Positions 1 to 64,000 of a stretch of 64,000 bases of DNA are shown here, piece after piece. Under the pieces are notes generated by a model. It did no database searches, was not told where the DNA came from, and saw nothing but the letters and a program-made list of their open reading frames with translations. Source of the DNA: Lachnospiraceae bacterium. Lineage in GTDB: Bacteria; Bacillota; Clostridia; Lachnospirales; Lachnospiraceae. Where the stretch lies: positions 23,069 through 87,068 of the forward strand of contig JALEPL010000033.1 of the NCBI GenBank assembly GCA_022766245.1. The letters are read 5' to 3'. The translations under genes and the position numbers were made by a program. The first letter of the stretch is position 1. Every line of letters starts with the position of its first letter.

Positions 1-7
1 ACGGTTA

Positions 8-862
8 TTACCGTCGCTCTTTTTCGTTTAGTAAACTTTGGTATATGTCCCGTTTGCTGATGCCCCGATCCTTCGCCACCAGCTTCATGGCTTCCTTCCG
101 GTCAATGCCCTGCTCTGTGTAGTGAGCCATATGCTCCTCAATACTCATGGAGGACCAGGCATCCTGCTGCTCCTTTTCCTTCTCTTCGAATGTCTTTCCC
201 TCCAGGACAAGGACATATTCTCCCCGGGGCTCATTGTCCTGATAAAAGTCAATGACATTTTTTAAAGTCGTTTTTGTCGTATTCTCATGTTTCTTGGTAA
301 GTTCACGGCAGACACTTAATGTGCGGTTCCCTAAGGTATCATAAAGCTCCACCAGGGTCTTCAATAAATGATGAGGAGCCTCGTAGATGATGATGGTTCG
401 TGTCTCTTCTTTCAGTTCGTTCAGGATCCGGATCCGGTCTTTTTTCTCCCGGGGCAGAAAGGCCTCAAAGGCAAATCTTCTGGTGGGAAGGCCGGACATG
501 GTGAGGGCAGTAATGCAGGCAGCAGGCCCGGGAAGAGAGGTGACTTCGATTCCCTCCTCCAAGCAGATGCGCACCAGATCCTCTCCCGGGTCGGAGATTC
601 CCGGTGTGCCGGCATCCGTAATCAATGCAATATTTTCCCCTGACTTTAACCGTTCCACCAGCTGATAGGCTTTTTCAATCTTATTATATTCATGGTAGCT
701 GGTCATGGGTGTCTTTATCTCAAAATGGTTTAACAGCTTAATGGAGTTGCGGGTGTCCTCTGCGGCAATCAGATCCACTTCCCTTAAGGTGCGCAACACC
801 CGGAAGGTGATGTCCTCCAGATTCCCGATGGGAGTCGCACATAAGTATAATTTTCCGGCCAT
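8..862 (-). CDS. rsmI: 16S rRNA 2'-O-ribose methyltransferase RsmI
   Basis: RsmI methylates the 2'-OH of C1402 of 16S rRNA using S-adenosylmethionine, tuning the decoding centre. The 284-residue protein begins MAGKLYLCATPIGNLEDIT and carries the tetrapyrrole-methylase-fold motifs ITDAGTPGISDPG and SLPGPAACITAL, matching the family in order and length. The ORF is open further upstream, but the ATG at 862 has a good GAGGAG ribosome site and starts exactly at the family N-terminus. It lies downstream of the DUF885 lipoprotein gene on the same strand, separated by a large hairpin element. The product call is secure; what follows downstream is outside the window. Confidence 0.95.
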   Translation of the reverse strand: MAGKLYLCATPIGNLEDITFRVLRTLREVDLIAAEDTRNSIKLLNHFEIKTPMTSYHEYNKIEKAYQLVERLKSGENIALITDAGTPGISDPGEDLVRICLEEGIEVTSLPGPAACITALTMSGLPTRRFAFEAFLPREKKDRIRILNELKEETRTIIIYEAPHHLLKTLVELYDTLGNRTLSVCRELTKKHENTTKTTLKNVIDFYQDNEPRGEYVLVLEGKTFEEKEKEQQDAWSSMSIEEHMAHYTEQGIDRKEAMKLVAKDRGISKRDIYQSLLNEKERR

Positions 863-914
863 AATTACTCCTCTTTTTATAGTATTGGATAGAGATATCA
901 TGTAAACTAGAGTA

Positions 915-1093
915 GTATATGTTGAACAATTATACAAACCAAACAATTCTGACTGTGATTTTAGCGACTTGTAAAATCCACTCCTTTCGGAGACTGATTC
1001 TTGAAGCCTATGCTGAAAGAATCTTAGTCGAAGTTAGGAGTTAGTTTACAAGCGCGTTACAGTCGTTTGGTTGTGAAATTGTTCAACATATAC
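915..1093. repeat. ~180 bp near-perfect palindrome (MITE-like or giant hairpin)
   Basis: GTATATGTTGAACAAT at 915-930 is exactly inverted at 1078-1093. Several inner blocks also pair in register: GACTGT with ACAGTC, CTTGTAAA with TTTACAAG, ACTCCT with AGGAGT, GATTCTT with AAGAATC. The whole segment therefore folds into one long imperfect hairpin. There is no ORF inside. It sits between the 3' end of the DUF885 gene and the start of rsmI. It could be a non-autonomous mobile element or a structured leader; a flanking target duplication is not obvious to me. Confidence 0.75.
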
Positions 1094-1146
1094 GTATATA
1101 ATATTATATCCGATACATTCGGCGGATTCAATGGCTCGGACCGCAT

Positions 1147-2877
1147 TTATTGGGTCATATATTCCAACAGATAATCCCGGATAATAGAAAAGGGGGCAGG
1201 ACCGATGGCAAGAATCGCATCGTGAAAATTCTGATCCGTGTAATGGTCTTTCAGCTGCTCTTTGGCGTAGTCCTTCAGCTCCAAGATTTCCAGATAACCG
1301 ATATAGTATTTCAGATAATGGGCAGGCTCCGATACAATATAGTAATAAATCTCCTCTACGGTCTTTGGGTTTCCGATTCCATAATCTGCAAAAAAAGCCT
1401 GGGTGTCGCTGAGAGTCCAGCCCTTGCCATGGATGGACAGATCAGCGGTGGCGTAAAGACTTAAAATGGCAGACTGGTTGTGCATGAGAAAGTCTGCTTC
1501 TTCTTTAGAAAGACCGGCATAGCTGTAGGACAGCATCTCTACATAGGTGGCCCAGCCCTCCACATAGCCTGGGTAGTTCAGGATACTTCGGATGGGATCT
1601 AATCCGGCAGAGGCAGTCTTGGTGGTCTGGTACAGGTGGCCGGGGTAGCCCTCGTGAGCAAGAGTGGTAAAAAGGGAAAGACCCTCATAGCTGCTGGATG
1701 GATTGATATAAATACAGTTTTGGTCAGCGGCATCGATGGGAGCCGTAAGGTAAAAGGCCGGAGCCATGGATTCCTGCATACACTCTGCCACATAATTAAC
1801 CGTAAACTCCGTGGATACCGGCGTAGAAAAGTCCCTGGTGATACATTGGGAGAGATAGGTCAGAATCTCATCCGGAGAGGAATTGTCAAAGGAAAAATTC
1901 GTGGGATGTAGTGTAAGGTCAGGGTATTTGCTCATCAGTTCGTTCATGGCAGAAAGGTCGGTAAGACGGTGCTTTCCCACCAGATTCAGCAGCTCATCAA
2001 TGCTTCGGGATGAGCCGGTGGAGGCATATACCAGATTTTCATAATAGGAAAGTCCTTTCGGGAAATAGCAAAGACCCGCATCGTTGGTGCCGCTTCCCTT
2101 CAAATCGGAGAGGCAGTCAATCAGCATCTGATAGCTAGGAATGATATACTCGTGGAGGGAGGCTTCATTTTCGGAAATATAATCTTTTCGTTCCATGTCG
2201 CTCAGGTCATTCAACTTTGCAATTCTCGACTCAAAGGTTTCCAGCAAATAATGCTTCTGGGTGGTGTCGCACAGCGCTTCCATATCTGAGATCAGGGAAT
2301 CGGCCTGCCGGTCAGACATGAAGAGTCCGGCCTCAGCTTTTTTTTGCTCATATTCGCTTATGGAGGCAAAGCAGTCCGGTATCTGCTGCAGTAAGAGAAG
2401 ATAGTCCTTTACATCCTGCTCCGTGTAGAATTGGTATTCCGCAAGAAGTACCGGAAGCTCTGCGGGGAAGCCGGTAGAGGGGCGCATAGGTTCCTGGTAA
2501 TAGATAAAATCGCTATCTCCGTTTATCTGGAAATAGTCTGACAAAATATCAAAGGTCAGCCGGTCAGAAGGACACAAATCATCGTTTCTGTAGCTGGCAA
2601 GGCTGCAGCGGATATTTTCCTGTAGTATGCCCTGCTCTGTCTGGGACTGGGAAGAATAATCAGGCAGACTGACTGTATAATCAGAAATACCATAAGCAGC
2701 GGGGTCCTTAATGGTATAGTGCATACTCAGCGTATCCTGCTTCATTTCTGTGATAAAAAGCTGTTCTGAGTAAGTGTGAAAATCCATGGTTCCATTCTTC
2801 GAAGCTCCACAGCCGGTGATGAGTAAAGATAAGGAGAATAAGAGCAGCAAAATGACAAAAATAAATTTCTTGGGCAT
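1147..2877 (-). CDS. DUF885 family lipoprotein, putative metallopeptidase
   Basis: A 576-residue exported protein with a lipoprotein signal (hydrophobic stretch followed by LLITGCG, the Cys being the lipidation site), so it is probably anchored outside the membrane. Near residues 407-413 it carries HEGYPGH, and about 25 residues later GYVEGWATYVE, the His/His/Glu arrangement of DUF885 proteins, thought to be gluzincin-like zinc peptidases. The length suits the family. The substrate is unknown. It is transcribed away from spmA and is followed on its own strand by the large palindrome and rsmI. Family assignment is confident; peptidase activity is inferred from the motif. Confidence 0.85.
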   Translation of the reverse strand: MPKKFIFVILLLLFSLSLLITGCGASKNGTMDFHTYSEQLFITEMKQDTLSMHYTIKDPAAYGISDYTVSLPDYSSQSQTEQGILQENIRCSLASYRNDDLCPSDRLTFDILSDYFQINGDSDFIYYQEPMRPSTGFPAELPVLLAEYQFYTEQDVKDYLLLLQQIPDCFASISEYEQKKAEAGLFMSDRQADSLISDMEALCDTTQKHYLLETFESRIAKLNDLSDMERKDYISENEASLHEYIIPSYQMLIDCLSDLKGSGTNDAGLCYFPKGLSYYENLVYASTGSSRSIDELLNLVGKHRLTDLSAMNELMSKYPDLTLHPTNFSFDNSSPDEILTYLSQCITRDFSTPVSTEFTVNYVAECMQESMAPAFYLTAPIDAADQNCIYINPSSSYEGLSLFTTLAHEGYPGHLYQTTKTASAGLDPIRSILNYPGYVEGWATYVEMLSYSYAGLSKEEADFLMHNQSAILSLYATADLSIHGKGWTLSDTQAFFADYGIGNPKTVEEIYYYIVSEPAHYLKYYIGYLEILELKDYAKEQLKDHYTDQNFHDAILAIGPAPFSIIRDYLLEYMTQ

Positions 2878-2989
2878 GACGGAGCTCCGAAAATAGGATC
2901 ACTTTATCTTATGAGAGAAAAAAGAAATTCATGCCGGAATCATATTGGAAATCGGTAAGAATAGAATAGTTGTAAACAGCTTAGAGATT

Positions 2990-3616
2990 ATGGTTATGCT
3001 GAATTATCTGTGGGGATTCATGATTCTTATGGGAGTTGCCTATGGTGCGGTGAATGGTACACTGCCGGAGGTGACAGAGGCGGCGGTCAACTCTTCGAAA
3101 GAAGCAGTTACACTGGCAATTACCATGCTGGGAGTCATGTCCTTTTGGACCGGTATGATGAAAGTGGCAGAAAACAGTGGCATTGTAGAGGCGGCAGCAA
3201 AAAAACTGAAACCGCTGCTTCGGTTTTTATTTCCGGGTATACCCGCCAATCATCCGGCAACCCATTATATTGCTGTGAATTTTATCGCCAATATGCTGGG
3301 ACTGGGGTGGGCGGCAACCCCGGCCGGACTAAAGGCCATGAGCGCATTAAAGGAACTGCAGCAGAGCAGAGGCGTGGGCGAAGGGCCGGAGAAGGGTACT
3401 GCCAGCAATGAAATGTGTGTGTTTCTGATCCTGAATATTTCATCGTTACAGTTGATACCCATGAACATTGTGGCGTATCGCAGTCAGTATGGCAGTGTAT
3501 CCCCTGCAGCGGTGATTGCGCCGGGTCTGATTGCCACTGCTATCAGTACAGCCGTGGCAATTGTTTTCTGCAAATTAGTAGGATCGCGTCAAGTGGACAG
3601 GAGGCCAAAGATTTGA
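2990..3616 (+). CDS. spmA: Spore maturation protein A
   Basis: SpmA is a polytopic membrane protein of the nucleoside-recognition (Gate) superfamily that acts with SpmB in spore core dehydration in Bacillus. The protein shows several hydrophobic segments and the conserved tract NFIANMLGLGWAATPAGLKAM. The ORF track begins at a TTG at 2945, but the ATG at 2990 gives MVMLNYLWGFMILMGV, a membrane-segment start that fits the family, so I use it (208 residues). The ribosome site there is weak. Its stop overlaps the start of spmB, implying translational coupling. Its presence indicates a sporulating host. Confidence 0.9.
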   Translation: MVMLNYLWGFMILMGVAYGAVNGTLPEVTEAAVNSSKEAVTLAITMLGVMSFWTGMMKVAENSGIVEAAAKKLKPLLRFLFPGIPANHPATHYIAVNFIANMLGLGWAATPAGLKAMSALKELQQSRGVGEGPEKGTASNEMCVFLILNISSLQLIPMNIVAYRSQYGSVSPAAVIAPGLIATAISTAVAIVFCKLVGSRQVDRRPKI

Positions 3617-4143
3617 ATCTGTTGAATTTTTTATCAAACACCATTGTCCCGCTGCTGCTTTTTTATATTGTAGGGTTTGGACTTTTGATGAAGCAGAATA
3701 TCTATGACGATTTCCTGACCGGGGCAAAGGATGGGATGAAAACCGTTGCTGGAATACTGCCTACTCTGATTGGGCTGATGATTGGCGTGGGAATACTGCG
3801 TGCTTCCGGATTTTTGGATTTTTTCTGCGGTACCTGTTTGTCATGGACAAAGCACATCGGGATACCGGCAGAGCTGATGTCTCTTGCTGTGGTGAAAATC
3901 TTTTCTTCCTCTGCAGCCACGGGCCTGCTGCTGGATCTGTATAAGGAGCATGGATGTGATTCTTTTCTGGGAATGGCGGCATCTTTGATGCTGAGCTCCA
4001 CAGAGACGATATTTTATACCGTGTCCATTTATTTTATGTCGGTGAAGATAAAAAAGACCAGGTTCACATTGCCGGGGGCTTTGCTAGCCACACTGGCCGG
4101 GATTGCAGCGAGTATCTGGCTTGCCCGGATGTATGCGATGTGA
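3613..4143 (+). CDS. spmB: Spore maturation protein B
   Basis: Partner of SpmA in spore maturation and a membrane protein of the same Gate superfamily, with segments such as TIVPLLLFYIVGFGLLM and PTLIGLMIGVGILRASG. The ORF track extends this frame upstream across spmA, but that part is a shadow. A TTG at 3613 overlaps the spmA stop codon and is preceded by AGGAGG with 8-base spacing, giving a 176-residue protein, about the size of Bacillus SpmB. The TTG start and overlap suggest coupled translation with spmA. Confidence 0.9.
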   Translation: MNLLNFLSNTIVPLLLFYIVGFGLLMKQNIYDDFLTGAKDGMKTVAGILPTLIGLMIGVGILRASGFLDFFCGTCLSWTKHIGIPAELMSLAVVKIFSSSAATGLLLDLYKEHGCDSFLGMAASLMLSSTETIFYTVSIYFMSVKIKKTRFTLPGALLATLAGIAASIWLARMYAM

Positions 4144-4236
4144 TAAAATACAAAAGAATACACATATTTTTATCCATAAAGGCATAAGATATATAGACAA
4201 CATTTTTGATAATTTTAATTATTATCAGAAGAATGG

Positions 4237-4310
<74 letters not shown>

Positions 4311-4320
4311 CTTTAGCTGG

Positions 4321-4353
4321 TCGCTGCCTTGTGATAAGAGGCAGCGATTTTTT
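4321..4353 (+). terminator. Rho-independent terminator after tRNA-fMet
   Basis: TCGCTGCCT and AGGCAGCGA form a perfect 9-bp stem with a 9-base loop, followed by six T residues. It closes the tRNA transcript. Confidence 0.92.
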
Positions 4354-4366
4354 CTGAAAAAAGCGA

Positions 4367-4400
4367 GTATCTGTTCAGTTCCTTTACAGATACGATACGC
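4367..4400 (+). repeat. Short palindromic repeat, family A
   Basis: GTATCTGT and ACAGATAC form an exact 8-bp inverted repeat with an 11-base spacer. The 34-base unit matches the copy at 23563-23596 at 30 of 34 positions. It lies just upstream of the sortase gene. Other members with the same spacing are at 8615-8640, 23107-23133 and 58951-58977. Confidence 0.75.
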
Positions 4401-4443
4401 TGTTTTGAGCAGATCATAGTTCGTTATAGTGTGGAGGTAGTTT

Positions 4444-5226
4444 ATGACAAAAAAGAAGGCGACAGCCAAAGACTGGACATTTCGCATCATATTTATTGTG
4501 GCATTGATTGTATTCGTGGTGTCGGCAGCCATGCTGATTTATTACTTCATCCTGTATCATAAAGGCAGCAGTGAATATGAGAATCTGCAACAGTATGTTA
4601 CGGTAGAGCAGGAGGTTTCCACAACAGATACCGAGGAAACGCAGGAAGAACTGAATGTGGATTTTGAGGCTTTACAGGCATTGAATCCGGACTGTGTGGG
4701 GTGGATTTATTTCGAGAATCTGGATATCAGTTATCCCATTATGCAGAGTGAGGACAATGATTATTACCTGAGGCGTACCTTTGAAAAGCAGCATGTTACG
4801 GCAGGCAGCATTTTCATGGATTATCAGAATGCTTCCGATTTTTCGGATGAAAATACCTTTATCTATGGTCATAATATGAAGGATAAAACCATGTTTGGGA
4901 AATTGAACGGATATGCAGAGAAGGATTTTTATCAGAAGAATCCCAATTTTTACATTTATGCACCGGGTTATATTTATCGCTATGATGTTTTCTCCTGCTA
5001 TGTGGGAGCTGTGGCGGAGGAGGATATTTTTTCTCTATCCTTTGCCTCTGAGGAGGAGTATCAGAAGTATTTGGATGTGATTCAGGGGAAGGCAGCTTAT
5101 GATACCGGTGTGGAGGTAACAGCGGAGGATCGGATCGTAACCCTGATGACCTGCAACACAGCGGGGCAAGACTATCGGTTCTTTGTACATGGGGTGTTGG
5201 CTGAGACAACAGAGTTGAAGGAGTGA
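4444..5226 (+). CDS. srtB: Class B sortase
   Basis: A membrane-anchored transpeptidase that cleaves sorting signals and joins surface proteins to peptidoglycan. The 260-residue protein has one N-terminal membrane segment (about residues 12-36), then the sortase fold: His in IYGHNMKDKTMFGKL (~142), the nucleophile in TLMTCNTAG (Cys 237), and the catalytic Arg in YRFFVHG (~245). Spacing and the GWIYF and YPIMQSEDNDYYL motifs place it in class B. No substrate with an LPXTG- or NPQTN-like tail is seen in this window, so its client must be elsewhere. Sir2 follows after 9 bases. Confidence 0.92.
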   Translation: MTKKKATAKDWTFRIIFIVALIVFVVSAAMLIYYFILYHKGSSEYENLQQYVTVEQEVSTTDTEETQEELNVDFEALQALNPDCVGWIYFENLDISYPIMQSEDNDYYLRRTFEKQHVTAGSIFMDYQNASDFSDENTFIYGHNMKDKTMFGKLNGYAEKDFYQKNPNFYIYAPGYIYRYDVFSCYVGAVAEEDIFSLSFASEEEYQKYLDVIQGKAAYDTGVEVTAEDRIVTLMTCNTAGQDYRFFVHGVLAETTELKE

Positions 5227-5235
5227 GGACGTAAG

Positions 5236-5952
5236 ATGGATGAAATCAAACAGTTGAAACAATGGGTGGATGAGTCAGAGCGGATTGTGTTTTTCGGGGG
5301 AGCGGGGGTATCCACCGAAAGTGGAATCCCGGATTTTCGAAGTGTGGACGGATTATACAATCAGAAATATGATTATCCGCCGGAAACGATATTAAGTCAT
5401 ACTTTTTATCGGAAAAGGCCGGAGGAATTCTACAAGTTCTATCGGGATAAAATGTTATGTCTGGACGCAAAGCCCAATGTGGTTCACAAAAAACTGGCAG
5501 AGCTGGAGCAGCAGGGAAAGCTCACCTCTGTGGTGACACAGAATATTGATGGACTTCATCAGGCAGCAGGAAGTAAACGTGTCTGGGAGCTTCACGGCAG
5601 TGTGCACCGGAACTATTGTGAGGAATGTGGCAAGCTCTTTGATGCCAGATACATATTGGAAGGTACCGGTGTTCCGGTATGTGATGCCTGCGGCGGTCCG
5701 GTGAAGCCGGATGTGGTTTTATATGAGGAAGGGCTGGACAGCCATACCATGCAGTCTGCCATCTATGATATCAGTCATGCGGACATGCTAATCCTCGGTG
5801 GAACTTCTCTGGCAGTTTATCCTGCAGCGGGGCTCATTGATTACTATCGTGGAAACAGGCTGGTGCTGATCAATAAATCCACCACGCCCATGGACAGTCG
5901 GGCAGATTTGCTGATCCAGGGGAGACTGGGGGACGTGTTTGCGTGCTTATAA
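5236..5952 (+). CDS. cobB: NAD-dependent protein deacylase, Sir2 family
   Basis: A sirtuin that removes acyl groups from lysines while consuming NAD+. The 238-residue protein shows the NAD-binding GAGVSTESGIPDFRS (~residues 22-36), QNIDGLH, the catalytic His in ELHGSVH (~120), and two CxxC pairs (CEECG and CDACGG) for the structural zinc. The typical bacterial length and all key residues suggest an active enzyme. It follows the sortase by 9 bases and precedes the DUF951 gene by 14, so the three may be co-transcribed, though no functional link is evident. Confidence 0.94.
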   Translation: MDEIKQLKQWVDESERIVFFGGAGVSTESGIPDFRSVDGLYNQKYDYPPETILSHTFYRKRPEEFYKFYRDKMLCLDAKPNVVHKKLAELEQQGKLTSVVTQNIDGLHQAAGSKRVWELHGSVHRNYCEECGKLFDARYILEGTGVPVCDACGGPVKPDVVLYEEGLDSHTMQSAIYDISHADMLILGGTSLAVYPAAGLIDYYRGNRLVLINKSTTPMDSRADLLIQGRLGDVFACL

Positions 5953-5966
5953 AATAAGGAGATTCT

Positions 5967-6158
5967 ATGAAATATCTATATGAAGTGGGAGATATCGTAA
6001 CGCTAAAAAAGCCCCACCCCTGTGGCAGCAAGGAGTGGGAGATTCTGAGAGTGGGAGCAGATTTTCGTCTGAAATGCTGTGGCTGCGGACATCAGGTGAT
6101 GCTGGCTCGTACCTTGGTGGAGAAAAATACGAAAAATCTGGTAAAAAAGTCCGAATAA
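5967..6158 (+). CDS. DUF951 family small protein
   Basis: A 63-residue basic protein with the DUF951 signature: YEVGDIVTLKKPHPCGSKEWEILRVGADFRLKCCGCGHQVML. The three Cys of the PHPCG and CCGCG motifs could bind a metal. The family is widespread in Firmicutes, often near ribosomal-protein or chromosome-partition genes, and has been suggested to bind nucleic acid; its function is not established. A good AAGGAG site precedes the ATG. It lies just upstream of the rpsF promoter. Confidence 0.9.
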   Translation: MKYLYEVGDIVTLKKPHPCGSKEWEILRVGADFRLKCCGCGHQVMLARTLVEKNTKNLVKKSE

Positions 6159-6171
6159 CTTTAAAAAAGGC

Positions 6172-6200
6172 TTGCCTTCACAGTAAAATTGTGCTATCAT
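6172..6200 (+). promoter_or_regulatory. Sigma-A-type promoter for rpsF-ssb-rpsR
   Basis: TTGCCT, a 17-base spacer and TATCAT lie 75-100 bases upstream of rpsF, close to the vegetative consensus and with ideal spacing. Confidence 0.7.
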
Positions 6201-6220
6201 AAGGGCTCGTGATATGTAAA

Positions 6221-6260
6221 ATTCCTTGCTTCCTACCCGTTAGGAGGCCAGAGACCAAAA
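6221..6260 (+). promoter_or_regulatory. Candidate S6:S18-binding leader hairpin
   Basis: CTTCCTA, loop CCCGT, TAGGAGG form a compact hairpin in the 5' leader of the rpsF operon. Leaders of rpsF operons in many bacteria carry a CCG-containing hairpin mimicking the 16S site bound by the S6:S18 complex for feedback control. Position and the CCG in the loop fit, but I could not compare it with a covariance model. Confidence 0.5.
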
Positions 6261-6275
6261 GGAGGTAAATCTAGC

Positions 6276-6566
6276 ATGAACAAATATGAATTAGCACTTG
6301 TTGTGAATGCCAAGATCGAAGACGATGTCAGAACTGCTACAGTTGAGAAGGCAAAAGAGTATATCACTCGTGCAGGCGGAACTGTAACAGAGGTAGAAGA
6401 GTGGGGTAAGAAGAGATTAGCTTACGAAGTTCAGAAGATGAACGATGGCTTCTACTATTTCATCCAGTTCGATGCAGCATCGACCGTTCCTGCTGAAGTA
6501 GAGCAGAATGTTCGAATCATGGACAACGTTCTTCGGTTCTTATGCGTTAGAAAAGACGAGGCATAG
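6276..6566 (+). CDS. rpsF: 30S ribosomal protein S6
   Basis: S6 binds the central domain of 16S rRNA in the small subunit together with S18. The 96-residue protein starts MNKYELALVVNAKIEDD and contains the conserved VEEWGKKRLAYEVQKMNDGFYYFIQFDA. AGGAGGT precedes the ATG. It is first in the classical rpsF-ssb-rpsR operon, with its own promoter and a probable regulatory leader hairpin. Confidence 0.97.
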   Translation: MNKYELALVVNAKIEDDVRTATVEKAKEYITRAGGTVTEVEEWGKKRLAYEVQKMNDGFYYFIQFDAASTVPAEVEQNVRIMDNVLRFLCVRKDEA

Positions 6567-6590
6567 AATAGAGAAGAGGAGATCGAAAGT

Positions 6591-7031
6591 ATGAATAAAG
6601 TAATACTTATGGGAAGATTAACCAGAGATCCGGAAGTCAGATACTCAAGTGGAGATAATCAGATGGCAATTGCCAGATATTCACTTGCAGTAGATCGCAG
6701 AGGCAGAAGAGACGGAGACGGACAGACAGCAGATTTCATCAACTGTGTTGCATTTGGAAAGGCAGCAGAGTTTGCAGAGAAGTATTTCCACAAGGGAATC
6801 AAGATCGCTATCACCGGACGTATCCAGACCGGAAGCTATACAAACAAAGAAGGACAGAAGGTATATACTACCGATGTCGTAGTGGAAGAGCAGGAGTTTG
6901 CTGAGAGTAAAGCTGCATCTTCTGAGAATGCAGGAGGATTCACCCCTGCGGACAGACCTTCACCAAGCAGTGCCGGAGATGGATTTATGAATATTCCGGA
7001 CGGAATTGATGAGGAGTTACCATTTAAATAA
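6591..7031 (+). CDS. ssb: Single-stranded DNA-binding protein
   Basis: SSB coats single-stranded DNA during replication, repair and recombination. The 146-residue protein has the OB-fold N-terminus MNKVILMGRLTRDPEVRYS, the conserved FINCVAFGKAAEF, a flexible linker, and ends DGIDEELPFK, the acidic tip through which SSB recruits partners. It lies between rpsF and rpsR, the usual arrangement. Confidence 0.97.
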   Translation: MNKVILMGRLTRDPEVRYSSGDNQMAIARYSLAVDRRGRRDGDGQTADFINCVAFGKAAEFAEKYFHKGIKIAITGRIQTGSYTNKEGQKVYTTDVVVEEQEFAESKAASSENAGGFTPADRPSPSSAGDGFMNIPDGIDEELPFK

Positions 7032-7049
7032 CTATAGGAGGTAATAGCC

Positions 7050-7313
7050 ATGGCTTTCAATAAGACAGACAGAGATGGCGCGCCCGCAAGAAGAAGAGGC
7101 GGCATGCACAGAAGAAAGAAAGTATGTGTATTCTGTGGAAAAGACAATGTAATTGATTACAAGGATACCAACAAGTTAAAGAAGTATATCTCTGAGAGAG
7201 GAAAGATTCTTCCCAGAAGAATCACAGGAAACTGTGCAAAGCATCAGAGAGCACTTACTGTTGCAATCAAGAGAGCCCGTCATATCGCAATCATGCCTTA
7301 TGTACAGGATTAA
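7050..7313 (+). CDS. rpsR: 30S ribosomal protein S18
   Basis: S18 pairs with S6 on the 30S platform. The 87-residue protein has a basic Arg-rich N-terminus ([12 protein letters not shown]) and the conserved [30 protein letters not shown]. The CVFCGKDN segment followed by a later Cys indicates the Cys-retaining version of S18. It is last in the operon and is followed by a strong terminator. Confidence 0.97.
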
Positions 7314-7328
7314 TTATTAGAAATTTCA

Positions 7329-7364
7329 GGAGTCATTCACAGTTGTGGATGGCTCCGTTTTTTT
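7329..7364 (+). terminator. Rho-independent terminator after rpsR
   Basis: GGAGTCATTCAC and GTGGATGGCTCC pair (with G-U pairs) around a 4-base loop, followed by seven T residues after one G. Confidence 0.9.
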
Positions 7365-7389
7365 GCGTGTCCGTTGTGGTACAATATGC

Positions 7390-7472
7390 CCTGAGGCTTG
7401 TCCTCAAAGTAGCGCAAAGCGACCTTTGAGGGCTTAGCGAAGAGGCGACGGAGTCCGGGAGGATGCCTTAGG
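7390..7472. repeat. Structured intergenic element between rpsR and the kinase gene
   Basis: CCTGAGGC (7390-7397) pairs with GCCTTAGG (7465-7472), enclosing an inner hairpin of CCTCAAAG and CTTTGAGG around GCGCAAAGCG. The tract GCGACGGAGTCCGGGAGG lies in the unpaired part. There is no T run. It lies between two convergent genes and looks like a dispersed palindromic repeat, but I see only this copy. Confidence 0.5.
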
Positions 7473-7503
7473 TTCTATTGAGAGTGGAAATAAGCCAGAT
7501 GCC

Positions 7504-8571
7504 CTAAGAGAAAAATATGGTCTCTATCATAATCAGAATAAATACCAACATAAATGCAACTAGAGCATCAAAAAGTACAATACCCAGGTAGTGAGCCCCC
7601 CGTTTCTTACTCTTGCACAAAGGAAAATACCTTTGGACATTGCAGTAATTAAAACCAATGAGTATAAAGGAAAGCATCATAAGCAGGGAAATGATGCGAT
7701 TCAGCCAAAGCAGCGCACCGGTGGTGTTCTCTACTTCCATGGATAAGCAAACATAGAAAATCAGCATATATGCAGGCGCAGACACCAGCATCTTCCAAGG
7801 GGTCATGGTACGAAAACCGGGCGGAAGAAACGAAGCGTCTTTGGGCACTTTTGCAGGCCGTTGGTCTGGGTTCATGATCTGCCAGATGGCAGTTTTCAGT
7901 TCCGTCACATCCTTGTATCTGTCGGAGGGGTTCATTTGGGTACATTTCCCGATGATTTCATGATAGACTTTTGTAGGGACAGAAAGGGAGGATTGAAGTT
8001 CCCTTAATAATATACCCACAGAATAAATGTCGGTCTGAGGAGAGGATGAACCGAATCCATATTGCTCCGGAGCTGCATAACCCTGGGTTCCCAGCAGTAC
8101 TGTATCCTCTGCAGAATCGGTAGAAAAGCGCTTGGCGGCATTGAAATCCAGAAGAACCACATGGTTGTAAGAGGTGATAATAATATTGGTTGGTTTGATA
8201 TCCCTGTGAATCACTGGTGGATTCAGGCTGTGAAGCCTCTCCAGAATACAGCATAAATCGAAAATGTAATGTGCAATGGAGTCATAAGTTAAGTCAGAGG
8301 ATGCCATTTTTTCAGATAGGGAGCAACCGGAAATGTACTCTTCAATCACTGTGAGCTGACCATTTTCCTCACAATAATCGATAATTCTTGGAACACCATC
8401 CATTGGGTGGTGAAAAAGATATTCATAGATGGAAAGGTTGTAAACAGTAAGAATCTTTTTTATGTATATTTTCCCGGTTTCCTGATGCTGTACCAGATAA
8501 ACCTGATGGGGTTCATTGATTACAGCGATAGTTTTATAATAGGAAATAGCAAGCCGTCTGGTGAAATCCAA
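7504..8571 (-). CDS. Hanks-type serine/threonine protein kinase with C-terminal membrane segments
   Basis: A 355-residue protein with an N-terminal eukaryotic-like kinase domain (~1-230) and about three C-terminal hydrophobic segments (~260-355), predicting a cytoplasmic kinase tethered to the membrane. Visible motifs are the likely ATP lysine in KIYIKKIL, catalytic-loop HRDIKPTN and activation-segment GTQGYAAPEQYGFG. Two departures stand out: the glycine-rich loop is not recognisable (AVINEPHQVYLV), and the metal-binding DFG reads DFN. The catalytic Asp and Asn are intact, so activity remains plausible. It is divergent from an HTH-like gene, suggesting shared control. No PASTA domain, so it is not PrkC. 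Confidence 0.87.
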   Translation of the reverse strand: MDFTRRLAISYYKTIAVINEPHQVYLVQHQETGKIYIKKILTVYNLSIYEYLFHHPMDGVPRIIDYCEENGQLTVIEEYISGCSLSEKMASSDLTYDSIAHYIFDLCCILERLHSLNPPVIHRDIKPTNIIITSYNHVVLLDFNAAKRFSTDSAEDTVLLGTQGYAAPEQYGFGSSSPQTDIYSVGILLRELQSSLSVPTKVYHEIIGKCTQMNPSDRYKDVTELKTAIWQIMNPDQRPAKVPKDASFLPPGFRTMTPWKMLVSAPAYMLIFYVCLSMEVENTTGALLWLNRIISLLMMLSFILIGFNYCNVQRYFPLCKSKKRGAHYLGIVLFDALVAFMLVFILIMIETIFFS

Positions 8572-8614
8572 GAAATCACCCCTTTCTTATGTGAGTCGTT
8601 ATATGTACATAATC

Positions 8615-8640
8615 GTATCTGTAAAGTCCCGAACAGATAC
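8615..8640 (+). repeat. Short palindromic repeat, family A
   Basis: GTATCTGT, 10 bases, ACAGATAC: the same 8-bp inverted repeat as at 4367-4393. It lies between the divergent kinase and HTH-like genes. Next to it, GAACAGTTAC (8643-8652) runs into TATATC, a possible -10 box for the HTH-like gene. Confidence 0.65.
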
Positions 8641-8675
8641 CCGAACAGTTACAGTATATCAGATAGGAGGAGCAA

Positions 8676-9137
8676 ATGAGAGAAAAAAATACACGGGAGT
8701 TGGAAAATGTTTTGGGAAGGACGCATTTATCCCAGTTTGAAGGATATTGCAGGGAAAACAAGGACAGTATGTCGGATGGTGGAGATACATTTTCCATCTA
8801 CATCAAAAATCTATTGTGTGAAAAGGGAATCACACAGCAAATGGTTTTCCTGAAGGCGGATATCCCGGAGCGATATGGGTACAAGCTGCTATCGGGGGAG
8901 AAACACACCAGACAGAGAGACGTGATTCTGCGTATCTGCTATGCGGGAGAGCTTACTCTGGAGGAGACTCAGCGAGCCCTGAGAAAATATGAAATGCCGG
9001 AGCTGTATGCAAAGGTACCAAGGGATGCCCTGCTCATGATTATCTTTAACGAGAGGCCGGGAAGCATCATTGATGTAAATGAATTGCTGAAGGAAAAGGG
9101 GATGGAACCTCTGCGGACCAGTGGATTGCAGGATTAA
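8676..9137 (+). CDS. Putative HTH (XRE-like) protein divergent from the kinase
   Basis: A 153-residue soluble protein. Residues ~45-75 (NLLCEKGITQQMVFLKADIPERYGYKLLSGEKH) read like a helix-turn-helix of the XRE/lambda-repressor type, with the later RQRDVILRICYAGELTLEETQRALRKY as supporting helices. The C-terminal half has no recognisable domain. GATAGGAGG precedes the ATG with good spacing. Its divergent pairing with a Ser/Thr kinase suggests it may be regulator or substrate of that kinase; this is inference from context. DNA binding is not certain. Confidence 0.65.
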   Translation: MREKNTRELENVLGRTHLSQFEGYCRENKDSMSDGGDTFSIYIKNLLCEKGITQQMVFLKADIPERYGYKLLSGEKHTRQRDVILRICYAGELTLEETQRALRKYEMPELYAKVPRDALLMIIFNERPGSIIDVNELLKEKGMEPLRTSGLQD

Positions 9138-9170
9138 GGTGAGATTTGGGTTAAGAGGGCGTTTGTATAG

Positions 9171-9620
9171 ATGAAGAAAAACAGAGACAGAATTTTTCTA
9201 TGGATGAACATTTTACTTCCGGTGATGGTGGGCGGTATCACTTACTATCTTATTTCGCCGGAGGTATTTTTTGCGCGGCAACTGGATGCATTATTGGGAA
9301 GTGGCATTCATATTGAGAATGTGGGATCTCAGGGGATTATTTTTCGATGGCTCCGAAATTATGCATTGGATATGATGTGGGGCTATGCATTGTTTTTTAC
9401 CTTGCATCTTATGGTGGCGGATGATACGGCGGAGTGGTGGAAAACTTTTGGGATGGCAGCCGTTTTTTCAGCAGGAATGGAACTTCTGCAAATTATGCCC
9501 GGTGTGGCAGGAACGTTTGATGTGTGGGACATTGTGGTGGAGGTACTGGCGGAGGGGATTGCCGCGGTGGTGTTGCTGTGTTATAAAAACTTCCCACCAC
9601 TGCGGGGGCAACGGTGGTAG
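9171..9620 (+). CDS. VanZ-like family membrane protein
   Basis: A 149-residue polytopic membrane protein with about four hydrophobic segments. The pattern LRNYALDMMWGYALFFTLHL, then FSAGMELLQIMPGVAGTFDVWDIVVEVLAEG matches VanZ-like proteins (conserved Asp, the E-LLQ motif, and GTFD-x-x-D). VanZ itself gives low-level teicoplanin resistance, but most homologues have unknown cell-envelope roles, and none is assigned here. The ribosome site is poor, so the exact start is uncertain. Confidence 0.72.
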   Translation: MKKNRDRIFLWMNILLPVMVGGITYYLISPEVFFARQLDALLGSGIHIENVGSQGIIFRWLRNYALDMMWGYALFFTLHLMVADDTAEWWKTFGMAAVFSAGMELLQIMPGVAGTFDVWDIVVEVLAEGIAAVVLLCYKNFPPLRGQRW

Positions 9621-9671
9621 ACCTGTGTATGGTAGAATTATCATATATTTTACAGGCAGGAGGAGTTTATC

Positions 9672-10595
9672 ATGAGAAAGAAAAAGAAATGGCTGGCAAT
9701 GGGACTGTGTTTTACAATTTTTGGAGCGATGGCACTGGGAAGTGGTTCCGATTCAGGGGATAGCAAGGACGTGACCACATCAGGAGAAACCGGTACGGAA
9801 AATGTCGGAGCTTCGGATAGTTCATCCGACACAACATCTGATACGTCATCAACCAATATAACCATAGAGGAGCAGGTGCTGGTGGATGAGGGCGGCATCA
9901 AGATTACTGCAACAGAATACACGACGGATAGTATCTGGGGAGATGGCATCAAGCTTCTGGTGGAAAATGATTCCGACACGGACTACACCGTTGGTTGCGA
10001 TGCGTTGATCGTAAACGATTATATGATTACCGACTTGTTTATAACGGATATCGCAGCGGGGAAGAAAGCCAATGAAACCATGTATCTGTCTTCCACAGAG
10101 TTGGAGGCTGCAGGAATCGACACCGTAGGAAAGGTGGAAATGTATTTCCATGCCTATGATGCAAACATGGATGATCTGTTCCAGAATACTTACGCTGAGG
10201 TGCAGACTTCCGAGTATGAAAACATGGACACCACAGTAAACGATGAGGGAACCGAGTTGTACAATGAGAACGGCATCCGCATCGTGGGAAAGACCGTGGA
10301 TGAAAACAGCTTCTGGGGAACAGCGATTCTTTTATATGTGGAGAATACCTCAGGACAGAATGCAGGAATCTCCGTAGATGATATGTCCATTAACGGATTT
10401 ATGATGAGTCCCTTCTTCTCCACCACAGTCTATGATGGAAAGAAAGCCATCGACGATATCACTATTTTCTCCAGTGATCTGGAGGAAAACGGAATCGAGA
10501 CCATTGAGGATGTTGAGTTGAAATTCCACATTTATAACGCAGATACCTATGAAACGATTACGGATTCGAATCCCATTACATTTTCAGCACAGTAA
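9672..10595 (+). CDS. Secreted protein with two tandem copies of a ~110-residue domain
   Basis: A 307-residue exported protein with an N-terminal signal (RKKKKWLAMGLCFTIFGAMALG), no lipobox Cys at the cleavage region, and a Ser/Thr/Asp-rich linker to ~residue 65. Two repeats follow. The first (~75-170) runs GGIKITATEYTTDSIWGDGIKLLVEN to KVEMYFHAYDA. The second (~195-295) runs NGIRIVGKTVDENSFWGTAILLYVEN to VELKFHIYNAD. Each looks like an all-beta Ig-like domain. The protein is very acidic. A strong AGGAGG site precedes the ATG. Function unknown; a surface or adhesion role is only a guess. Confidence 0.75.
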   Translation: MRKKKKWLAMGLCFTIFGAMALGSGSDSGDSKDVTTSGETGTENVGASDSSSDTTSDTSSTNITIEEQVLVDEGGIKITATEYTTDSIWGDGIKLLVENDSDTDYTVGCDALIVNDYMITDLFITDIAAGKKANETMYLSSTELEAAGIDTVGKVEMYFHAYDANMDDLFQNTYAEVQTSEYENMDTTVNDEGTELYNENGIRIVGKTVDENSFWGTAILLYVENTSGQNAGISVDDMSINGFMMSPFFSTTVYDGKKAIDDITIFSSDLEENGIETIEDVELKFHIYNADTYETITDSNPITFSAQ

Positions 10596-10617
10596 AACAG
10601 GGCATGAGTTAATAAGA

Positions 10618-10649
10618 GCGGTTATTGGTTAGCCAATAGCCGCTTTTTT
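10618..10649 (+). terminator. Rho-independent terminator
   Basis: GCGGTTATTGG, loop TTAG, CCAATAGCCGC, then six T residues. It ends the secreted tandem-repeat protein transcript. Confidence 0.92.
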
Positions 10650-10661
10650 GATAAGTGGTTG

Positions 10662-10754
10662 CAAGTTTGATTATATGGTGTTATAGTTTGAACAAACAAA
10701 AATAAAGTTTAGAATTAAAAAATAAAGTTTGGAATTCAAAAATAAAGTTTGGTA
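10662..10754 (+). promoter_or_regulatory. Five phased AGTTT repeats upstream of the HTH-ATPase gene (candidate operator)
   Basis: The motif (A)AGTTT occurs five times with its G at 10665, 10686, 10707, 10727 and 10747, i.e. every 20-21 bases (two helical turns). The last three units share AATAAAGTTT at exactly 10701, 10721 and 10741. The gene starts at 10762. Phasing on one face of the helix suggests cooperative binding, perhaps by the gene's own HTH protein. Confidence 0.6.
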
Positions 10755-10761
10755 AGGGTAT

Positions 10762-11850
10762 ATGTCATTCACAGAGAAAAAGAGAGAGGAAATCAGGAAA
10801 TATATTTTACGGAAAATAGCGCAGAGAGATGGAGCTGTATTGGAGAAAACCATGGACAGCTTTGGAATCTCTAATACTACAGTAAAGCGCTATCTCAAAG
10901 ATGCAATAGCTGGCGGAATTATTGAAAGTGTGGAAGGGGAGGAATGTCCCTATCGGCTGGTTCAGAAGGAGTGCCGGGTTCTAGTGTCTTTGGAGGAAAG
11001 CAGGTTGGAGGAGGATGTGCTGTTTGATCAACACATAGCGCCATATCTTTCAGAATGCAATGAGCGAGCACGTGCGATATGGCAGTATTGTGGCGCAGAA
11101 ATTCTGAATAATGCTATTGAACATTCCGGAGGAACAAGGATTGGCATAGTAGTTCAATGCAATGCATTGAATACCACAGTAGTAATTTCTGATGACGGAG
11201 TGGGAGTTTTTTCTACCTTAATGGAGTATATGAAGGGCAATGGATGGGAGCATCCTCGTGCTGAGGATGCCCTGGTGGAGCTTTACAAAGGGAAAATCAC
11301 CTGCGACAGCCGGAATCATTCCGGTGAGGGAATATTTTTTTCATCTAAGATGATGGATTCATTTATTCTGTGGTCGGATTCATTGATTCTGAAATTTGGA
11401 AATCAGGAGAAGACGGAAGTAGTGCAGTCGCATCTGGCTGCCTATGCATCAAGAATATGGAAGGAGAGTACCATGGTTATGATGACATTAGAAAATGAGA
11501 CAGAGCGAGAGGCAGGAAAAGTATTTGATCTCTATGCTGATGTGGATGATGGCTTTGTGAGAACACGGATACCGGTAAAGGAAGCCTGCATTACCGGCGA
11601 ACCGGTAGCCCGCTCCCAGGCAAGGAGAATCTGTCATCGCCTGGAAACATTTCGTGAGGTGATATTGGATTTTTCAGATGTGACTATGATGGGACAGGGC
11701 TTTGCTGATGAATTGTTCCGGGTTTATGCCGTGGCACATCCTGAGGTAATGCTTCGACCGGTGAATATGTTGCCGCAGGTGGAGCGGATGATTCGGCATG
11801 TTGGAAGGGGGGAATCCGCAAATAATATTATTTTTCCGGCTAGTTGCTGA
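10762..11850 (+). CDS. HTH / histidine-kinase-like ATPase / STAS-like (DUF4325) fusion protein
   Basis: A 362-residue three-domain protein. Residues ~1-70 form a winged-HTH-like region (ILRKIAQRDGAVLEKTMDSFGISNTTVKRYLKDA). Residues ~100-200 are a GHKL ATPase, with the N box EILNNAIEHSGG, the G1 box VVISDDGVGVF and a G2-like GEGIFFSS. Residues ~260-350 match the STAS-like DUF4325 pattern (ARSQARRICHRLETFREVILDFSDVTMMGQGFADELFRVY). This joins in one chain the folds of a SpoIIAB-type switch kinase and a SpoIIAA-type partner, plus DNA binding. No His phosphoacceptor domain is seen. A receiver gene follows. Role unknown; a self-contained regulatory switch is inferred. Confidence 0.8.
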   Translation: MSFTEKKREEIRKYILRKIAQRDGAVLEKTMDSFGISNTTVKRYLKDAIAGGIIESVEGEECPYRLVQKECRVLVSLEESRLEEDVLFDQHIAPYLSECNERARAIWQYCGAEILNNAIEHSGGTRIGIVVQCNALNTTVVISDDGVGVFSTLMEYMKGNGWEHPRAEDALVELYKGKITCDSRNHSGEGIFFSSKMMDSFILWSDSLILKFGNQEKTEVVQSHLAAYASRIWKESTMVMMTLENETEREAGKVFDLYADVDDGFVRTRIPVKEACITGEPVARSQARRICHRLETFREVILDFSDVTMMGQGFADELFRVYAVAHPEVMLRPVNMLPQVERMIRHVGRGESANNIIFPASC

Positions 11851-11964
11851 TGTTTTGGTGGAAAATACAGTTTGTGAAGATAGTGTCAAGTCAAATATGA
11901 AAAACGACACAAGGGCTCCGTCACCTGCGGCGACACCTCGTGTCAAGAAATAAGGGGATAAGAT

Positions 11965-12366
11965 ATGAAAGTACAGGATTTAAAGGTAGCAGTGGTGGAC
12001 GATAATGTTTTTAAGTCCATGGAAATCAAACGGGCATTGGAATTCAATGGAATATCAAATATTACATTGCTGAACAATCAGGAAGATGTGTGGAATCTAT
12101 TGAATCGGGAAGAAGTGGATCTGATTGTGACGGATATGCATTATCCCTTGGAAAAAGGCGCAGAAGCGGATCTTCATGCGGGATATATTTTGCTGGAAAA
12201 AATGAAGGAAAAGGGTATTCAGATTCCGGTGATCATCTGTTCCAGCCTGAACTATCTGCCTGAAGGAGCAGTAGGCGTGGTTTGGTACAATAGGATGAAG
12301 GATCTGAACTTCGAGTTCAAGGAAGTGCTGGGGAGGGTGATGGATAATCTCTCAAAAGAACTTTAA
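11965..12366 (+). CDS. Stand-alone receiver-domain (response-regulator-like) protein
   Basis: A 133-residue protein that is only a receiver domain. VAVVDDN supplies the acidic pair near the N-terminus, and LIVTDMHYP places the phosphoacceptor Asp at ~57. PVIICSSL gives the conserved Ser/Thr. The usual Lys after that strand is not clear (VGVVWYNRMKD), and the insert EKGAEADLHAGY after the acceptor Asp is unusual. No output domain. It follows the HTH-ATPase-STAS-like gene on the same strand with a hairpin between, so the two probably form a signalling pair; whether the ATPase domain can act on it is unknown. Confidence 0.78.
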   Translation: MKVQDLKVAVVDDNVFKSMEIKRALEFNGISNITLLNNQEDVWNLLNREEVDLIVTDMHYPLEKGAEADLHAGYILLEKMKEKGIQIPVIICSSLNYLPEGAVGVVWYNRMKDLNFEFKEVLGRVMDNLSKEL

Positions 12367-12384
12367 AATCCCTATATTTCATGC

Positions 12385-12424
12385 TATAATATCCTCGGCA
12401 GACAAGACGCTCTGCCGGGGATAT
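12385..12424 (+). promoter_or_regulatory. Probable -10 box and leader hairpin before gdpP
   Basis: TATAAT at 12385-12390 has only a weak -35 (TTTAAA, 17 bases upstream). Overlapping the start region, ATATCCTCGGCAGA (12389-12402) and TCTGCCGGGGATAT (12411-12424) form a 14-bp stem (one G-T pair) with an 8-base loop and no T run. It could be an operator or a transcript-stabilising 5' hairpin. Confidence 0.5.
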
Positions 12425-12453
12425 TACTTTCTCATGCCAAAAGGAGAAAAGCT

Positions 12454-14505
12454 ATGACAAGAAGCATAAAGCTAAAGGGGCGGCTGAAAAGTTACATGCA
12501 GCTTCCATTGTTTTTGACCATATTACTAATCGTTCTGAATGTACCCATGTACTTTTGGGATGTGCGTGCCGGCGTGGTGGTTTCGGTTTTTCTGGTTATC
12601 TATATAATTGTGGTGGCCATAACATATAATAGTTATAAACCGGTGCTGGTTAACGAATTGATTAATTTTGCGACGCAGTATGGAACTGTACAAAAAAAGC
12701 TCATCAATGAATTTGAGATTCCCTATGCCTTGTTGGACTATAATGGAAGGGTTTTGTGGGTCAATGAAAAGTTTACCGAGCTTACCGGAAAAGATAAGCG
12801 GTTTCATAAGTCCATCTCTACAATTTTTCCCGGGATTACCAAGGAACTGATTCGTCAGGAGGAGAATATCGAGAGTCTGGATGTTGTGTGGGAAGATCAT
12901 TATTTCCGTGTGAAAATGAACAAGATTTTTTTCGAGGAAATGATGGAGAGCAGTCAGATGGTGGAGCTGCATCAGGCAGAAGAGTATCTGACAGCGGTTT
13001 ACCTGTTTGATGAGACTCAGCTGAATCAGTGCCGGCAGGAAAATGAGGATCAGAAGCTGGTAGCTTCTCTGGTATATATTGACAATTATGAAGAGGCATT
13101 GAACAGCATCGAGGACGTGAAGCGGTCTCTGCTCATTGCATTGATTGAGCGGAAAATTAATAAGTATTTCTCCCAGATGGATGGGCTGGTGCGAAAAATC
13201 GAGAAGGATAAATTCTTCGTAGTGTTCCAGCATAAGTATCTGGCGCAGATGGAAGAGAACAAGTTCAGCCTGTTGGAGGACGTAAAGACCGTTAAGGTGG
13301 GAAACGAGATGGCAGTGACCTTAAGCATTGGAATCGGTGTCATGGGTGCTACCTATACGCAGAATTATGAGTATGCCCGAATGGCCATCGATCTGGCATT
13401 GGGTCGTGGCGGAGACCAGGTGGTGTTAAAGAAGGGTGGAGAAATTTCCTACTATGGTGGCAACACCAAGCAGGTGGATAAGAATACCCGTGTAAAGGCC
13501 CGTGTAAAGGCGCATGCTCTTCGGGAGATTCTGGAAAGCAAGGAGCATGTGATGATTATGGGGCACAGTATTCCGGACGTGGATGCCTTTGGAGCGGCGG
13601 TGGGAATATACTGTGCGGCTAAGGTGCTTGGCAAGCATGCGCAGATTGTCATCAATGAGGTGACTTCTTCCCTGCGGCCCATCAAGGATAGCTTTACTGT
13701 GGATCACGGGTATCCGGAGGATCTGTTTTTGACCAGCGAGCGGGCATTGGATGCCATTGACAGCAATACGCTGGTGGTGGTAGTGGATACCAATCGCCCC
13801 AGCTATACGGAGTGCCCGGATCTTTTGAAGCGGGCAAAGAGCGTGGTGGTATTTGACCATCACAGACAGGGAAGCGAGGTAATCAAAAATCCTTTGCTTT
13901 CCTATATAGAACCCTATGCGTCTTCTACCTGTGAGATGATCGCAGAGGTGCTGCAGTATTTTTCTGAAAATATTAAACTCACACCGGAGGAGGCGGACTG
14001 TATTTACGCCGGAATCCTCATCGATACCAGCAACTTTATGACAAAAACCGGTGTGCGTACCTTTGAAGCGGCAGCTTATTTGCGGCGATGTGGTGCAGAG
14101 GTGACCAGAGTTCGCAAGATGCTGCAGAATAATATGAGTGATTATAAAGCGCGTGCGGAGGTGATTCGGCATGCTCAGGTATATCGGGGCTCCTTTGCCA
14201 TTTCCATCTGTCCCGCAGGGGAGATTGAGAGTCCAACCGTGGTGGGAGCTCAGGCGGCAAATGAATTGCTGAATATTATCGGAATCCGTGCATCCTTTGT
14301 ACTGACAGAGTATCAGGGAAAAATTTATGTCAGCTCCCGGTCCATTGATGAGATTAATGTACAGCGGATTATGGAGCGGTTGGGTGGCGGTGGCCATATG
14401 AATACAGCAGGATGTCAGATTCAGGGCTGCAGCTTAAAGCAGGCAGAAAAACTAATTGAAGATACCATCGATGAGATGATTGAGGAAGGAGATATTAAAG
14501 AATGA
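12454..14505 (+). CDS. gdpP: Cyclic-di-AMP phosphodiesterase GdpP
   Basis: GdpP hydrolyses cyclic-di-AMP, a messenger controlling osmolyte uptake and envelope homeostasis. The 683-residue protein has two N-terminal membrane segments (~14-55), a PAS-like region ([21 protein letters not shown]), a degenerate GGDEF domain (SIGIGVMG region, no GGDEF signature), then DHH-DHHA1. The DHH motifs are visible as [25 protein letters not shown] and VVFDHHRQG, and DHHA1 ends [14 protein letters not shown]. Length and order match GdpP. It overlaps rplI by 4 bases (ATGA), the frequent gdpP-rplI-dnaB arrangement in Firmicutes. Confidence 0.96.
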
Positions 14506-14948
14506 AAGTAATTTTATTACAGGATGTGAAGTCTCAGGGAAAAAAGGGAGACATTATCAATGTAAGTGACGCTTATGCCAGAAATCAGCTGATTCCAAAA
14601 GGATTGGGTGTGGAGGCAAACAATAAGACTTTAAACGATTTAAAGCTTCAGAATAAGCATGCAGACAAGGTGGCTGAGGAGAACTATCAGGCAGCATTGC
14701 AGTTGGCAGAGGATTTGAAGGATAAGTCTGTGGAAGTGAAGATGAAGGCCGGAGAAGGTGGAAGAACCTTTGGTTCTGTCTCTACCAAGGAGATTTCCCA
14801 GGCTGCCAAGGATCAGTTGAATTTGGAACTGGATAAAAAGAAAATGCAGTTAAAGGATAGCATCAAGACGTTTGGCGTATATGAAGTGCCCATCCGTATT
14901 CATCCTAAGGTAACTGCTACATTGAAGGTGAAGGTTACAGAAGCCTAG
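14502..14948 (+). CDS. rplI: 50S ribosomal protein L9
   Basis: L9 binds 23S rRNA near the L1 stalk and helps maintain reading frame. The 148-residue protein has the signature [36 protein letters not shown], the long connecting helix, and the C-terminal domain with [13 protein letters not shown]. The start overlaps the gdpP stop and dnaB begins 12 bases downstream, consistent with one operon. Confidence 0.97.
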
Positions 14949-14959
14949 GAGGAGTGTAC

Positions 14960-16294
14960 ATGGAGGAGGCAGTCATTACACGGGTCATGCCAAACAGCCT
15001 GGACGCAGAGCAGTCGGTGGTAGGTGCCATGATTATGGACAAGGACGCCATCCTTGCAGCAGGTGAGCGGCTGATTGGAGAAGACTTTTATCATAAGCAG
15101 TATGGCATTATGTTTGAGGCCATCATGGAGCTGTTCAATGCAGGTGAGCCGGTGGATCTGGTTACCCTTTCCAATAAATTAAAGGCAAAGGATGTCCCCG
15201 CTGAGTTCAGCAGTCTGGATTTTATCCGGGATCTGGTGGACAACCGGATTACTTCTGCGAATGTGGCTTCTTACGTTACTATCGTAAAGGAAAAGTCTAC
15301 CCTGCGCCGGCTGATTAAGACAGTTCAGGATATCGAGGATGCCTGCTATGCAGGAAAGGACAGTACCGAGGATATTTTGGCGGATACAGAGAAACGCATT
15401 TTTAATCTGCTACAGAACCGCAGTGGCGGGGATTATGTTCCCATCGAACAGGTAGTAATCAATGCGCTGGAGAAAATCGAGAAGGCATCGAAGCAGAAGG
15501 GAAGCGTAACGGGAATTGCAACAGGTTTTATTGATCTGGATTATCAGATGGCAGGATTGCAGCCCTCTGATCTGATTCTGATTGCGGCTCGTCCGTCCAT
15601 GGGAAAGACGGCGTTTGTTTTGAATATTGCGGAGTATGTGGCGATTCATTCGCAACTGACCACGGCTATTTTTTCCCTGGAGATGAGTAAGGAGCAGTTG
15701 GTGAATCGTATGTTTTCCTTAGAGTCCCGGGTGGATGCCCAGAAGCTGCGTTCCGGTAATCTTACCGAGGCTGACTGGGAGATGCTGACGGAGGGAGCCG
15801 GCAATGTGGGACGGTCCAAGCTGATCATCGATGATACGCCGGGTATTTCTATTTCTGAGCTTCGCAGCAAATGCAGGAAGTACAAGCTGGAGCATGATCT
15901 GAAGCTGATTATCATCGATTACTTACAGCTGATGAGTGGTTCTGGTCGAAGAGCGGAGTCCAGACAGCAGGAGATTTCCGATATTTCCCGTTCCTTGAAG
16001 GCACTGGCCCGGGAACTGAATGTTCCTGTACTGGCGTTGTCACAGCTCAGCCGTGCGGTGGAGCAGCGCCCGGATCACAGACCAATGCTTTCCGATCTGC
16101 GTGAGTCCGGAGCCATCGAGCAGGATGCGGACGTGGTAATGTTTATCTATCGAGATGATTACTACAACAAGGACAGCGAGATGAAGGGTGTGTCAGAGAT
16201 TATCGTGGCAAAACAGCGAAACGGCCCCATTGGAACGGTGAACCTGGCATGGCTGCCACAGTATACGCGTTTTGCAAACATGGAGAGACAATAA
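14960..16294 (+). CDS. dnaB: Replicative DNA helicase DnaB
   Basis: DnaB is the hexameric helicase that unwinds DNA at the replication fork. The 444-residue protein has the N-terminal primase-interaction domain (PNSLDAEQSVVGAM) and a RecA-like ATPase domain with Walker A ARPSMGKTAF, Walker B LIIIDYLQLM, and SQLSRAVEQRPDHRPMLSDLRESGAIEQDAD. The track start at 14954 is a GTG directly abutting AGGAGG; the ATG at 14960 has proper spacing and is preferred. No intein is seen. Confidence 0.97.
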   Translation: MEEAVITRVMPNSLDAEQSVVGAMIMDKDAILAAGERLIGEDFYHKQYGIMFEAIMELFNAGEPVDLVTLSNKLKAKDVPAEFSSLDFIRDLVDNRITSANVASYVTIVKEKSTLRRLIKTVQDIEDACYAGKDSTEDILADTEKRIFNLLQNRSGGDYVPIEQVVINALEKIEKASKQKGSVTGIATGFIDLDYQMAGLQPSDLILIAARPSMGKTAFVLNIAEYVAIHSQLTTAIFSLEMSKEQLVNRMFSLESRVDAQKLRSGNLTEADWEMLTEGAGNVGRSKLIIDDTPGISISELRSKCRKYKLEHDLKLIIIDYLQLMSGSGRRAESRQQEISDISRSLKALARELNVPVLALSQLSRAVEQRPDHRPMLSDLRESGAIEQDADVVMFIYRDDYYNKDSEMKGVSEIIVAKQRNGPIGTVNLAWLPQYTRFANMERQ

Positions 16295-16300
16295 GACACT

Positions 16301-16372
16301 AGCAACTGTTCATACGCCTCATCGACGAAATGCGCAGCATTTTGGAGGTTGGAGATGAACAGTTGCTTTTTT
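16301..16372 (+). terminator. Terminator of the gdpP-rplI-dnaB operon, built from a repeat-like palindrome
   Basis: AGCAACTGTTCAT (16301-16313) pairs exactly with ATGAACAGTTGCT (16354-16366), followed by T residues. The loop holds GCAGCATTTTGGAGGT (16334-16349), whose reverse complement occurs exactly at 23526-23541 inside another CTGTTCA/TGAACAG palindrome, so this terminator is also a repeat family member. Confidence 0.8.
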
Positions 16373-16504
16373 CTACATTTTTTTCTTTTCTTCTTATGTG
16401 TTCTCCCCGAATACTGTCGGAATTCTACGATGAAAACTGATTGCGCTTGTTCTATGGGTGGGTCTATAATTTTATATCATAGATTGGTGCAAAGGAGGCA
16501 GATT

Positions 16505-17119
16505 ATGGACAAGCAACGATATATGATTTCCGATGCGGCTGCACTGGTGAAGGTGGAATCCCATGTGTTACGGTATTGGGAAGAGGAACTAGACCTTACG
16601 ATTCCCAGAAATGAAATGGGACATCGCTACTATACAAAGGAGAACATTGATCAATTTTTCAAGATTAAGGAGTGGAAGGAAAAAGGGTATCAGTTGAAAG
16701 CCATCAAGATTCTCATACATAATGGGGGCAATGAGGAGCTATTGCATCAGATGCCGGAATTTCAGGAGAGTTCAACACAGATGGAAAGGAAAGAAGGATT
16801 GATGACCCAGGCAAATGATCAGATGCCGGTGAATAAGGAAGTAGCAGACAATACCCGGCGTATGGAGCAGTTTCAGGCTATGATGACCGAGATTATCCGG
16901 AATGCCATTGAGGAGAATAACGAGAATCTCAGCAAAGAGGTGGGGGAAGAGGTTCGTACCCGCATTTTAAAAGAGATGAATTATCTGGCCAGAGAGCAGG
17001 AGGATGCCCAAGAGGAGCGTTATCGCAAATTGGATGCGCTGATTCGGCAGAACATGAAGGTGAAGCAGAAAAAGGAAAAGAAGCTGTTTCACAAACGTCC
17101 CGTGGTGCAGCCCAACTAA
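16505..17119 (+). CDS. MerR-type HTH regulator with coiled-coil tail
   Basis: A 204-residue protein. Its N-terminal ~75 residues are a MerR-like winged HTH: MISDAAALVKVESHVLRYWEEEL, then MGHRYYTKENIDQFFKIKEWKEKGYQLKAIKILI. The remainder is charged and Gln-rich, probably coiled coil, and ends in a basic cluster (KQKKEKKLFHKRP). No ligand-binding domain is visible, as in chromosome-organising MerR-like proteins such as RacA. The track ORF starts inside the dnaB terminator; the ATG at 16505 has AAAGGAGG and gives the family N-terminus. Target unknown. Confidence 0.85.
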   Translation: MDKQRYMISDAAALVKVESHVLRYWEEELDLTIPRNEMGHRYYTKENIDQFFKIKEWKEKGYQLKAIKILIHNGGNEELLHQMPEFQESSTQMERKEGLMTQANDQMPVNKEVADNTRRMEQFQAMMTEIIRNAIEENNENLSKEVGEEVRTRILKEMNYLAREQEDAQEERYRKLDALIRQNMKVKQKKEKKLFHKRPVVQPN

Positions 17120-17121
17120 AA

Positions 17122-17166
17122 AATCTCTACCGGAGAAGAAGCTTCTTTTCCGGTAGAGATTTTTGC
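17122..17166. terminator. Bidirectional terminator between the MerR-type gene and ferredoxin
   Basis: AATCTCTACCGGA and TCCGGTAGAGATT pair perfectly, with an inner AAGAA/TTCTT extension. A residues precede the stem and T residues follow, so it can serve both convergent genes. Confidence 0.9.
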
Positions 17167-17221
17167 CTGTATGAGACAGGAATTGAAATCCGTTTGGATG
17201 TCACCACATGTACGCCAAAGA

Positions 17222-17392
17222 TTAGCCCTGGCTGATAGCACCTGTGGGGCAAACACCTGCACAAGATCCACACTCGATACATGTATCTGCATCGATTACG
17301 TACTGTCCGTCACCGGCTGAGATAGCGCCAACCGGGCAGCCACCCTCGCAAGAACCGCAGCTTACGCATGTGTCAGAAATAACGTATGCCAT
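17222..17392 (-). CDS. 2[4Fe-4S] ferredoxin
   Basis: A 56-residue clostridial-type ferredoxin, too short for the ORF track. The translation begins MAYVISDTCVSCGSCEGGCPV and continues to DTCIECGSCAGVCPTGAISQG. The two CxxCxxCxxxCP motifs each hold a [4Fe-4S] cluster; the protein is a low-potential one-electron carrier for anaerobic enzymes such as pyruvate:ferredoxin oxidoreductase and hydrogenase. AAAGGAGG precedes the ATG. It is monocistronic, convergent with the MerR-type gene across a shared terminator. Length and Cys spacing are canonical. Confidence 0.96.
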   Translation of the reverse strand: MAYVISDTCVSCGSCEGGCPVGAISAGDGQYVIDADTCIECGSCAGVCPTGAISQG

Positions 17393-17580
17393 TGTTTTGT
17401 CCTCCTTTGAATAATCATTGAATAGCTCTTAAGCTACAGTAAATTCTAATACAAAAGATTTGTTATTACAAGAGTAAATTATGAGGTATTTGTGAAAAAT
17501 AATTGCATAATCAGGTATTTGGCATTATAATGTCTAGGATTAGCACAAATGTAGTTCAAAGCATAAGGAGGTACCATATT

Positions 17581-17790
17581 ATGGCACAGGTTACAGGAAA
17601 AACAATGATCGGAGAATTACTCATGATCGATGAAAATATTGCACCGATTTTACTGGAGATCGGAATGCATTGTCTGGGATGTCCTTCCTCACAGATGGAG
17701 ACCATCGAGGAAGCCGCTATGGTTCATGGCATCGAGCCTCAGGAGCTGGTGGATCGCATCAATGATTTCCTGGCAAAGGACGGAAAATAG
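17581..17790 (+). CDS. DUF1858 family protein
   Basis: A 69-residue protein with the DUF1858 pattern: TMIGELLMIDENIAPILLEIGMHCLGCPSSQMETIEEAAMVHGIEPQELVDRINDFL. The CxxC in HCLGCP is conserved in this family, which resembles the N-terminal domain of ScdA/RIC-type iron-sulfur repair proteins and may bind metal or a cluster. The true start is the ATG at 17581 after AAGGAGG, not the track start. A strong terminator follows, so it is monocistronic. Precise role unknown. Confidence 0.88.
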   Translation: MAQVTGKTMIGELLMIDENIAPILLEIGMHCLGCPSSQMETIEEAAMVHGIEPQELVDRINDFLAKDGK

Positions 17791-17817
17791 AATTTTCCCG
17801 TGAAATTTAAGTAATAT

Positions 17818-17873
17818 GGAAGCCTGATTTCTATCAAGTATGGTTGGTAGAGATCAGGCTTCCTTGTTTTTTA
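17818..17873 (+). terminator. Rho-independent terminator after the DUF1858 gene
   Basis: GGAAGCCTGATTTCTA pairs with TAGAGATCAGGCTTCC (one mismatch), followed by a T-rich tail. Confidence 0.9.
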
Positions 17874-17885
17874 TAAACTTCCGTA

Positions 17886-17939
17886 AATCATGTTGTTACC
17901 GCCTCATCAGAAGTGATTCAGCCTGTTCTGAACAGTTAC
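17886..17939 (+). repeat. Dispersed repeat, family C
   Basis: A ~54-base unit (TTACCGCCTCATCAG...GCCTGTTCTGAACAGTTAC) nearly identical to 23693-23747 and, inverted, to 52050-52096. All three copies are intergenic. Confidence 0.85.
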
Positions 17940-17948
17940 AAACTTCCT

Positions 17949-17975
17949 TAAGAAAATGGGAGAAATGGCCGACAT
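17949..17975 (+). promoter_or_regulatory. Sigma-D (sigma-28) type flagellar promoter
   Basis: TAAG, a 15-base spacer and GCCGACAT resemble the motility consensus TAAA-N15-GCCGATAA. It lies about 65 bases upstream of the FliK-like gene that heads the flagellar block, consistent with late-flagellar control. Confidence 0.65.
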
Positions 17976-18040
17976 AGTAAATATAATGATGAAAGAGCAT
18001 AACTATGAAGGTACGGAATAGTTATGAAAGAGGTTTTTAC

Positions 18041-21000
18041 ATGAAGATTGAATCAGCCAGTATTTTAGACCCTTCGAAGCAGGCGGCGCCGATGCTTCGA
18101 CCGGAAGAACAACAAAATAGTGTGCGGACAGGGTCTGTGTTTCAGGTGGAGCAGAGTCGAAAGGCGCAGAATCTTTTGGACAATCCTACCTATGGAAAGC
18201 CTCAGAAGGAAGCGACCACAATAGAGGAGATTCAGCAGCAGGCATCGGAAATGGATGCGGTTCAGCAGAAGAACGAGATGCTGTTTGCATCCCAGACTAC
18301 CTCTGTCAGGGACGCAAAGGAACTGGAGGAGAATGGCCACTCTCTGTTGGATGATAAGATTGAGACCGTGGTGACAGAGACAGATAAGATTAAGATGATG
18401 CTGGCGAAGGCGGGCTGTGATATTAGCTGCTTTGGGGATGATCTGACAGAGGAGCAGCTAAGCGAGATGGCAGGAAGTGCGGTCTTAGCCTACCAGCTTG
18501 CGCAGGTACTGACTCAGGCAGATCTGCCGGCTTCAGAAGAAAATGTGTCTGATATGATGGATACCATTTCTGTGCTGAGCGAGGTTTCTGAGCTTTCCGA
18601 TGGCGCCATTCGCTATTTGCTGCAGAATGAGCTGGAGGCTACGCCGGAAAATCTGTTTAAGGCTCAGTTCTCCGGCAGTATGGCAAAGACTGTGGCAGAA
18701 GCGGAAGGGCAGATCGACTATACAGCGCTGCAGCCAGCAATTGAGCGTACTTTGGAGGAGATATCACTGGATATAAACAGTGAGAATGTGGAGGACGCAC
18801 AGTGGCTCATTGCCAATGAGCTTCCTCTTACTGCAGAGAATCTGACCCGGAAGCAGGCACTAGAAAATCTGGAGATGCCCATGGATCCCAAAAAACTGGT
18901 GCAGTCGATGACAGAGGGCATCGCTGCAGGAGTGCGTCCGAAGAATGTGATTTTGACCGAGGTGGGATCGGGACAGGAAGATGCGGCGGAAGAAATCTAT
19001 GAGACGATACAGAATGCGACAGATGAAGATGTCCGATATGTCTTGGATTCGGGAAAAGAACTTACGGTAGAAAATCTGAAATGGGCGAAAGAGGTGAATA
19101 AATCCTATGCACAGAACCCGAATCAGAAGAGTTATTCCAATGATACAGACAATGAGGACGGAAACAGGGACCATGCGTACCGTATGGTAAGAGCCATGAG
19201 ACAGCTGGAAGAGGTGCGTCTTGTGATGACTACGGAGGCAAATCTTGCATTGCTGAAAAAAGGGATATCCATCGATACCATGGACCTAGAGCAGCTGGTG
19301 GAAGAATTGAAGCAACAGGAGAGTGAACTGCAGATTCGTGGAAGCGATTCTCAAGAGCCTGAGCTGATACAGCAGAAACAGGCTCAGTATCTGATGCAGG
19401 AAGTGGAACAGATGAAAACCCTTCCGGCTTATGCCATTGGAAGTATGCCTGCCGATGAGCTGACCCTAAATGGATTAAAGGAGCAGGGCAGCAGGATACA
19501 GATGCAGATGGAGCAGGCCGGAGAGCGCTACGAAACCATGCAGACAAGACCGCGTCAGGATTTGGGTGACAATATTCAGAAGGCATTTCGAAATGTAGAT
19601 GATATTTTAAAGGATCTGAAACTGGATCCGACCAGGGTCAATCAGCGTGCGGTGCGGATTTTGGCGTATAATCACATGGAGATTACACCGGAGAGCATAC
19701 AGCAGATGAAGGCAGCGGACGAGATGGTTCAGCGCAGTTTTTCAAATCTGAAGCCTGCAGTGGTTGAGAGCATGATTAAGAGGGAGATTAATCCGCTGGA
19801 TATGAGTTTAAACGAGCTGAATGCAGTGGCGGAGGAAATACAGACGGAGCAGGGCATCAAAGAGGAAGAGGCGTTCAGCAAATATCTCTATAAACTGGAG
19901 CAGAATCAGCAGATCAGTGAAGAGCAGCGCAGTGCGTATATTGGAATTTATCGTCTCATTCGGCAGGTGGAAGCTTCAGATGGGGCGGTCATCGGCTCAC
20001 TGTTGCAGCAAGGCGGGGAGATGACCCTTCGGAATCTTTTGACCCAGGTTCGGACGTCAAAACATAAGGCCATGGATTACCGGGTGGATGATGAGTTTGG
20101 TGGTGTCACAGCTAAGGAGAATGGCACAGTGTCCATCACGGATCAGATTGAAGCGGCATATCAGCAGAATCTTTTGAAGGACATTCAGCAGAATATAACT
20201 CCGGAGCGGCTACGTATGCTGGGAAATGAAGAACAATGGATGGAATTGACGCCGGAGGAGATGGCAAACCAATTGAAGGAAATGGAGGAACCTTTAGAGG
20301 GGGAATATCAGTATCAGAGCCGCCAGCTGGAGTATCTGGCGCAGGCTGCGTCAGCCCCGGAGGAGGTCTATGCCATGTTGGATCACTATGACCTGCCGAT
20401 AACGGTAAACAATGTGCTGGCGGCCATGCAACAGTATTCTCAGAGAAACCGTCTGTTTCAGCAGATTTTTGGCAGTGAATCGAAAGCAGAGCTTTCACAG
20501 GAGCTTGAGGAGATTCAGGAAAAGCTGCTACGAGATTTTGGGGAAGCAGTAAAGACGCCCAAGGAGATGGCAGAGGCTCAGGAACGGTTGGCAGATACCG
20601 CAGAAAAAGTCATGAAGGACATGATGGTGGAGAAAGAGGATGTGACCAGTGTCGATATACGGGACATGAAAGTGGCCATGTCCCAGATTGCCCTGATGGG
20701 CGAGCAGGCGAAGGAGGAACAGTATGCAGTTCCTGTTTTGGTGCAGGGGGAAATGTGCAATGTATCCTTAAAGATTGTCCGGGGAGAGGACAAAAAAGGG
20801 CTGGTGGATATTTTGTTTGACACGGATCGTCTGGGCAAAGTGGCCGCTACGCTGCGAGCCACTAATAAGGGAGTATCTGCATATATTGCCACGGAAAAGG
20901 GGGAGACCGGGGAGCTTTTTGCCGGACAGGAAGCTTTTTTGAAAGAGCAGTTGGGCATGGAAGAAGGACAGGAGCTTCAGATGAGCTTTGCTGTCAGTGA

Positions 21001-21166
21001 AAATCTGGACATAAATGAGTTCGGAAAAGAGCATCAGACGATGTTTCGATATGGTGAGACACCGGAAGAACCGGTGCAGACGAAAACCCTGTACCGCATG
21101 GCAGAAAGTTTCCTGAACGTGGTTAAGTCCATAGAAAACGGAACCGATATACAAGGTAGTGAATAG
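18041..21166 (+). CDS. Large FliK-like flagellar-locus protein with many internal repeats
   Basis: A 1041-residue, acidic, Gln/Glu-rich soluble protein resembling the DUF6240 type found beside flagellin genes in Lachnospiraceae (from memory). Roughly eleven times it repeats a helical motif of the form L-x4-L-x-h-T-x-E-N-h: LQNELEATPENLF, IANELPLTAENL, LDSGKELTVENL, YNHMEITPESI, LQQGGEMTLRNL, YDLPITVNNV. The C-terminal ~150 residues (VPVLVQGEMCNVSLKIVRGEDKKG to MSFAVSE) resemble the beta-rich C-terminal domain of hook-length protein FliK. The ATG at 18041 has GAGGT; one at 18005 is also possible. Followed by flagellin and FliS, preceded by a sigma-D-like promoter. Function inferred from location. 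Confidence 0.7.
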   Translation: MKIESASILDPSKQAAPMLRPEEQQNSVRTGSVFQVEQSRKAQNLLDNPTYGKPQKEATTIEEIQQQASEMDAVQQKNEMLFASQTTSVRDAKELEENGHSLLDDKIETVVTETDKIKMMLAKAGCDISCFGDDLTEEQLSEMAGSAVLAYQLAQVLTQADLPASEENVSDMMDTISVLSEVSELSDGAIRYLLQNELEATPENLFKAQFSGSMAKTVAEAEGQIDYTALQPAIERTLEEISLDINSENVEDAQWLIANELPLTAENLTRKQALENLEMPMDPKKLVQSMTEGIAAGVRPKNVILTEVGSGQEDAAEEIYETIQNATDEDVRYVLDSGKELTVENLKWAKEVNKSYAQNPNQKSYSNDTDNEDGNRDHAYRMVRAMRQLEEVRLVMTTEANLALLKKGISIDTMDLEQLVEELKQQESELQIRGSDSQEPELIQQKQAQYLMQEVEQMKTLPAYAIGSMPADELTLNGLKEQGSRIQMQMEQAGERYETMQTRPRQDLGDNIQKAFRNVDDILKDLKLDPTRVNQRAVRILAYNHMEITPESIQQMKAADEMVQRSFSNLKPAVVESMIKREINPLDMSLNELNAVAEEIQTEQGIKEEEAFSKYLYKLEQNQQISEEQRSAYIGIYRLIRQVEASDGAVIGSLLQQGGEMTLRNLLTQVRTSKHKAMDYRVDDEFGGVTAKENGTVSITDQIEAAYQQNLLKDIQQNITPERLRMLGNEEQWMELTPEEMANQLKEMEEPLEGEYQYQSRQLEYLAQAASAPEEVYAMLDHYDLPITVNNVLAAMQQYSQRNRLFQQIFGSESKAELSQELEEIQEKLLRDFGEAVKTPKEMAEAQERLADTAEKVMKDMMVEKEDVTSVDIRDMKVAMSQIALMGEQAKEEQYAVPVLVQGEMCNVSLKIVRGEDKKGLVDILFDTDRLGKVAATLRATNKGVSAYIATEKGETGELFAGQEAFLKEQLGMEEGQELQMSFAVSENLDINEFGKEHQTMFRYGETPEEPVQTKTLYRMAESFLNVVKSIENGTDIQGSE

Positions 21167-21232
21167 AAAATTGACAGGGATGGTCAATCGGTCGCAGGGA
21201 AGCGTGCCAAGAGAAAAGAGAAGGTGGAACGA

Positions 21233-22615
21233 ATGAAGATAAACCATAATATGTCTGCAGTTGTGACCAACAAACAGCTGCTTCGCACAGAGGATGCGCT
21301 GAGCATTGCCATGGAACGGCTTTCCTCCGGACTCAGCATCAATCATTCCAAGGATAATCCTGCGGGAATGGCCATCAGCAATAAAATGAATCTCCAGATC
21401 GATGGACTGGATCAGGCTAGCCGGAATGCTTCCGACGGCACATCTGTTTTACAGACGGCAGATGGAGCTTTAAGTGAGATAACCTCTCTGATACAGAGAA
21501 TGCGGGAACTTTCCGTACAGGCAGCCAATGAAACCAATACGCAGGAAGATTTACATGCCATTCAGTTAGAGATTGATTCCCTCAGTGAAGAGGTGGATCG
21601 TGTCAGCAGAGACACAGAATTTAATAGTAAGACATTGCTGGATGGAACTGTGCAGAGGAGAGTATATGCGGAGAATGTAAGCCGGGTGGCTGTTTCCGAT
21701 GAAGTGGCAGCGGGAGCCTATAAGGTGACGATAGACAGGGCTGCGACCCAGGCCGTATCAGAAGCGGATAATGCCGTATTTGCCAATATGTCGTCAGCAG
21801 TGGGGGTGTCCGGCACCATAAGTATCAATGGAAGTTCTACACAGATTTTGGCAACGGATACGTATGCCGAAGCATTTGCAAAGATTCGCGATGCGGCAGA
21901 AATCGGTGAGACAGAGGCAGAAATAACAGCAGATGGAAAGCTGAGCCTTTCCTCTACCGCCTATGGAAGTGAAGGAAAGGTAGCAATCAGTATCAGTGAG
22001 GCAACATTGGCGGGGGCGCTGGGATATGGCTCTACGGATCCGGCGACTGCCTACGGAATGGATGCAAAGGTTTCCCTTACCAGTGGATTCACAGCGACAG
22101 CTACTGTGGAGCCGGATGGAAATAAGGTGACGGTGACAGATAAAAATGGTTTCAGCATGTCATTTCTGGCGGATCGTAATCTGCCAAATGGTACAGACAT
22201 TGTACTGGATGTGACAGATATTGGCACCATGAATATACAGGTGGGCTCCAATGAGAATCAGATTATTGCCGTGGATATCCCGGCAATAACCAGAGAGACA
22301 TTATATTTGGATGAAGTGAACGTAACTACAGTGACGGGCGCTTCCCGTGCTATCAGTCAGTTGGATGATGCCCTTGCCCGGGTATCCTCCGTGCGCTCGG
22401 CCATTGGTGCATACCAGAATCGTCTGGATTATGCGGTTACCAGTCTGGATGAAACCAGTGAAAATATGACTGCTGCCCTTTCCCGTATTCAGGACGTGGA
22501 CATGGCATTGGAAATGACTGAGTATACGAAGCAAAACGTACTGCAGCAATCAGCGATTTCTGTACTGAGTCAGGCAAATGACCAGCCGCAGCAGGTATTG
22601 CAGCTTCTGCAGTAG
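21233..22615 (+). CDS. Flagellin
   Basis: A filament subunit exported by the flagellar type III apparatus. The 460-residue protein has the conserved N-terminal coil (MKINHNMSAVVTNKQLLRTEDALSIAMERLSSGLSINHSKDNPAGMAISNKM) and C-terminal coil (RSAIGAYQNRLDYAVTSLDETSENMTAALSRIQDVDMALEMTEYTKQNVLQQSA). The variable middle (~150-350) is Ala/Ser/Thr-rich beta sequence forming the surface domain. The ATG at 21233 has AAGGTGG; the upstream GTG is not needed. Followed 8 bases later by its likely chaperone FliS. It differs from textbook flagellins in starting MKINHN and ending QLLQ, so it may be one of several paralogues. Confidence 0.95.
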   Translation: MKINHNMSAVVTNKQLLRTEDALSIAMERLSSGLSINHSKDNPAGMAISNKMNLQIDGLDQASRNASDGTSVLQTADGALSEITSLIQRMRELSVQAANETNTQEDLHAIQLEIDSLSEEVDRVSRDTEFNSKTLLDGTVQRRVYAENVSRVAVSDEVAAGAYKVTIDRAATQAVSEADNAVFANMSSAVGVSGTISINGSSTQILATDTYAEAFAKIRDAAEIGETEAEITADGKLSLSSTAYGSEGKVAISISEATLAGALGYGSTDPATAYGMDAKVSLTSGFTATATVEPDGNKVTVTDKNGFSMSFLADRNLPNGTDIVLDVTDIGTMNIQVGSNENQIIAVDIPAITRETLYLDEVNVTTVTGASRAISQLDDALARVSSVRSAIGAYQNRLDYAVTSLDETSENMTAALSRIQDVDMALEMTEYTKQNVLQQSAISVLSQANDQPQQVLQLLQ

Positions 22616-22623
22616 GAGGGGCT

Positions 22624-23100
22624 ATGGACAAAGAGAAGAAACAGGAATTTACCAGACGAATTACTCAAAGTAACCGGGGACAACTGGTGGCAATCTGTTA
22701 TGAAATAGGGCTGACTTATCTGGGAGAAGCAATGTGTGCCGGGAATGCGATGGATTGGGAGGAATTTCGTGCAGCCCTCCGGCAGACGGACCAGGTGCTG
22801 GTTCATCTGCAGGAACGGTTGAATTTTCAGTATGATTTGTCCCGGAATCTATATCAGCTGTATGATTTTAGCCGCAGGCAGCTTATGCAGGCCATGTACC
22901 AGAGAAGTGTGGTTCCCGTGCAGCAGGTAGAACAGATTCTAAAAGAGCTGCATGAAGCATTTCAGGCAGTGGCTGCACAGGATGAATCAGCTCCGCTGAT
23001 GCAGAACGCACAGCAGGTGTATGCCGGAATGACCTATGGGAAAGAACAATTAAATGAAAGTTTTCAGGGCTTAGATCATTCCAGAGGATTCTTCGCATAA
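22624..23100 (+). CDS. fliS: FliS-like flagellin export chaperone
   Basis: A 158-residue helical protein directly after flagellin. The N-terminal EFTRRITQSNRGQLVAICYEIGLTYLGEA aligns with the first helices of FliS (the pattern of a flexible N-terminus, then SxxxLVxxxYExxxxxL). The rest is amphipathic helix. FliS binds the C-terminal disordered tail of flagellin and keeps it unpolymerised until export. Similarity to canonical FliS is modest, but the position makes it the best explanation. The C-terminus (GLDHSRGFFA) is longer than usual. Confidence 0.75.
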   Translation: MDKEKKQEFTRRITQSNRGQLVAICYEIGLTYLGEAMCAGNAMDWEEFRAALRQTDQVLVHLQERLNFQYDLSRNLYQLYDFSRRQLMQAMYQRSVVPVQQVEQILKELHEAFQAVAAQDESAPLMQNAQQVYAGMTYGKEQLNESFQGLDHSRGFFA

Positions 23101-23106
23101 GGATCT

Positions 23107-23133
23107 GTAACTGCTCGGTATCCTTGCAGTTAC
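23107..23133 (+). repeat. Short palindromic repeat, family A variant
   Basis: GTAACTGC, 11 bases, GCAGTTAC: same size and architecture as the GTATCTGT/ACAGATAC units. A second palindrome, GCGCAAATCCAT/ATGGATTTGTGC around TTTGCTTCGCAAA, follows. No ORF lies between fliS and the DUF2508 gene. Confidence 0.6.
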
Positions 23134-23245
23134 GAGCGCAAATCCATGTTAAATTTGCTTCGCAAATGGATTTGTGCTTGCTAAATATATGTTTTCGTAC
23201 GGCATTCGCAGTAAATGAGTATGCCTACCGAAAGCTACATGAAAG

Positions 23246-23467
23246 CTACCTGGATTGTTCTATTTGTTTCACTCGTTGCAGCAGGAATTTGTATCTCAGT
23301 TGTGCGGAATTGACTTCATAAATATACGCATCGATGAGATCCGGGTCTACCACATTCTGAAAATTGGAATAGGCATAGTCTAAATCATCTTTCGTGCGGG
23401 CCAGGTCGGCCAAAAGCAACATATAATATTCATTTCTCGGTTTTTGATTCTTTGATATATGAAGCAT
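23246..23467 (-). CDS. DUF2508 (YaaL-like) family protein
   Basis: A 73-residue protein. EYYMLLLADLARTKDDLDYAYSNFQNVVDPDLIDAYIYEVNSAQLRYKFLLQRVKQIE fits the DUF2508/YaaL pattern (an ak-dl-A helix, then F-x-x-V-x-DPDLID). In Bacillus yaaL neighbours recR and bofA, and the family is linked only loosely to sporulation or recombination. GGGGA precedes the ATG at 23467. Here it stands alone between the flagellar block and citrate synthase. Function unknown. Confidence 0.8.
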   Translation of the reverse strand: MLHISKNQKPRNEYYMLLLADLARTKDDLDYAYSNFQNVVDPDLIDAYIYEVNSAQLRYKFLLQRVKQIEQSR

Positions 23468-23512
23468 GTCATCCCCACTTTCTTATTTCCTGATTTATTA
23501 AAGATCTTGGGT

Positions 23513-23552
23513 CTGTTCAGAGGCTACCTCCAAAATGCTGCACTCTGAACAG
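23513..23552 (+). repeat. Palindromic repeat, family B
   Basis: CTGTTCAGAG and CTCTGAACAG form an exact 10-bp inverted repeat around ACCTCCAAAATGCTGC; the 16-base core recurs exactly, inverted, at 16334-16349. Confidence 0.75.
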
Positions 23553-23562
23553 TTATATATTC

Positions 23563-23596
23563 GTATCTGTTCAGTACCTTCACAGACACGATTCGC
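23563..23596 (+). repeat. Short palindromic repeat, family A
   Basis: GTATCTGTTCAGTACCTTCACAGACACGATTCGC, matching 4367-4400 at 30 of 34 positions. It lies in the composite repeat region 23468-23750, which also holds ATCGGCTGCGCCGAT and GGTGCCAGTGGCACC palindromes and no gene. Confidence 0.75.
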
Positions 23597-23692
23597 AAAC
23601 CCATGAAAATCGGCTGCGCCGATGGGGTGTTAGGTGCCAGTGGCACCTGTTCAACACCGACCGAAGCGAAGCGTAGACTTTGCGCACACCTG

Positions 23693-23747
23693 AATCATGT
23701 TCTTACGGCCTCATCAGCAAGTGATTCGGCCTGTTCTGAACAGTTAC
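23693..23747 (+). repeat. Dispersed repeat, family C
   Basis: Second copy of the ~54-base unit at 17886-17939 (one-base length difference in the middle). It ends just before the citrate synthase stop codon on the opposite strand. Confidence 0.85.
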
Positions 23748-23750
23748 CGG

Positions 23751-25115
23751 TTATCTTTCATTTATGGGTTTATAGGACCGATGCTCGCCTATGTTGCGGT
23801 AAGCAGGACGCATGATTTTTCCGTTCTGGGTCAGTTCCTCTAAACGATGTGCACTCCAGCCTGCAATTCTTGCAATGGCAAAAATCGGTGTATACAGTTC
23901 CAATGGAAGATCCAGCATATGATACACAAAACCACTGAAGAAGTCTACGTTTGGACTTACACCTTTGTAGATTTTACGCTCTTTCGCAATAATCTGTGGG
24001 GCGAGACGTTCCACCAGTGAATATAGAGCAAATTCTTTTTCATATCCCTTTTCTACGGAAAGCTTCTCTACAAAGCCTCTGAATATCCTTGCACGGGGAT
24101 CGGACAGGGAATATACTGCATGACCCATTCCATAGATTAAACCTGCGTGGTCAAAAGCTTCCTTGTACAATAGTGCAGTCAGATACCTGCCTACTTCTTC
24201 TTCGTCAGTCCAGTCTTTTACCTGAACTTTCATATCCTCAAACATCTGAACAACCTTGATATTAGCACCGCCGTGTTTAGGACCCTTCAAAGAACCAAGG
24301 GAAGCCGCGATTACAGAATAAGTATCTGTTCCGGAGGAGGATACCAGGTGTGTGGTAAAGGTGGAGTTATTTCCACCGCCATGCTCCATGTGCAGAATCA
24401 GTGCAATGTCCAAAAGCTTTGCTTCCAAAGGAGTGTATTTACTGTCGGGACGCAGAATGTGCAGAATTGTCTCTGCGGTGGACAACTGCGGCTGGGGGGT
24501 ATGGATGAAGAGGCTGGCACCATCGTGGTAGTGGCGGTAAGCCTGATACCCATATACGGATAACAGTGGAAACAGACTGATCAGCTGCATACACTGACGC
24601 AGTACATTCGGGAGAGAAATGTCATTGGCCCGCTCATCGTACGCATACAGAGTCAGCACGCTTCTGGCCAATGTATTCATCATATCCTTGCTGGGAGCTT
24701 TCATAATAATATCCCGGACAAATCCAGTGGGAAGGGAGCGGTATTCGGAAAGAATACTGCAAAAATTATGCAGCTGTTCCTTGGTCGGTAGTTCACCGAA
24801 GAGGAGCAGATAGGTGCATTCTTCGAATCCAAAGTGACTGTCAGGGGAAATACCTTTTACTAAGTCCTCTACATTGTAGCCGCGATAAAAGAGCTGTCCA
24901 TCCGCTGGAACAGAAACACCATCCACGATTTTTGTGGAACTAACTTCAGATATATTGGTGAGTCCCACCAAAACGCCTTTACCATTTAAATCTCTCAGTC
25001 CGCGTTTAACATCATATTCAGAGTATAACTCAGATGGAATTTGATTTGCTTCAGAACATAATTTGGATAATGACATGATATCGGGGGTTAGCTCGTAAAA
25101 ACTGTTTGTTGTCAT
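23751..25115 (-). CDS. gltA: Citrate synthase
   Basis: Condenses oxaloacetate and acetyl-CoA to citrate. The 454-residue protein carries the citrate-synthase signatures: FYRGYNVEDL, the His of HMEHGGGNNSTFT, GLIYGMGHAVYSLSDPRA with the second catalytic His, and the Asp of VDFFSGFVYHML. It is the longer Lachnospiraceae-type protein with an N-terminal extension. The ATG at 25115 follows AGGAGG by 7 bases; three upstream Met codons in the track lack this. Monocistronic. In such anaerobes it usually supplies 2-oxoglutarate for glutamate synthesis rather than running a full cycle. Confidence 0.94.
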   Translation of the reverse strand: MTTNSFYELTPDIMSLSKLCSEANQIPSELYSEYDVKRGLRDLNGKGVLVGLTNISEVSSTKIVDGVSVPADGQLFYRGYNVEDLVKGISPDSHFGFEECTYLLLFGELPTKEQLHNFCSILSEYRSLPTGFVRDIIMKAPSKDMMNTLARSVLTLYAYDERANDISLPNVLRQCMQLISLFPLLSVYGYQAYRHYHDGASLFIHTPQPQLSTAETILHILRPDSKYTPLEAKLLDIALILHMEHGGGNNSTFTTHLVSSSGTDTYSVIAASLGSLKGPKHGGANIKVVQMFEDMKVQVKDWTDEEEVGRYLTALLYKEAFDHAGLIYGMGHAVYSLSDPRARIFRGFVEKLSVEKGYEKEFALYSLVERLAPQIIAKERKIYKGVSPNVDFFSGFVYHMLDLPLELYTPIFAIARIAGWSAHRLEELTQNGKIMRPAYRNIGEHRSYKPINER

Positions 25116-25334
25116 TGCAACGCCTCCTTTACTCATTTTGTCGCCTCTTTGAGACATCAACTAAAGAATATCCTATCATATTTTATCGAATAAAAACAAG
25201 GGGAATTGTGGCACTTTTTGAAAAGTTAATATTACATTTAGAAAAAATTCATTATTTAAATGGATTTTTTATTGAGAATCATTTATCATACTTTCAGGAC
25301 ACATTTTAATTCTAAATTGGGAGGAATTTCTTTT

Positions 25335-25979
25335 ATGGAAAGCAAAAAAATATATGAATATGTGGACCATACTGTATTGAAGCCATACACCACGTGGGAG
25401 AATATTACAAAATTATGTGACGAGGCGATCGCCCACAACACAGCTTCTGTGTGTATTCCCAGCTGCTATGTGAAGAGAGTTCACGAGACTTACGGAGAAA
25501 AGCTGCGTATCTGTACCGTGGTAGGTTTTCCTTTGGGATATGCCAATACAGAGGGAAAGGTGGCGGAGACAAGGCAGGCTATTGCGGACGGAGCCTGCGA
25601 GATTGACATGGTCATCAATCTCTGTGATGTGAAAAACGGGGATTATCAGGCGGTAGAAGATGAAATCCGCACTCTGAAACATATTGTGGGAGATAAGGTG
25701 TTAAAGGTAATTGTTGAGACTTGCTATCTCACGGAAAAAGAAAAAATCGCCATGTGCCATGCGGTGACCAAAGCCGAGGCAGATTTTATTAAAACATCCA
25801 CCGGATTTGGAACAGCCGGAGCCACCTTGGAGGATGTGCGTCTGATGAAGGAACATGTGGGTCCGAAGGTTAAGATCAAAGCTGCCGGAGGAATCCGCAG
25901 CAGAGAAGATATGGAGGCTTACATTGAGGCAGGATGTCAGCGAATCGGATGCAGTTCGGCAGTGGATGCCCTGGGCTAG
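25335..25979 (+). CDS. deoC: Deoxyribose-phosphate aldolase
   Basis: Cleaves 2-deoxyribose-5-phosphate to glyceraldehyde-3-phosphate and acetaldehyde in deoxynucleoside catabolism. The 214-residue TIM barrel shows EYVDHTVLKPYTTWENI, VVGFPLGYANTEGKVAETRQAIADGACEIDMVIN, the Schiff-base region FIKTSTGFGTAGATLEDVRLMK (catalytic Lys), and KIKAAGGIRS. The start is the ATG at 25335 after GGGAGGA. Followed after 25-34 bases by cytidine deaminase, making a small nucleoside-salvage operon. Confidence 0.96.
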   Translation: MESKKIYEYVDHTVLKPYTTWENITKLCDEAIAHNTASVCIPSCYVKRVHETYGEKLRICTVVGFPLGYANTEGKVAETRQAIADGACEIDMVINLCDVKNGDYQAVEDEIRTLKHIVGDKVLKVIVETCYLTEKEKIAMCHAVTKAEADFIKTSTGFGTAGATLEDVRLMKEHVGPKVKIKAAGGIRSREDMEAYIEAGCQRIGCSSAVDALG

Positions 25980-26013
25980 TGCAAATAGGGTGTGAAGGAG
26001 GAGAATGCAAATC

Positions 26014-26436
26014 ATGAATCAGGAAGCATTAGTGGAAGAGGCAAAGAAAGCCAGAGAGTTTTCCTATTCCCCTTATTCCCATTTTCGGGTGGGGGCAGCA
26101 CTTCTTTGTGCCGATGGAAGTGTGTACACGGGATGCAATATTGAAAATGCAGCTTTTTCCCCTACTAATTGTGCGGAACGAACAGCTGTTTTTAAGGCGG
26201 TATCGGAAGGAAAAAAAGAATTTGTAAAAATAGCGGTGGTGGGGGATGATAAGACATATCTGTCTCCCTGCGGGGTATGCCGTCAGGTGCTGATGGAGTT
26301 TGTGGATCCCATGGAATTTGAAGTGATCATGGCAGGCGATTCTGACAGCATAAAAGTGGTAAAATTAGCGGAACTTCTGCCGGAATCCTTCTCTCCAATG
26401 AATCTTAAAAATCATGTAAAAAAAGATATTTTTTAG
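26014..26436 (+). CDS. cdd: Cytidine deaminase
   Basis: Deaminates cytidine and deoxycytidine to uridine and deoxyuridine. The 140-residue protein has AREFSYSPYSHFRVGAALL, the zinc-binding CAERTAVFKA with the catalytic Glu, and SPCGVCRQVLMEF. An in-frame ATG at 26005 lies too close to the GGAGG site; the ATG at 26014 (MNQEALVEEAKKA) matches the family N-terminus better. It forms a salvage pair with deoC. The C-terminus NHVKKDIF is slightly longer than the minimal enzyme. Confidence 0.94.
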   Translation: MNQEALVEEAKKAREFSYSPYSHFRVGAALLCADGSVYTGCNIENAAFSPTNCAERTAVFKAVSEGKKEFVKIAVVGDDKTYLSPCGVCRQVLMEFVDPMEFEVIMAGDSDSIKVVKLAELLPESFSPMNLKNHVKKDIF

Positions 26437-26446
26437 ACAAAACAGA

Positions 26447-26474
26447 TTGACAAAAAAATAACATAGTGTATATT
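26447..26474 (+). promoter_or_regulatory. Sigma-A-type promoter for pckA
   Basis: TTGACA, a 16-base spacer and TATATT, about 70 bases upstream of the pckA ATG. Confidence 0.75.
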
Positions 26475-26541
26475 GTTAAGTGAATATTTTGGTTAAAATA
26501 ATGGATTTCCATTATTTATATATTTTAAGGAGGAAAGAAAT

Positions 26542-28257
26542 ATGTCAACAAAAGCGTATTACCCAATTAACGAGATTGGCTTTGGAAAAGTTGGTTTTTC
26601 CAAGACACGTTCCATCATCGAAGCTCCTTTCTACGGCAATAACGTAGTTAAGGTTAACACCTTAAAAGAAGCTTATGAATTAGCAAAGAATTCACCGGGA
26701 ACAGTCGTAACAGATATGCCGATTAAGGACGGCGAGACATTTGGTCTGGAGAAGGATGCAAAGGTTTTATTATTCAACGATGGTGCAGTAACCGGACGTT
26801 ACGCAGCAGCTCGTCGTATCAAGGGTGAGCCTGGTGTGGATGATACAAAACTTGACAAGGTTGTTATGGATGCAATTTACGAGACCCGTTGGAAGACCAT
26901 GTACCATGCAGAGTGCTTCATCGGACTTGATCCTGAGTTTATGGTGAAAGCTCACCTTCTGATTCCGGAAGGAGAGGAGAACATCCTTTACAACTGGATG
27001 TTGAACTTCCAGTATATGTCTGACGAGTACGTTAAGATGTATAAGAACTCTAAGCCTGTTGGAAATGGTAATGAGCCTGATATCTATATCTTCTCTGATC
27101 CTCAGTGGGTACCCGGCAACAGACCTGACGTTGATTACAGCTGCTTAAGTGATCCTTTGACTCTGTGCTACTTCGATACCAATGCAAACTGTGCAGCAAT
27201 CCTTGGTATGAGATACTTTGGAGAGCATAAGAAGGGTACACTTACCATGGCTTGGGCTCTGGCTAACAGAAATGGTTATGCTTCCTGCCACGGTGGACAG
27301 AAAGAGTACACCCTAGAGGATGGTTCTAAGTTCGTTGCATCTGTATACGGATTGTCCGGATCAGGAAAGTCTACTTTGACACATGCAAAGCACGGCGGAA
27401 AGTATCCTGCAATCAAGGTTCTTCATGACGATGCATTCATCATCAACACTGATACCTGTGCATCTATCGCTTTGGAGCCTACTTACTTTGATAAGACAGC
27501 AGATTACCCGACCGGATGCCCGGATAACGAGTACTTACTGTCTGCTCAGAACTGCTCATGTACTATGGATAGCGAGGGCAAGATTCAGTTAGTAACTGAG
27601 GATATCAGAAATGGTAATGGACGTGCCCTCAAGTCTAAGCTCTGGTCTCCGAACCGTGTGGACAAGATTGATGCTCCGGTTAACGCAATCTTCTGGATCA
27701 TGAAGGATCCTACCCTTCCACCGGTATTAAAGTTAAAGGGTGCTGCATTGGCTTCCGTTATGGGAGCTACTTTGGCTACCAAGACTTCTACCGCAGAGCG
27801 TGTAGCTGCAGGAACTGATTTAAATGCATTGAGAATCGTTCCTTACGCAAATCCTTTCCGTACCTATCCTTTGGTAAACGACTACGAGAAGTTCAAGAAG
27901 CTGGTTGAAGAAAAGAACGTAGCTTGCTACATCGTAAATACCGGTGACTTCATGGGAACCAAGTGTAAGCCTGCGGATACCTTAGGTATCTTAGAGACTA
28001 TCGTTGAAGGCAAAGCAAACTTCGAGAAGTGGGGACCGTTCGAGGATATCGAAATCATGTATGACTGGTCTGGAAAGACTGCTGACTTTAAGCCTGATTT
28101 AGCAGACAAGGAGTATGTAGAAGCCTTAAAGAATGCTATGCAGAATCGTGTAAATGCAGTATCTGATTTCGCTGTTAAGAAAGATGGTTACGACAAGCTT
28201 CCGGATGAGGCATTGGCTGCATTACAGAAGCTGGTTGACGAGGTTTCTACCCTGTAA
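26542..28257 (+). CDS. pckA: Phosphoenolpyruvate carboxykinase (ATP)
   Basis: Interconverts oxaloacetate and PEP with ATP/ADP; in fermentative anaerobes it often works in the carboxylating direction. The 571-residue protein has the kinase-1a P-loop GLSGSGKSTLTHAKHG (~272-287), the metal-binding VLHDDAFII, and the Arg-rich NGNGRALKSKLWSPNRVDKIDAPV. It is about 40 residues longer than the E. coli enzyme. Codon use is visibly enriched in codons typical of high expression. AAGGAGG precedes the ATG, and a strong promoter lies upstream. Confidence 0.95.
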   Translation: MSTKAYYPINEIGFGKVGFSKTRSIIEAPFYGNNVVKVNTLKEAYELAKNSPGTVVTDMPIKDGETFGLEKDAKVLLFNDGAVTGRYAAARRIKGEPGVDDTKLDKVVMDAIYETRWKTMYHAECFIGLDPEFMVKAHLLIPEGEENILYNWMLNFQYMSDEYVKMYKNSKPVGNGNEPDIYIFSDPQWVPGNRPDVDYSCLSDPLTLCYFDTNANCAAILGMRYFGEHKKGTLTMAWALANRNGYASCHGGQKEYTLEDGSKFVASVYGLSGSGKSTLTHAKHGGKYPAIKVLHDDAFIINTDTCASIALEPTYFDKTADYPTGCPDNEYLLSAQNCSCTMDSEGKIQLVTEDIRNGNGRALKSKLWSPNRVDKIDAPVNAIFWIMKDPTLPPVLKLKGAALASVMGATLATKTSTAERVAAGTDLNALRIVPYANPFRTYPLVNDYEKFKKLVEEKNVACYIVNTGDFMGTKCKPADTLGILETIVEGKANFEKWGPFEDIEIMYDWSGKTADFKPDLADKEYVEALKNAMQNRVNAVSDFAVKKDGYDKLPDEALAALQKLVDEVSTL

Positions 28258-28287
28258 TCAAAACCAAAAACTAACAGGAATTATTGA

Positions 28288-28316
28288 TTGCAATGTTCCG
28301 CATAATATAGTATAAT
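28288..28316 (+). promoter_or_regulatory. Sigma-A-type promoter upstream of the probable 6S RNA
   Basis: TTGCAA, 17 bases, TATAAT. A second TATAAT (28370-28375), preceded by GAACAGTTACG, lies about 10 bases before the predicted 5' end of the RNA, so two start sites are possible. Confidence 0.65.
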
Positions 28317-28384
28317 CATAATTAATTAAAACAGGTCGGAGCGGAACCGCGAAGACATGAACAGTTACGTATAATCTTTTGTAT

Positions 28385-28574
28385 CAGAAGAAGATGCCTG
28401 GGATGTGCGACACTCCTGCATTTTTGAACCTACATTTACTTTAAAAGGGATTCCTATATCGGCAATTGGATGTCAGGCCTCCGTTAGCAGTGGAAGACAG
28501 AAGGTTGCGTGCGGTCACCCACCTAGCTGTGGCTAGGAGTCAAAATTGCAGGAAACGGCATTTTGGGTCTTCTA
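28385..28574 (+). ncRNA. ssrS: Probable 6S RNA
   Basis: A gene-free stretch with the layout of 6S RNA, which mimics an open promoter and binds sigma-A RNA polymerase. The ends pair: AGAAGA with TCTTCT, TGCC with GGCA, and CCTGCA with TGCAGG. Between them lie TTTTGAACC, a purine-rich AAAAGGGATTCC, GGATGTCAGGCCTCC and GGTCACCCACCTAGC, resembling clostridial 6S sequences as I remember them. The length (~190) is right. It is neither tmRNA, RNase P nor SRP RNA by motif. The exact ends are estimates. A terminator follows ~90 bases downstream. Confidence 0.7.
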
Positions 28575-28662
28575 CGAAAGATAGCTCACGTAAGATTTTA
28601 CGAAAGACGTATTATCACAAATGATGGCAAAGTACAAAAGATGAAATACTACAAAAGATAAG

Positions 28663-28692
28663 AAGAAGCTGCTGATGAGGCAGCTTCTTTTC
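28663..28692 (+). terminator. Rho-independent terminator
   Basis: AAGAAGCTGC and GCAGCTTCTT pair perfectly around TGATGAG, followed by T residues. It ends the 6S-like transcript. Confidence 0.9.
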
Positions 28693-28778
28693 TTGATTTA
28701 TAGGAAACATGAGAGAGAGTCGCAAGCGACTCCTTGTAATAGGAAAATCAGATGGTATGGCAGACGGTGGAGAGTCTT

Positions 28779-30989
28779 ATGAATGCGAAGGGTATATATA
28801 AAAGAATTGTAGTATGGATTGTGCCTGCCTTGATACTGGTGGTGGGGATTCTTTTGCTGGGAAGATGTGGCAAACAACAGGAAGCAGCGGATACATATAT
28901 ATGGAAAGAGGAAATTCCAGACTGGCTTAAGTTTACCGGCTTTTCTGCAGAAGATATTGAAAGCCGAATTGGTGAATCAGGAAGAGTGTCCAGAAAAGAT
29001 GTGGATACACTGGTAGCGATGCTTCACTTGTCAGACGAGATAGAAGTAAACGCTCAGGGGCGTTATCTGACCCGAGCAGAGTGGGTGGTATTATACCGAA
29101 AGTTTTTGGATTATTATGAAGCAAATCAGGTGCAGGAAAAAGATGTAATTTTGCTGGAGACAAATGAAGAAATATGGACAACGGCGGAGGGGGACTTTTA
29201 TTGTGAAGAAGTGTCTTTTTTGGTAGAGCCTTTTTATGCATATACTGTTTTCTTCGAAGGAGATTATATTTTGGGTGTGGCAGGTAAAGTGGAATCAGAG
29301 ACTGTACTTGAAAATGAATATATCGTGGAATGTGCCAATGAGAAACTCATTTTTATGTGTGATAATACAGAATATCAGGTAGAGGTGGACAGTGAGCAGA
29401 CGATTTCCGGTGTGGTGGCAGACCTGGTTTTTTTAGATGGAAAAATCACCTGTATCCGGAAGAAGGAAGATCAGATTCAGGGAAAGCTTTTGGCGTTAAC
29501 GGATACGTATGCGGAAATCAAGGGATATGGCCAGGTTCCCTGTAGTGAAAAAATGAAGTTTTACTCCACTTACGATGGAATCAGGGAGTCAAAAAAAGAA
29601 GAACTTCTTTTGGAGAATATGGAGATTACCTATGTTGTGGCGGAAGGGGAAATCTGCGCATTTTTAATGAAGGAGGCAGCTGCTCTTGAAAATATCCGTG
29701 TGCTGATTTTAAATGGGGAAAGTCCTTATTATGAGAATATTTATATCAACGGAGATGGGCCGGTTAAAATATCTATCGGTGATAATGTGAATCAGGTGGA
29801 GGGCGGTGCACTGGTCACGGCATCTGATTATCAGGAAAAATTGGCGGAAGATACGGTATTTTTAACTTCGGCGGATGGAAGTTTTCCTCTGTATCTGACG
29901 GATGCATCCGGTGCGCGGATCAGTAACGGATATTGTGGGACTCTGGAGCTTCGTCATTATGAAGCAGGGTATACTGTAGTGAATGTGCTGCCTTTGGAGA
30001 CATATATAAAAGGGGTGATTTCCAGCGAAATGCCTGCAACCTACGAACTGGAAGCGTTGAAATGCCAGGCAGTCTGTGCCAGAAGCTATGCTTATCGTCA
30101 GCTTTTGGAGAACCACTATCCGGAGCTTGGGGCACATGTGGATGACAGTACCAATTATCAGGTTTATAACAAGAGTGCACCTTCTCCTGTGACCGATCAG
30201 GCGGTGGATGAGACAGTGGGGCAAGTGCTTTGCTGGGGGGATCAGGTGATTGAAGCCTTTTATTATTCTACCTCCTATGGACATTCCGGCGATTATACAG
30301 CATGGAATCTGGATGCAGCGGAGTACCCATATCTATCTGGTTATTGGCTGCGTCAGTCTGAGGGAACAGTAGATTTGTCCAATGAAACTGCATTTTCCGA
30401 GTATATCAGACAGCCAGATTCGGAATGCTATGAGTCAGACATTAAGTTTTTTCGCTGGACCGCCGATTTGAATTTCACAGAAAGAAAGGATGCATTGTGT
30501 ACTCGTATCCGGGACAGAAAATCTTTGCAGCCGGAGATGATACACTATTACAAAAAGAGTGATGGGGAGGAAACAGATTCTTTGGAACACTTTGGAGAAC
30601 TGATTGGAATCAGTATTGCAGGTAGAGACAGTAGTGGTGTTATAGAAAGACTTGATCTTTTGTTTGAGAAAGGAACCGTCTCCATTTCTTCTGAGTATAA
30701 CATGCGTTACATTTTGGCAAGTGGATTGTCGCGGGTCATATGGCAGGATGGAAGCACAACGGATAGCGCTGGATTGATTCCCAGTTCCTATTTCACGATT
30801 GCAGAAAACGGAAACGGAAGCTATACATTATGTGGTGGTGGATATGGGCACGGATTGGGCATGAGTCAGAATGGTGCACAAAGGCTGGCACAAAACGGAT
30901 GGAAGATGGAGGATATTCTGAAGAAATTCTATCCGGATACCGGCATTTGTAATCTGTATTGTCTGGCTGATGAATTTGTAGTAGAATGA
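28779..30989 (+). CDS. SpoIID/LytB domain membrane protein
   Basis: A ~736-residue protein with an N-terminal membrane segment (IVVWIVPALILVVGILLLG) and a long extracytoplasmic part. Its C-terminal half is a SpoIID/LytB domain: YTVVNVLPLETYIKGVISSEMPATYELEALKCQAVCARSYAYRQL, then GGGYGHGLGMSQNGAQRLAQNGWKMEDILKKFYPDT. SpoIID is a lytic transglycosylase acting on peptidoglycan during engulfment; this protein is about twice its size, with an extra ~380-residue N-terminal beta-rich region. It may therefore be a vegetative LytB-like protein rather than SpoIID. The ATG at 28779 (GGTGGAG upstream) seems better than 28752. Confidence 0.88.
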   Translation: MNAKGIYKRIVVWIVPALILVVGILLLGRCGKQQEAADTYIWKEEIPDWLKFTGFSAEDIESRIGESGRVSRKDVDTLVAMLHLSDEIEVNAQGRYLTRAEWVVLYRKFLDYYEANQVQEKDVILLETNEEIWTTAEGDFYCEEVSFLVEPFYAYTVFFEGDYILGVAGKVESETVLENEYIVECANEKLIFMCDNTEYQVEVDSEQTISGVVADLVFLDGKITCIRKKEDQIQGKLLALTDTYAEIKGYGQVPCSEKMKFYSTYDGIRESKKEELLLENMEITYVVAEGEICAFLMKEAAALENIRVLILNGESPYYENIYINGDGPVKISIGDNVNQVEGGALVTASDYQEKLAEDTVFLTSADGSFPLYLTDASGARISNGYCGTLELRHYEAGYTVVNVLPLETYIKGVISSEMPATYELEALKCQAVCARSYAYRQLLENHYPELGAHVDDSTNYQVYNKSAPSPVTDQAVDETVGQVLCWGDQVIEAFYYSTSYGHSGDYTAWNLDAAEYPYLSGYWLRQSEGTVDLSNETAFSEYIRQPDSECYESDIKFFRWTADLNFTERKDALCTRIRDRKSLQPEMIHYYKKSDGEETDSLEHFGELIGISIAGRDSSGVIERLDLLFEKGTVSISSEYNMRYILASGLSRVIWQDGSTTDSAGLIPSSYFTIAENGNGSYTLCGGGYGHGLGMSQNGAQRLAQNGWKMEDILKKFYPDTGICNLYCLADEFVVE

Positions 30990-31049
30990 GTGTGACTATA
31001 AAGGTAATGAATCGTTGCGAATGAGGGAAGAAAGCTACGGGAGGATTTT

Positions 31050-31898
31050 ATGATCTGGAAAATGATTGGCAATGTAAAGGCATTTATGGATAAATGCAAG
31101 CGTGACAATATTAATGCGTTTGCAGCCCAAACGGCCTACTTTCTTATTTTGTCCGTGATTCCTTTTCTCATGGTATTCAGTGCCTTGCTTCAATACACGC
31201 CGGTGACGGAAGGAATGCTGCTTGATACGGTCAATCGTGTCATGCCTGAGTATATTGCGCCTTTTATGGTGTCTATCATCAATGAAGTGTATACCAGGTC
31301 GATTGGAATCGTGTCGGTGGCTATTATTGTGGCTGTCTGGTCATCGGCAAAGGGTGTCCAGTATCTGGTGAATGGGTTGAATGTAATCAACGATATCAAT
31401 GAGACAAGAAACTGGTTTGTGCTGCGATTCTGGGCGGTGATTTATACCATTGTCTTCGTGATTGCCATTACGATTACGCTTGTTCTGGTGGTTTTTGGTG
31501 CTTCCCTACAGGAACTGATTTTGCGGTATCTGCCATTTTTAGGATCCGTAACAGAATTAATCCTGGGAACCGGAAGCCCACTGATGCTTTTGTTTCTGAT
31601 CATATTTTTTACCGTTGTATTTTCTTTGTTGCCGAATCGCAAGATAAAGCTTCGATCCCAGATACCGGGCGCAGTTTTGTGTGCGTTATTGTGGTATTTG
31701 CTTTCTTTTGGAATATCCATATATATCAATTATTTTAATGGCTTTTCCATGTACGGAAGTCTTACCACGATTGTATTGATTATGCTGTGGCTGTATTTTT
31801 GTATGTATACCATGATGATGTGTGCGGAGTTCAATATTGTTTTCAACGAACATATAGAGCGGATTATGTATCGGAAAAAGCATAAAAAAAGCACTTGA
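31050..31898 (+). CDS. YihY/BrkB family inner membrane protein
   Basis: A 282-residue membrane protein with about six hydrophobic segments and the family pattern NAFAAQTAYFLILSVIPFLMVFSALLQYTP, WSSAKGVQYLVNGLNVINDI and GSLTTIVLIMLWLYFCMYTMMMCAEFNIVFNE. It was once misnamed ribonuclease BN; the family has no established function, with suggestions of envelope or transport roles. A GGAGG site precedes the ATG at 31050. It ends just before the pheST promoter, which overlaps its downstream region. Confidence 0.92.
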   Translation: MIWKMIGNVKAFMDKCKRDNINAFAAQTAYFLILSVIPFLMVFSALLQYTPVTEGMLLDTVNRVMPEYIAPFMVSIINEVYTRSIGIVSVAIIVAVWSSAKGVQYLVNGLNVINDINETRNWFVLRFWAVIYTIVFVIAITITLVLVVFGASLQELILRYLPFLGSVTELILGTGSPLMLLFLIIFFTVVFSLLPNRKIKLRSQIPGAVLCALLWYLLSFGISIYINYFNGFSMYGSLTTIVLIMLWLYFCMYTMMMCAEFNIVFNEHIERIMYRKKHKKST

Positions 31899-31904
31899 TT
31901 TTTC

Positions 31905-31933
31905 TTGCCATTTGGCAATTCATGTGATAAGAT
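31905..31933 (+). promoter_or_regulatory. Sigma-A-type promoter for the pheST T-box transcript
   Basis: TTGCCA, 17 bases, TAAGAT, immediately after the yihY-like stop codon and just before the T-box stem I. Confidence 0.7.
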
Positions 31934-31939
31934 TACCAT

Positions 31940-32203
31940 TGGCTATAAGAAAATGCTTAGATGGTGAGCAGTAGGCGGATATGCTTTTTTCAGAGAGAGA
32001 GAATCGTTGGCTGAAAGTTCTCTTAAGGTAAGGTGTCAGCTGAATTTCACACCGGAGCAGCGCAGGGGAAGATAGAAAAGTAAGTAGTCTGCGACGTTCA
32101 TACACGTTACGTATTTGAGAGTCTGTTAAAATGACAGGAATCAGGGTGGTACCGCGGAGTATATTCGTCCCTAGGAAGGGATGAGTATCCTCTGCGTTTT
32201 TTC
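31940..32203 (+). promoter_or_regulatory. T-box riboswitch, tRNA-Phe responsive, controlling pheST
   Basis: The leader contains the T-box sequence AGGGTGGTACCGCG (32143-32156), followed by a terminator hairpin. Uncharged tRNA pairs with the T-box and favours an antiterminator. A candidate specifier codon TTC (Phe) lies in CTGAATTTCACACC in the stem I region, consistent with downstream pheS/pheT. The 5' boundary is approximate. Confidence 0.93.
32154..32203 (+). terminator. T-box-controlled terminator
   Basis: GCGGAG...TCCCTAGGAAGGGA...CTCTGCG forms a long stem ending in TTTTTT. It competes with the antiterminator formed by the T-box. Confidence 0.9.
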
Positions 32204-32253
32204 TTTTTATGCACACGAGGCGGAAAGGAAATATATATAAAGGAGATAGAACT

Positions 32254-33276
32254 ATGAAAGAGAAATTGCAAAGCATCAGAGAACAGGCAATCGCTGATAT
32301 TGAAAATTCTGCTAATCTGGAAACGTTGAATGAAGTACGTATGTCTATTCTTGGGAAGAAAGGTGAACTTTCAGCGGTATTAAAGGGTATGAAGGATGTG
32401 GCACCGGAGGATCGTCCCAAGGTGGGTCAGTGGGTGAATGAAACCAAGGAAGCCATTGAATCGGCTTTAGACGAGAAGAAGAAAATGTTGGAGGAGGAAA
32501 AGCTGCGACTTCGCTATGAGAGCGAGAAAATAGATGTAACCATGCCGGCGGAGCAGCGTGCGCATGGAAATCTGCATCCCATTACGCAGGTGCGCAATCA
32601 ATTGACGGATATTTTTGGATCTATGGGATTTGAGGTATATGAGGGGGCTGAGATTGAGACAGATTACTATAACTTTACGGCATTGAACACGCCGCAGGAT
32701 CATCCGGCAAGAGATATGCAGGATACCTTTTATTTGTCACCGGAGTTTTTGCTGAGAACACAGACATCTGCAGGACAGATTCATGTAATGGAAGCAAAGA
32801 AGCCTCCGATTAAGGTGATTTCACCTGGAAAGGTATTCCGTTCCGACGATGATGCTACCCATTCTCCGATGTTTACACAGATGGAGGGACTAGTGGTAGA
32901 TGAAGGAATTACATTGTGTGACTTAAAAGGAATGCTGGATGAATTCGTTCAGGAAATCTTTGGAAAAGGAACTACAACACGTTTGAGACCTTCTTACTTC
33001 CCGTTTACAGAGCCTTCGGTAGAAGTGGATGTGAGCTGTTTCCAGTGCGGTGGAAAGGGCTGTAAGCTGTGTAAGGGTACCGGATGGATTGAGGTGCTGG
33101 GTGCCGGAATGGTGAATAAGAAAGTATTGGAAGGATGCAACATCGATACGGATGTGTACAGCGGATTTGCTTTTGGTATCGGCGTGGAGCGTATTGCCAT
33201 GTTAAAATACGGCATCAACAACATTAAGTTATTGTTTGAATCAGATCTGCGTGTGTTAAAGCAGATTGATGACTAA
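32254..33276 (+). CDS. pheS: Phenylalanyl-tRNA synthetase alpha subunit
   Basis: The catalytic class II subunit of the alpha2-beta2 enzyme that charges tRNA-Phe. The 340-residue protein has the N-terminal coiled coil, the motif [26 protein letters not shown], motif 2 [26 protein letters not shown], and motif 3 [17 protein letters not shown]. The ATG at 32254 follows AAGGAGATAG; the track start lies in the leader. It is the first gene of the T-box transcript and is followed by pheT. Confidence 0.97.
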
Positions 33277-33299
33277 TAGATAGAAGAAGGAGGCTTATC

Positions 33300-35720
33300 A
33301 TGTTAGCACCGTTAAGTTGGTTAAAGGAATATGTAGATATTGATGTTACTCCGAAGGAATTGGAAGAAAAGCTTTTTTCCTGCGGATTTGAAGTAGAGGA
33401 ATTGATTGAAGTTGGCAAAGATGTCAGTAATGTGGTGGTAGGACAGGTGGAGTCCTGCGAGCCGATTCCAGAGACCCATCTGAATGTTTGCCAGGTTAAT
33501 GCCGGAGAACACGGTACGTTCCAAATCTGCTGTGGAGCAGATAATGTCAGGGCCGGAGGTAAGTTCCCGTTGGCTTTGATTGGAGCTACTGTATATGCTA
33601 CGGCAAAGGATCATGTGACTATTGAGGGAGTCATGAAGATTAAAAAGGGCAAGCTGAGAGGATATGAGTCTTTCGGTATGCTCTGTTCCGGCACGGAACT
33701 TGGATTGAGTGAAGATCTCTATCCGGGCGCAGGATACAACGGACTTCTGGTTCTGCCGGAGGATGCACCGGTGGGCGCAGATGTAAAGCCTATTTTGGGA
33801 ATGGATGACTGGATTTTTGATATTGCAATTACAGCAAATCGTCCGGATTGTCAGAGTATTTATGGAATAGCCAGAGAAGTGGCCGCTGTGTTAGGCAAGG
33901 AGTGTCGGGAGCCGGCACTGGATTATACCGAGACGGATGTGGAAAGAATACCATTTTCTGTCTGCGTAGATGCACCGGATATCTGCCCGCGATATATTGC
34001 ACATTATGTGTATGATGTCGAAATCAAAGAGTCGCCGGCATGGATGAAGCGCAGACTGGCTTTGGTGGGATGTTCTTCTATCTCCAATGTGGTAGATATT
34101 ACGAACTACGTGTTAAAGGAACTGGGTCAGCCTATGCATGCCTTTGACAATAATTATCTGGAGCAGGATCGGATTCAGGTGAGACGGGCAAATAATGGGG
34201 AGAAGATTGTGACTTTAGATGAGAAAGAGTTTACCCTGAATGAATCCAATCTGGTGATTTGCGATGGAGTAAAACCAGTTGCTTTAGCAGGTATTATGGG
34301 TGGTCTGAATTCTGAAATCAAAGACGATACCACGGAGGTCATGTTTGAGTCTGCCAAATTTGCGCGAGATAATATCCGTAAGAGCTCCCGCGCATTAGGA
34401 CAGGCTTCTGATTCCAGTGCCCGTTATGCGAAGGGTGTGGACGAGTACACCACAGTGATGGCCATGAAACGTGCGCTGCATTTGATTGAGGAACTGGGTT
34501 GCGGTAAAGTATCTAAGACTCATGTGGATATCAATACGGGAAATTCCATCGAGCCTCATGAAATGAAGGTAAGTGTCAGCCGTGTGAATGGTGTGCTGGG
34601 TATTACCGTTCCTACAGAGGAGATGACTCGGATTCTGACTGCACTGCAGTTTGCACCGGTGATTGATGGGGATGAGCTGACCATCCGGATTCCGGCATAC
34701 CGTGAAGATATGGAGTCCTATCCGGATGTGGCAGAGGAAGTAATCCGTATGTATGGGTATGACCATGTGATTCCGACCTTTATGCCATCAGCAAAGGTTA
34801 CTATGGGAGGACTGAATTTAAGACAGAAGAGTGAACTGAAAATCAAACGAGCGCTTTGTGGCGCAGGTGCGTATGAGGCAATTCATTATTCTTTCTTCTC
34901 ACCATCTGATTTGGATTTGCTGCGTTTACCTGAAGACGCAAAAGAACGTCATGCAATCCAGCTCATGAATCCTATTAATGTGGATCTGTCACTGATGCGT
35001 ACCACTTTGGCATCAGAGATGATTTATGCCATCGGACGAAATCAGAAGAAGGGGAATTTGGAGGGACGTCTCTTTGAACTGGGAAATATTTTTATCCCTA
35101 AGGATTTGCCCCTTACAGAGTATCCGGACGAGAGAGAGACGTTATGCGTCGGTGTGTTTGGTGAAAAAGAGAGCTTTTTCACTTTGAAGGGATTAGCTGA
35201 GACAGTGGCAGACACGCTTGATGTAACCTTTACCTATGAACCTGTCACAAAAACATTTCTGCATCCTTACCAGACTGCTGCTGTATTCTGTGAAGGATTG
35301 GAAGTGGGATATTTGGGTAAACTGAGTTATGAGATTCAGGACGAATTGGATATGCGTATGCCTGCTTACATCATGGAACTGGATCTTCGAGTATTGTCTC
35401 AGTGGTATGGCAAGGAGCAGGTCTTCCAGCCATTACCGAAATATGAGGAAGAAAAGCGTGATTTTGCCTTTGTGGTGGATAAGAATATTACCTGTGCCCA
35501 GATTGAGAATGGTATACGGGAAGCCTGCAGCTATGTGACAAATGTGCATCTGTTTGATGTTTACGAGGGAAAACAGTTGGCTGAAAACAAAAAGAGTATG
35601 GCATTTTCCGTAGTGTTTACCCCCCGTGAAGAGGAGTTTACCAATGAGTTGGTGGAAGGCTTTGTGGCAAAGATTTTAAAGAATCTGGACAAAAAACTGG
35701 GCGTGACCTTACGTGCATAG
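33300..35720 (+). CDS. pheT: Phenylalanyl-tRNA synthetase beta subunit
   Basis: The 806-residue beta subunit holds tRNA-binding and editing domains. In order: N-terminal EMAP-like tRNA-binding domain (~40-150, VVVGQVESCEPIPETHLNVCQVN), the B3/4 editing domain (~210-390), B5 domain (~400-475), the degenerate synthetase-like domain, and the C-terminal ferredoxin-fold anticodon-binding domain (QPLPKYEEEKRDFAFVVDKNITCAQIENGI). Full length, no breaks. It starts 23 bases after pheS with an AAGGAGG site. Confidence 0.97.
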   Translation: MLAPLSWLKEYVDIDVTPKELEEKLFSCGFEVEELIEVGKDVSNVVVGQVESCEPIPETHLNVCQVNAGEHGTFQICCGADNVRAGGKFPLALIGATVYATAKDHVTIEGVMKIKKGKLRGYESFGMLCSGTELGLSEDLYPGAGYNGLLVLPEDAPVGADVKPILGMDDWIFDIAITANRPDCQSIYGIAREVAAVLGKECREPALDYTETDVERIPFSVCVDAPDICPRYIAHYVYDVEIKESPAWMKRRLALVGCSSISNVVDITNYVLKELGQPMHAFDNNYLEQDRIQVRRANNGEKIVTLDEKEFTLNESNLVICDGVKPVALAGIMGGLNSEIKDDTTEVMFESAKFARDNIRKSSRALGQASDSSARYAKGVDEYTTVMAMKRALHLIEELGCGKVSKTHVDINTGNSIEPHEMKVSVSRVNGVLGITVPTEEMTRILTALQFAPVIDGDELTIRIPAYREDMESYPDVAEEVIRMYGYDHVIPTFMPSAKVTMGGLNLRQKSELKIKRALCGAGAYEAIHYSFFSPSDLDLLRLPEDAKERHAIQLMNPINVDLSLMRTTLASEMIYAIGRNQKKGNLEGRLFELGNIFIPKDLPLTEYPDERETLCVGVFGEKESFFTLKGLAETVADTLDVTFTYEPVTKTFLHPYQTAAVFCEGLEVGYLGKLSYEIQDELDMRMPAYIMELDLRVLSQWYGKEQVFQPLPKYEEEKRDFAFVVDKNITCAQIENGIREACSYVTNVHLFDVYEGKQLAENKKSMAFSVVFTPREEEFTNELVEGFVAKILKNLDKKLGVTLRA

Positions 35721-35738
35721 AAGAAGTAGGACAAGTTT

Positions 35739-36764
35739 ATGGATGTAAAAGATTTTGATTATGAATTACCGGAGGAGCTGATTGCACAGGATCCTTTGGA
35801 GGACCGCTCCTCCTCCCGGCTTATGGTTTTGAATCGGGAAACTGGAGCGGTGCAGCATAAAATTTTTAAAGATGTCATCGATTATTTGAATCCCGGTGAC
35901 TGTCTGGTTATCAATAATACCAAAGTGATTCCTGCCCGATTATTTGGCGTGAAGGAAGGCACAGAAGCTAAAATTGAGATATTACTTCTGAAACGTCACA
36001 GTGATGATGTGTGGGAGACACTGGTGAAACCAGGGAAAAAGTGTAAAATCGGGACTAGAATTTCTTTCGGAGAAGGACTTTTGGTGGGAGAAGTGGTTGA
36101 TGTGGTGGAGGAAGGAAACCGCATGATCCGTTTCAATTATGAGGGGATTTTTGAAGAGGTTTTAGATCAATTGGGACAGATGCCTCTTCCGCCTTACATT
36201 ACCCATCAGTTGAAGGATAAGAACCGTTATCAGACAGTTTATGCCAAATATGATGGCTCTGCGGCGGCACCTACAGCAGGTCTTCATTTTACACCGGAAT
36301 TGCTGGAGCAAATTCGGGGAAAGGGTGTAGAAATCGCGGAAGTTACGTTACATGTTGGTTTAGGAACGTTTCGACCGGTGAAGGTGGATACCATCGAGGA
36401 ACATCATATGCATTCGGAATTCTATCGGATCGAGCAGGCGGAAGCGGATAAAATCAATCGTGCGAAGAAAAGTGGACATCGAATCATTGCAGTGGGAACC
36501 ACAAGTACCCGTACTCTGGAATCAGCTGCGGAGCCGGATGGTTGTCTGACTGAAAAAAGTGGATGGACTGATATTTTTATCTATCCGGGTTATAAGTTCA
36601 AGGTAATTGATGGCTTAATCACGAATTTTCATTTGCCACAGTCTACGCTTGTGATGCTTGTTTCTGCACTGGCTGGAAGAGAGCATGTACTGAATGCATA
36701 TCGTCAGGCGGTGGAAGAGCGTTATCGATTCTTTAGTTTTGGAGATGCAATGCTGATTTTTTAG
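35739..36764 (+). CDS. queA: S-adenosylmethionine:tRNA ribosyltransferase-isomerase
   Basis: Transfers the ribosyl moiety of SAM to 7-aminomethyl-7-deazaguanine in tRNA, forming epoxyqueuosine. The 341-residue protein shows [61 protein letters not shown] and [12 protein letters not shown]-like [14 protein letters not shown]. It starts 18 bases after pheT, so it may share the T-box transcript by read-through. No other queuosine genes are in the window. Confidence 0.96.
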
Positions 36765-36836
36765 AAACAAGGTTGTAAAACTCGAAAAAGTATTATAGAA
36801 TAGAACAAATAGAGTATTCAGTGTAAGGAGAAAACC

Positions 36837-37178
36837 ATGGAAGAGAAGAGAAAACATAAACGTCTTGATCTGGATGTGCAGATACAGCTGGAGAAGCTGG
36901 ACCAGGGTGGTGTGACGACATTGAAGCTTATACATGTGGACGTGACGGATATTTCCCGTTCCGGACTTGGTTTCCTGTCGGATAAGATGTTGGAGATTGG
37001 TAGTTTCTATGATACCAAGATACAGATTTGGACAAAAGAAATCATTAATGCAGTGGTGGAAATCGTGCGTTGTGAAAGTCGTCCGGATGGAAAGTTTAAG
37101 TATGGATGTACTTTCGTGGGAATGACAGATACGGAAGCACTAAAGATTGATATTTACCAGATTTTTAATGATGTATAA
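36837..37178 (+). CDS. Single-domain PilZ protein (c-di-GMP receptor)
   Basis: A 113-residue protein comprising one PilZ domain. The c-di-GMP-binding elements are present: the Arg cluster EEKRKHKRLDL at the N-terminus and DISRSGLGF (D-x-S-x-x-G). It therefore probably binds c-di-GMP. Stand-alone PilZ proteins act as adaptors in motility or exopolysaccharide control. AAGGAG precedes the ATG. It lies between queA and a bidirectional terminator and has no obvious functional partner nearby; the flagellar genes are 14 kb away. Confidence 0.9.
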   Translation: MEEKRKHKRLDLDVQIQLEKLDQGGVTTLKLIHVDVTDISRSGLGFLSDKMLEIGSFYDTKIQIWTKEIINAVVEIVRCESRPDGKFKYGCTFVGMTDTEALKIDIYQIFNDV

Positions 37179-37190
37179 GTCAGTATATGA

Positions 37191-37243
37191 AAAGGCCACA
37201 GGCAATGATGGAATCCTTCTTGATTCGGTTGCCTGTGGCTTTC
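37191..37243. terminator. Bidirectional terminator between the PilZ gene and tyrA
   Basis: GCCACAGGCAA and TTGCCTGTGGC pair perfectly; A residues precede and T residues follow the stem. It serves convergent transcripts. Confidence 0.88.
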
Positions 37244-37245
37244 TG

Positions 37246-38106
37246 TTATTTCTCCGGAATGGAATCCCGGTATTCTTTTGCATCTGCAAAAAAGTGTGAG
37301 ATGGATTTGGTGTCTTCGGATGTGATATAGCCTTCCATTTCTGTTAAAATTCCCTTGAAATCCTCAATTAACGAAAGAATCTGGTCTTTGTTGGCGGCAC
37401 ATATATTCTGCCACATAACAGGGGAAGAGGAAGCAATCCTAGTAATGTCACGGAAACCGCCTGCCGCAATCCTTTTCATGGTCTGTTCGGAATCGTCTGT
37501 CCGTGCTACCAGATTTACCAGACTTGCTGCCAGGATATGAGGCAGATGACTGATGGATGCGGTGGCATGGTCATGGACATCGGGCTTCAGAATCATTGGA
37601 AGTGCAGCCAGAGATGCGACATATTCCTGCATCTGCCCAAGGTCTTTAGGGTTTGTCTTTGCACAGGGCGTGAGAATGTAATAAGCATCTTTTATTAGCG
37701 CTGCATCGGCCGCCTGGTAACCTGTTTTTTCGGAACCGGCCATGGGATGACCGCCGATAAAGTTTTCTTCCATTCCCAGTGAGGTTACACTTTGATGAAT
37801 ATCGCCTTTCACGCTTCCCACATCTGTGATGATACAGTGGGAGGAAATGACAGGCTTTAGCATCTCAAGGTATTCGATGTTCTTTTTGACCGGACAACAG
37901 AGAAAAATCAAATCCCGATCTGAAAAAGCAGTGATGGGGAGTAAAGCCTGATTGGTTATTGTGCCGTCCTCTGAAGCATTGGTAATGGTTTCCAGATGAC
38001 CGGATGTTGCGATGATATCAGTATCCGGATAAATGGCTTTGATGGCTTTGGCTATGGAACCGCCAATCAGACCGAGTCCGATAAATCCGATTTTTTCAAA
38101 TTTCAT
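37246..38106 (-). CDS. tyrA: Prephenate dehydrogenase
   Basis: Oxidatively decarboxylates prephenate to 4-hydroxyphenylpyruvate in tyrosine synthesis. The 286-residue protein begins with the NAD(P) Rossmann motif IGFIGLGLIGGSIAKAIK and contains VGSVKGDIHQSV, FIGGHPMAGSEKTGYQAADAAL (catalytic His) and HDHATASISHLPHILAASLVNL. No C-terminal ACT domain, so it is the short form, possibly with less tyrosine feedback. The stop codon overlaps the terminator region, leaving a tight convergent junction with the PilZ gene. Confidence 0.95.
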   Translation of the reverse strand: MKFEKIGFIGLGLIGGSIAKAIKAIYPDTDIIATSGHLETITNASEDGTITNQALLPITAFSDRDLIFLCCPVKKNIEYLEMLKPVISSHCIITDVGSVKGDIHQSVTSLGMEENFIGGHPMAGSEKTGYQAADAALIKDAYYILTPCAKTNPKDLGQMQEYVASLAALPMILKPDVHDHATASISHLPHILAASLVNLVARTDDSEQTMKRIAAGGFRDITRIASSSPVMWQNICAANKDQILSLIEDFKGILTEMEGYITSEDTKSISHFFADAKEYRDSIPEK

Positions 38107-38480
38107 AATGAGCCTTCCTTGCTTGTTGTATTTATGTATTTACACGCATGTTTGATATGATAATCATACATACTAACTAAATATATAAAATAAAATTAAG
38201 AATGTCAACACTTTAAAGTGATAAAGTATGGGGCTAAGGATTTAAAAGTTGAAAAAATGGAAACTGATTTGTTGTGAACAGCCAAAAAATTGTATTAAGG
38301 TACTAAATAGTCATATAGAAATTATTGTAATTGCATAAAAAATACATTTTTTCCAGTAAAAACAAGTGCAATTTGTACAAAATATTCACTGGTTGTTCAT
38401 AGTTTGTTAATAAAAATTGAATAAAATAACTATATGAAAAAGAAGAATGTGTACGGTATGCACATAGAAAGGGTCGTGAC
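38107..38480. other. 374-bp AT-rich divergent intergenic region
   Basis: This gap between tyrA and the secreted propeller-like protein is strongly AT-rich and holds no credible ORF or structured RNA. TATGATAATCATA (near 38158-38170) is an imperfect palindrome partly resembling half of a Fur box. Promoters for both divergent genes probably lie here, but no pair of boxes with clean spacing stands out. Confidence 0.6.
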
Positions 38481-39800
38481 ATGCGCTATAAGAAAAGTTT
38501 GTTTGTGATTTTGATGATTATGGCAATGTTATTAAATCAGCCGGAATTTGCTCGGGCAAATCAGACGGATATGGTGACATGGTCTTCTCAGAGTGCATGT
38601 TTCTTTGATTCTTATTCTGACTTTGATACTGCTTGCGATGAGGAAGGAACGTATCATTTGATGTATTTTCTTAATGGTGGGGTTGTGGATGGAGAACTTC
38701 AGGAAACCTATGTGGAGGCAGAATTGCCTCTCTCTCTGCCAATTCCTACCAGAGAAGGATATAATTTTGCAGGCTGGTACAGGGATAATAATTATAGACA
38801 CAGAATCAATGGTATCACATGGGATAATTGTGGCAGCTATGCCTTGTTTGCAAAATGGACCAGGGAGATTGATGCTAATGCCAGTGTACAGATGTATTCC
38901 TATACCACAGACTCTACGGTAAGTGGAAATGATAAAAAACTGGCGGAGTGCTGCTATGGATTTGTAGACACCATAGATATTCCCGGCATGCCTGCTACGA
39001 GGGAGGCAGATTATCAGGATAATCTCATCACCACGAAAGCACAGTGCCCTCAGGGAATCTGTATGACAGAGGATTATTGCTTCATCACAGCGTATTGTAG
39101 CGATGACAGAGAAAATCTGGGTTCGCTGTATGTTTTTGATCGTCATACCGGGGAATATCTGGTGACGCTTGGTATGAAGAAGAAAAGCCATTTGGGCGGT
39201 TTGACTTACGATGGACGCAATCTATGGATTTGTCATTCAGATACTCGTACTCTGGAATGCATCAGTTATTCCTATATTCGACAGGTAGCTTCCGAAAAAC
39301 CACAGATTTTTGTAGATTGTACCGGAATGTTTCAGGAATACCGGGTTGCAAATATGCCGTCCTGCATTACCTATCATGATGGACTTTTGTGGGTGGCAAC
39401 CCATAACACTTATTTCAAATCGGTTATGGTTTCCTATCGATATTTGGATGGGAAACTGGTGGAGCAGCAACGCTATGAGATACCGGAAAAAGTACAGGGG
39501 ATTGCCTTTGACGAAGAAGACCACGTGTATTTAAGTACTTCCTATGGCAGGACAAAATCATCTTACCTTAAGGTGTACGATTCTGTTGATGCCATGAATA
39601 ACAATCCGGGTAATTGTTTCATTAAAGTGGAAATGCCACCCTGCTCGGAGGAAATCAATTACACAGATGGAACAATATATATTCTTTTTGAATCTGCATC
39701 GGAAAAGTATTTTGAGGGAACCGATGGAAATGGCACGAGTGTCTGTCCGATTGATAAAATTCTTTCTGTGAACATTGATTCCATATTGTCCGGCTTATAA
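38481..39800 (+). CDS. Secreted protein with an InlB-type B-repeat and a propeller-like domain
   Basis: A 439-residue exported protein with a signal peptide (MRYKKSLFVILMIMAMLLNQPEFARA). Residues ~55-135 form one Listeria-Bacteroides (InlB B-type) repeat: YHLMYFLNGGVVDG, PTREGYNFAGWYRDNNYRHRI, SYALFAKW. The remainder (~180-430) consists of repeated strands such as ITAYCSDDRENLGSLYVFDRHTGEYLVTLG and LGGLTYDGRNLWICHSDTRTLECI, reminiscent of a beta-propeller. No sorting signal or membrane anchor at the C-terminus. Surface or secreted binding protein is inferred; ligand unknown. A large AT-rich region precedes it. Confidence 0.75.
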   Translation: MRYKKSLFVILMIMAMLLNQPEFARANQTDMVTWSSQSACFFDSYSDFDTACDEEGTYHLMYFLNGGVVDGELQETYVEAELPLSLPIPTREGYNFAGWYRDNNYRHRINGITWDNCGSYALFAKWTREIDANASVQMYSYTTDSTVSGNDKKLAECCYGFVDTIDIPGMPATREADYQDNLITTKAQCPQGICMTEDYCFITAYCSDDRENLGSLYVFDRHTGEYLVTLGMKKKSHLGGLTYDGRNLWICHSDTRTLECISYSYIRQVASEKPQIFVDCTGMFQEYRVANMPSCITYHDGLLWVATHNTYFKSVMVSYRYLDGKLVEQQRYEIPEKVQGIAFDEEDHVYLSTSYGRTKSSYLKVYDSVDAMNNNPGNCFIKVEMPPCSEEINYTDGTIYILFESASEKYFEGTDGNGTSVCPIDKILSVNIDSILSGL

Positions 39801-39884
39801 ATGACAAACGGATTTCCCATATTTTTCCCTTGACAAAAGAAGTGTGCAGGCTTTAGCATAAGGTGGATGACAGGAGGAATAATA

Positions 39885-41054
39885 ATGTCGCAGCATATAA
39901 AGAACTATAATTATAGAGAAATTGAAAATAAATGGGAACAGAGTCTCTCGGATGCCGGAACAGAGGATGAGGGAGCCTCGGAAACGTACTATAAATGTCA
40001 GTGTATGCCGATTTTACAGCCACAGGAAATCTCTGTGGCTGATTTTCGTGGACGGCTGCTGGCAGATGTGTGGGCCAGATATCGATGTATGCAGGGTGAG
40101 GATGTGCTGAGTCTTCCGGATGATGTGACCATGAATCAGGATGCAGTACAGTGGATCGAGCCTGTTATAGGACGTTTGGAATGCGAAGGATACCTGCTGT
40201 GGGAGAAGGAGGAGGGAGAAAACATCTATGGAACATTGCTTCTGGAGCACTACATAGATGCGTTGAAGAAGGATTTATCTTTGGTGATGATACCGGAGTC
40301 TGTGGCCAATATGCAGTTGGATTGGCTGAATCGCTCCGATAGAATTGTACTTAGGAATCCCAGGGAACAGATTTTTCTTGCGCTCCAATTTTTGTATGGG
40401 CAGGGAGAGGGAGTACGTTATCGCCCAGTGGATTTTTATGTGAATGGAACGACTCATGCGACTCGACGCCTGATATTAAGCCGTTTTCTGTCAAAAGTTC
40501 TTTATGATTGGAATATGGTGGATTTCAAAGAACCCTTTCTGGAGATTGTCAGTGTGGGAAACATTACCGGAGAGGACGGAAAAAAGATGGATTTTGCCCG
40601 GGGGAATGCAGTAAATCCGGTATTTTTGGAAAATGACTATGGAAAGGATGCATTGCGTCTTTATTTATTGTTTGTGGCACCCATGAGACAGGATTTTGCA
40701 TGGGATGAGGATGGTCTGGAGGGAATCTATCATTTTCTGACGAAGCTATGGAATCTGGTGGCAAATGGTAATGACTTGTCGGAGTCTGTTACGAAGGAAC
40801 AGCAGGAATTATGCAGGGAAATGACGGAGGTACTGTCTGACCGTTATCTGCAGTATAAGTTTAATACAGTTGTCTCGGGTCTGATGGAATATAATAATCG
40901 AATGATACGATTGGCCAGAGAAGGTGCGCTGGAAAAAGCGACGGTGGAGTGTTACCTGAAATTCCTGGCACCCTGCGCACCTTACCTGGCTCAGGAGTTA
41001 TGGCACATGTTGGGAAATGAGTCATCGCTTCTGCATGGTTTGCATCAGCATTAG
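39885..41054 (+). CDS. Reduced leucyl-tRNA-synthetase-like protein (probable pseudo-enzyme)
   Basis: A 389-residue protein clearly derived from LeuRS but about half its size. Matches: YNYREIENKWEQSL with the LeuRS N-terminus, VWARYRCMQGEDVL after the HIGH region, IPESVANMQLDWLNRSD with the ESIKDMQRNWIGRSEG region, and VDFYVNGTTHATRRLILSRFLSKVLYDW with [20 protein letters not shown]. The editing domain is absent, HIGH is replaced by QEISV, and KMSKSKGNVVNP reads KMDFARGNAVNP, so aminoacylation is unlikely. The anticodon-binding helices seem partly kept. AGGAGG precedes the ATG at 39885. Its 3' end overlaps a convergent gene by 33 bases. Confidence 0.85.
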   Translation: MSQHIKNYNYREIENKWEQSLSDAGTEDEGASETYYKCQCMPILQPQEISVADFRGRLLADVWARYRCMQGEDVLSLPDDVTMNQDAVQWIEPVIGRLECEGYLLWEKEEGENIYGTLLLEHYIDALKKDLSLVMIPESVANMQLDWLNRSDRIVLRNPREQIFLALQFLYGQGEGVRYRPVDFYVNGTTHATRRLILSRFLSKVLYDWNMVDFKEPFLEIVSVGNITGEDGKKMDFARGNAVNPVFLENDYGKDALRLYLLFVAPMRQDFAWDEDGLEGIYHFLTKLWNLVANGNDLSESVTKEQQELCREMTEVLSDRYLQYKFNTVVSGLMEYNNRMIRLAREGALEKATVECYLKFLAPCAPYLAQELWHMLGNESSLLHGLHQH

Positions 41055-41303
41055 CATACGATCTGCCTTTTTTCGTTCTGCTTCACTCATGTTCTGCTTG
41101 AGGAGTTCGATGAGCAGAGCGGTTTCGGCAGAGGAAAACTGGATTCCCTGTCTTTTCGCCTGGCTTGCTGCGCCGGCAATGGAGGATGCAGCGCTCTGAT
41201 TGTCTTTGCAGTTGGCTTTTTGGGCGAATTCCAGAATAAAGTCGAGCTTTTCTTTGGAAATATTCTGCAGTGCTGGGTTATTCTCTAAAAAATCTAAATT
41301 CAT
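41022..41303 (-). CDS. Small helical protein of unknown function
   Basis: A 93-residue protein, MNLDFLENNPALQNISKEKLDFILEFAQKA followed by an Ala/Gln-rich segment and a charged C-terminal helix (LIELLKQNMSEAERKKADRMLMLMQTMQKR). No membrane segment or recognised domain. The start at 41303 has AGGAAGG and is preferred to the upstream track start. It lies about 100 bases downstream of the next small gene on the same strand, suggesting a pair. Its 3' end overlaps the LeuRS-like gene end tail-to-tail. I do not recognise the family. Confidence 0.7.
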   Translation of the reverse strand: MNLDFLENNPALQNISKEKLDFILEFAQKANCKDNQSAASSIAGAASQAKRQGIQFSSAETALLIELLKQNMSEAERKKADRMLMLMQTMQKR

Positions 41304-41404
41304 GCTTACCTTCCTTTTTATATTCTTTTTCTCCCTTTTCGGATTTGTGTTTCTGAGAATAATATATGAAAATTCATTCGAGAACACTTTTCTGAAAAGG
41401 GAGT

Positions 41405-41737
41405 TTATTTTTCCGTTCCGATATCGCAGGTGGACAGTATCTGAAACATGCCAAGCAGCATATCGATATTTTCCCGCTCATGGCTGTTACACTGGTCACT
41501 GATATCTGCAATCATCTGGCGCATGCGTTCCTGAGGATTTACATTTTCTAATGACTGGATGGACATGGCGTTTTCCGGAAAACTTTTCATAGTTCGCTGC
41601 AGTTCCTGATATTTAACGAACATGGCAAAAAATCGCTGACGACGACTGTCTAAGTAAGGAATCATTGCTTTTATAATCTGCAGATCATGACTTTGAGTCT
41701 GCAAATCGAATGTGGTTGGTTTGTATTCCTGTTCCAT
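41405..41737 (-). CDS. Small helical protein of unknown function, partner of the next
   Basis: A 110-residue soluble, helix-rich protein: LQTQSHDLQIIKAMIPYLDSRRQRFFAMFVKYQELQRTMKSF, then a region ending NIDMLLGMFQILSTCDIGTEK. It and the following gene share a style of short helical protein with a Met/Leu-rich terminal helix (MLLGMFQIL here, MLMLMQTM there), so they may be distantly related or form a complex. No domain recognised. The region upstream is divergent from a 55-residue ORF. Confidence 0.68.
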   Translation of the reverse strand: MEQEYKPTTFDLQTQSHDLQIIKAMIPYLDSRRQRFFAMFVKYQELQRTMKSFPENAMSIQSLENVNPQERMRQMIADISDQCNSHERENIDMLLGMFQILSTCDIGTEK

Positions 41738-41822
41738 TTCTTATCCTAAATTTTTCTTCCTTTTATGTGTATGCAAAAATCAGAAAAAAATGAATATTAT
41801 AAACAAAAAGAGAGGTTTTAAT

Positions 41823-41990
41823 ATGGGAAAATTAATTATAGATGGAAATCAGGTATATGAGCTTGATGAGGACTGTATGAAACAAAAAGAAAAAGAGCGG
41901 AACCAATTGGAGGAAAATAAAAAATGGAAAGAAGGTAACTGGTCAGAACAGATTTATGCGGAACCGCATAAATCTTATGAAAACGTATAG
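41823..41990 (+). CDS. 55-residue charged protein of unknown function
   Basis: A very short ORF, MGKLIIDGNQVYELDEDCMKQKEKERNQLEENKK and a Trp-rich tail (KWKEGNWSEQIYAEPHKSY). GAGAGG precedes the ATG at 41823; the longer track ORF overlaps the divergent neighbour and is unlikely. A terminator follows within ~60 bases, which supports a real small transcript. Highly charged, no membrane segment, family not recognised. Confidence 0.6.
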   Translation: MGKLIIDGNQVYELDEDCMKQKEKERNQLEENKKWKEGNWSEQIYAEPHKSYENV

Positions 41991-42044
41991 ATAGCAAAGA
42001 ATTAAATAGAAAGGTTCGAAGCAGATACGTTACGAAAAAACAAG

Positions 42045-42075
42045 GCCGGCTCCCCTACAATGGGGAGCCGGCTTT
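42045..42075. terminator. Terminator between the 55-residue gene and the Cys-rich gene
   Basis: GCCGGCTCCCC, loop TACAAT, GGGGAGCCGGC: an 11-bp perfect GC-rich stem followed by TTT, with A residues (AAAAAAC) a few bases upstream for the opposite strand. Confidence 0.82.
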
Positions 42076-42090
42076 ACGAGTCACCTGCTT

Positions 42091-42306
42091 TTAGCAGCCG
42101 CATCCGCAGCCAGAGCCGAACAGTCCGTCATTGCCGTTGCAGCAGAACAGAAGCAAGATGATCCACAGGCAGCAATTGTCGCCTCCAAAACCGCAGGAAC
42201 TGCCACCATTGTTGCCACAGCAACTTAAGAGAAGCAGAATCCAGATAATGCTGCAGCATCCACCTCCGTTATTGCATCCACAGCTTGTAGCAGCTAAATC
42301 ACTCAT
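42091..42306 (-). CDS. Small Cys/Gly-rich hydrophobic protein with an internal duplication
   Basis: A 71-residue protein containing two similar units: SCGCNNGGGCCSIIWILLLLSCCGNNGG and SCGFGGDNCCLWIILLLFCCNGNDG, then a CGCGC tail. Each unit is a short hydrophobic core flanked by CC pairs and Gly/Asn turns. The start at 42306 (MSDLAATSCG) has GGAGG with 8-base spacing. Composition recalls Cys-rich spore coat or exosporium proteins of Clostridia, and the window shows a spore former, but that role is inference. It could also be a small membrane-associated disulfide-linked protein. Confidence 0.72.
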   Translation of the reverse strand: MSDLAATSCGCNNGGGCCSIIWILLLLSCCGNNGGSSCGFGGDNCCLWIILLLFCCNGNDGLFGSGCGCGC

Positions 42307-42372
42307 TCTAATTTCCTCCAAGATTTATTCTTACACTTCATTGTATGGAGGTTGCTTGGGTATTGTTACTGT

Positions 42373-44112
42373 TTATTCCGAAATTTTTTCGATGTTTTTT
42401 ATATCAGGCGTAATCGCCATGGAATAATTGGTATAGTAGATGACATAACCGGCCACCGCACCGTTGGGCTTTTTCACATTTTTACGTTGCAGATAATCAA
42501 TTTCCACTTTTTCGTTGTCGCGACCCTTGGAATAATAGCCGGCCAGTCTGGCGGCTTCCTCAAAGGTGGCATCCGGCAACTCTTTTCCCTCTGTGCGTAC
42601 GATGACGTGGGAACCGGGCATTCCTTTGGCGTGGAACCACCAGTCTCCTCCATTTGCAAACTTAAAAGTGAGCTCATCATTCTGAAAATTATTTTTTCCA
42701 ACATAGATATCAAATCCATCGGAGGAGCGATAGTGAAAGGGCTTGCTTTTGGTGGATTTCTTTTTGCCGGTATTTTTGCGGCGTAGATAACCATAGGTAA
42801 CAAGTTCTTCCCGAATCTGTGACAGATCATCCTCTGTTTCGGCAATATCCAGTGCATTTAGAATGGATTCTAAATGGGCTATTTCCATCCGGGTTCCTTC
42901 CAGCTGAGTGGAAAGGGCTTCGGCAGTACGCTTCAGCTTGTTGTAGCGCGCAAAGTATTTCTGGGCATTTAAAAGCGGGGACAGGGTAGGATCCAACGGG
43001 ATGTTCATGGGCTGGTTGGTGTAGTAGTTTAGAACTTCCACAGAGGAAGCGCCTTCCACAGCCTGATATCCATAGGTGTTTAGCAGTTCGCCGTATATTT
43101 TGTATTTATCTTTCTTCTCGGTATCTTTCATCTGTTTTTCCTGAAGAACCAGCTTTTTTTGGTTGCGCTCCAGTAAAGTGGTGATGTGACGGCGCAGATC
43201 AGCTGATTTCTGACGAATTCGTGTGTAGCTGTTTCTCTTTGCGTAGTACGTTTCCAGTACCACAGAGATGGAAAATTCCTGCTGAATGGTAAGATCCTGA
43301 TACTGGGTCGGGAGAAGAGCGGAAAAATCCACAGGCTCATCTCCCTGGTAAATGATACAGGGTGAGAAATGATTTTCACGAATATCGTTCATTACATGGT
43401 CAAATACATGGTAAAAATGCAGGCGAAGGTCAGCAGAGAGACTGGCAGTTGCATCATCTGCATCCAAAGAGGCTCTGTGACAGATTTCGTTGGCACTGGG
43501 GGTACTGATGCCTGTAAAAGAGGATACCAGTGCTTTGGAAAGACTCATGGGCTTTTCACAGACTGTATCGAAAAACTGTTCCTGACTCACAGTTAATGGA
43601 TTCAGCTTGCTCTGAGTATCCGGAATAAAGTAATTGCGTCCCGGCAATACCTCGCGGACGGAGCTGACCTGAGCGGGAACACGCTTGATACTGTCGATGA
43701 TTTTTAAGGTGTTCTCGCAAAAAATAATGTTGCTGTATTTTCCCATCAGCTCTATGATTAGGAGTTTTTTGCACAAATCACCCATCTCATCTAAATGTTC
43801 AATCTCAAACTGAATGATTCGTTCCAGACCGGGCTGCCTGATGGCCGTAATACGCCCATTGGCAATGTGTTTTCGCAGCACCATGCAGAAAAGCGGGGCA
43901 GTCATGGGACTGGGTTTGTTGGAGTCGGTTAGATATACGAAAGGCAGGGATGCACTTGCAGACAGTGCAAGACGTCTGGCACCTTCGTTTGTCTTAATGG
44001 TCAGAAGCAGCTCGTCCGCCTCCGGCTGGGCGATTTTGCTGATTCTTCCGTTTAAAATGGTCTGATTTAATTCTGCTACCAGGTTTGCAACTACAATTCC
44101 GTCAAATGCCAT
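42373..44112 (-). CDS. rqcH: Rqc2 homologue RqcH (NFACT family; FbpA-like)
   Basis: RqcH binds stalled 50S-peptidyl-tRNA complexes and adds C-terminal alanine tails that target nascent chains for degradation. The 579-residue protein has the NFACT-N domain (MAFDGIVVANLVAELNQTILNGRISKIAQPEADELLL), the HhH-like middle, a coiled coil (~280-440, LKRTAEALSTQLEGTRMEIAHLESIL), and NFACT-R (FDIYVGKNNFQNDELTFKFANGGDWWFHAKGMPGSHVIVRT). The family is also annotated as fibronectin-binding. The start at 44112 has GGAGG. It is divergent from yicC. Confidence 0.95.
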   Translation of the reverse strand: MAFDGIVVANLVAELNQTILNGRISKIAQPEADELLLTIKTNEGARRLALSASASLPFVYLTDSNKPSPMTAPLFCMVLRKHIANGRITAIRQPGLERIIQFEIEHLDEMGDLCKKLLIIELMGKYSNIIFCENTLKIIDSIKRVPAQVSSVREVLPGRNYFIPDTQSKLNPLTVSQEQFFDTVCEKPMSLSKALVSSFTGISTPSANEICHRASLDADDATASLSADLRLHFYHVFDHVMNDIRENHFSPCIIYQGDEPVDFSALLPTQYQDLTIQQEFSISVVLETYYAKRNSYTRIRQKSADLRRHITTLLERNQKKLVLQEKQMKDTEKKDKYKIYGELLNTYGYQAVEGASSVEVLNYYTNQPMNIPLDPTLSPLLNAQKYFARYNKLKRTAEALSTQLEGTRMEIAHLESILNALDIAETEDDLSQIREELVTYGYLRRKNTGKKKSTKSKPFHYRSSDGFDIYVGKNNFQNDELTFKFANGGDWWFHAKGMPGSHVIVRTEGKELPDATFEEAARLAGYYSKGRDNEKVEIDYLQRKNVKKPNGAVAGYVIYYTNYSMAITPDIKNIEKISE

Positions 44113-44261
44113 AGCAGGTTCCTCCGTTTCTTGACACAAAAAATTACACTGGTTACAGTATAAGAAAAAATACAAAAAAATTCAATGTGGAACGTAATTA
44201 AAATTTGACTATTAATAGATTTTAAACTATAATACAAATATCTATGCGTAAGGAGATAATC

Positions 44262-45140
44262 ATGGTCAAGAGTATGACAGGCTTTGGCCGCTATGAAGCG
44301 GAAGAGAGCAATCGGAAAATTACAGTAGAGATTAAGTCTGTGAATCATCGTTATCTGGATATGAATGTGAAGCTTCCGAAAAAACTCAGTTTTTTTGAGA
44401 GTAGTGTCCGTAATCTGATGAAAGAATATATGCAGCGTGGTAAAGTGGATATCTTTATTACGTATGAAGATTATAATGAGACAAATTTTTCTTTGAAATA
44501 TAACGAGACTCTGGCCGGAGAATATCTGAAATATCTGAAACGCATGGCAGAACAGTTTGAGCTTCCAAATGATATGACCGTTAGTAAGCTCTCCCGCTAT
44601 CCGGATGTTCTGGTTATGGAGGAGCAGGATACAGATGAAGAGGAGCTTTGGACTCTGTTGGAGAAGGCTCTGCGTGGGGCCGGACAGGAGTTCGTATCTA
44701 CCAGAGAGGGCGAAGGTGAGAGACTTTGCCGGGATCTGGATGGAAAACTTGCCCAGATGCTGATTTATGTAGATGAGATTGAGGCACATGCACCGGAGGT
44801 GCTACAGGATTACCGCGAACGCCTTGCGGCAAAAGTGCAGGAGATTCTTGCAGATACGCAAATGGATGAAGGGCGAATTGCAACAGAAGTTACCATTTAT
44901 GCAGACAGGATTTGTGTGGATGAGGAGACTGTTCGTCTCCGAAGTCATATTGAGGCGATGCGACAGGTGCTGAAAGCGGGAGATGGCATTGGAAGAAAAC
45001 TGGATTTTATTGCCCAAGAGATGAATCGGGAGGCTAACACCATTTTGTCAAAGGCAGGGGATTTGGCTACTTCGGATTTGGGGATTAATCTGAAAACCGA
45101 TATTGAAAAAGTCAGAGAGCAGATACAGAATATTGAATAA
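44262..45140 (+). CDS. yicC: YicC family endoribonuclease-like protein
   Basis: A 292-residue protein with the YicC N-terminus MVKSMTGFGRYEAE and the C-terminal DUF1732 tract GRKLDFIAQEMNREANTILSKAGDLATSDLGINLKTDIEKVREQIQNIE. Members have been reported as endoribonucleases affecting small RNAs; the role in Firmicutes is unclear. AAGGAG precedes the ATG at 44262. It is followed by gmk and rpoZ; the remA gene often found between yicC and gmk in Clostridia is absent here (only 40 bases separate them). Confidence 0.94.
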   Translation: MVKSMTGFGRYEAEESNRKITVEIKSVNHRYLDMNVKLPKKLSFFESSVRNLMKEYMQRGKVDIFITYEDYNETNFSLKYNETLAGEYLKYLKRMAEQFELPNDMTVSKLSRYPDVLVMEEQDTDEEELWTLLEKALRGAGQEFVSTREGEGERLCRDLDGKLAQMLIYVDEIEAHAPEVLQDYRERLAAKVQEILADTQMDEGRIATEVTIYADRICVDEETVRLRSHIEAMRQVLKAGDGIGRKLDFIAQEMNREANTILSKAGDLATSDLGINLKTDIEKVREQIQNIE

Positions 45141-45180
45141 ATGTGACAGAATATCTTGTCAAAGGAGTGATGGATAGAAG

Positions 45181-45816
45181 ATGGGAGAAAGAGGAATATT
45201 AACGGTTGTATCCGGCTTTTCCGGTTCCGGAAAAGGAACCATTATGAAAGAATTGTTAAAAAAATACCCGGGACAGTATGCATTGTCCATTTCTGCCACC
45301 ACACGCGATCCCAGGCCGGGAGAGGAGAACGGCAGAGAGTATTTCTTTAAGACCACAGAGGAGTTTGAACAGATGATTGCAGAAGATGCATTGATTGAGT
45401 ATGCGCAGTATGTGAATCATTATTACGGAACACCCAGAGAGTATGTGGAAAGCCAGCTTTCTGCCGGGAAAGATGTGATCTTAGAGATTGAGATTCAGGG
45501 TGCACTTAAGGTAAAGGAGCGCTATCCGGATACGGTGCTGATGTTTATCTCACCGCCCGGTGCCGAGGAGTTAAAAAAACGTCTGGTAGGCCGTGGAACG
45601 GAAACCATGGACGTAATCGATGCCAGACTTTCCAGAGCAGTAGAGGAGTCTTTAGGAATCGAGAATTACGATTACTTTGTGATCAATGATGTGTTGGAAA
45701 ACTGTGTGGAGGAAGTTCATTCCATCATACAGAACGAACACAGTCGTGTGTCACGTAATATAAATTTAATTAATCAAATCAGAGAAGAGCTGAAGGGCTT
45801 TTCGGAAGGAGAATAA
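45181..45816 (+). CDS. gmk: Guanylate kinase
   Basis: Phosphorylates GMP/dGMP to GDP/dGDP. The 211-residue protein has the P-loop VVSGFSGSGKGTIMKELL, the GMP-binding SISATTRDPRPGEENGREYFF, and EIEIQGALKVKERYPD. It begins 40 bases after yicC and ends 2 bases before rpoZ, a conserved arrangement linking nucleotide supply with the RNA polymerase omega gene. Confidence 0.96.
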   Translation: MGERGILTVVSGFSGSGKGTIMKELLKKYPGQYALSISATTRDPRPGEENGREYFFKTTEEFEQMIAEDALIEYAQYVNHYYGTPREYVESQLSAGKDVILEIEIQGALKVKERYPDTVLMFISPPGAEELKKRLVGRGTETMDVIDARLSRAVEESLGIENYDYFVINDVLENCVEEVHSIIQNEHSRVSRNINLINQIREELKGFSEGE

Positions 45817-45818
45817 TT

Positions 45819-46073
45819 ATGATACATCCATCTTATGTAGAACTTATGAAGGTAGTAAATGACAACGTGGAGATTGGTGAGGAGCCGGTAGTCAACAGCC
45901 GTTATTCTATCGTAATCGCATCCGCAAAGCGTGCAAGACAGATTATCGCAGGGGATGAACCGATGGTAGCCAATGCGAAGGGAAAGAAGCCTCTTTCTAT
46001 TGCAGTGGAAGAACTTTACAACGGAGATGTTCAGATTATGGGTGAGGATAAGGAATCTGACGAGGTAGAGTAA
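45819..46073 (+). CDS. rpoZ: DNA-directed RNA polymerase omega subunit
   Basis: Omega assists assembly and stability of RNA polymerase by latching onto beta-prime. The 84-residue protein has the family features: MIHPSYVELMKVVN, SRYSIVIASAKRARQIIAG and KKPLSIAVEELYNGDV. It lies directly after gmk, as in most Firmicutes. Short acidic C-terminal tail. Confidence 0.94.
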   Translation: MIHPSYVELMKVVNDNVEIGEEPVVNSRYSIVIASAKRARQIIAGDEPMVANAKGKKPLSIAVEELYNGDVQIMGEDKESDEVE

Positions 46074-46187
46074 TTGGAAGGTTTTGGTATGAGATTGGTG
46101 TTTTCCTTTCGGGGAGAATGCCAATTTTCTATATCTATCATGAAAGAATATGATTGATAAAGGAATATTTGAAAGTCGGAGGTTTTC

Positions 46188-47516
46188 ATGAATATATTTT
46201 TTGTCTCCTTAGGCTGTGACAAGAATCTGGTGGATTCAGAGTATATGATCGGTATGTTGCAGGCAAATGGATATACGATTGTAAATGACGAGACTCAGGC
46301 AGACGTGATTGTGGTAAATAGCTGCTGTTTCATCGGTGATGCCAAGGAGGAAAGTATCAATACCATTATTGAAATGGGAGAATATAAGAAAAAGGGACGT
46401 TTAAAAGCCCTGATTGTCACTGGATGTCTGGGACAGAGATATCAGAAAGAAATTGAGCAGGATCTTCCGGAGGTAGATGCTGTGTTGGGCACCAATTCCT
46501 ATGAGCATATTGTAGATGCGGTGAATGAGGTATTGCAGCATAAGCATTATGTAAATATAGGAAGCCTGGAGGGATTGCCCAAGCTTAGCACCAAGCGGTG
46601 CCTTACGACAGGCTTGCAGCGTTATGCGTATCTGAAAATTGCGGAGGGCTGTAATAAGCGTTGCACCTATTGTGTGATTCCTTCGGTTCGTGGCAATTAC
46701 CGCAGTGTGCCCATCGAAGAGTTGGTGGAATCTGCCAGAGAACTGGCGGCTCAGGGCTGTCGGGAACTGATTCTGGTGGCACAGGAAACCACTTTATACG
46801 GTGTGGATCTCTATGGAGAAAAGTCTTTGCATCACCTGCTGGATGAACTGAACAAGATTCCTGAGTTATACTGGATTCGCATCATGTATTGCTATCCGGA
46901 GGAAATATACCCGGAACTGATTGCTTCCATAAAGCGGAACGAGAAAGTCTGTCATTATCTGGATCTACCCATTCAGCATGCCAGTGATGAGGTGTTGCGA
47001 CGTATGGGCAGGAGAACCAATCAGCAGGATTTGGTGCAGATCATCACGAACCTGCGTCAGGAAATACCGGATATTGCACTGCGAACCACAGTGATCTGTG
47101 GTTTTCCGGGAGAGACAGAGGAACAGCATGAGGAACTGATGGGCTTTATCAATGAGATGGAGTTTGATCGTTTGGGTGCCTTTTGCTATTCGGCGGAAGA
47201 GGGAACACCGGCGGCAGAGATGCCGGATCAGGTAGACCCGGAACAGATGCGTCAGTGGCAGGAAGCTGTGATGGAGCTTCAGCAGGAAATTTCCTGTGAC
47301 AAAAATGAGACGCGGATCGGTCAGGAGACCTATGTGTTTATCGAGGGAAAGACTGTGGATGCGGAGAATGTATATGTTGGCAGAACCTACCGGGATGCCC
47401 CTGAGGTGGATGGTCTGGTCTATATACAGACTTCTGAGGAAATACTCACCGGAGAATTTGTGAAAGTTCGTATTACCGGTGCATATGAATATGATTTGAT
47501 AGGAGAGATGATGTAA
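46188..47516 (+). CDS. rimO: Ribosomal protein S12 methylthiotransferase RimO
   Basis: A radical SAM methylthiotransferase that modifies Asp88-type residues of ribosomal protein S12. The 442-residue protein has the N-terminal cluster-binding UPF0004 domain (FFVSLGCDKNLVDSEYM; further Cys in NSCCFIG and VTGCLGQRY), the radical SAM motif EGCNKRCTYCVIPSVRG, and a C-terminal TRAM-like domain. The start SLGCDKNLVDSE distinguishes RimO from MiaB. The stop is immediately followed by the pgsA ATG. Confidence 0.95.
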   Translation: MNIFFVSLGCDKNLVDSEYMIGMLQANGYTIVNDETQADVIVVNSCCFIGDAKEESINTIIEMGEYKKKGRLKALIVTGCLGQRYQKEIEQDLPEVDAVLGTNSYEHIVDAVNEVLQHKHYVNIGSLEGLPKLSTKRCLTTGLQRYAYLKIAEGCNKRCTYCVIPSVRGNYRSVPIEELVESARELAAQGCRELILVAQETTLYGVDLYGEKSLHHLLDELNKIPELYWIRIMYCYPEEIYPELIASIKRNEKVCHYLDLPIQHASDEVLRRMGRRTNQQDLVQIITNLRQEIPDIALRTTVICGFPGETEEQHEELMGFINEMEFDRLGAFCYSAEEGTPAAEMPDQVDPEQMRQWQEAVMELQQEISCDKNETRIGQETYVFIEGKTVDAENVYVGRTYRDAPEVDGLVYIQTSEEILTGEFVKVRITGAYEYDLIGEMM

Positions 47517-48065
47517 ATGAATTTACCAAATAAGCTTACCATGTTTCGTGTGGTGTTGATTCCTTTTTTTGTGATATTTATGTTGGCACCTGTTTGTAGC
47601 GGCTATGCAAATTACATAGCAGTTGCAATCTTTATTATTGCAAGTTTGACGGATCTTTTGGATGGAAAAATTGCAAGAAAATACAATCTTGTGACAGATT
47701 TCGGCAAATTTATGGACCCTTTGGCAGATAAACTGCTGGTATGTTCGGCCATGATCTGTCTGGTGGAAAAGGCTCAGCTTCCTGCCTGGATCGTGATCGT
47801 AATCATTGGACGGGAGTTTATCATCAGTGGTTTTCGTCTGATTGCAGCAGATAATGGCATTGTCATTGCGGCAAGTTATTGGGGCAAGTTCAAGACTACA
47901 TTTCAAATGCTGATGATCATTGTGCTGGTGTTTAACCTGGATTTTAACAATTCGTATGTGTATCTGGCTGGTCAGGTGCTGGCATATATTGCACTGGCAT
48001 TGACAGTCATTTCTCTGGTGGACTATCTGTGGAAAAATAAGGGTGTCTTAAAAGAACAGAAGTAA
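47517..48065 (+). CDS. pgsA: CDP-diacylglycerol-glycerol-3-phosphate 3-phosphatidyltransferase
   Basis: Makes phosphatidylglycerol phosphate, the committed step to acidic phospholipids. The 182-residue membrane protein shows MNLPNKLTMFRVVLIPFFV and the CDP-alcohol transferase motif SLTDLLDGKIARKYNLVTDFGKFMDPLADK (the DG-x2-AR-x8-G-x3-D-x3-D pattern). Its ATG directly abuts the rimO stop codon, so the two are translationally coupled. Confidence 0.95.
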   Translation: MNLPNKLTMFRVVLIPFFVIFMLAPVCSGYANYIAVAIFIIASLTDLLDGKIARKYNLVTDFGKFMDPLADKLLVCSAMICLVEKAQLPAWIVIVIIGREFIISGFRLIAADNGIVIAASYWGKFKTTFQMLMIIVLVFNLDFNNSYVYLAGQVLAYIALALTVISLVDYLWKNKGVLKEQK

Positions 48066-48077
48066 AGGTGTTTGTTT

Positions 48078-48566
48078 ATGAGTGAAAATAAAGCGAGTCT
48101 GGAAGAGCAACTGGTGGCTTGGTTAAAAAAGAAGAATTATACCATTGCTACAGCAGAATCCTGTACCGGTGGACTGGTTGCGGCAACCCTGATTAATGTG
48201 GCGGGAATTTCTCCCTATCTGAAGGAGTCTTATATCACATATTGCGATGATGCAAAGCATCGCATCCTGCATGTTACTTTCGAAACTCTGGAAAGATACA
48301 CTGCAGTCAGCGAAAAATGTGCAGAGGAAATGGTTTGTGGAGTTACGGCTGTGGCGGATGCACAGGTGGGTATCTCTGTCACCGGTATTGCAGGACCGGG
48401 AGGTACAAAGGAATTTCCGGCAGGACTGGTTTACATTGGCAGCAAGGTTGATGAGCAGATATGTGTGGAGTGCTATCATTTTGAGGGGGATCGACAGAGC
48501 GTGCGGGCTCAGGCAGCGCAGGCCGCGTTGCAGCAGACATTGAAGCTATTGGAGGATGAAGGGTGA
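48078..48566 (+). CDS. CinA C-terminal domain (nicotinamide-nucleotide amidase type)
   Basis: A 162-residue protein corresponding only to the C-terminal domain of CinA (PncC-like), which deamidates NMN to nicotinate mononucleotide. Motifs: IATAESCTGGLVAATLINVAGISPYLKESYITY, VGISVTGIAGPGGTKEFPAGLVYIG. The N-terminal molybdopterin-binding-like domain of full CinA is absent, so it is a stand-alone amidase. The ATG at 48078 follows AAAGGTG. It overlaps rsmD by 4 bases. Confidence 0.93.
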   Translation: MSENKASLEEQLVAWLKKKNYTIATAESCTGGLVAATLINVAGISPYLKESYITYCDDAKHRILHVTFETLERYTAVSEKCAEEMVCGVTAVADAQVGISVTGIAGPGGTKEFPAGLVYIGSKVDEQICVECYHFEGDRQSVRAQAAQAALQQTLKLLEDEG

Positions 48567-49114
48567 GAATTATTGCAGGAAAGGGCAGGAGTCTGCCGTT
48601 GAAGACAATAGAGGGAATGGATACCAGACCCACTACGGATCGAATTAAGGAGACATTGTTTAATATGCTTCAGTCTTTTTTGGCGGATTGTGAGTTTTTG
48701 GATCTCTACGCCGGAAGTGGACAGATTGGCTTAGAAGCTGTGAGCAGAGGCGCTGCGCATGCAGTTTTTGTGGAAAATGGAAAACGTGCCGCAGCGTGTA
48801 TTCAGGATAATATTTCTTTTACCAGATTCGATGGGCAGTGTACTCTGATGAATACGGATGTGATGAGTGCGTTACATCAGATGGAAGGAAAACGATATTT
48901 TGATGTGATTTTTATGGATCCTCCCTATGGAAAGTCGCTGGAGAAAGAGGTGCTTACCTATCTTTCGTGCTCCAACATGATAGACGATGGCAGTCTGATC
49001 GTTGTGGAGGCATCTCTGGGTACAGATTTCAGTTATCTGGAGGAATTGGGATTCGTTCTGGAAAAGAGAAAAGCATACAAAACAAACGAGCATGCATTTA
49101 TACGGAAAGGGTAA
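48563..49114 (+). CDS. rsmD: 16S rRNA (guanine(966)-N(2))-methyltransferase
   Basis: Methylates G966 of 16S rRNA. The 183-residue protein begins (GTG start) [36 protein letters not shown] and has the SAM-binding [20 protein letters not shown] and catalytic [14 protein letters not shown] (DPPY). The 4-base overlap with the CinA-like gene implies coupling. It is followed by coaD, the usual rsmD-coaD pairing. Confidence 0.96.
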
Positions 49115-49128
49115 AGGCAAGTATAGAA

Positions 49129-49614
49129 ATGAAAAAAGCAATATATCCGGGCAGCTTTGATCCGGTGACAAACGGACATGTGGATATGATCGTAAGGTCT
49201 GCCAGTATTGTAGATGAATTAGTAGTGGGAGTACTCAATAACAGTGCAAAAAATCCATTGTTTTCTGTGGAGGAACGTGTTAGTATGTTAGAGGAGATTA
49301 CAAAGGATATTCCCAATGTTACTGTGGCATCCTTTGATGGATTGCTGGTGGATTACATGGAACAGATCGGTGCGTCTTTGATTATTCGTGGATTGCGTGC
49401 AGTAACGGATTTTGAATATGAATTGCAGATTGCGCAGACAAATCATCGGGTCAGCCCGGCGGTGGAGACAATTTTTCTCACAACGAATTTGAAGTATTCA
49501 TATTTAAGTTCGACAATTGTAAAGGAAGTTGCAGCTTACGGTGGTGATATTTCACACTTTGTGCCGGAGCAGTTTATCGAACGGATTTACCGGAAATACA
49601 ATATTGTAAAATAA
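49129..49614 (+). CDS. coaD: Phosphopantetheine adenylyltransferase
   Basis: Catalyses the penultimate step of coenzyme A synthesis. The 161-residue protein has [25 protein letters not shown] (with the TxGH nucleotide-binding motif), [28 protein letters not shown] and [24 protein letters not shown]. The track ORF extends upstream into rsmD; the ATG at 49129 is the family start. A coiled-coil gene follows after 12 bases. Confidence 0.96.
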
Positions 49615-49626
49615 GGAGAGTGTATC

Positions 49627-50256
49627 ATGAGCAGCAGAATGGAACAGATTATTGAGGAGATTGAGGAGTACATAGACAATTGCAAATTCCAGCCCTTATC
49701 CAATACCAAAATTGTGGTAAATAAGGATGAACTGGAGGAACTTCTGACCGAGCTTAAAATGAAGACACCGGAGGAGATTAAGCGTTATCAGAAGATTATC
49801 AGCAATAAGGAGGCAATCTTGGCAGATGCCCAGGCAAAAGCAGATGCCATCATTGCGCAGGCTCAGGTGCAGACCAATGAACTGGTCAGTGAGCATCAGA
49901 TTATGCAACAGGCCTATGCTCAGGCAAATGAGGTGGTTATGATTGCCACAAAGCAGGCACAGGAGATTCTGGATAATGCTACCAATGATGCCAACAATAT
50001 TCGTATGGCTGCTATTGAATATACGGATAACAGTTTAAAGAGTGTGGAGGAGATTCTCACCAGAAGCATTTCAAATTATAAGACACGCTATGAGGGTCTT
50101 TTGAATTCTCTGCAGGAGAGCCTGGACGTGGTGGTTGCAAACCGCAGCGAGCTGGTGCCCATGGAGATGGAGCAGGGTATGACTGAGGCCGTTAAGGATG
50201 AAACTCCTGCACAGTCAGAAGCACCGGTAGAGGATTTGACCGGTAAGGAAGAGTAA
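49627..50256 (+). CDS. Coiled-coil protein (DivIVA/ATPase subunit H-like)
   Basis: A 209-residue protein made largely of coiled coil. Residues ~65-150 have heptad-like Ala/Gln-rich repeats (AILADAQAKADAIIAQAQVQTNELVSEHQIMQQAYAQANEVV), and the tail is acidic. Similar Lachnospiraceae proteins tend to be labelled ATPase or vacuolar ATPase subunit H, but no catalytic motif exists. The N-terminal short region plus coil suggests a DivIVA-like scaffolding role in cell shape or division, as inference. It is last in the rimO-coaD gene series and abuts the convergent YlbJ-like gene with no gap. Confidence 0.75.
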   Translation: MSSRMEQIIEEIEEYIDNCKFQPLSNTKIVVNKDELEELLTELKMKTPEEIKRYQKIISNKEAILADAQAKADAIIAQAQVQTNELVSEHQIMQQAYAQANEVVMIATKQAQEILDNATNDANNIRMAAIEYTDNSLKSVEEILTRSISNYKTRYEGLLNSLQESLDVVVANRSELVPMEMEQGMTEAVKDETPAQSEAPVEDLTGKEE

Positions 50257-51168
50257 TCAGAGGAACGGATATATCAGATAGCCGCACAGTCCACTGATTC
50301 CTGCTAATAGCAAATGTGTCAGCACGTATTGTTTCATTGGAAGCTTGGCAGTGTGTACCATGGAGTAGGTTTGGGCGATTCCACATACGCCACCAAAGGC
50401 TGTCAGGGATAGGATACAGGCGTATTTGATTTGTTCAGGCAGAGACGAGCTGCCCAGAAGAGCCACTCCGTTGGTGATTTCCAGTGGGGCTGTGAGGATA
50501 AGCCGCCAGAAAGAAGTGGGACAGTATATTTCAATCAGTTGTGTCAGAATAGAAAAGAGTATGATATACCCTCCCAGTTTGCACATCATTTCAAAACTGT
50601 TCATAATACCGGCATCCAGGATTGAAAAATTGATTTTTAGTCCGGATGTCGTATTTTTTTGCGACGGAAAGATATGTTTAGCTGCAATGAAATGGCCCAA
50701 TACAACCGCTGGCATATATAGACATAATAACGTGGGGAGAAACAGCGTGTTCCTTCCCATTGTATCGTGAACAATGTAGCTGATGATAAAAATAGGACTG
50801 ATGTTATTGCAGACAAGAAAGAGTATGGATGCTTCCTCTTGAGAAATCTGACCGGATGCTACCATCTGACTGCAGATGCGACTACCCATGGGAAATCCAA
50901 ATAGGAATCCGGCTACCAGGGGGAAGGCTCCTTGTCTGCTGCATTTTACCAAAGCTTTTACGAAGGGCTGAAGAAAATACGATAAATAGAGACAGCCATT
51001 GGAATGAATCAAAAGATCTGACAGGATGGCGAAGGGCAGGAGAGCAGGCAGAATGTGTTCATACCATAGCAGCAGTCCGTAAGCAGCGGCTTTTACTGTG
51101 CTAATGGGATGGAGCAGCATCAAAAATAGTAATAAAAAAATGGCAAGGATGGAAATAGATTTTTTCAT
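50257..51168 (-). CDS. ylbJ: YlbJ-like nucleoside-recognition (Gate) membrane protein
   Basis: A 303-residue polytopic membrane protein with segments LLLWYEHILPALLPFAILSDLLI, PLVAGFLFGFPMGSRICSQMVASGQISQEEASILFLVCNNISPIFIISYIV and a second Gate-like half. The FGFPMGS and NNISPIFI tracts fit the sporulation protein YlbJ, which in Bacillus is under sigma-E and adjacent to coaD, as here. Its 3' end directly abuts the coiled-coil gene on the other strand, with no terminator visible. Role in spore formation is inferred from the family. Confidence 0.85.
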   Translation of the reverse strand: MKKSISILAIFLLLFLMLLHPISTVKAAAYGLLLWYEHILPALLPFAILSDLLIHSNGCLYLSYFLQPFVKALVKCSRQGAFPLVAGFLFGFPMGSRICSQMVASGQISQEEASILFLVCNNISPIFIISYIVHDTMGRNTLFLPTLLCLYMPAVVLGHFIAAKHIFPSQKNTTSGLKINFSILDAGIMNSFEMMCKLGGYIILFSILTQLIEIYCPTSFWRLILTAPLEITNGVALLGSSSLPEQIKYACILSLTAFGGVCGIAQTYSMVHTAKLPMKQYVLTHLLLAGISGLCGYLIYPFL

Positions 51169-51211
51169 ATTCTAATATATTGTTATAAATGCTGTTTTAT
51201 GCGATGGAACT

Positions 51212-52036
51212 ATGAGGAAGTATCTTGCAGGACTGATGGTGTTTTTGTTTGCGATGATTGTAGATGTGTCGATGCTGCGTTGCATACATCGCTATGGGGA
51301 GAGCTATGTACCTTTTGATGAAGCTGCCATTAAAAACGTAATCCGCAATCATCAGATTACACCGGAGCAGGTGATTGGACTAAATGAGGCGGAATCGGTA
51401 TATGGATTTTCTGAGCTGGCATTTGCCTATTTTTATTCCAATCTCACAGAGGTTTCGGGATTGGAAAACAGTTATGCGAGATTGTCAGAGCAATATCCGG
51501 CAGAGACCACTTACTGGGTACAGCAGATATCTGCCATTTGGAGTGATATCAAGTATTTCCCTGTGCCGGAAAGTGCCACAGAATCTTATGATGTGAACTT
51601 TGAGGATTCCTGGATGCAGTCTCGAAGCTTTGGTGGCAACAGGGGACATGAGGGCTGCGATATTATGGCAGAGAAGAATAATCGGGGCCTATACCCAGTG
51701 GTCAGTGTCAGCGACGGGGTGGTGGAGCAGATGGGATGGCTTCCCCAGGGAGGATACCGCATCGGGATTCGGAGCAGTCATGGAGCATATTTTTATTATG
51801 CCCATCTTGCAGATTATGAGGAGGGGCTTGAACCGGGAGACGAAGTAGCTGCCGGAGAACTGTTGGGCTTCATGGGAGATACCGGATATTCTGACGTGGA
51901 GGGAACTACAGGAAATTTTGACGTACACCTGCATTTTGGTATATACTTAAATGATGCGGACGGAAAGGAATTCAGTGTGAATTCTTATGCGGTCTTAATG
52001 TATTTAAAGGACAAAAGGCTGGTGTATTCCTATTAA
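51212..52036 (+). CDS. M23 family (LytM-type) metallopeptidase
   Basis: A 274-residue envelope protein with an N-terminal membrane or signal segment (KYLAGLMVFLFAMIVDVSML). The C-terminal M23 domain has the zinc ligands HEGCDI (H-x3-D) and VHLHFGI (H-x-H), all present, so an active endopeptidase acting on peptidoglycan cross-links is expected. Other catalytic-region elements such as SHGAYFYYAHL are conserved. Divergent from the YlbJ-like gene, which may hint at a sporulation or wall-remodelling link. A family C repeat lies just after its stop. Confidence 0.92.
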   Translation: MRKYLAGLMVFLFAMIVDVSMLRCIHRYGESYVPFDEAAIKNVIRNHQITPEQVIGLNEAESVYGFSELAFAYFYSNLTEVSGLENSYARLSEQYPAETTYWVQQISAIWSDIKYFPVPESATESYDVNFEDSWMQSRSFGGNRGHEGCDIMAEKNNRGLYPVVSVSDGVVEQMGWLPQGGYRIGIRSSHGAYFYYAHLADYEEGLEPGDEVAAGELLGFMGDTGYSDVEGTTGNFDVHLHFGIYLNDADGKEFSVNSYAVLMYLKDKRLVYSY

Positions 52037-52049
52037 AGATGCCTTTTTC

Positions 52050-52096
52050 GTAACTGTTCAGAACAGGCCGAATCACTTGCTGATGAGGCCGTAAGA
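52050..52096 (-). repeat. Dispersed repeat, family C (inverted copy)
   Basis: GTAACTGTTCAGAACAGGCCGAATCACTTGCTGATGAGGCCGTAAGA is the inverted form of the units at 17886-17939 and 23693-23747. It sits between the M23 peptidase and the rsuA-like gene. Confidence 0.85.
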
Positions 52097-52134
52097 GATA
52101 CCCTTTTTCCAGGAATAAGAGGAACGGACTCATG

Positions 52135-52848
52135 ATGAGATTAGACAAATTGTTATGTGAAATGAATCTAGGTACCCGCAGTCAGGTGAAGGAACAGATC
52201 AAGAAGGGGCGTGTCACGGTGAATGGGAACACGGCCCAGCGCCCTGAGCAAAAGACGGATCCGGAGAACGACCGGATCTGTGTGGATGGGAAGCCGATTT
52301 CCTATATACAATATGTTTATTATATGCTTCATAAGCCGGCAGGCTGTGTCAGTGCCACAGAAGACGGCCGGCATGCAACCGTATTGGACTATATCAAAGA
52401 CGAGCCCAGAAGGCAGGAACTTTTTCCGGTGGGCAGACTGGACCTGGATACTGAGGGACTGCTTCTTATGACAAATGATGGAGAACTGGCCCATCGTCTG
52501 TTATCCCCTGCACATCATGTGCCAAAGACATATTATGCGAAGGTAAAAGGACAAGTTACCGGACAGGATGTGGAGGAGTTTTCTAAGGGACTGGATATCG
52601 GTGAGAAAAAGCTTACAAAACCGGCAGAGCTTACCATATTACAGTCAGGGGAGATATCGGAGATTCTGGTTATCATAACAGAAGGCAGGTTTCATCAGAT
52701 TAAGCGAATGTTTGCCTGCGTAGGCAAAGAGGTTATCTATTTAAAACGAATTCGTATGGGAAGCCTTCAACTGGATGAAAATCTGGCTCCGGGGGAATAT
52801 CGTCCCCTAACGGAGGAAGAAGTTTTGGAACTACAGAAGGCAAAATAG
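52135..52848 (+). CDS. RsuA/RluB-type pseudouridine synthase
   Basis: A 237-residue (or 238 if the preceding ATG is used) rRNA pseudouridine synthase. It has an N-terminal S4 RNA-binding domain (RLDKLLCEMNLGTRSQVKEQIKKGRVTVNG) and the RsuA catalytic motif FPVGRLDLDTEGLLLMTNDGELAHRLLSP with the catalytic Asp, then VPKTYYAKVKG and GRFHQIKRMFACVGKEV. The length and motif variant suit the RsuA type (16S U516), though RluB/RluE activity cannot be excluded from sequence. Followed by YgiQ in 20 bases. Confidence 0.92.
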   Translation: MRLDKLLCEMNLGTRSQVKEQIKKGRVTVNGNTAQRPEQKTDPENDRICVDGKPISYIQYVYYMLHKPAGCVSATEDGRHATVLDYIKDEPRRQELFPVGRLDLDTEGLLLMTNDGELAHRLLSPAHHVPKTYYAKVKGQVTGQDVEEFSKGLDIGEKKLTKPAELTILQSGEISEILVIITEGRFHQIKRMFACVGKEVIYLKRIRMGSLQLDENLAPGEYRPLTEEEVLELQKAK

Positions 52849-52868
52849 TTTTCAGGAGAGGATAGAGG

Positions 52869-54830
52869 ATGGCAAAAGGTTTTTTACCCATTTCAAAACA
52901 GGATATGGATGAGGCAGGTATCCAACAACTGGATTTTGTTTACGTAATTGGGGATGCCTATGTGGATCACCCATCCTTTGGGCCTGCTATTATCAGTCGG
53001 GTGTTAGAAGCTCACGGTTATCGGGTGGGAATTATTGCGCAGCCGGATTATCATAATGAGAAAAGTATTACGGTACTAGGGGAACCCAGACTGGGATTTC
53101 TGGTGAGCTCCGGCAATATGGATTCCATGGTAAATCATTATTCCGTGTCGAAAAAACGGCGAAAGCAGGATAGTTACACGCCGGGTGGTGTCATGGGAAA
53201 AAGACCGGATTATGCCGTAGTGACCTACTGTAATCTAATTCGTCGGACTTACAAGCATACGCCCATCGTGATCGGGGGAATTGAGGCCAGTCTCAGACGT
53301 CTGGGACATTACGATTACTGGTCCAACAAAGTAAAACGTTCGATTTTGTTGGATTCCGGGGCAGATTTGATTTCCTATGGTATGGGTGAAAAGAGCATTG
53401 TGGAAATTGCCGATGCGTTGGACAGTGGTTTGAAGGTTTCGGATATCACCTTTGTGGAGGGAACGGTATACAAAACCAGAGATGAGGATAGTATTTATGA
53501 TGCCATTCGGCTTCCGGCCTTTGAGGAGATCAAGGCGGATAAGCGTGCTTATGCCAAAAGCTTTTCCATTCAGTATCAGAACACGGATCCCTTTGCTGCC
53601 AGACGGATTTATGAGACCTATGATCAAAAGCTTTTTGTCGTTCAGAATACACCGGCCAAGCCTCTGACCACCCAGGAGATGGATGATGTCTATGCGCTGC
53701 CCTATATGAGGACCTATCATCCGGTTTATGAGAAGGAGGGAGGAATTCCTGCAATCCGTGAAGTGAAGTTTTCCCTGGTCAGCAATCGTGGCTGCTTCGG
53801 CGGATGCAGCTTCTGTGCATTGACGTTTCATCAGGGACGTATCGTGCAGTGCAGGAGTCATGAATCCATCCTTTCTGAGGCAAAGCTTATGACAAAGGAT
53901 CCGGAATTCAAGGGCTATATCCATGATGTGGGAGGTCCAACCGCAAACTTTCGGGCACCGGCATGTAAGAAACAGATGACAAAAGGCGCTTGCCCGAATA
54001 AGCAATGCCTGTTTCCCAAGCCCTGCAAAAACCTTGTGGCGGATCACAGCGACTATATCAGACTGCTACGGTCACTGCGCAGCCTGCCCGGTGTAAAAAA
54101 AGTGTTTATCCGTTCCGGAATCCGGTTTGATTATCTGCTTGCAGACCAGAAAAATGATTTCCTTACCGAGCTATGCAAGTATCATGTCAGTGGACAGCTA
54201 AAAGTGGCACCGGAGCATATTTCAGATACGGTACTGTCGAAACTGGGAAAGCCCTCCGTGTCGGTGTATAACCGGTTCGTGGACAAGTATCGACGTACCA
54301 ATGAGCGTCTGGGCTTAAAACAATATCTGGTGCCCTATCTCATGTCCTCCCATCCGGGGTCTACGTTAAAGGAAGCGGTGGAGCTGGCAGAGTACCTGCG
54401 GGATTTGGGGTATATGCCGGAGCAGGTGCAGGATTTTTATCCAACCCCATCCACCATCAGTACCTGTATGTATTATACGGGCTTAGATCCCCGCACTATG
54501 GAACCGGTTTATGTGGCTACGAATCCTCATGAAAAAGCCATGCAGCGTGCCCTGATTCAATACCGTAATCCGGAAAACTATGATCTGGTGTATGAGGCAT
54601 TGCAGCTGACTCACAGACAGGATTTGATTGGATTTGGAAAAGAATGTCTGATTCCACCGCGAAAGAAACCTGTGGACAGAAAAAGTGAGAAAACAGCAGG
54701 AAAGACTAAAAGCAGAAATACTTCCAAGGATGTTCGACCGGGAGAAAAGGATAGGAAAAATGGAAAAAATAACAAAAATGGCAAAAATAGTAAGAAGAAG
54801 ACCTTGCGAAATATACACAAAAAGCATTAA
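52869..54830 (+). CDS. YgiQ family radical SAM protein
   Basis: A 653-residue radical SAM protein with the N-terminal YgiQ domain ([40 protein letters not shown]), the cluster motif [19 protein letters not shown] (CxxxCxxC), and [16 protein letters not shown] plus [20 protein letters not shown]. Further Cys ([22 protein letters not shown]) may bind a second cluster. The reaction is unknown. The C-terminus is a very basic Lys/Asn-rich tail ([15 protein letters not shown]), probably disordered and nucleic-acid binding. Confidence 0.94.
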
Positions 54831-54845
54831 CAAAGTGAATAGATT

Positions 54846-55823
54846 ATGAAAGAATTTATCATAAACAAAAACGAAGCGGGACAGCGCTTTGACAAATACT
54901 TAAAGAAGCTATTAAAGGAGGCTCCAGGCAGTTTTCTGTATAAGATGCTTCGCAAGAAAAATATCACATTGAACGGGAAAAAGGCAGAGGGAAAGGAAAT
55001 CCTAAAGGAGCAGGACCGAGTGAAACTTTTTTTATCCGATGAGACTTTTGAGAAATTCCATGGAAATGCAGCGGCATCTGTGACACGATTGTCAGAAGAT
55101 TATCCCGATTATCCTCTGGAGATTGTATACGAGGACGAGGACAGCCTGCTGATTAATAAACCCGCCGGAATGCTTTCCCAAAAGGCAAAGCCTGAGGATG
55201 TTTCCGCCAACGAGTATGTGATTGGTTACCTGCTTCGCACAGGCGCCATCACAAGGGAGAGCTTAAAGACGTTCCACCCCTCGGTCTGCAACCGGCTGGA
55301 CCGCAACACTTCCGGCCTTCTCATAGCCGGAAAAAGCCTGCGGGGTCTGCAGTACTGGAGTGAAGCACTGAAAAGCCGAAGTCTGGAAAAATACTATCTG
55401 GCATTGGTGGAGGGAAGCGTAGCACAGAATGCACATTTGAAAGGATATTTGTTGAAGGATCATGGCAGCAATGAGGTAACAATTATGGAATCGCCCATTC
55501 AGGATGCGTCGTATATTGAGACCTCCTATGAGGTACAGGAAAATTATGGGAAAGCCACCTTGTTGAAGGTGCATCTGATCACAGGAAAAACCCATCAGAT
55601 CCGTGCCCATCTGGCATCAACCGGTCACCCGATCATCGGGGATATGAAATATGGAAGCAGGAAGAGCAATGAACTCTGGAGAAAAGAAGCCGCTGTAAAA
55701 CGCCAGATGTTGCATGCCTATGAACTGGTCACAGAAGAAAAAAAATACTTTCAGGCAAAGATACCTGAGGATATGGAACAGGCATTGAACTATGCCCAAA
55801 ATAATCCAGATAACAAATACTAA
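54846..55823 (+). CDS. RluA family pseudouridine synthase
   Basis: A 325-residue pseudouridine synthase of the RluC/RluD type. It has an S4-like N-terminus (MKEFIINKNEAGQRFDKYLKKLLKEAPGSFLYKMLRKKNITLNGKK), the catalytic motif HPSVCNRLDRNTSGLLIAGKS (R-L-D with the nucleophilic Asp), and KTHQIRAHLASTGHPIIGDMKYG. The middle between S4 and catalytic regions has YEDEDSLLINKPAGML. The precise rRNA target is not predictable. Sixteen bases from YgiQ, 19 before the phosphatase. Confidence 0.93.
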   Translation: MKEFIINKNEAGQRFDKYLKKLLKEAPGSFLYKMLRKKNITLNGKKAEGKEILKEQDRVKLFLSDETFEKFHGNAAASVTRLSEDYPDYPLEIVYEDEDSLLINKPAGMLSQKAKPEDVSANEYVIGYLLRTGAITRESLKTFHPSVCNRLDRNTSGLLIAGKSLRGLQYWSEALKSRSLEKYYLALVEGSVAQNAHLKGYLLKDHGSNEVTIMESPIQDASYIETSYEVQENYGKATLLKVHLITGKTHQIRAHLASTGHPIIGDMKYGSRKSNELWRKEAAVKRQMLHAYELVTEEKKYFQAKIPEDMEQALNYAQNNPDNKY

Positions 55824-55841
55824 TGAGTAAAGGACGAATAA

Positions 55842-56489
55842 ATGAAAATATATTTGATGAGACACGGAGAGACGGATTATAATAAAAAGGGACTGATTCA
55901 GGGAAGACTGGATATCCCATTGAATGAAAATGGATTAGAGCTGGCACGTCTGACCAGGGACGGATTTGATCGGGATGGCATCCGTTTTGATTACTGTTAC
56001 TGCAGTCCATTGATTCGGGCAAGACAGACGGCGGATATTCTTCTGGAAGGGACGGATACCCCCATTACATATGACGAGAGAATCTGTGAAATGAACTTTG
56101 CAGAGGGGGAGGGAATTCCATTGAAGCAGATTTCCGAGGATCCCCAATATAAGAATATTGATTATCTGTTTCATGATCCGGAGAAATATCATGCCACAGA
56201 AAAGGGGGAAGACTATGCTGATCTTTTTGCCCGGGTATCTGATTTTTTGGAGAATGAACTTTATGCCCATGAGAATGATTATGAAAATGTGCTGGTATGC
56301 TGTCACGGCGGTATTATTCGTGCGTTTCTGGCCTTTATGAAGAAGCTGGAGCTGGGAAAGTTCTGGGACAATCATCAGCCGAACTGCAGCGTGAATATCA
56401 TTGAAATCAAGAATCACAAGCTGCAGATTTTGGAAGAACACCGGATTTACTACGAGCTTCCGGAGGAAAAGAAAGGAACAATACTCTAA
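55842..56489 (+). CDS. Histidine phosphatase family protein
   Basis: A 215-residue phosphoglycerate-mutase-like phosphatase. The phosphoacceptor motif is LMRHGETDYNKKGLIQGRLDIPLNENG, with the second His in LVCCHGGIIRAFLAFM. Typical of small cofactor-independent histidine phosphatases such as CobC or YhfR-like enzymes; the substrate is unpredictable. The N-terminus fits the family. The final base of the stop overlaps the first base of the recU start codon. Confidence 0.9.
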   Translation: MKIYLMRHGETDYNKKGLIQGRLDIPLNENGLELARLTRDGFDRDGIRFDYCYCSPLIRARQTADILLEGTDTPITYDERICEMNFAEGEGIPLKQISEDPQYKNIDYLFHDPEKYHATEKGEDYADLFARVSDFLENELYAHENDYENVLVCCHGGIIRAFLAFMKKLELGKFWDNHQPNCSVNIIEIKNHKLQILEEHRIYYELPEEKKGTIL

Positions 56490-57022
56490 TGGCAACATGG
56501 AATTCCAGAGGATTGCGTGGCTCCACCTTTGAGGAATTTATCAATCGGACCAATGAGAAATATATGGAGCATGATTTGGCTTTGATTCAGAAAATACCCA
56601 CTCCTATCACTCCTATTAACATAGATAAGGAAAGTCGTCATATTACCCTGGCTTATTTTGAACAGAAGAGCACCGTGGATTATATTGGTGTGGTTCAGGG
56701 AATCCCGGTATGCTTTGATGCCAAGGAGTGTCACACGGACACCTTCCCACTGGCTAATATCCATGAACATCAGATTGTATTTATGGAGCGGTTTGAGAAA
56801 CAGCAGGGCATTGCGTTTCTGTTGATTTATTTTACTCATCGGGATGAGTTTTATTATATGCGTTATGAGGAGATGCGCAGCTTCTGGGAGCGGGCAAAAG
56901 AAGGTGGACGAAAGAGCTTCTGCTATGAGGAGTTGAATGCGGAATTCTTCTTTACCGGAAAGGGTGGCATTCTGGTTCCTTATCTGGATGGAATCCAGAA
57001 AGATTTGTCTCAAAGGGATTGA
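56489..57022 (+). CDS. recU: Holliday junction resolvase RecU
   Basis: A structure-specific endonuclease resolving recombination intermediates in Firmicutes. The 177-residue protein shows NSRGLRGSTFEEFINRTNEKYMEHDLALIQKIPTPITPI and the catalytic-metal tract KSTVDYIGVVQGIPVCFDAKEC (the D-x-n-E-x-K style of the RecU nuclease fold), then HEHQIVFMERFEKQQGIAFLLIYF. Overlaps the phosphatase gene by one base. Often paired with ponA in Bacillus; here the neighbours differ. The his promoter lies in its final codons. Confidence 0.93.
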   Translation: MATWNSRGLRGSTFEEFINRTNEKYMEHDLALIQKIPTPITPINIDKESRHITLAYFEQKSTVDYIGVVQGIPVCFDAKECHTDTFPLANIHEHQIVFMERFEKQQGIAFLLIYFTHRDEFYYMRYEEMRSFWERAKEGGRKSFCYEELNAEFFFTGKGGILVPYLDGIQKDLSQRD

Positions 57023-57047
57023 CAAGGATAGAATGATTTGTTATGGT
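57019..57047 (+). promoter_or_regulatory. Sigma-A-type promoter for the his operon
   Basis: TTGACA, 17 bases, TATGGT, overlapping the last codons of recU. About 50 bases upstream of hisZ. Confidence 0.8.
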
Positions 57048-57055
57048 AGCATGGT

Positions 57056-57075
57056 AGCACGCTAAAGTGCGTGCT
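57056..57075 (+). promoter_or_regulatory. Hairpin in the his operon leader
   Basis: AGCACGC (57056-57062) and GCGTGCT (57069-57075) pair around TAAAGT, near the predicted transcript start. It is followed by TATTTTACTGG and then the GGAGG ribosome site; there is no long T run and no His-codon leader peptide. Possible regulatory or stability element. Confidence 0.5.
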
Positions 57076-57094
57076 TATTTTACTGGAGGTTAGA

Positions 57095-58288
57095 ATGAAA
57101 AATCAACTGTTACATACACCGGAAGGTGTGAGAGATATCTATAGTGAGGAATGTGAAAAAAAATTAGAACTGCAAAATAGGCTGCATCGTGTTCTGGGAA
57201 CCTACGGATACCACAGTATCCAGACACCAACCTTTGAGTTCTTTGATATATTTGGAAAAGAAATCGGTACGACTCCGTCTAAAGAATTGTATAAATTTTT
57301 CGACCGGGAGGGAAATACACTGGTGCTCAGACCGGATATTACCCCGTCCATTGCCCGTTGTGCCGCAAAATATTTTGTGGATGAGGATATGCCCATTCGT
57401 CTGTGTTATATGGGGAATACCTTTATTAATAACAACAGCTATCAGGGACGTTTGAAGGAATGTACCCAGTTGGGTGCTGAGCTGATCGGCGATGACTCTG
57501 TGGATGGAGATGCAGAGATGATTTCCATGACCATTGAGTCATTAAAGGAATGTGGATTAAAGGAATTCCAGATCAGTGTAGGTCATGTGGACTTTTTTCA
57601 GGGACTTATGGAAGCTGCCGGGTTTGATGAGGAGGAAGAACTGGTTATACGGGAATTGATCGCCAACAAAAATTATTTTGGCGTAGAGGAAGAAATCGCC
57701 GGATACCCCCTGGCAGACAATTTGAAAGAATTGTTCACTATGTTGGGCAAACTTTATAATCAGGCATCGGATTTTGCAGAAGCAAAGACTGCTGCCATGA
57801 ATTATCCAAAAGTGTATGATGCGCTTTGCCGTTTAGAACAGCTGGATGCAGTGCTGAAGTTGTATCAGGTGGATTCTTATGTGACCTATGAACTGGGCAT
57901 GCTGACAGATTATCATTACTATACTGGCGTGATTTTTGCCGGATATACCTTCGGAAGCGGGGAACCCATTGTGAAGGGAGGCCGATACAATAACCTGCTT
58001 TCTCATTTTGGAAAAGATGCGGCATCCATTGGTTTTGCTTTTGTTGTAGATCAGCTGATGACAGCCATTGCCAGACAGCATATTGAGATTCCTACCGTAC
58101 ATGACACCATATTGATTCTGTACACGCAAAACAGTCAGAAGACGGCTGTAAATCAGGCTCGCAGCATGAGAGCAGAGGGAAAAAAGGTAGAACTGATGCG
58201 TCAAAATGACAGTCATAATAAGGCAGAATATGAGAATTATGCAGCACGCAATCAGATCAAAGAGATCATATTTATGGATGGAGAGTAA
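57095..58288 (+). CDS. hisZ: ATP phosphoribosyltransferase regulatory subunit HisZ
   Basis: A histidyl-tRNA-synthetase paralogue that no longer charges tRNA but associates with short-form HisG and makes it allosterically sensitive to histidine. The 397-residue protein begins LHTPEGVRDIYSEECEKKLELQNRLHRVLGTYGYHSIQTPTFEFFDIFG and keeps class II motif 2 (VLRPDITPSIARCAAKYF) and VKGGRYNNLLSHFGKDAASIGFAF, without the anticodon-binding domain. The start at 57095 has GGAGG. It is followed immediately by hisG, with the short HisG that requires HisZ. Confidence 0.95.
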   Translation: MKNQLLHTPEGVRDIYSEECEKKLELQNRLHRVLGTYGYHSIQTPTFEFFDIFGKEIGTTPSKELYKFFDREGNTLVLRPDITPSIARCAAKYFVDEDMPIRLCYMGNTFINNNSYQGRLKECTQLGAELIGDDSVDGDAEMISMTIESLKECGLKEFQISVGHVDFFQGLMEAAGFDEEEELVIRELIANKNYFGVEEEIAGYPLADNLKELFTMLGKLYNQASDFAEAKTAAMNYPKVYDALCRLEQLDAVLKLYQVDSYVTYELGMLTDYHYYTGVIFAGYTFGSGEPIVKGGRYNNLLSHFGKDAASIGFAFVVDQLMTAIARQHIEIPTVHDTILILYTQNSQKTAVNQARSMRAEGKKVELMRQNDSHNKAEYENYAARNQIKEIIFMDGE

Positions 58289-58289
58289 G

Positions 58290-58943
58290 ATGGAAGAGAG
58301 ATATTTAACCTTTGCCTTAGGAAAGGGCAGACTGGCAAATAAAACATTAGAGACTTTTGAAAAAATCGGTATTACCTGTGAGGAAATGAAGGATAAAAAT
58401 ACCAGAAAGCTGGTTTTTGTCAATGAAGAGCTGAAGCTTCGATTTTTCCTGGCTAAGGGACCGGATGTGCCCACTTATGTGGAATACGGTGCGGCAGATA
58501 TTGGAATTGTAGGACGTGATACCATTTTAGAGGAAGGCAGAAATATCTATGAAGTGTTGGATTTGGGCTTTGGTAAATGTCGGATGTGTATCTGTGGTCC
58601 CAAGGAGGCCAGGGATTTGCTGCAGCATCATGAGTTGATTCGTGTGGCTACCAAATACCCTCGCATTGCCAAGGATTACTTTTACAATAAAAAGCACCAG
58701 ACAGTGGAGATTATTAAATTAAATGGCTCCATTGAGCTGGCACCTATTGTAGGTCTTTCCGAAGTGATCTGTGATATTGTGGAGACAGGTTCTACCTTAA
58801 GGGAGAATGGTCTGGAAGTATTGGAAGAGGTATGTCCCCTGTCTGCCCGCATGGTGGTAAACCAGGTGAGTATGAAAATGGAACATGACCGGATTACCAG
58901 ATTGATTACAGATTTAAAGACCGTATTAGCAAGTGATAAGTAA
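58290..58943 (+). CDS. hisG: ATP phosphoribosyltransferase catalytic subunit (short form)
   Basis: Catalyses the first step of histidine synthesis, joining ATP and PRPP. The 217-residue protein lacks the C-terminal regulatory domain of long HisG; family motifs include LTFALGKGRLANKTLETFEKIG, AADIGIVGRDTI, LGFGKCRMCI, RVATKYP, and GLSEVICDIVETGSTLRENGL. It needs HisZ, present 1 base upstream. The track ORF begins upstream inside hisZ; the ATG at 58290 is the family start. Confidence 0.96.
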   Translation: MEERYLTFALGKGRLANKTLETFEKIGITCEEMKDKNTRKLVFVNEELKLRFFLAKGPDVPTYVEYGAADIGIVGRDTILEEGRNIYEVLDLGFGKCRMCICGPKEARDLLQHHELIRVATKYPRIAKDYFYNKKHQTVEIIKLNGSIELAPIVGLSEVICDIVETGSTLRENGLEVLEEVCPLSARMVVNQVSMKMEHDRITRLITDLKTVLASDK

Positions 58944-58950
58944 ATATGTC

Positions 58951-58977
58951 GTATCTGTGAAGATGCAAAACAGCTAC
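58951..58977 (+). repeat. Short palindromic repeat, family A, inside the his operon
   Basis: GTATCTGT, 11 bases, ACAGCTAC, in the hisG-hisD gap. Same arrangement as 4367-4393 with one mismatch in the stem. Confidence 0.6.
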
Positions 58978-59002
58978 AATATGTCAAAAGGAGAAACAGA
59001 AC

Positions 59003-60295
59003 ATGAGAATTTTAAAGCTGACAAAAGAAACAGAAGAAAATATTTTAGAAGACTTGTTAAAGCGCAGCCCCAACAGCTATGGAAAGTTTGAGGACAGTGT
59101 AAATGAGATTATTGCAAATGTACGTAAGAATCGGGATGCAGCTATATTTGATTATACTGCCCGGTTTGATGGAGCCAGGATCGATGCATCTAATATTTTA
59201 GTGACAGAAGATGAAATCAAAGAAGCGTATGATGCGGTAGATCCCAAGCTTTTGGAAGTCATCCGCAAAGCATTGGTGAATATTCGCAGCTATCATGAGA
59301 AACAGATTCAGAATAGCTGGTTTACCAGTGAGAATAATGGGATTATTCTGGGACAGAAGGTAACAGCATTAGAGCGTGTGGGTGTATATGTGCCTGGAGG
59401 AAAGGCAGTATATCCTTCTTCTGTTCTGATGAATATTCTGCCTGCAAAGGTAGCCGGCGTGGATGAGATTATTATGACGACACCTCCGGGAAAAGACGGA
59501 AAGGTAAATCCTTCCACTCTTGTAGCTGCAAAGGAGGCAGGCGCTGATAAGATTTATAAGGTGGGTGGTGCCCAGGCTATCGCAGCATTGGCATTTGGTA
59601 CTGAGAGCATTCCAAAGGTGGACAAGATTGTTGGCCCCGGCAACATTTACGTGGCATTGGCAAAAAAAGCGGTATTTGGCTATGTGAGCATTGATTCTAT
59701 TGCAGGTCCCAGCGAGATTCTGGTACTGGCTGACGACTCTGCAAATCCCCGTTTTGTGGCAGCAGATTTACTGTCTCAGGCAGAGCATGATGAGATGGCC
59801 TCTGCTATTTTGATCACCACCAGTCAGACATTGGCAGAACAGGTGTCTGATGAGGTGGACAAGTTCGTGGCACAGCTTTCCAGAAAAGAAATCATTCAGA
59901 AGTCTTTGGATAATTATGGTTATATTCTAGTGGCAGATGATATGAATCAGGCAATTAATACGGTAAACGCCATTGCATCAGAACATATGGAAATTGTTAC
60001 CAGAAATCCCTTCGAGGTGATGACAAAGGTTCGGAATGCGGGTGCAATCTTTATCGGAGAGTACAGCAGTGAACCTCTTGGCGATTACTTTGCAGGTCCG
60101 AATCATGTATTGCCTACCAATGGAACTGCAAAATTCTTCTCTGCATTGTCTGTGGACGATTTTATCAAAAAGTCCAGTATTATTTCTTATTCTAAGGATG
60201 CATTGCAGGCAGTTTATAAGGATATTGCGCAGTTTGCAGAGTGCGAGCAGCTCACAGCACATGCGAATTCCATTAAGGTGCGGTTTGAAGACTAG
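59003..60295 (+). CDS. hisD: Histidinol dehydrogenase
   Basis: Catalyses the last two oxidations, L-histidinol to L-histidine, using NAD+ and zinc. The 430-residue protein has GVYVPGGKAVYPSSVLMNILPAKVAGV, VDKIVGPGNIYVALAKKAVFGYVSIDSIAGPSEILVLAD, ADLLSQAEHDEMASA and the C-terminal SEHMEIVTRNPFEVM, PLGDYFAGPNHVLPTNGTAKFFSALSVDDFIKKSSII. All features are canonical. A 90-base gap with a hairpin separates it from hisB. Confidence 0.97.
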   Translation: MRILKLTKETEENILEDLLKRSPNSYGKFEDSVNEIIANVRKNRDAAIFDYTARFDGARIDASNILVTEDEIKEAYDAVDPKLLEVIRKALVNIRSYHEKQIQNSWFTSENNGIILGQKVTALERVGVYVPGGKAVYPSSVLMNILPAKVAGVDEIIMTTPPGKDGKVNPSTLVAAKEAGADKIYKVGGAQAIAALAFGTESIPKVDKIVGPGNIYVALAKKAVFGYVSIDSIAGPSEILVLADDSANPRFVAADLLSQAEHDEMASAILITTSQTLAEQVSDEVDKFVAQLSRKEIIQKSLDNYGYILVADDMNQAINTVNAIASEHMEIVTRNPFEVMTKVRNAGAIFIGEYSSEPLGDYFAGPNHVLPTNGTAKFFSALSVDDFIKKSSIISYSKDALQAVYKDIAQFAECEQLTAHANSIKVRFED

Positions 60296-60327
60296 TGCTG
60301 TCTAAAAAATAAATCAGTCTCTTCCCA

Positions 60328-60354
60328 GAAATGTGTTCCGAGAAAACACATTTC
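60328..60354 (+). promoter_or_regulatory. Intra-operon hairpin between hisD and hisB
   Basis: GAAATGTGTT and AACACATTTC form a 10-bp stem with a 7-base loop (CCGAGAA) without a following T run. It may be a processing or stability element in the his mRNA. Confidence 0.5.
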
Positions 60355-60385
60355 CGGAAAAGAAGAAAATTTTTGGGAGGTTTTT

Positions 60386-60976
60386 ATGGATAGAAGGATT
60401 GGGGAATATACCCGTAAGACCAAGGAGACAGATATTTATCTGTCCCTGGATATCGATGGAAGTGGGAAATTCGAGGTGGATACCGGAATCGGCTTTTTTG
60501 ACCATATGCTGGAAGGATTTGCAAGACATGGTTTGTTTGATCTGAAGGCGAAAGTTACCGGTGATTTGTCTGTGGACTGTCATCATACCATTGAGGACAC
60601 TGGGATTGTATTGGGAAATGCCATTGCTAAGGCAGTGGGAGATAAAAAAGGTATCAAACGATATGGAAGCTGCATTCTGCCTATGGATGAGACTCTGGTG
60701 CTTTGTGCCATCGATTTATCCGGCAGACCATATTTGTCCTTTGATGCGAACTTTACCACAGACCGGGTGGGATATATGGATACGGAGATGGTGAAGGAGT
60801 TTTTCTATGCCATATCCTACACGGCGGCCATGAATCTTCACATTAAGGTGCTGACACCGGGAAACAATCATCACATGATTGAGGCCATGTTCAAAGCATT
60901 TGCCAAAGCACTGGATGCAGCCACCACAGTGGACGAGCGGATCACAGATATACTCTCAACGAAAGGTAGTTTGTAG
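60386..60976 (+). CDS. hisB: Imidazoleglycerol-phosphate dehydratase
   Basis: Dehydrates imidazole-glycerol-phosphate to imidazole-acetol-phosphate. The 196-residue protein is the stand-alone dehydratase (no N-terminal histidinol phosphatase): [66 protein letters not shown], and [25 protein letters not shown] with the metal-binding HHTIED/HH motifs. It ends one base before the hisIE ATG. Histidinol phosphatase must be elsewhere. Confidence 0.97.
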
Positions 60977-60977
60977 C

Positions 60978-62258
60978 ATGGATCATAAGAATATTGTAGC
61001 GACGATTTATTTAAAAAATGGGGAGGCTGTAAAGAGTCGGGAAGATATGACGATTTTGGACGATTGGGCGACTCTTGCCAAGTTTTACAGTGACTGTGGC
61101 GTGGATAAAATTTATGTATTTGATCTGTCTACCACAGATGAGGAACATGAGAAGAATATACACCGCATCCATGATATTTTTCGAATGGTGGAGATTCCAT
61201 TATGTGCCGGCGGAAATATCAATCGTCTGGAGGATATGAAAAAATACTTTTATGCGGGCTGTAAGCAGGTCATGTTAAACGGAGCGAAAACAGTTAGTAT
61301 TTCTTTGGCAGAAGAGGGCAGCAAGCTGTTTGGAAAAGACCGGATTTTAGTTTCTGTGGAGAATGTGGATTTTCTCTTTAAAAACAGGGATGTGCTCAAC
61401 GAATACTTCCATGAAATGCTGGTACTTGATCCGGAAATGATTGATGGTGTGGAGAATATTACGGATATCCCTTATGTTGTAACATACGATACCTTTGATG
61501 AAGAGAAGATGGTGGCCACCCTGCGCAGGGAAAATGTCCGTGGAATCTGCGGTGCATGTATTGACCATACGCAGGCAGATGTAATGCGCATGAAAGCATC
61601 ATTTGTAGAACGTGGCATTCACATGGATAATTTTGCACCAGCCTTAAAATGGTGGGATTTGAAAAAGAATTCAGACGGAATGGTGCCGGTCATTGTGCAG
61701 GATTATCGCACAGCGGAGGTACTGATGCTGGCTTATATGAATGAGGAAGCTTTCAATGCCACCATCACCAGCGGAAAGATGACCTATTACAGTAGAAGCC
61801 GTCAGCAGCTTTGGTTAAAGGGGGAGACCAGCGGACATTTCCAGTTCGTAAAATCCCTTACGGCAGACTGCGATTACGATACGATTCTGGCAAAAGTTTC
61901 TCAGGTTGGTGTGGCATGTCACACCGGTGCCAGAAGCTGTTTCTTCCGCGAAATCGTGAAGAAGCAGTATATTGAGAGGAATCCCCTTCAGGTATTTGAG
62001 GATGTATATAAGGTGATTCTGGACCGAAGGGAAAATCCTAAGGTGGGCTCCTATACCAATTATCTGTTCGACAAGGGAATAGATAAGATTTTGCAGAAAG
62101 TAGGACAGGAAGCAACAGAAATTGTCATAGCTGCAAAAAATCAGGAACCGCAGGAGGTGGTGGAGGAGATTTCAGATTTCCTGTACCATGTGATGGTTCT
62201 GATGGCAGAAAAAGGGATTACCTGGGAGGAAGTTACGGAGGAGCTGGCACAGAGATAG
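60978..62258 (+). CDS. hisIE: HisA/HisF-like barrel fused to HisI-HisE
   Basis: A 426-residue three-part protein. The N-terminal ~215 residues resemble a HisA/HisF barrel ([52 protein letters not shown]), but the position of the first catalytic Asp (AID/LDV in relatives) reads TIYL and the second strand reads LVSVENVDF, so it is probably inactive. HisI follows ([45 protein letters not shown]) with zinc Cys/His intact. HisE ends it ([31 protein letters not shown]). HisI and HisE are expected to be active, hydrolysing PR-ATP and opening PR-AMP. One base after hisB. Confidence 0.9.
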
Positions 62259-62270
62259 TGTCAACAGTGT

Positions 62271-62287
62271 GAACAGTAACGTATAAT
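62271..62287 (+). promoter_or_regulatory. GAACAGTAAC-TATAAT promoter-like module
   Basis: GAACAGTAACGTATAAT matches 28359-28375 (GAACAGTTACGTATAAT) at 16 of 17 positions; the latter abuts the 6S-like RNA. It ends in a perfect -10 box but no -35 stands out. It precedes the 62334 ORF. Confidence 0.5.
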
Positions 62288-62333
62288 TTCGATATTTTCA
62301 CATAAAATGTAAAAAAACAATAAGTGAAAATAT

Positions 62334-62654
62334 ATGAACCGAAAAACAAGCCATAGTTATCATTCCCATAGAACAAATCAGAACAGAATAAGAAATAAAA
62401 CAGACCCGGACACAACTGAGCATGTGGCTGGGTCTTGTGCATTCACCTGGTTTAAGATTCGGTTTTTCCTCTGCGCCGTTTTTATTTCGTCCTTTGCTCT
62501 CTGTGACAAACTGGACTACCCGTTTTTTACTTTAGACACGGATATGGTCTACGAACAGATACAGGAAAACTATCATTATACAAATCTGAAAAAATATGTT
62601 ATGATGATGGCTGATAGTGAGTATATAAGCAACGAAAAGGATTCATTAAAATGA
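62334..62654 (+). CDS. Small membrane protein upstream of the radical SAM gene
   Basis: A 106-residue ORF. Its first ~40 residues are polar (His/Asn/Thr-rich), then WFKIRFFLCAVFISSFALCDKL is a membrane segment, followed by a short soluble end. The 3' end overlaps the next ATG by 4 bases (ATGA), which argues for translation. The 5' end lacks a good ribosome site, so the true start may be a later codon. No family recognised. Confidence 0.45.
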   Translation: MNRKTSHSYHSHRTNQNRIRNKTDPDTTEHVAGSCAFTWFKIRFFLCAVFISSFALCDKLDYPFFTLDTDMVYEQIQENYHYTNLKKYVMMMADSEYISNEKDSLK

Positions 62655-64000
62655 GAAAATTAGCTTTGAGTGATGAAATACTGATGACCATAGATAAGCC
62701 GGCCAGATATATCGGCAATGAGTATAATATGGTGCAAAAGGATCCGGCACAGGTGGATATCCGCTTCGCAATGTGTTTTCCGGATGTGTATGAGATTGGG
62801 ATGTCCCATCTGGGAATCCAGATTTTATACGATATGTTCAATAAAAGAAACGATGTATATTGCGAGAGAGTGTATTCTCCCTGGCCGGACCTGCATCAAA
62901 TTCTGAAAGAGCAGCATATTCCGCTGTTTGCGCTGGAGTCCCAGGAACCGATTCATAATTTTGATTTTCTGGGTATTACCATTCAGTATGAAATGTGTTA
63001 TACCAATATTTTACAGATTCTGGATCTTTCCCAGATTCCTATGTATGCAAAGGACCGGTGTGACACCGATCCCATTGTGATTGGCGGTGGACCTTGTACC
63101 TATAATCCGGAGCCCATTGCAGATTTCTTTGATTTATTTTATATCGGCGAAGGGGAAATTTCCTATGATGCGCTCTTTGCCTTGTACAAGGAATATCGCC
63201 GGGAGGGTTATAGCCGAGAGGAGTTTCTTCATCGTGCGGCAAAGATTCCGGGCATTTATGCCCCTATGATGTATCAGGTGACATACAAAGAGGATGGCAC
63301 CATTGATGCATATACATCGATTTATGAAGATGTTCCTGCAAAAGTAAAAAAGCAGATTGTACAGGATATGTCAATGGCCACCTATCCGGAAAAACCACTG
63401 GTTCCGTTTATTAAAGTGACCCAGGACCGTGTGGTTCTGGAGGTTCAGCGTGGCTGTATCCGTGGATGCCGTTTCTGTCAGGCGGGAATGGTGTATCGGC
63501 CGACGAGACCGCGGGATATCAATATGCTGAAGGAGACCGCAAGAGCGATGCTCCGGAATACGGGACATGAAGAAATTACTTTAAGTTCGTTGAGTTCCAG
63601 TGATTACAATGAATTAGAAGAGATCGTGAATTTTCTGATCGATGAATTTCACGGGCAGGGTGTAAATATTTCCCTTCCTTCGCTTCGAATTGATGCTTTT
63701 TCGCTGGATGTCATGAGCAAGATCCAGGATATCCGTAAGAGCAGTCTTACGTTTGCCCCGGAAGCCGGTACGCAGCGGATGCGAAATGTGATCAATAAAG
63801 GTCTTACGGAAGAAGAAATTCTGGAAGGAGCGGGACAGGCCTTTGAAGGCGGCTGGAATAAGGTGAAGCTTTATTTCATGCTGGGGCTGCCCACCGAGAC
63901 AGAGGAAGATATGGAAGGAATCGCGGTCCTTTCTGATAAAGTTGCCCGCAGATATTACGAGATTCCGAAGGAACAGCGCAATGGGAAATGCCAGATCACG
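62651..64000 (+). CDS. TIGR03960-type B12-binding radical SAM protein (truncated by window end)
   Basis: Runs to the window edge, so 450 residues are visible with no stop; the ORF track does not list it. The N-terminal ~250 residues form a cobalamin-binding-like region (FAMCFPDVYEIGMSHLGIQILYDMFN, VIGGGPCTYNPEPIADFFDLFYIGEGE). The radical SAM motif is LEVQRGCIRGCRFCQAGMVYRPTRPR (CxxxCxxC), followed by LTFAPEAGTQRMRNVINKGLTEEEI and KLYFMLGLPTET. This matches the uncharacterised family that usually sits before a TIGR03936 (DUF2344) gene and ribosomal protein genes rplU/rpmA. Reaction unknown. Confidence 0.9.
   Translation, partial: MRKLALSDEILMTIDKPARYIGNEYNMVQKDPAQVDIRFAMCFPDVYEIGMSHLGIQILYDMFNKRNDVYCERVYSPWPDLHQILKEQHIPLFALESQEPIHNFDFLGITIQYEMCYTNILQILDLSQIPMYAKDRCDTDPIVIGGGPCTYNPEPIADFFDLFYIGEGEISYDALFALYKEYRREGYSREEFLHRAAKIPGIYAPMMYQVTYKEDGTIDAYTSIYEDVPAKVKKQIVQDMSMATYPEKPLVPFIKVTQDRVVLEVQRGCIRGCRFCQAGMVYRPTRPRDINMLKETARAMLRNTGHEEITLSSLSSSDYNELEEIVNFLIDEFHGQGVNISLPSLRIDAFSLDVMSKIQDIRKSSLTFAPEAGTQRMRNVINKGLTEEEILEGAGQAFEGGWNKVKLYFMLGLPTETEEDMEGIAVLSDKVARRYYEIPKEQRNGKCQIT

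Follow-up and report, generated by a model that had tools for sequence, protein, structure and literature searches.

Within the window, the 64,000-nucleotide stretch of DNA analysed here from a Lachnospiraceae gut bacterium, an open reading frame on the forward strand (18041–21166, +) encodes a giant, FliK-like repeat protein of 1,041 residues. It belongs to the Pfam family DUF6240 (PF19753; E = 4e-113, matched over two stretches) and also matches PF02120 (Flg_hook), below the cut-off (E = 5e-5). The frame, which the initial annotation had located correctly, contains in-frame ATGs at 18005 and 18041 and ends at 21166; the second ATG is more likely the start, because relatives begin with M-K/R-I-E. 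According to a profile search, this is the only DUF6240 gene in the source genome. A sigma-D (sigma-28)-like promoter, TAAG-N15-GCCGACAT, was read directly from the sequence 92 bp upstream of the start (17949–17975, +). A single site of equal score occurred in 97 of 2,000 random 300-bp stretches, so that the site alone is not rare by chance; the support for a promoter lies in its conserved position, as most relatives carry TTAAG...CCGACAT or a similar site 50–110 bp upstream of the DUF6240 start. Downstream follow a partner flagellin (21233–22615, +; Flagellin_N/C; a 463-residue frame from a GTG at 21224, with an ATG at 21233) and a divergent flagellin chaperone of 158 residues, termed FliS2 (22624–23100, +; FliS, E = 1.8e-17), which is the second FliS of the genome. 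The flagellin, FliS and sigma-D-like promoter reported beside the giant protein in the initial annotation are all present as described. The surrounding genes comprise a citrate synthase gene convergent to the flagellin operon (23751–25160, –) and, upstream of the DUF6240 gene, a gene for a DUF1858 / hybrid-cluster-protein-associated redox disulfide protein (17503–17790); a similar-looking small protein is encoded near a flagellin gene in a Roseburia-type locus (L091).

The initial annotation had counted about eleven copies of a motif in the giant protein. The repeat itself was upheld by shuffling, profile–profile comparison and a pooled HMM, and the number was not: the sequence supports about eight irregularly spaced copies of h-x-h-T-x-E-N-h, and eleven equal repeats could be reached only by admitting degenerate sites. 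The strict pattern h-x-h-[TSN]-x-[ENR]-[NST]-h has six matches in the window protein, whereas 2,000 shuffled versions gave 0.04 on average and never more than 2. For the profile self-comparison that had been suggested as a check, eight 51-residue blocks were cut from a 68-sequence alignment and compared using hhalign. Among the 25 non-overlapping motif–motif pairs, the probability exceeded 50 in 14 and 80 in 10, and the motif blocks were separated from all controls (0/91 motif-versus-other pairs, 0/66 other-versus-other pairs and 0/25 column-permuted pairs). The pooled repeat HMM found 8 units in the window protein and a mean of 7.2 across 68 homologues; it found about none in shuffled, reversed, FliK or flagellin sequence sets. 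In the AlphaFold model, each motif sits in a predicted helical hairpin, where it caps the second helix; T-x-E-N starts that helix. All eight hairpins, encoded on the forward strand, were assigned from this model and the pooled HMM. Four of them were recovered when sites were left out one at a time (i-E <0.1), namely LPASEENV at residue 162 (18479–18580), LEATPENL at 198 (18599–18670), LPLTAENL at 261 (18779–18868) and KELTVENL at 339 (19022–19114). LPITVNNV at 785 (20360–20440) was marginal, and LDINSENV at 243 (18719–18814), MEITPESI at 546 (19634–19747) and GEMTLRNL at 659 (19985–20065) were linked to the other repeats by profile–profile evidence only. As only four sites were clearly recovered, some of the units are distant. 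The unit at site 162 is present in 59 and that at site 339 in 63 of the 68 homologues.

On a larger scale, the whole DUF6240 domain occurs twice. The window protein is a full member of this family without assigned function, scoring 377.7 bits against a gathering cut-off of 26.6 bits, with a first, weaker copy (18479–19078, +; 74.5 bits, profile positions 9–275) and a second, strong copy (19205–20041, +; 327 bits, profile positions 1–276). The AlphaFold model (mean pLDDT 74) consists of a disordered N-terminal segment of 63 residues (18041–18229, +; pLDDT <50 for residues 1–63), the helical hairpins, long helices at residues 820–891 and a beta-rich domain at residues 894–985 (20720–20995, +). 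The extended helical repeat suggested in the initial annotation thus reappears as a predicted helical-hairpin solenoid. The N-terminal segment may possibly hold a type III export signal, its predicted disorder being at most compatible with such export of the protein. Profile and predicted fold together support the C-terminal domain as a substrate-specificity switch domain of the FliK/SctP type, in line with the earlier view of it as FliK-like. Its Flg_hook match reaches 23.6 bits, below the Pfam cut-off of 29.8, and the cut-off is passed in the DUF6240 relatives L065 (37 bits), G154 (49.5 bits) and G016 (40.1 bits). In Foldseek searches of the PDB, the switch domain of PscP (5cuk) ranked first for both the whole model (prob 0.99, E = 0.33) and the C-terminal part folded alone (prob 1.00, with a modest E of 6e-3). 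This best fold match comes from an SctP-type needle-length ruler, an injectisome rather than a flagellar protein, and shares 15% identity. A sequence search of solved structures with the DUF6240 protein gave nothing useful.

FliS2 carries a C-terminal tail, D-x-S-x-P-L-M...Q-x-V-x-A-G-x-T-Y-G-K...S-R-G-F (22975–23097, +), which is nearly invariant in an alignment of 46 sequences, conserved also in the order-wide members and absent from the main FliS of the source genome. From its sequence, the tail looks like a putative binding site for a dedicated partner. The flagellins linked to FliS2 form a group of their own, as 13 of them from 13 genomes lie on one side of a 100/100 branch and the remaining 17 flagellins in the set on the other. 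The order DUF6240–flagellin–FliS2 is kept, with differing flanking genes, in most sampled families of the Lachnospirales. The complete trio was found in 42 of 68 named loci, a count that takes in only named loci with 3 kb downstream, and the median gaps are 85 and 16 bp. In the Roseburia/Agathobacter group, the DUF6240 gene lies apart from the flagellin gene; thus, tight co-expression is not universal.

Relatives were found in genome contigs by an alignment-based query, whereas a single-sequence query found none. DUF6240 is present in 159 of 294 Lachnospirales genomes, 157 of which also have flagellin and two of which do not, and it is missing from 31 of 188 flagellated relatives. Together with the gene neighbours, this occurrence bears out the flagellar link drawn in the initial annotation. 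At least two FliS genes are present in 146 of the 159 DUF6240-positive genomes, compared with 0 of 30 flagellated DUF6240-negative genomes; 12 of the positive genomes have one FliS, and one has none. The genomes share ancestry and the negative ones come mostly from few lineages, so that Fisher p-values for these counts overstate independence. One genome, G167, has kept flagellin, FliK and the second FliK-like gene described below, with both DUF6240 and the second FliS missing; several other flagellated species of its genus have DUF6240, and the two genes were apparently lost jointly. Members of the family have reading frames of 666–1,642 residues (median about 1,044). In locus L065 (genome G039), for instance, the gene (5171–9547, –) encodes 1,459 residues with five DUF6240 stretches and a Flg_hook match above the cut-off. 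Weak DUF6240 matches also occur elsewhere in the class Clostridia, in proteins of 460–660 and, in a few cases, 800–1,240 residues, which suggests that the hairpin repeat predates the Lachnospirales.

The DUF6240 protein is not the main FliK of the cell, since a canonical fliK, encoding 528 residues, sits elsewhere in the source genome, between fliJ and flgD (genes named by reading their sequences). Among the findings that would speak against it, the initial annotation had named a canonical fliK elsewhere combined with a giant protein unrelated to flagella; the first half is indeed what we see, the second clearly is not. What the two proteins share is a flagellar context and a C-terminal switch domain, recognised from its fold and, below the cut-off in the window protein, from its profile. 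They differ in that the DUF6240 protein is about twice as long (about 1,041 against about 500 residues), has helical-hairpin repeats that the pooled HMM does not detect in FliK, and is encoded beside flagellin and FliS2 instead of next to flgD among the hook and basal-body genes. The source genome has another FliK-like gene, encoding 602 residues, beside flhX, which encodes an FlhB-C homologue; this corresponds to the position of YlqG/YlqH in B. subtilis. As judged from the profiles, the DUF6240 proteins most closely resemble this FlhX-adjacent kind, enlarged by extra hairpins: hhalign gave a probability of 97.7% over the C-terminal 176 columns, comprising the switch domain and the preceding helices, compared with 34.5% for canonical FliK. 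Distant DUF6240 members also match its N-terminal domain and first repeats (90%). The FlhX-adjacent proteins have about 600 residues and mostly 0–1 detectable repeat, whereas the window protein has about eight repeats and lacks both the N-terminal beta domain, which is found in distant DUF6240 members, and an adjoining flhX. The simplest history would be a FliK-like paralogue that grew by hairpin duplication. Two candidate associations were discarded. FlhX is present in all 49 genomes tested, with or without DUF6240, and is therefore not a specific partner; nor is DUF6240 coupled to the second FliK-like gene, as the first 49 genomes had made it seem, because that gene persists in G167, where DUF6240 is missing, and because a diverged gene occupies the corresponding position ahead of flhX in DUF6240-negative genomes. 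The FliK-like arrangement is a different one in the flagellated Lachnospirales loci L179–L183 and L185, which lack DUF6240: flhX adjoins a cheA-like gene and is preceded by a gene for a protein of about 470–500 residues that matches Flg_hook weakly or not at all.

With moderate confidence, we propose that the DUF6240 protein acts late, as an export switch or gatekeeper that serves the second flagellin together with its chaperone. The proposal draws on the switch fold, operon order, co-occurrence, joint gain and loss (as in G167) and flagellin clade, all of which, like the family assignment and the repeats, are supported by our computations, and further on the FliS2 tail and the likeness to the FlhX-adjacent protein. 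From these we infer docking on FlhB or FlhX, binding of FliS2, secretion of the DUF6240 protein and an order of filament assembly. As an enlarged FliK relative serving the second flagellin, the protein would be synthesized late from the sigma-D-like promoter, in one operon with the dedicated flagellin and FliS2. Its switch domain would dock on the export gate, where its target would be either FlhB, in the cleaved C-terminal part, or FlhX, a free-standing copy of FlhB-C. A precedent is given by FliK, the C domain of which binds FlhB-C to switch export (PMC6972891; PMC13344023). Once docked, the protein would favour or time the export of the FliS2–flagellin complex, and the solenoid may hold this complex at the gate or set the duration. 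Canonical FliK would already have brought about the ordinary hook-to-filament switch, and the second flagellin would join the filament in its turn, for instance as a segment of its own. More tentatively, the Lachnospirales as an order may possess a second, late specificity switch, in which, once the hook is complete, a giant FliK-type protein together with a dedicated chaperone and flagellin initiates or times a separate segment of the filament. Shewanella putrefaciens likewise has two flagellins per cell, and its FlaA/FlaB filament is spatially ordered, an order attributed to separate promoters (PMC6299084) and not to a FliK-like protein; in the present case, ordered segments are only possible.

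A rather unlikely alternative to such a gate switch is that the protein works in the cytoplasm as a co-chaperone or storage scaffold: its solenoid would bind FliS2 and flagellin prior to export, leaving the switch-like domain as a leftover docking module. It would account for DUF6240 and FliS2 being present together and lost together, for a conserved tail that resembles a binding site and for the well-folded helical solenoid predicted by AlphaFold. However, a recognisable switch fold has been kept across the order, with distant members matching Flg_hook above the cut-off, which favours a function at the gate. Less likely than this scaffold, and improbable in our view, is a second ruler for hook or rod length, in which the solenoid would reach through the channel and the export of hook protein would be stopped by the C-terminal domain, beside or in place of canonical FliK. 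The FliK/SctP-type switch domain and a long repeat region of varying length, as reflected in the range of reading frames, are what one would expect of a ruler; but a canonical FliK of ordinary size is at hand, the DUF6240 gene lies beside flagellin and FliS with a late-type promoter although hook control is early, and 31 of the 188 flagellated relatives do without it. The canonical fliK and these relatives also led us to reject the hook-length ruler put forward in the initial annotation. That annotation had further considered an adhesive solenoid, which on or near the filament, outside the cell, would suit a long repeat protein encoded beside flagellin. We regard this as very implausible: by reading, the window protein has neither a signal peptide nor a cell-wall anchor (no hydrophobic N-terminal stretch, no LPxTG, and an end of ...TDIQGSE), its C terminus adopts a predicted type III secretion switch fold, its partners are an export chaperone and flagellin, and its promoter is sigma-D-like.

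Accounts of flagellar assembly usually name a single specificity switch, FliK. Here, FliK, flagellin and FliS are proteins of known kinds; a set that combines them across the order and includes a giant FliK relative is undescribed as far as we have checked, and none of the papers searched names DUF6240. The order-wide set of DUF6240, flagellin and FliS2 looks like a second control step in building the flagellum. If true, this would give the Pfam family DUF6240 a testable role. A large group of gut bacteria, Roseburia included, would possess a further controlled step of flagellar assembly, one that would bear on which flagellin gut commensals display. Roseburia hominis, for instance, has four flagellin genes, and different immune effects were seen for two of the flagellins tested (PMC5622956).
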